Source of the DNA: Planctomycetota bacterium
Lineage (GTDB): Bacteria > Planctomycetota > PUPC01 > JACPCR01
Length of the DNA stretch: 17,072 nt
Direction: 5' to 3'
Assembly: GCA_030740295.1 (NCBI GenBank)
Contig: JASLXP010000540.1
Coordinates: 1-17,072 of the forward strand
Part shown: positions 1-17,072 of the stretch, piece by piece
How the letters are laid out: the number at the start of each line of letters is the position of its first letter
How positions within the stretch are numbered: position 1 is the first letter of the stretch
The notes under the pieces: generated by a model
The model's database searches: none
Seen by the model: the letters and a program-made list of their open reading frames with translations, nothing else
Told to the model about the DNA's origin: nothing
Program-made: the position numbers and the translations under genes

Positions 1-125
1 TAATCCGTGGGATGGCCTTGCCATCTGTGGTAAGAATCCCTCGGTTGGCGGCCGACGGCTACCGTAGGAGCTTCTGCGCGGCACATGTCGTTTTTTACCA
101 TGCATCCCACGACTGTGGTCGCCCT
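1..125. repeat. Dispersed-repeat fragment with small hairpin downstream of the protease gene
   Basis: No gene is credible here. Positions 11-25 form a tight hairpin (GATGGC, loop CTT, GCCATC). Positions 48-70 carry a GC-rich tract ending CCGTAGGAG that matches 14984-15006 in 20 of 23 bases, so it looks like part of a dispersed intergenic repeat cut by the window edge. A T6 run follows at about 91-96. The segment lies just past the stop of the minus-strand protease gene and could contribute to 3' processing, but no classical hairpin plus U-tract terminator is visible in that direction. Small ORFs across it look like chance. Confidence 0.45.
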
Positions 126-2426
126 TCACTCCTTCCCAAGCTCCGCCTTCAATCGCCGGTGCAGTTCTTCCACTCGCCGAATCTTGATGCTCGCGGGTTT
201 ACGCTTGAGCAGCCACTCGACATCCTTCAGCGAACGCCTGTTGTCGCCGCGGTGGTAGTGGTTGTAGCCCCGCATCATTCGGAAGGAGGGATCATCCGGC
301 TCGAGGGCCAGAAGCACATCGAGGTACTGAATGCTCTGTTCCGTGTCCTCTGAGTTCTGGGCCAGGCCAAGTAGGTTTCGGATCATGCGCATGACGATCT
401 CTTTCCTGGTGCTGGCCTTCAGATCTCCTTTGACCATTGGGCGATTGGTCATCGCCAACACCTTGCGTTTCGCATCCTCCACGCTCATCAGCGCGCCGCC
501 CTCAAAGACATCGATAAGCTGTGGAGTTCCCTTCTCAAGCTTGCAGCGCACCACAAAGTATCGGGGCAGGCCAACACCCTCGATGATCAGGCCGGCGCGG
601 TGGGCAAGTTCCATGTAGATCACTGAGAGTGCGATCGGCAGACCTTCACGGTCATCGATCACTTCGTTCAGGTAGCTGTTCGAAGCGTGGAAATACTCGA
701 ATCGGCTGCCGTGGTATCCCATTTCCTTGAACATGTAATGATTCAGCGCATCGAGTTTGTCGCGCTCTGTCGGCTTTTCAGGCAGACCGGCCTTCAGGTC
801 TTCGCCCATACGATCGAAGAGCTTGAGGTAGGCATCGACCTCGACCTCCCGATTATCCAGGCGAGCGATGAGCAGCCCGATTTTCAGCAAGCTGATTTCG
901 TCCTCCGATTTCTTCAGTTCGTCGAGAATCTGAGTGGAGGTCTGATGGCGATGTACCTGCTTGGTGAGTTCCTTCACGTACGCGATGCGTGCATGCAAAG
1001 CCTTGGATTCTTTGTTCAGGAGAGCGATGTTGATTTCCGGATCGTCAGCGAATTTCTTCACATCCTCGTCCGAGGGAAATCTCTGACTCGAGATTTGCCA
1101 GACGGCCTTCAGGACATTCTCGACATGTTTTGAATTCGGCTGCCGTTCGGATAGGTCGGCGCCCACCTGGAATCCTTTGAACTCAGCGACCGTGTCTCTG
1201 AATTTTGCCAGCCCGATTTTGCCGGCCGTCAGACCTCTATCCCGGGATGTGAAAACCAGGCGATCGTTGACGAAGCACTTGAACTGTTCTTTTTCGAAGC
1301 GGACCCGCAGCCGATTCCAATCGCCGGGTCTGTAATCTTCAGTTCGCCGCTGATCGAGAATCGTCCATGTATAAACGGTAGGGCCATCGAAACGGGTCAG
1401 CCGCAATTGGCCGGCAGTCGGATAAAAACCGTAGTGTTTGTGTTTACCGTCCGAATGAAAGGCCAGCCCGGCCGCGCCGGATTCGTTCTCCATCTTCACA
1501 CTGACCGCCAGCTCGTATGGCAGCTTGAGAGGCTTGGTCTCTGAAAGGCAAAGAGAACGCCCACCGAATCCTCGGCCGGCCGGTTTCACCTGAATTCGGC
1601 CGGCGCGCTGGCGCCAGTCCGATCCAAAGAGTGTCTTCCACTCCCTGGGATTCAGTGCACCAATGGTGAGCCACTTACCTATCTGAATGGGATTCGGTCT
1701 GGCGATTAGAGGCCGTAATGCTTTGGATTCCACCGCGAAACCGAGATTCCGCGTATACGCCGCTTTGATGGTCAGAATGCCGAGCACGCGGCCCTGCCGA
1801 TCGACGACCGGGCCCCCGCTGTTGCCTCGCTCGATAGGAATGGCGAGCTGCAACATCGGAACTCCCTCAAGCTTTCGGTGACCGGAAACGATGCCTTGAA
1901 CCACGCTGTTCTTCAGGCCTTCAGGATTGCCAAACGCAACGACTGACTGGCCATCCTGCACCTTTGAAGATTCCGCCAGTTCGAGTGTTTTCAGGCCCGC
2001 AGCTTTCACTCTGATGATCGCCAGGTCCACTGACCTATCGGACGCGTGCACGGATTCAGCCTGGTATTTCCTGCCGTCCGCGAATTCCACAGTAATTGGC
2101 CGCGCCTCAACGAGCACGTGCAGATTCGTGGCAATCAAACCGTCAGGTGAAATGACGAAACCTGTTCCGAGGACAGATTCTTCGCCCGCTCGCCCGGTAA
2201 CCGAGATGGTAACAACCGAAGGGCGAACGAGTGCGGTGAGCGCTTCGGTTGAAAGCGGTTTGTCATGAGCTCTGGTCTGCTCCGCGACAGAGGCAGACGT
2301 GAGTAGCAGTGACAGCCAGAGCCGGAAAAACGCCACTCGGAGATGCAAAAGGTCTGGAGGCTCTTTGAAAACTGCAAGAGATAATTCCTGAATCCTGAAT
2401 CTGGAGTTCTGAATCTTCGGCACCAT
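126..2426 (-). CDS. Secreted trypsin-like serine protease fused to a LamG/DUF1080-like domain and a SirB1/transglutaminase-like TPR domain
   Basis: The protein is about 766 aa from ATG at 2426. It has an N-terminal hydrophobic signal stretch (about residues 30-50), then an HtrA/trypsin-type protease domain (about 60-235) with a complete triad: His103 in TNLH, Asp134 in SVDLAI and Ser203 in GNSGGP. No PDZ domain follows. Residues about 253-421 resemble a concanavalin/3-keto-disaccharide-hydrolase (DUF1080-like) beta-sandwich. Residues about 465-700 match the SirB1/Transglut_core2 family (motif NSYLNEVIDDREGLPIALS, then GVGLPRYFVVR), followed by a TPR-like tail. The ATG overlaps the upstream dioxygenase stop (TAATG), suggesting coupling. 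GTG at 2447, or a TTG or GTG about 26-30 codons downstream, which would give a conventional signal peptide, are alternatives. Residues after the ATG come from a short imperfect AT-rich repeat. Its role may be in envelope protein quality control. The domain calls are firm, the joint function unknown. Confidence 0.85.
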   Translation of the reverse strand: MVPKIQNSRFRIQELSLAVFKEPPDLLHLRVAFFRLWLSLLLTSASVAEQTRAHDKPLSTEALTALVRPSVVTISVTGRAGEESVLGTGFVISPDGLIATNLHVLVEARPITVEFADGRKYQAESVHASDRSVDLAIIRVKAAGLKTLELAESSKVQDGQSVVAFGNPEGLKNSVVQGIVSGHRKLEGVPMLQLAIPIERGNSGGPVVDRQGRVLGILTIKAAYTRNLGFAVESKALRPLIARPNPIQIGKWLTIGALNPREWKTLFGSDWRQRAGRIQVKPAGRGFGGRSLCLSETKPLKLPYELAVSVKMENESGAAGLAFHSDGKHKHYGFYPTAGQLRLTRFDGPTVYTWTILDQRRTEDYRPGDWNRLRVRFEKEQFKCFVNDRLVFTSRDRGLTAGKIGLAKFRDTVAEFKGFQVGADLSERQPNSKHVENVLKAVWQISSQRFPSDEDVKKFADDPEINIALLNKESKALHARIAYVKELTKQVHRHQTSTQILDELKKSEDEISLLKIGLLIARLDNREVEVDAYLKLFDRMGEDLKAGLPEKPTERDKLDALNHYMFKEMGYHGSRFEYFHASNSYLNEVIDDREGLPIALSVIYMELAHRAGLIIEGVGLPRYFVVRCKLEKGTPQLIDVFEGGALMSVEDAKRKVLAMTNRPMVKGDLKASTRKEIVMRMIRNLLGLAQNSEDTEQSIQYLDVLLALEPDDPSFRMMRGYNHYHRGDNRRSLKDVEWLLKRKPASIKIRRVEELHRRLKAELGKE

Positions 2427-3175
2427 TAAATCCCCCACAGCCCCCACATGTCGTTCGGTATTTCGAATCTGGCTTCATACTGACCGGGACAGGAATACCT
2501 GGCGAACAGGCCCACTCTCGGGCTGGGATTGCAGTTGACCGAGCCGGTGTGAAACAGCCAACTGTGCCAGAAAATCACGTCTCCGGCCTTTCCTGTAAAT
2601 TCGCGGGGTTCAATGTCCTTCATGAATTGTTTCCAGTTCCTGGGATCAGAATCGTACCCGGGTTCCCACCTGAGGAAGCTGCCGTTGATCTTTTCGGGAT
2701 TATCACGGAAGTAATCGCGGGCGTTCAGGTGGCTTCCAGGCCAATAGGTGAAACAGCCCCCATGACTATCCACATCAGAAAGGTAGGCAGTGATGGCCAG
2801 CATGAACGGCCACCACCTCGCCCTCGGATACCCGTCCAGGTGACCCGACGCAGGGAAGTCCCATTCTGCGTCCTGATTCGGCCAGGTGATCGCTGCCGTG
2901 CCGCCGCTTCCGCCTCTGAATTTGCTTTTGCCCAACTGATGCACGGCCCGCAGAATTTCCGGCTGCTCGTCGAAGTGAGTCTCCGGTGACTTTTCATCGT
3001 ACACAGGGTCCGGTATCTCTTTCTGTTTTTCCCAGTTCGCAGGATTCTGTAGATCGCCGTAATGATCGGTGAATCTCTTCTGAAGATTCGTAATGAAATC
3101 ACTGTCCATCATATCCCGGACAATGAGATAGCCGTTATCTTTGAAGGACTGTGCCTGTTCTTTAGAGAAGATCAT
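2426..3175 (-). CDS. Phytanoyl-CoA dioxygenase (PhyH) family Fe(II)/2-oxoglutarate oxygenase
   Basis: The protein is 249 aa and cytoplasmic, with no signal peptide. It opens with the typical PhyH pattern (E-Q-A-Q-S-F-K-D-N-G-Y-L-I-V-R). The iron-binding facial triad is visible: His112 and Asp114 in GHLDG, and His209 in the distal FWHSWLFHTGSVN segment. Arg220 is placed to bind 2-oxoglutarate. WPGSH at about 145-149 is also typical. The family hydroxylates small organic substrates; nothing here identifies which. The ATG at 3175 lacks a clear Shine-Dalgarno. Its stop overlaps the next gene's start by one base, so the two are probably co-transcribed. It is divergent from the pseudopilin gene, with no more than 200 bp between plausible starts. 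PhyH paralogues are abundant in Lentisphaerae, Planctomycetes and Poribacteria. Confidence 0.88.
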   Translation of the reverse strand: MIFSKEQAQSFKDNGYLIVRDMMDSDFITNLQKRFTDHYGDLQNPANWEKQKEIPDPVYDEKSPETHFDEQPEILRAVHQLGKSKFRGGSGGTAAITWPNQDAEWDFPASGHLDGYPRARWWPFMLAITAYLSDVDSHGGCFTYWPGSHLNARDYFRDNPEKINGSFLRWEPGYDSDPRNWKQFMKDIEPREFTGKAGDVIFWHSWLFHTGSVNCNPSPRVGLFARYSCPGQYEARFEIPNDMWGLWGI

Positions 3176-3265
3176 TGGGAGAATGGGGTTAATGGTTGCG
3201 AATCCGAGTTTGAACTTTACTCAATTTTTCATGACCCTGAAAGGAATGGAAAACGTGGACGCCCC

Positions 3266-3403
3266 GTGGCCACAGGCTGCCAGCCTGTCAGCCAAAGAAC
3301 TATTCGATCAGAAGGCTCGAGTGGCACAGAGCGTTGCCCACTCGGTGTTTGCACAAGAAACAGAAGAGACCGGGGTGACAGGCTGCTGGCAGCCTGAGGC
3401 CAC
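3266..3403. repeat. REPIN-like paired inverted repeat with an internal hairpin
   Basis: Two GC-rich palindromic units lie in opposite orientation: 3266-3290 (GTGGCCACAGGCTGCCAGCC...) and 3375-3403, whose reverse complement reads GTGGCCTCAGGCTGCCAGCAGCC.... The left unit also folds on itself (GGCTGCCAGCC). Between them, 3319-3343 is a further hairpin with GAGTGG and CCACTC arms. This is the arrangement of REP doublets (REPINs). It lies at the 5' side of the pseudopilin ORF and, depending on the true start, within its coding region. No target-site duplication was found. Copy number in the genome cannot be seen from this window. Confidence 0.6.
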
Positions 3404-4193
3404 AAGGCTCTTCAAGAAGAATCATGTACCTCGCTGCCGCGGAGCGTCAGCGCTACTTGGCTGCCGCGCGTTCACGGTTATCGAGCTCACTGTCACGCTG
3501 ACGATTCTGGCGGTCATTTTCCTTGCGGTGCATGGAGTCCTTGCTCGCACGCTTTCTTCGAAACAGAAAGCCGAGAAGGCCAATCGCCGGGCGACCATTT
3601 CGGATGCCATCCTTCGACGCATGGCCGCGGACCTGCGCAGCGCATTTATGGCCTCTACTCACGAGGTCTGCTTCAAAGGTGATTCCGAGAGCCTGCATTT
3701 TGTCACCAGCGTGAACTCCCTGGCCAAAGTGGGACAGCAGGCTTCGGCATTCAACAGCGTCGGATACGTACTCGGCAAGAACGAAAAGTCGAGTTATGTC
3801 TTCCGGCTGTTCCGCCGGGAATCCCGCGGTGAGGTCGATTTGGACGAAGGAGAGTATCGAGAGCTGTATGCTTACGCCGGCAGCATCAAGTTTGAGTATT
3901 TGCAGAGAATGGACGGAGAGGACGACCAGGATGCGGTTCAGGTCAAAGAAGATTGGGACAGCATCCGTGATCGCGGCTTACCGATTGCCGTTCAGATGGA
4001 AATGACGCTCTTCTTTCCGGACGGTCAGTCTGCGAATTCTCAGGACACTTTTGCCGAGATGGATGGCAGCCGATACCGCGCAGTTTTCAGGATTCCGGCC
4101 GGCGGGCATTTCATCCCTCATCCGGACTTAAAAGATGATGAAGAGCCGGCAGCAAGCGATGCAACCAAAGGATCGGGACAAAGTTCCAACTGA
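3375..4193 (+). CDS. Orphan GspJ-like prepilin/minor pseudopilin
   Basis: From GTG at 3375 the product is about 272 aa. A type IV prepilin site is clear: A32 | F33-T-V-I-E37, followed by a 20-residue hydrophobic helix (LTVTLTILAVIFLAVHGVLA). Glu5 of the mature protein is conserved, but the -1 residue is Ala instead of Gly. The C-terminal half carries the GspJ hallmark WDS...LPIAV (about 194-206), followed by a beta-strand and an acidic, Asp/Glu-rich tail. GspJ is a minor pseudopilin at the tip of the type II secretion pseudopilus. No gspG, H, I or K neighbour is present. The start is uncertain: the frame stays open upstream through the REPIN-like repeat, with ATGs at 3231 and 3246, but these would give an improbably long leader. 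GTG 3375 has only a weak purine-rich stretch before it. The repeat may have replaced the original start. Confidence 0.72.
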   Translation: MTGCWQPEATRLFKKNHVPRCRGASALLGCRAFTVIELTVTLTILAVIFLAVHGVLARTLSSKQKAEKANRRATISDAILRRMAADLRSAFMASTHEVCFKGDSESLHFVTSVNSLAKVGQQASAFNSVGYVLGKNEKSSYVFRLFRRESRGEVDLDEGEYRELYAYAGSIKFEYLQRMDGEDDQDAVQVKEDWDSIRDRGLPIAVQMEMTLFFPDGQSANSQDTFAEMDGSRYRAVFRIPAGGHFIPHPDLKDDEEPAASDATKGSGQSSN

Positions 4194-4254
4194 TCGGCGA
4201 TGGAGGGGCAGGCAGATGTCTTCGCCGGTTTCGGGCAGTTTCTTTTGAACCAGT
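4194..4254. other. Short convergent gap between pseudopilin and beta-helix genes
   Basis: These 61 bp separate two genes that converge. No strong hairpin or T-tract was recognised, so no terminator is called. Confidence 0.4.
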
Positions 4255-6613
4255 CTACTTCACCAGCATCCAATCCAGTGTTGCGCCCTCTGGGGCCGGC
4301 TCTCCGAAAGCGACCTTGAATCCTTCGGCAGTTCGCTTCGTGATGGCGCGATTGCTTAGCCAGGTCTGCTCAATGAACACCGCGTAGTCCGCGTCCGATT
4401 CGGGAACTGGAAAGCGGACCTCGATCTCTTTCGCGCCCGTCTTTATGGCAACGCCCTTTCCTCTCAGGTTTCTTGCTGGCTTGTCGCCGCCGGAAATCCC
4501 TTTGGCTATGACAGCGCCGCTGAAGCGGGCGTCGCCGCCTTCGAATTTCAGATCGCCGCTGGCTTTATCCACCTTCAGTTGCGCCTCCCTGGCTGGCTTG
4601 CCCGTCTGCTGGGCGTAGTGCCACTTGATGGCCTGTTCATGATTGGGCTGACGGAAGAGGATCGCGGCGTCTGCAAAATCGGCGCGGCAGTCGATACCCA
4701 CATTCGACGCGCAGTCGATGTTCAATACGGAACCGTAGGGCGGTCTGCGGTCCGGCCGCTTGGCGCAGTCTTCGAGGGTGCGACCTCTGCCGCGGATCTT
4801 GAAGCCGTAAGCGCGCTGCACGGGTCCCGCGTTGTAGAGATCGATGAGCCCGGCCGGCCACGCGCCCGGGACTGCATCGCCGACGATGAAACGCATGGCT
4901 TGCGGCTTGAAAGGGTCGGGGCCGATGGCCTGCTTGATCGGGTCGCCCGGCTGGAAATCGGAAGGCGTGCCCGTGTCCGTGTAGGGGGGTGATATAGAGA
5001 GCGTGAGGCGATTTCCCCCGCGGGGTCCCGTCCACCGCTTCTGCCACGTTAAAGACGTACGTGCCAGGAGCGATGATGTAGGAGAGCGGCTTTTCGTGAC
5101 CGTCCCAGGTGTAGTTTTCAGGATCGTAGAGCGTCGGGCTGCACGCCTCCCGCGCACCCCACCAGTATCGTTTGAGGAAAATATCTTTGGTTCCGTCAGG
5201 GTTCTTCTTGAGAGCCGTGATCTCGTACCAGCGGCGGACGATGCCACTCATCGATCCGCCAAACGCAGTGCGCGGCACGAATTCACTCTTCTCGTCAACA
5301 GCAAAGAAACGGCCCACGATGGATTCGTCCCAGGGACAGTTCTCGTCGCCCCGGATCAGACCGCCCATGCGAAGCCCTGCCCGAAGACCCATGGCGCCTG
5401 GCAACACTGTCGTGGGATACGTTTTCCCTTTGTAGGTGTACTTGCCGGTATCCACGGTGTCCCAATACGACTCCGCCGGCACGATGATCGTCTTTCCGGC
5501 AGAGATCCACTTTTTCTTGTTCATGTTGATCAGGGGCCGAGTGCTGGCGAGTGTCTGAGCGTTCTGGCCCTGTTCAAAGATGAGCCGGTTCTCGTTCCAA
5601 TCCACGGAGCGAACCACCCCCTGAAACGAATTGTAGATCGAGTAGATGTATGCGGTGTAGCAGGCGCCGTTCTCATCGCCGCCGCCGGAGTTGACGTTCC
5701 CCATGTAACCGAAACGGGCGTGGTACATGTACGAATCGCCGTGGCCGTAATGATTGCGTCGCATGTAGAAATCGAAGGTCTGATTCGGAGAGTGATAATT
5801 GTTCACAATGCGGATAGCCGGATTGTGCGTCTTGTTCTGCAGGTCGGTCCCGACGGGCCAATCGATTTTCGTCTCCGCGGTGAAGTAGCTCAGCTTTCGT
5901 TCTCTATCGAAACCGATTTTCTTGATGATGATCGCATCGCCGATCCGGTGCAGATACTTGCTGCCTTCCTTCGGCATCTTGGCAGCGACATTCAGGTACA
6001 TGCCCTCGAAGAGCCCGCGAATGTTGTGCACGTAGAAACGCGCGTCCTCTCCCGCCTTGACGGGCAGCGCGGTAACGTCCCGGTAGCTGCACGTGCCGTG
6101 AACAATTCGGTTCTGGATCTCAAGGACAGAATCTTTCGATGCATGGGGCACGCTGTCCCCCCGGCGCAGGCGCAGTGTTCGATCCAGGATAATTCCCGCG
6201 CCGATGCCGGAGTCTCCCGACCCGACGTGCGGGACCCGCAGCACTGCATCGCCACCACGGCGATCGATCACGAGCACGCCCGGGCTGTTCTTCCAGTAGT
6301 GGAGGATGTCGTCGTCTTCCGGCTTGCCGCAGTAGCTTCGCCGGTCTGAGTTTTCCAGCTTACATGCGGGCACGTCCTCGGGGATAACGAGGACGCCACC
6401 ACCGGACTCCGACACAGCCTTCATCGCCTTGGCGAATGTGTCTGCGATTTGGCCTCGATGGCCCACTGGCCCGAAGTCCTTCAGGTTGTGCAATCTCAGA
6501 CCGGAGCGTGGCGGCTTCGCCGGTCCAGCGTCTTCAGCGACTGATACGGTCAGGAGAACATGACATAAGCCCAGCAGACTGACCGAGCGGACAATTGACA
6601 TTCGAAAGGACAT
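4255..6613 (-). pseudogene. Secreted parallel beta-helix (pectate-lyase-superfamily-like) protein, broken by a single-base frameshift
   Basis: ATG at 6613 is preceded by a strong AAGGAGG at 6620-6626 (6-nt spacing) and gives a signal peptide (about residues 1-28, ending SVAEDAG). Next comes the N-terminal signature of the Pectate_lyase_3/GH55-like superfamily (LKDFGPVG...ADTFAKAMKAVSESGGGVLVIPE), then beta-helix-like sequence. At 5012-5019 the coherent frame stops making sense: the upstream frame continues only as Arg/Pro/Ala-rich junk, while the frame shifted by +1 carries a sensible C-terminus to TAG at 4255. Removing one base from the C5 run (5015-5019) joins them as TPRGNRLTLS, giving about 785 aa. 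The C-terminus (VFIEQTWLSNRAIT...FGEPAPEGATLDWMLV) resembles the beta-sandwich tail of large secreted planctomycete-type proteins. The break is either an assembly error in a homopolymer or a young pseudogene. The substrate is unknown. Confidence 0.75.
5012..5019 (-). other. Frameshift site (one extra base in a G5-A3 run, minus strand)
   Basis: On the coding strand the run GGGGGAAA at this point separates two open frames of the beta-helix gene. Skipping one base restores a continuous reading frame. The site is not a canonical slippery heptamer for -1 shifting, and the required shift is +1, so an indel is the simplest explanation. Confidence 0.75.
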
Positions 6614-6619
6614 TTCGTT

Positions 6620-6626
6620 CCTCCTT
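6620..6626 (-). promoter_or_regulatory. Strong Shine-Dalgarno fixing the start of the beta-helix gene
   Basis: AAGGAGG on the minus strand lies 6 nt before the ATG at 6613. It decides the start against the much longer open frame that extends up to 6865, whose extra 84 residues have no signal peptide and cross the PQQ-protein remnant. Confidence 0.75.
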
Positions 6627-6719
6627 AAGATCGGAAAGTGGTGATTGGTCGTCGCACTGTTGAGGCATCTGAGTATGGCCGAGCGCCTGGTATTGGGTCG
6701 AGCGGCAGCATCCAACCAG

Positions 6720-6926
6720 TCAGTCACGCTCCCGCACGTCACACGCGTACAGGAATTCAGCGTGGCGGCTGTACAGGCGGCCGGAGGATACGTTATGTTG
6801 GTCTGGCCCGTGGAACTGGAGCCAGGCAGGTTCCTGCTCGGTCGTGGCCAGCATGCATGCCGCAAGAACGCGTGCGAAGACCACGAGCATCATGTCGCTG
6901 CCGACCCGGCTGAATGGCTTGAGCAT
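6720..6926 (-). pseudogene. 5' remnant of a secreted PQQ-like beta-propeller protein
   Basis: A 68-codon ORF has a signal-peptide-like N-terminus (MMLVVFARVLAACMLATTEQE) followed by WLQFHGPDQHNVSSG. This corresponds to the W-x-Q-F-R-G-P-x-x-x-N-V-S start of secreted PQQ-binding-like (BamB-like) WD/propeller proteins common in Planctomycetes and relatives. Full members usually have 400 or more residues; here the sequence ends after about 25 unrelated codons, so the gene is truncated at the 3' side. The deletion point lies within about 100 bp of the next gene's ribosome-binding site. The assignment rests on one short motif plus the signal peptide. Confidence 0.5.
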
Positions 6927-7138
6927 GTCGTCAACTTAGTCAGGAAAGCGTGCCGGGCGCACGAAACGCGCATCGGATCGAGAAGCGCCTTTCACGATGT
7001 GAAGAGTGAAGGCCCGACCTCATCTTCTGGCTGGCATGTAACCCCAATCGGCTGGGCGAGCCTACGCTGCCGACTGACGAGAGTCAAAGGCCAGGTCGCC
7101 TGCAAGGCCAAAGTCTCGAACGTTGAAAAGGTACACGT
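6927..7138. other. Intergenic region with no recognised gene
   Basis: About 210 bp lie between the toroid-protein stop and the PQQ remnant. The plus-strand ORF running through here has biased, low-complexity translation and overlaps both neighbours, so it is treated as chance. No terminator or promoter could be called. Confidence 0.4.
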
Positions 7139-8668
7139 TTACGCCTCCATCTCCTCTTTCTTCAAGTGCATCGTTCCGCCGCGTTCGCCTTTCTTTGCGG
7201 CCCAGGCCAGGTACATACCCGTGGAGTGCTGAACGGCGAGCACGAGCAGCTTCGGGTCCTCGAAATTCTCCCGCGCCATGGGCGTGCCGTAGAAGGACAT
7301 CAGGCCGAAGAGCAGGTTGCTCGTGTCGATTCCCATAATTTCGTGCGCCCGGATCAGGGCGTGCGCGGGTGAGGAGACTGCGCGAGCGGTTTCAGGTTGG
7401 CCATGATTGAATGGCAGGCCGCCGTCAGCACACTGCTCAGCGATCGTACGGTTTACGGCCGCAATGGACGCTTCCATTAGCCGGCCTCGCAACGCCACGT
7501 ATTTCGGCTCGTCCGGCAGGGCGTCGTACAGTGCGGCAAACGCGCGCAGGTTAACGCCGTGGTAGCCCATTCTTGAGTTGTGCCCGGCCCAGCCGCCCCA
7601 GGCGCACTGGTGGTCGAGAGGCCAGGCAAGCATCCTGGTATTGAGCTGCGGTTCGATGAGGTCGAGCCCTCCGGTCACCTTCGCGTACCGGGCAGCGGCC
7701 CAGATGAGAAACGTGTTGTAGTTGTAGTTCCACGGATGAGGCTCGGCCGCGCTCACGTATTGTGCTACCCGTTCTGCCGCGACCAGGTAACGTTGGTCTT
7801 CAAAGTGGATATACCCCTCGACGAGAGCTGCACCACCGAGCCCGGTCTCGTAAAACGGATCATCGATCGTACCGTCTGGCTTCTGAATGGAGGCCAGGAA
7901 ATCACAGGCCGCGCGGGCACGATCCAGAAACACCGGCTCAGGCATCACCTCGTGCGCGCCCAGGTAAGCGAACACTCGCTGCGACGATGAGCGAATGCGG
8001 AGCGGTGTTTCACTGTTGGCCGTGCTGGTGCGCCACTGCCCCTCGCCGAGATACATCTCCTCGGATTCATCGTGGAGCCTCATGAATTGGCACTTCATCT
8101 CCTCCAGCGCAGGGCGGTCAAACGTGTGCCCGGCCGGCAGCAGGTGGTCGCGAGGAACGGGCTTATCCCACGGGCCGGGGTCAAACGCACCTCCTTCAAT
8201 CAGCCTTACATCGCCGATGAAAAGAGCTCCCATGTGATAGCGAGTAAATATCTTCACGAAGGTGTGTCGCCAGTACTTGCCCGTCCGAAACACGAACTCC
8301 TTGCGCACGAAACCGTTCTCAGGCGGATCCCAAATTCGCATCCGCCTGTCCGGTTCGGCATCCTCTTCCGGGTTACATTCACCGAAAAGGTAGGCGCTCC
8401 CATCGCCCGTGCGAAAGTCCCTGTTGTGCATCCGGAGGGACAGCGTGTAGACCGTGTCTGGTTTGGTCAGAACCGTCTGCGTGAGCATCACACCCTCTTT
8501 TTCCCAGTCATCGACGCGTGCCGGGCTCTTTATCTTGAGGCAGTCGAGCCCGTGGATACATGCCGCACTCACTCGGGTCTGGTTGCCGGCCTCGCGCGGT
8601 GCGAGCGTCCAGTGCCCTAGCACACCGATGCTGTCCAACTCAAGGGCGCCGTTCTGTAGAAGATTCAT
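7139..8668 (-). CDS. CBM-like beta-sandwich plus alpha/alpha-toroid protein, probable carbohydrate-active enzyme
   Basis: The 509-aa product lacks a signal peptide. Residues about 1-160 start NLLQNGALE and end LFIGDVRLIEGG, the pattern of a galactose-binding-like/CBM4-9-type jelly roll. Residues about 225-500 are helix-rich with repeated W/Y/H motifs (NYNYNTFLIWAAARYAKVTGG; WAGHNSRMGYHGVNLRAFAALYDALP), suggesting an (alpha/alpha)n toroid as in polysaccharide lyases and unsaturated-glucuronyl hydrolases. I cannot assign a CAZy family or catalytic residues with confidence. The ATG overlaps the stop of a tiny upstream ORF as ATGA, suggesting translational coupling. With no export signal it may act on imported oligosaccharides, or its true N-terminus may have been lost with the upstream gene. 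Confidence 0.7.
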   Translation of the reverse strand: MNLLQNGALELDSIGVLGHWTLAPREAGNQTRVSAACIHGLDCLKIKSPARVDDWEKEGVMLTQTVLTKPDTVYTLSLRMHNRDFRTGDGSAYLFGECNPEEDAEPDRRMRIWDPPENGFVRKEFVFRTGKYWRHTFVKIFTRYHMGALFIGDVRLIEGGAFDPGPWDKPVPRDHLLPAGHTFDRPALEEMKCQFMRLHDESEEMYLGEGQWRTSTANSETPLRIRSSSQRVFAYLGAHEVMPEPVFLDRARAACDFLASIQKPDGTIDDPFYETGLGGAALVEGYIHFEDQRYLVAAERVAQYVSAAEPHPWNYNYNTFLIWAAARYAKVTGGLDLIEPQLNTRMLAWPLDHQCAWGGWAGHNSRMGYHGVNLRAFAALYDALPDEPKYVALRGRLMEASIAAVNRTIAEQCADGGLPFNHGQPETARAVSSPAHALIRAHEIMGIDTSNLLFGLMSFYGTPMARENFEDPKLLVLAVQHSTGMYLAWAAKKGERGGTMHLKKEEMEA

Positions 8669-8811
8669 TTCAGCATCGCGAGCCTGCCGTCCTTAAGGTG
8701 CAGCCACACGCGCGCCATAGGTCGATAGATGACTTCGCCTTCGTCGTTGACATCTGGTTCCCAACCACGGTCATGCGCGTATCCCTGAGATTCATGTAAC
8801 AGCTTCTTCAC
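8665..8811 (-). CDS. Small ORF coupled to the toroid protein (hypothetical, possibly a 3' gene remnant)
   Basis: From GTG at 8811 this encodes about 48 aa; the frame is open from a TTG at 8910. The C-terminal 40 residues (ESQGYAHDRGWEPDVNDEGE..., then PMARVWLHLKDGRLAMLK) have protein-like composition rich in W, D, E and R. The stop overlaps the next start as ATGA. No Shine-Dalgarno is visible before GTG 8811. It is either a true small protein or the C-terminal stub of a gene whose 5' part is gone, as seen for the FAD oxidoreductase stub upstream of the heparinase gene. I do not recognise the family. Confidence 0.4.
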   Translation of the reverse strand: MKKLLHESQGYAHDRGWEPDVNDEGEVIYRPMARVWLHLKDGRLAMLK

Positions 8812-8928
8812 TCGCAAACACAATCTACATATTTTATACGTGCTCCAACGGATTAGGAAACCTGCTCCGCCAGGCTGGACACATGTCCACACCTGGAAAC
8901 TGAAACCCAAAGAAACGGAGAACCTGAA

Positions 8929-10770
8929 ATGAAACCTTGCTCGAAATCGACACCTTTGGCGGGCGTCAGATTATTCTTAGTGCTGGCGGTACTGGCCACA
9001 GTTTCGGTTCTCTTGTCACCGGGCCACGGGGAATCTTATGGGGATCAGCTCAATCCCACCGGCGACCCGATCGGCGGCGGGCCTGGCTACCGGGACATCA
9101 AGACGAGTGACGGCGCCGATTTCGTGGTCTCCACTAAAGAGGAATTGATTCTGGCCCTGCGCAAAGCAAAGTCGGGGATGCTCATCTATGTTCCTGATGA
9201 AGCCAAAATCGATATGACCGGCGCCCTCGACAAGACCATTCCCGGTGGGGTAACCCTCGCCAGCGGGCGCGGCCGAAACGGTTCTCAGGGAGCGCTGATT
9301 TTCTCCAACACACTTACGAATAATGATAAAGGCGGGGGTGACACGCCGCTTTTCAAGACCGGCGGACACAAAGTCCGTGTGACCGGGCTCCGGCTCCGCG
9401 GCCCCTTCGCGGAAGCCGGCGATTGGCACTGGGAGCACGTCGGAGTCGCTTGCGGCATTCGGTCCCTTCACGAGAGCCTGCAGGTGGACAACTGTGAATG
9501 GTGGGCCTGGAACAAGTGGGCCATCGACCTCCAGAAAGCTTCCGCGGCGCACGTACACCACAACTACATCCACCACACTCGGCGCTGGGGTTACGGATAC
9601 GGCGTCTGGGTCGGTTTTCACGGAGCAGCTCTCGTCGAGGCCAATCTCTTCGACTTCTGCCGGCATCACATCGGCTCCCCCGGCCAGGCCAGCAGTACCT
9701 ACGAAGCCTGTTACAACATCTGCCTCGACCATGATGTTCAACCCTCGTTCGACCGTCATGGCACTGCCGGCGAGGGCGGCGGCTTGACCCTGATCCACCA
9801 CAACGAGTTCCGGAATGCGGACGAGCCGGCCATCCTCCTGCGTGGCACTCCGGTGCTGGCGGCACGATTCCATCACAACTGGTTCTTTCATCCCAATCGG
9901 GAAGCTGCGTTCAGAATCGTCAACAACGTCAGCAAGCGCTTCACCATCTTCAACAACCACTACGGCCGGGGGCCCGCGGCGTTTCACCCCACGGCCAAGG
10001 CCACCGTGACGCCAGCTTCCGGCCCCGCCCCGCTGGCCGTGCGTTTCGACGCTGCAGGCAGCATGGACAAGGAGGGGGGCCGAATCGTCCAGTATCGCTG
10101 GCACTTTCCGGACACCAAAGCCCCGATTGGCCCGGAAGCCTTCGGCAAGACGGCCACCTACACCTTCAAAGACCCCGGCCGATACAACGTCGCTCTGACC
10201 GTCGCGAACGAGAAGGGCATCCCCGCGACTATTCTGACGCCGGTCGTCGTGAAGCCTCCGCAGAACGGCTACGTGCTCAGCGCCTGGGTCAAGGACAGCT
10301 ACTACGGCCCGCTGAAGGGCTTCTACCGAGTTCAGATGCTTATCGATGGCAACGTGGTATGGGAAGACGACGTGGCCGGCGACGAGGGTGGCTGGCAGCA
10401 CCTGGTGATGGACGTGGGCAAATGGGTGGAGGGCAAGGAGGCCGTCGATCTCGCGTTCCGGCTCCAGGCGGACAAAGCCGTGACCGACCCGCGCAAACAG
10501 GTCATTGCGTGCTTCCTCTACGTGGACGACGTGCACCTGTTCGGCGGGTCGCTGAAGGGAGGGGATTTCGAATCCGCGGGGGGTTGGAACTATCGGGAAG
10601 AGCCTGTCTCGAAATTCCACGGGGGGGTGTGGTCCGGGGAGGCACGCAGCGGCAAGTATGCTTACCGGCTGGCCATCTTTGGGTACCTGGGGAAGGTCCC
10701 GGCGGGGGCTCTCTGCGAGATCAAACAGAGCGTTCCCATCGGCCCCAAGCTAAAAGGAAAAGAAGATTGA
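8929..10770 (+). CDS. Secreted right-handed beta-helix (pectate-lyase-like) protein with a PKD domain and C-terminal CBM-like region
   Basis: The 613-aa product has a clear signal peptide (about residues 1-35, hydrophobic VRLFLVLAVLATVSVLLS). Residues about 55-355 form a parallel beta-helix with pectate-lyase-like start (FVVSTKEELILALRKAKSGMLIYVP) and repeated N/H-rich coils (HVHHNYIHHTRRWGYGYG; IHHNEFRNAD; FHHNWFFHP). Residues about 360-444 are a PKD domain (VTPASGPAPLAVRFDAAGS ... YRWHFPD ... YNVALTV). The C-terminal about 165 residues look like two half jelly-roll modules in reversed order: a C-terminal half (NGYVLSAWVKDSYYG...FLYVDDVHLFGG), then an N-terminal half (GGDFESAGGW...CEIKQSVPIG) that stops abruptly. 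A GGAG lies about 9 nt before the ATG. It is likely a secreted polysaccharide lyase or hydrolase; the substrate is not determined. Confidence 0.82.
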   Translation: MKPCSKSTPLAGVRLFLVLAVLATVSVLLSPGHGESYGDQLNPTGDPIGGGPGYRDIKTSDGADFVVSTKEELILALRKAKSGMLIYVPDEAKIDMTGALDKTIPGGVTLASGRGRNGSQGALIFSNTLTNNDKGGGDTPLFKTGGHKVRVTGLRLRGPFAEAGDWHWEHVGVACGIRSLHESLQVDNCEWWAWNKWAIDLQKASAAHVHHNYIHHTRRWGYGYGVWVGFHGAALVEANLFDFCRHHIGSPGQASSTYEACYNICLDHDVQPSFDRHGTAGEGGGLTLIHHNEFRNADEPAILLRGTPVLAARFHHNWFFHPNREAAFRIVNNVSKRFTIFNNHYGRGPAAFHPTAKATVTPASGPAPLAVRFDAAGSMDKEGGRIVQYRWHFPDTKAPIGPEAFGKTATYTFKDPGRYNVALTVANEKGIPATILTPVVVKPPQNGYVLSAWVKDSYYGPLKGFYRVQMLIDGNVVWEDDVAGDEGGWQHLVMDVGKWVEGKEAVDLAFRLQADKAVTDPRKQVIACFLYVDDVHLFGGSLKGGDFESAGGWNYREEPVSKFHGGVWSGEARSGKYAYRLAIFGYLGKVPAGALCEIKQSVPIGPKLKGKED

Positions 10771-10793
10771 TGCTGGATCGCGGGAACAGCCGA

Positions 10794-12818
10794 TCATGAC
10801 TTCTTTCTCAAGGCGGCTTTGATTCGGTTCATATCCGCATCCGGTACCAGTAATTCCCTCTCGTGTAAAGGACGCAATACTTGCTCCCGAATTTTCCTGA
10901 CCAGCGAAAGAGACGGCTTCCTTTCGACGGCGGCGAACAGGCATGGGCACTGAGTGCGGGGCTTGAAGAAGACATCTGCCATCCAGGGGAGGTTCTTTTC
11001 CTTTTTCGTGGCGCCTTCGTTGAGCATTCTGTTCTTGCGTATTTCCACCCCGGTGAGGTCGTCGGGCCAGACGCAGAGGAGGCGGGCCTTGCCTTTGCGG
11101 GCGACAAAGGCATGTGAATCGATCTTTTCGATGGTGACGTCTTTGTAGAAATGCCAGCGCTGGCAGTGTGGTGTTTCGATTCGCGGGCCTTTGAAGACGC
11201 TGTCGAGCAGCAGCCAGCCGTAGTTGTGGACGAACAGGATTTCACGCTGGTGACGATTGGAGGTATAGCCGTCGTGCGCGGCCACGACGAACATGTGCTC
11301 GTCATCCGCCTGGTATTTGCAGACCTTTGCTGCCGGTGGAAAACAGCCATAGTTGACGCTGAAGAGGATGTCGTCACGGATCGGTTCGGAGTAGGCCAGG
11401 ACCGTGTTGTGGGAGGTCATGTTGTAATGCCAGCCGCGGCCCAGAGAGCCCATCTCGTAGCCCACTCTCGCGTCCGGCTCGCCGATCATGGCTTCGCCCC
11501 TGGCGGCAATGTTGAGAGAAAGCATGTCGTGGTGCGCGTGGCAGATCAGACCAAGGACGTTGGTGCTCATGACCATGTAGTTCGAGTCGCTCTTCCATCC
11601 GTCCCTCGCGACAAGATAGCCGGCTTTGTCATAGAAAATGGACTTGGGCGGCAGGGCCTTCTTGTTCGCCGTCTTATCCTTTGATAGGCCAAGCGCATCG
11701 AGTATGGCGGCGCTCGTTGCGCAGCCGAAGAACTGCTTTCCAGTCTCCAGCAGGTCTTTGGCGAAGAGCCCGCCGCTGTCGCCGAAATCAGGCAGGTTGC
11801 CGTCCGGCATCACCATCGAGCCGCGCATGGCATAACTCCTGATGAAGCGCTCTCTCAGTTTGCCGCGCACGACGTAGGTGTTGTTTCGCTTCGCCAGGTC
11901 GAAAGGCTTGATCATCATCTCCTCCAGGACGGCGCCCGTCGAATACCAGATGGAGTGTTCGCTGTATCCGCCGTCCTCATAAAAATCGCGCTGCAGGTGC
12001 TCGCGGATCACCCGCCTTCCGCGCTGGAACATGGGTTTCATGTCCTGAAACTCAGGCAGCATGAGGGCAAAAATGAACGGCGAGATGCCGCGCTCGAAAA
12101 GGTGATGATTGTATGGCACGTAAGGATCGTCATCGAAATTACGGAACTGCCTGGCTCTGAACCAGAGCGAGCGGATGAGTTGGAAAGTAAGCTCCGGCGG
12201 AACTCCTTCCTCGTAAGGCACGTCCGTATGCAGCAGGCCGATCCAGGCAAGCGCGCCCCAGGCCGCATTCATGCTGTCGTCAGGATTCCAGGCAAACGGG
12301 CACTCCCGCAGGAACTTGTCCAGGAACTCCACATACTTGTCCAGATAAGCCTGCTCTCCGGTGACCATTCGGGCGGTGGCCAGGCAGGTCAGGAATCCCA
12401 TTCGCGATAAAGGCGAGGGAAGTCGCCCCCCGGCATGGAGTTCGGGCAGCCTCTCCATTCCGGGGCCAAGGTCGAGTTCGAGGTCTTTACTATCAAGCAT
12501 TATGTTTTCCAGCATTTTGTCGGCATGGACGATGGTTTCTTCCGCGGTAATTGCCCTCCCCTGGATGCGGATGGTGCCGGTGGGTTTCTCGCCCGCTTTG
12601 CAGGAAGCACCTCGTGCCTCGAAAAGCCAATGAGGCTTGGTGCGCGTTCTGAAATGTTTCACCAGGGCGACCCTTGCCGCTTCGGGCCGCTTATCCTTGA
12701 CCGCCCTTTCAACGCCTTTCATGCCAGGCACTGCGAAATTCAAAACAGCGAAGAAGTCTTCATCGGTGATCCGGCGTTCGTCAGTCGGAAAGTTGTTCAC
12801 GCTCATGTTGTGCTTCAC
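10794..12818 (-). CDS. Heparinase II/III-family polysaccharide lyase
   Basis: The 674-aa product has no signal peptide. It comprises an N-terminal (alpha/alpha) toroid (about 20-380) and a C-terminal heparinase II/III-like beta-sandwich domain (about 395-640). Candidate catalytic residues are visible: Asn237-His238-His239 (YNHHLFERG), Tyr285 in GGYSEHSIWYSTG, and His427/His429/His430 in ICHAHHDMLSLNIAARGE. SHNTV at 469-473 is also typical of the superfamily (PL8/12/15/17/21 relatives). It would cleave uronate-containing polysaccharide by beta-elimination; heparin, alginate or another glycan cannot be distinguished. The GTG start at 12818 overlaps the stop of the FAD-oxidoreductase stub as GTGA, indicating an ancestral operon; ATG at 12806 is an alternative. 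The mobile element just upstream probably separates it from its original promoter. It converges with the beta-helix gene, 23 bp away. Confidence 0.85.
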   Translation of the reverse strand: MKHNMSVNNFPTDERRITDEDFFAVLNFAVPGMKGVERAVKDKRPEAARVALVKHFRTRTKPHWLFEARGASCKAGEKPTGTIRIQGRAITAEETIVHADKMLENIMLDSKDLELDLGPGMERLPELHAGGRLPSPLSRMGFLTCLATARMVTGEQAYLDKYVEFLDKFLRECPFAWNPDDSMNAAWGALAWIGLLHTDVPYEEGVPPELTFQLIRSLWFRARQFRNFDDDPYVPYNHHLFERGISPFIFALMLPEFQDMKPMFQRGRRVIREHLQRDFYEDGGYSEHSIWYSTGAVLEEMMIKPFDLAKRNNTYVVRGKLRERFIRSYAMRGSMVMPDGNLPDFGDSGGLFAKDLLETGKQFFGCATSAAILDALGLSKDKTANKKALPPKSIFYDKAGYLVARDGWKSDSNYMVMSTNVLGLICHAHHDMLSLNIAARGEAMIGEPDARVGYEMGSLGRGWHYNMTSHNTVLAYSEPIRDDILFSVNYGCFPPAAKVCKYQADDEHMFVVAAHDGYTSNRHQREILFVHNYGWLLLDSVFKGPRIETPHCQRWHFYKDVTIEKIDSHAFVARKGKARLLCVWPDDLTGVEIRKNRMLNEGATKKEKNLPWMADVFFKPRTQCPCLFAAVERKPSLSLVRKIREQVLRPLHERELLVPDADMNRIKAALRKKS

Positions 12819-12896
12819 AACCCCCTTTGCGTCAATCCTTCAGCCAAGCCCAGTTCGGCCAGGCGCTTCTCATCACCAAGGTAGAAGCCCTCGGAC

Positions 12897-12901
12897 AGCA
12901 G
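12897..12901. repeat. Left target-site duplication AGCAG of the MITE-like element
   Basis: AGCAG lies immediately outside the left terminal inverted repeat and is repeated at 14696-14700 immediately outside the right one. Collapsing the two copies restores the interrupted oxidoreductase frame, which confirms it as a true target duplication. Confidence 0.88.
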
Positions 12902-12918
12902 CAGAACTCCGGACATCG

Positions 12919-12941
12919 GCCTCTAAACAGGGCTTAGAGGC
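12919..12941. repeat. Subterminal hairpin at the left end of the MITE-like element
   Basis: GCCTCTAA at 12919-12926 pairs with TTAGAGGC at 12934-12941 around a 7-nt loop, an 8-bp stem beginning 1 bp inside the terminal repeat. It is absent at the other end of the element. It may be a transposase-recognition structure or a weak terminator; neither is proven. Confidence 0.6.
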
Positions 12942-13000
12942 GTTTTCGAAAGGTTTTGCGTCCTCAAATCTATGGTACAGTTTTTCATCTGATCAGGTCC

Positions 13001-13246
13001 TTCTTTATGCCGAAGGCATTACGCCTTACAGCCCAGGGTTGCGAGGCTTTGCGAGCTACCCTGGGTTCCGAGGTGGAGCATCTTCTACCCCGAAGGGGTT
13101 GCGCCCATATGATCTGTGGACGCGGACAGACTACATATGGGCGTAACCCCTTCGGGGTAAGAGGTACTCGGAGCCCAGTGACCCAGGGTAGCTCGCTGAG
13201 GCTCGCGAACCCTGGGCTGTAAGGCGTAATGCCTTCGGCATAAAGA
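13001..13246. repeat. ~246-bp nested palindrome (composite hairpin element)
   Basis: The left arm (13001-13111) and right arm (13134-13246) are inverted copies. The outer ~38 bp are perfectly complementary (CTTTATGCCGAAGGCATTAC...), as are nearly all of the inner ~26 bp (TACCCCGAAGGGGTT.CGCCC.ATATG), with a more divergent middle. The loop at 13112-13133 itself pairs (TCTGT/ACAGA). Each arm also contains smaller self-hairpins: ATGCC-GAA-GGCAT, CCCAGGGT...ACCCTGGG and ACCCC-GAA-GGGGT. Similar GAAGGC/CCCAGGG/CCCCGAAGGGG repeats seem familiar to me from PVC-type genomes. Complementarity at the right arm continues by one base across the IS3 insertion (to 14564). Confidence 0.88.
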
Positions 13247-13310
13247 TGACCTTCCCCCGAAAAACCGGGCACCTCATTGGCTAAACTAAGCATAAGAAAG
13301 GAGTCCATTG

Positions 13311-13628
13311 ATGAGTAAACAACGAAGACGACGATACGATTCGGAGTTCAAGCGGAGAGCGGTCGAGTTCGTTCTCGCTGGCGATAAGAGCGTGCCTCAG
13401 ATAGCCACCGACCTTGGCATCGAACTGAGCAGTCTGTACCGCTGGAAGCGTGAGTACCTGGCCGGGCACGACGAAGCCCCCCCTGACGTCTCAGCTACGG
13501 CCACAGAGCTGGACGAGGAGCTCCGGCGTATACGTGGAGAGCTGGCATCAGTACGGACACAGAGGGACGTTTTTAAAAAAGCCTTGGGCATTTTCTCCCA
13601 GACAGACAACGGAGGTACGAATTCATGA
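13311..13628 (+). CDS. IS3-family transposase OrfA (helix-turn-helix protein)
   Basis: The 105-aa product has a basic N-terminus (MSKQRRRRYDSEFKRRAVEF) and a helix-turn-helix (about residues 9-45: AVEFVLAGDKSVPQIATDLGIELSSLYRWKREY), the HTH_Tnp_1 family that binds IS ends. A coiled-coil/leucine-zipper-like segment follows (about 58-90: ATELDEELRRIRGELASVRTQRDVFKKAL). ATG 13311 is preferred over TTG 13308 because AAAGGAG at 13297-13303 is 7 nt upstream. An A6 run at 13575-13580 lies at the first point where the orfB frame is open upstream of its own ATG, so a -1 slip here could produce an OrfAB fusion. The zero-frame phasing (AAA AAA GCC) is not the textbook A-AAA-AAG. Confidence 0.93.
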   Translation: MSKQRRRRYDSEFKRRAVEFVLAGDKSVPQIATDLGIELSSLYRWKREYLAGHDEAPPDVSATATELDEELRRIRGELASVRTQRDVFKKALGIFSQTDNGGTNS

Positions 13629-14521
13629 AAGCCCATGAACATGAATTCCCAGTTGTCGCTATGTGCCAAGCTCTGGGAGTAACCCGGAGCAGTTACTATG
13701 AATACCTGAAGGGCTCGACGGGGCCAAGAGCTGCAGAGAACGAAGGCTTGAAAGACCATATCCAGCAGAGCTTCGAGGCCAGTAAGAACCGCTACGGTAG
13801 TCCTCGAATCACAGAAGAGCTGAGACGAAGAGGTGTTCGATGCAGCAAGAATCGGGTTGCCCGGCTGATGTCTCAGATGGGCATCAAAGCTGCCCGAACG
13901 AAGCGCTACGTCCCTCACACGACAGATTCCAATCACCACTATCCAGTTGCTCCCAACAATCAGGAGGCATTGGAAGGTGTGCGGAATATCAACCAGGTAT
14001 GGGTAGCCGACATCACATACATCCGTACGAATGAAGGATGGCTGTACCTGGCGGCCGTGATGGACGCTTACAGCCGTAAGATTGTCGGATGGTCGCTTCG
14101 AGAGCATCTTCGTACTGAGCTGGTCGTTGAAGCTCTGAGGAAAGCACTGATTGAACGAACGCCACCTACCGGCCTCGTTCATCATTCTGACCGGGGCGTT
14201 CAATATGCCAGCAACGAATATCGAACCATGCTCCACAAGCACCGGATAGCTCCGAGCATGAGCCGAAGAGGCAACTGTTATGACAACGCAGCCATGGAGA
14301 GTTTCTTCGGCACTCTGAAAACAGAACTGAACCAAACGCAAACCTTCGAAACCAAAAGGAGCGCTAGCAGAGCCATATTCGAATACATTGAAATCTTCTA
14401 TAACAGGAAGCGACTTCATTCCTCGCTGGGATACCTCACTCCCCTTCAATTCGAAGAGGAAAACAAAGGAAGGATTCAACATCAGGTAACCGTTAGGGGG
14501 GAAGAATCAGAAACAGAATAA
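13625..14521 (+). CDS. IS3-family transposase OrfB (DDE integrase core)
   Basis: The 298-aa product has an N-terminal HTH_21 region (about 40-95: HIQQSFEASKNRYGSPRITE...) and an rve integrase core. The DDE residues are visible: Asp in VWVADITYI, Asp in VHHSDRGVQY, and Glu in NCYDNAAMESFFGTLK, with the usual K/R downstream and the C-terminal YNRKRLHSSLGYLTP signature. It catalyses strand transfer of the IS. ATG overlaps the orfA stop (ATGA) and has its own GGAGG at 13611-13615, so it can be made by reinitiation as well as by frameshift fusion. No internal stop or deletion is seen. Confidence 0.95.
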   Translation: MKAHEHEFPVVAMCQALGVTRSSYYEYLKGSTGPRAAENEGLKDHIQQSFEASKNRYGSPRITEELRRRGVRCSKNRVARLMSQMGIKAARTKRYVPHTTDSNHHYPVAPNNQEALEGVRNINQVWVADITYIRTNEGWLYLAAVMDAYSRKIVGWSLREHLRTELVVEALRKALIERTPPTGLVHHSDRGVQYASNEYRTMLHKHRIAPSMSRRGNCYDNAAMESFFGTLKTELNQTQTFETKRSASRAIFEYIEIFYNRKRLHSSLGYLTPLQFEEENKGRIQHQVTVRGEESETE

Positions 14522-14563
14522 ATAAGCCACATTACTGTCCGGCTTTTTGGGTAAGGCTCAAGA

Positions 14564-14679
14564 AATGTGAGTAAAGCACAGGATTTCAACCTGGGGTTAG
14601 TAGGAACGACCGCAAGCCCCGGAGCAGAGACTTGTCCAATCATTTGATGGACGTGTAATGTAACATTTTTGACAAGGGT
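14564..14679. other. Right-hand part of the MITE-like element, non-coding
   Basis: This segment lies between the nested IS and the right terminal repeat. The minus-strand frame running through it is continuous with the oxidoreductase remnant only because no stop occurs. It translates to residues unrelated to that family and runs on into the IS end, so I treat it as element DNA, not a gene. Confidence 0.6.
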
Positions 14680-14846
14680 GATGTCCGGAGTTCTGAGCAG
14701 GGACTGCTGGAGATTCTTCACGTCCAGGTCGCGGGGCTCGATGCCTTCGCTGGCGGCCAAAGCTGCCGCAAGTCCGGTGGCTTGACCAAAGTTCATCATC
14801 TGGCCTCGTGCCCGAAAGCTCGGCTCGTGGCCGTGGTCGGTACCTT

Positions 14847-15092
14847 AGAGTCTTACTGATGGAAGTTTGCGTCGCGTGCGCGTACTCTTTCAACAGTGTG
14901 GCAACGAATGAAAGCACGCAACGAATAGAACAATATTCTGGATTCGTTGCGTGGCTTTATTCGTTGCCCCTTGAAATTTGGTTGCGGCCGAAGGCAGCCG
15001 TAGGAGAAACGGTGGGCGACGTGCTTCGGCAGAGCACGGGGCGTGGCCGGGTCGCAGCTCGTGGTAGAGGGTATTGAACGGAGGACTGGAAG
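14847..15092. repeat. Intergenic repeat region with a 69-bp hairpin and a dispersed-repeat copy
   Basis: Positions 14900-14926 and 14942-14968 are imperfect inverted arms (about 23 of 27 bases). Each contains two CAACGAAT or ATTCGTTG units, and the loop also pairs (AGAA/TTCT). Positions 14984-15006 repeat the tract at 48-70. Both lie between the truncated 5' edge of the oxidoreductase remnant and the phosphatase start. GGAGG at 15080-15084 is the phosphatase ribosome-binding site. No gene is seen here. Confidence 0.65.
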
Positions 15093-17072
15093 ATGCTTCA
15101 TGATTATCGCCGCGTGATGCTGGGGACGGGATTCACTCTTGCGGTTCTGTTGTCGGCGCAGGCAGGCGAACCGGTGAAGATTCTCAAAGGCCCCTATCTG
15201 CATCGGCCGCTCCCTGCGGCGATGACGATCATGTGGGAGACAGATGTTCCCACCGATAGCTGCGTCGAATACGGGCCGACCAGGGAGTTGGGCGAGGAAC
15301 TGTCCAGGAGGTCGGAGCCGCGCCGTCTGCCGCGCACGGAGGCGCGAGTGCACGCGGTCGAGGTGACGGGGCTGAAGCCTGCAACGAAGTACTTCTACCG
15401 AGTGCGCTCGCGTGTGCTTACGGCATCCGCGTCATCGTCGGAGCCGCCGCGCCAGGAGGCCGTGAGCGAGGTCCGTACCTTCCGTACCGCGCCCGCGGAC
15501 GCGAACGCGTCGGTCCGCATGGCCGTGTACGGCGATAATCGCTCCTGGCCGAATGCTCATCGCAGAGTGGTGGACCTGATCCGCGGGCACAAGCCGGACC
15601 TCATCGCACACACCGGGGATTTTGTCGCGGCCTATGGCAGCTATTACGAGTGGCAATGGATGTTCTTCGACGTGGTCAAGGACCTCATCGCGGAGGTACC
15701 CATGTACGGCGCGGTCGGCAATCATGAAAGGGAGACCGATTACTTCCACCAGTTCTTCGTGCCGCACTATGCGAACAACTGGTATCCCTTTGACTATGGC
15801 CCGGTACACGGCGCGGTCCTTGACACCGCCGGAGGACACCCCACGGAGGAGCAGCTCGGCTGGCTGGAATCGGACCTGGCCGCATCGAAAGCTCCCTGGA
15901 AGTTCGTCTTTCTGCACCGCCCGCTCATCAGTGCCGACCATCGCTTCAACAAGATATGCTCCGAGCAGGGAGTATCCATCGTCTTCTTCGGCCACGAGCA
16001 CTTGTATGAACGGACCCGCCCTCTGAATGGCGTCGTGTATGTGATCACTGGCGGAGGAGGCGCCCCCGCCGCGCTGGTGCCCTGGGGCGATCGAAGGCCC
16101 TGGCAGTCGTACACCGCGGCCCGGCGGTGCACATTCCACGCGACCATCCTTGAAGTAGATTCGCAGCGCGTCCGATTGCGCGCGATTGATACTCAGGGAA
16201 AGACCTTTGACTCGCTCGAGCTCCGACGGAACGTAAAGCCCGGTCCTGCTGGAGTCTTCCTGCCGGAGGTGACAAAGATCAGCGACACCTTGTCCGGACG
16301 TTTCCCGGTAGATCTCAAGCCGGGTGAGTCCACGCGGGTCTCAATGGACTTCACGAACTCGCTGCCGCGGCCGCTCACACTCAAGGTGAAGTGTGACGAT
16401 TTCTATGCGAGGAGATGGCGCGTTGAGCCAGGAGAGGCCGAAGTCAGGGTCGAGCCCGGCCAGGAGGCTTCCCTTCCCTTTACGGTCACTCGTCTGGGCG
16501 AACAGCAGATTCCGACGGCCTTCCTGTTTGGCTCGCTCATCTACGAAGGGCAGAAGGTAGGCCGGCCCGTGCGCGTCATCGCGGGTGCGTCGCACCGTTC
16601 ACTGAAGGCGCGACGCGCGCAACCGCCGCCGACCATGGACGGCAAGCTCGACGACCTCTGCTGGAAGGCCAGCGAAGTGGCCTCCGGATTCGTGCAGCGT
16701 TTCGGGCATGCTGCGGTTAGCCAACAGACACGGGTCCGCGTCTGCTATGATGCGGAGCACCTCTATCTCGCCTACGACTGCGATGAGGAACGGATGAAGG
16801 AAACCTACGCGCACATCCAATTGCCCGAGAACCGTCCGTATAACGACGACAATGCCGGCGTATTCTTCTCGTTTCCCGAAGCATCGGATCGCCCGCTCTA
16901 TGTCATGACCTCCTGCATCGGCGTGACTTTTCTTGGCGGACGCGTGAAGGGCGAGAGATGGGCTCCGGCCTGCAAGGTGGGGACCGTGCGAGGCGACAAG
17001 GGCTGGACGCTTGAGATGGCAATCCCTCTCAAGGACCTGCCGCCGGGCAAGATTGCCGCCGGGGACGTGTGG
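15093..17072 (+). CDS. Secreted purple-acid-phosphatase-like metallophosphoesterase with C-terminal CBM9-like domain (partial, runs off the window)
   Basis: 660 codons are visible, open to the window edge. ATG 15093 follows GGAGG (15080-15084) by 8 nt and gives a signal peptide (residues 1-24, ending SAQA-G). Residues about 28-133 resemble the Fn3-like N-terminal domain of purple acid phosphatases. Residues about 143-335 are a calcineurin-like phosphoesterase domain with metal ligands Asp148 (GDNR), Asp176 (HTGDF), Asn210-His211 (GNHE), His275 (FLHRP) and His301/His303 (GHEH). From about residue 505 a CBM9/DOMON-like sandwich begins (PPTMDGKLDDLCWKASEV ... VCYDAEHLYLAYDC) and is not complete. 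It probably removes phosphate from an extracellular or periplasmic substrate, perhaps a glycan, given the CBM-like module. The genuine end and any downstream partner lie outside the window. Confidence 0.88.
   Translation, partial: MLHDYRRVMLGTGFTLAVLLSAQAGEPVKILKGPYLHRPLPAAMTIMWETDVPTDSCVEYGPTRELGEELSRRSEPRRLPRTEARVHAVEVTGLKPATKYFYRVRSRVLTASASSSEPPRQEAVSEVRTFRTAPADANASVRMAVYGDNRSWPNAHRRVVDLIRGHKPDLIAHTGDFVAAYGSYYEWQWMFFDVVKDLIAEVPMYGAVGNHERETDYFHQFFVPHYANNWYPFDYGPVHGAVLDTAGGHPTEEQLGWLESDLAASKAPWKFVFLHRPLISADHRFNKICSEQGVSIVFFGHEHLYERTRPLNGVVYVITGGGGAPAALVPWGDRRPWQSYTAARRCTFHATILEVDSQRVRLRAIDTQGKTFDSLELRRNVKPGPAGVFLPEVTKISDTLSGRFPVDLKPGESTRVSMDFTNSLPRPLTLKVKCDDFYARRWRVEPGEAEVRVEPGQEASLPFTVTRLGEQQIPTAFLFGSLIYEGQKVGRPVRVIAGASHRSLKARRAQPPPTMDGKLDDLCWKASEVASGFVQRFGHAAVSQQTRVRVCYDAEHLYLAYDCDEERMKETYAHIQLPENRPYNDDNAGVFFSFPEASDRPLYVMTSCIGVTFLGGRVKGERWAPACKVGTVRGDKGWTLEMAIPLKDLPPGKIAAGDVW

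Follow-up and report, generated by a model that had tools for sequence, protein, structure and literature searches.

A probable nested MITE-like insertion, with a long palindrome and an IS3-family insertion sequence, in an oxidoreductase gene remnant

Bacterial MITEs, which are non-autonomous derivatives of insertion sequences (ISs), are short, have inverted ends and a target duplication, and contain no recognised ORF. ISs of the IS3 family have overlapping OrfA and OrfB frames, an rve/DDE core and imperfect inverted ends that start with TG, and they usually duplicate 3–4 bp of the target. PMC3852290 requires an autonomous partner if a short candidate is to count as a true element. REP- and REPIN-type palindromes (PMC3116915, PMC3733652) are dispersed and strongly palindromic, and the abstract of PMC3733652 gives 20–40 bp as the length of REPs. 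IS1397, ISKpn1 and ISPsy8 are reported in PMC1525189 as IS3-family elements that target palindromic repeats.

The window analysed here, the whole stretch of 17,072 nucleotides of DNA, contains an element with terminal inverted repeats (TIRs) that shares all of the MITE traits above and differs from bacterial MITEs in that no second copy or parent element was found in the collections searched. In view of what PMC3852290 requires, we therefore call it MITE-like rather than a MITE family. Inside it lies a palindrome that is dispersed and strongly palindromic like the REPs, whereas its length of ~250 bp far exceeds the 20–40 bp stated in the abstract of PMC3733652. The IS that adjoins this palindrome has the frames, core and ends of the IS3 family and a 3-bp duplication. 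Its position recalls IS1397, ISKpn1 and ISPsy8 as presented in PMC1525189, but here a single insertion at the base of a ~250-bp palindrome is involved, from which a preference cannot be shown.

Table 1. Coordinates of the features of the locus, as positions in the window
Feature	Position	Strand	Remarks
Heparinase II/III-like ORF, downstream	10794..12818	-	Candidate start GTG 12816-12818
Oxidoreductase tail beyond the insertion	12815..12901	-	Stop TGA 12815-12817 overlaps GTG of the next ORF
Target duplication AGCAG, left copy	12897..12901	none	Read directly
Left TIR, CAGAACTCCGGACATC	12902..12917	+	16 bp perfect; 21 bp at 90% complementarity
Left arm of TIR element	12902..12995	none	No coding similarity in the frame tested
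Long palindrome, dispersed repeat	12996..13246	none	Perfect 39-bp outer arms 13002-13040/13208-13246, plus inner arms
IS duplication AGA, left copy	13244..13246	none	Also the final 3 bp of the palindrome arm
IS3-family IS, 1314 bp	13247..14560	+	Imperfect inverted ends TGACCTTCCCCC.../TGAGCCTTACCC...
OrfA of the IS	13311..13628	+	HTH_Tnp_1; NCBIfam IS3 profile 50.6 bits, below whole-protein cut-off of 160
OrfB of the IS	13625..14521	+	rve/DDE integrase core; NCBIfam IS3 family transposase 351 bits, cut-off 160
IS duplication AGA, right copy	14561..14563	none	3 bp
Right arm of TIR element	14564..14695	none	No coding similarity in the frame tested
Right TIR	14680..14695	-	Perfect 16-bp partner of the left end
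Target duplication AGCAG, right copy	14696..14700	none	Read directly
FAD_oxidored C-terminal remnant	14701..14844	-	Model positions 369-416 of 416; upstream part missing

Inverted ends and the interrupted oxidoreductase frame

The 16-bp inverted ends with AGCAG outside each, described in the earlier note, were confirmed both by reading and by inverted-repeat analysis (Table 1). Perfect 16-bp inverted pairs at most 3 kb apart did not occur in any of 60 dinucleotide shuffles of the window. The real window contains 27 perfect 16-mer inverted pairs, 25 of which belong to the long palindrome; the remaining two are the TIR pair and a pair at 7816/9625. The latter lies inside two ORFs, has unequal flanks and is a coincidence that serves as a useful caution: because a second such pair is present in the window, a 16-bp pair alone is not decisive. 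The TIR pair becomes persuasive only together with the frame evidence and the 5-bp duplication, as equal 5-bp flanks were found at random position pairs with a frequency of 0.0013. Inverted pairs of 10 bp with equal 5-bp flanks occurred at a mean of 0.07 per dinucleotide shuffle of the window (60 shuffles).

Joining of the two flanks with one copy of AGCAG resulted in an open frame of 76 residues. The Pfam match does not extend past the junction, so that Pfam does not test this join. The joined C-terminus was compared with a profile of nine natural oxidoreductases, hand-picked for organism spread among the matches listed (40 of 134 plasmid records, the Cupriavidus query's own record included). 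The joined form scored 45.7 bits, the interrupted form 34.7 bits and the part before the junction 36.0 bits; shuffled tails reached 45.7 bits in 0/200 cases (best 44.5) and, in a larger run, in 1/1000 (46.7). Because the joined query itself had retrieved the Cupriavidus protein (E 0.08), this protein was left out as a control. The corresponding scores were then 43.5, 32.4 and 33.6 bits, with 0/1000 shuffles reaching the joined form (best 41.5). The alignment to the Cupriavidus oxidoreductase crosses the junction with 15/30 residues identical, while the interrupted form has 9/16 identical residues up to the junction. A protein comparison of the kind that the earlier note had suggested came out in favour of the rejoined C-terminus. 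The best match of the joined C-terminus among solved structures had an E of 0.41, and its search in 97 genomes from the phylum of an unrelated MAG gave no match, an uninformative empty result. Taken together, the profile and alignment comparisons moderately support the predicted in-frame join of the oxidoreductase tail.

The claim that excision restores an oxidoreductase frame stood in part: the 76-residue in-frame join fits homologues, but what it yields is the C-terminal ~76 codons and no restored gene. Upstream of the remnant there is a stop codon (14845-14847) as well as sequence that does not resemble FAD oxidoreductases, and a six-frame search of the window revealed no other piece of the gene above threshold. 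As only the last ~76 codons are left, removal of the element restores neither a gene nor an enzyme. The front of the gene is lost, either before or since the insertion. At its other end, the proposed GTGA overlap between the tail and the candidate start of the heparinase-like ORF is present.

The long palindrome and the nested IS

When folded as single-stranded DNA, the segment 12990-13260 had a z of -21 relative to 200 shuffles; the RNA fold of the left arm of the TIR element was ordinary (z -0.44). Translations of all or part of the palindrome were identified in P0122, P0123, P0124, P0125 and P0127, besides the two alleles of this locus (5/6 candidates returned by one protein search and 6/599 by another). 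P0122 and P0125 have a common right flank and, from their translations, seem to represent a single locus; the right flanks of P0123 and P0127 differ from it, and P0124 ends before the right flank. Judged by these predicted proteins, the palindrome is present in at least three other contexts, probably four. Each of the five proteins shares 1–4 four-residue words with the element arms when all frames are considered, and these words are isolated, versus 46 words in P0121 and 43 in P0126. Since the palindrome occurs with other flanks and translations of the arms are missing there, we regard it as an independent dispersed repeat; a dispersed palindrome in several contexts, as expected of a REP-type repeat, was thus seen at the protein level, the level at which its copies are known.

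Three right flanks, including that of P0121, agree for two residues beyond the shared core and that of P0127 does not. This agreement places the boundary near 12996 and leaves perhaps ~226 bp for the TIR element without IS and palindrome, although the palindrome has only approximate inner boundaries and that of the left arm, set from palindrome copies with other flanks, is uncertain by several bases or more. Some left flanks of the palindrome copies are alike for several residues, and the repeat may therefore exceed the palindrome in length. No useful match to the palindrome was obtained in plasmids, phages or viral contigs. At ~12950-12980 one frame of the left arm contains the words KVLR and LRPQI, which are shared with palindrome translations and reflect either chance or a decayed palindrome fragment.

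The IS is located exactly at the base of the palindrome. Among the matches listed (8000 matched), 117 of 120 OrfB relatives were 52–61% identical, the closest being P0001 (98%), the partial P0025 (78%) and P0002 (72%); in viral contigs, distant relatives of the IS were found at 6 loci with 30–53% identity. OrfA and OrfB overlap in an ATGA at 13625-13628, and the OrfB frame is open from 13577, adjoining an A6 run (13575-13580) that we take not to be in the classical -1 frameshift register. The two frames could be joined by frameshifting or by re-initiation. At its C-terminus (~14490-14521) OrfB reads EESETE where the 98% identical P0001 has KNQK, likely a one-base difference in a G run, as judged by eye. 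We also considered the whole stretch as one IS3 element and rejected this possibility, because within that stretch the IS is bounded by ends and a duplication of its own.

An IS-free form of the locus was found in P0121, a 164-aa metagenomic protein from one 1,138-bp contig that starts within the remnant of the oxidoreductase, spans the right arm and continues into the palindrome. It is identical to the translation of the locus minus exactly 1,317 bp, i.e. the IS and one AGA. When 12 x 15 = 180 joins were tried, P0121 was given only by five equivalent 1,317-bp removals. P0126 is the IS-bearing form encoded by the window, and its 90%-identity cluster stands for 16 contigs, a count of contigs and not of assemblies. 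Judged at the protein level, the IS-free and IS-bearing states are both in public data.

Probable layered history and rival readings

The insertion reported in the earlier note proved to be real, with inverted ends, a 5-bp duplication, a nested IS and an in-frame join that fits natural homologues. The computed length of the IS-free core is 477 bp, in agreement with the ~477 bp proposed, and the further statement that this core lacks a transposase was borne out in that no Pfam match was found in one translated frame per arm. Inverted repeats, a target duplication and a length below ~500 bp (477 bp here) without a recognised transposase ORF are all MITE traits. We consider it very probable that the locus is a nested MITE-like insertion in an oxidoreductase remnant, made up of the TIR element, the palindrome and the IS3-family IS. 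An FAD-dependent oxidoreductase gene upstream of the heparinase-like gene would have received a non-autonomous element with 16-bp ends, and the duplication suggests that a transposase acting in trans and cutting with a 5-bp stagger had moved it. The ~250-bp REP-like palindrome would have entered the TIR element before or after its landing. Later, the IS would have inserted into the palindrome base and duplicated AGA, a step that the IS-free allele supports at the protein level. Loss of the 5' part of the oxidoreductase gene, which left the last ~76 codons, would have been a separate event. The TIR element most likely has no role other than that of mobile DNA.

Several other readings were weighed against this layered insertion. 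The 477-bp core could instead be a single MITE with the palindrome as its interior, moving along with it. The earlier note likewise took the ~477-bp core as one possible MITE, and such a reading would agree with the position of the palindrome inside the TIRs and with the lack of a visible duplication around it. Copies of the palindrome that carry other right flanks, of which there are at least three, lack translations of the arms, which makes a single MITE quite unlikely; the TIR-bounded insertion stands, but the core is probably composite, ~250 bp of it being the palindrome that has other flanks elsewhere. The locus might also have decayed from a larger, autonomous transposon that made 5-bp duplications, and thus be a single-copy relic that never multiplied as a MITE. 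Other copies were indeed missing from the collections searched, but these searches had poor reach, and no transposase similarity was detected in one frame per arm, so that we regard a relic as a doubtful though real possibility.

Coincidence or an assembly artefact might be suspected from the other perfect 16-bp inverted pair that the window holds by chance, and from the left TIR junction, which was absent from every second sequence found. Such an origin is extremely unlikely given the rarity of equal 5-bp flanks at random pairs and a frame through the junction that fits homologues; moreover, the right-hand TIR junction is also present, at the protein level, in P0121 and the P0126 cluster (16 contigs). 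Beyond the layered insertion itself, it is possible but unlikely that an undescribed transposon family of an uncultured lineage is marked by the ends CAGAACTCCGGACATC and their 5-bp duplications, and that the nested IS targets the bases of long dispersed palindromes. If the ends do define a family, they offer a handle on an unknown transposase. The 'undescribed MITE family' of the earlier note is unproven, as no second copy of either arm was found in the collections searched. The locus is a clean case of layered insertion with a public IS-free allele, which makes it useful for tracing IS activity in an uncultured population. When inverted repeats are the only delimiter, as the locus also illustrates, a MITE-like element and a dispersed palindrome unrelated to it can be taken as one.

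Searches for related elements and other repeats in the window

Copies and a parent element were sought with exact patterns or in distant collections, which have poor reach into uncultured lineages. An autonomous parent transposon with the same ends was not found in the collections searched. IS1634-like transposases, which we take to be a family with 5-bp duplications, were considered as a candidate for the TIR element. The longer exact end pattern matched once in the genome_contigs collection; this match sits in a SecD/SecF-type gene without a partner in the 8 kb covered and was rejected as a relative. The same pattern had no match in viral contigs, where the exact 16-mer end matched four times (that of L004 in a 496-aa ORF, those of L005 and L006 in the same stretch and that of L007 in a 187-residue open frame). 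All four were rejected because the DNA examined contained no inverted partner, even when 4 mismatches were allowed. Neither arm matched in plasmids, in which a full-length search matched the IS alone among the matches listed (20 of 61 records), and phages gave no match to the arms. Among the 6 matches of the protein search, none but P0121 and P0126, the two alleles of this locus, contained the right arm. Alleles lacking the TIR element were not encountered, and the empty state of the site is based solely on homologues. Rfam gave no matches. The titles and abstract openings covered by the literature search included no publication on these ends, which does not show their absence from print.

Two further repeats were observed elsewhere in the window. 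A 27-bp palindrome (89% complementary, 15 bp between arms) is located at 14900-14968, between the oxidoreductase remnant and a phosphoesterase ORF, and may be another dispersed repeat and be related to the loss of the front of the oxidoreductase gene. The other is a 24-bp inverted repeat (88%) at 3261-3408 in the 5' part of ORF 3141-4193, whose weak T2SSJ and N_methyl matches, below cut-off, are pilin-like; it may be a further inserted repeat, lying in front of a pilin-like protein.
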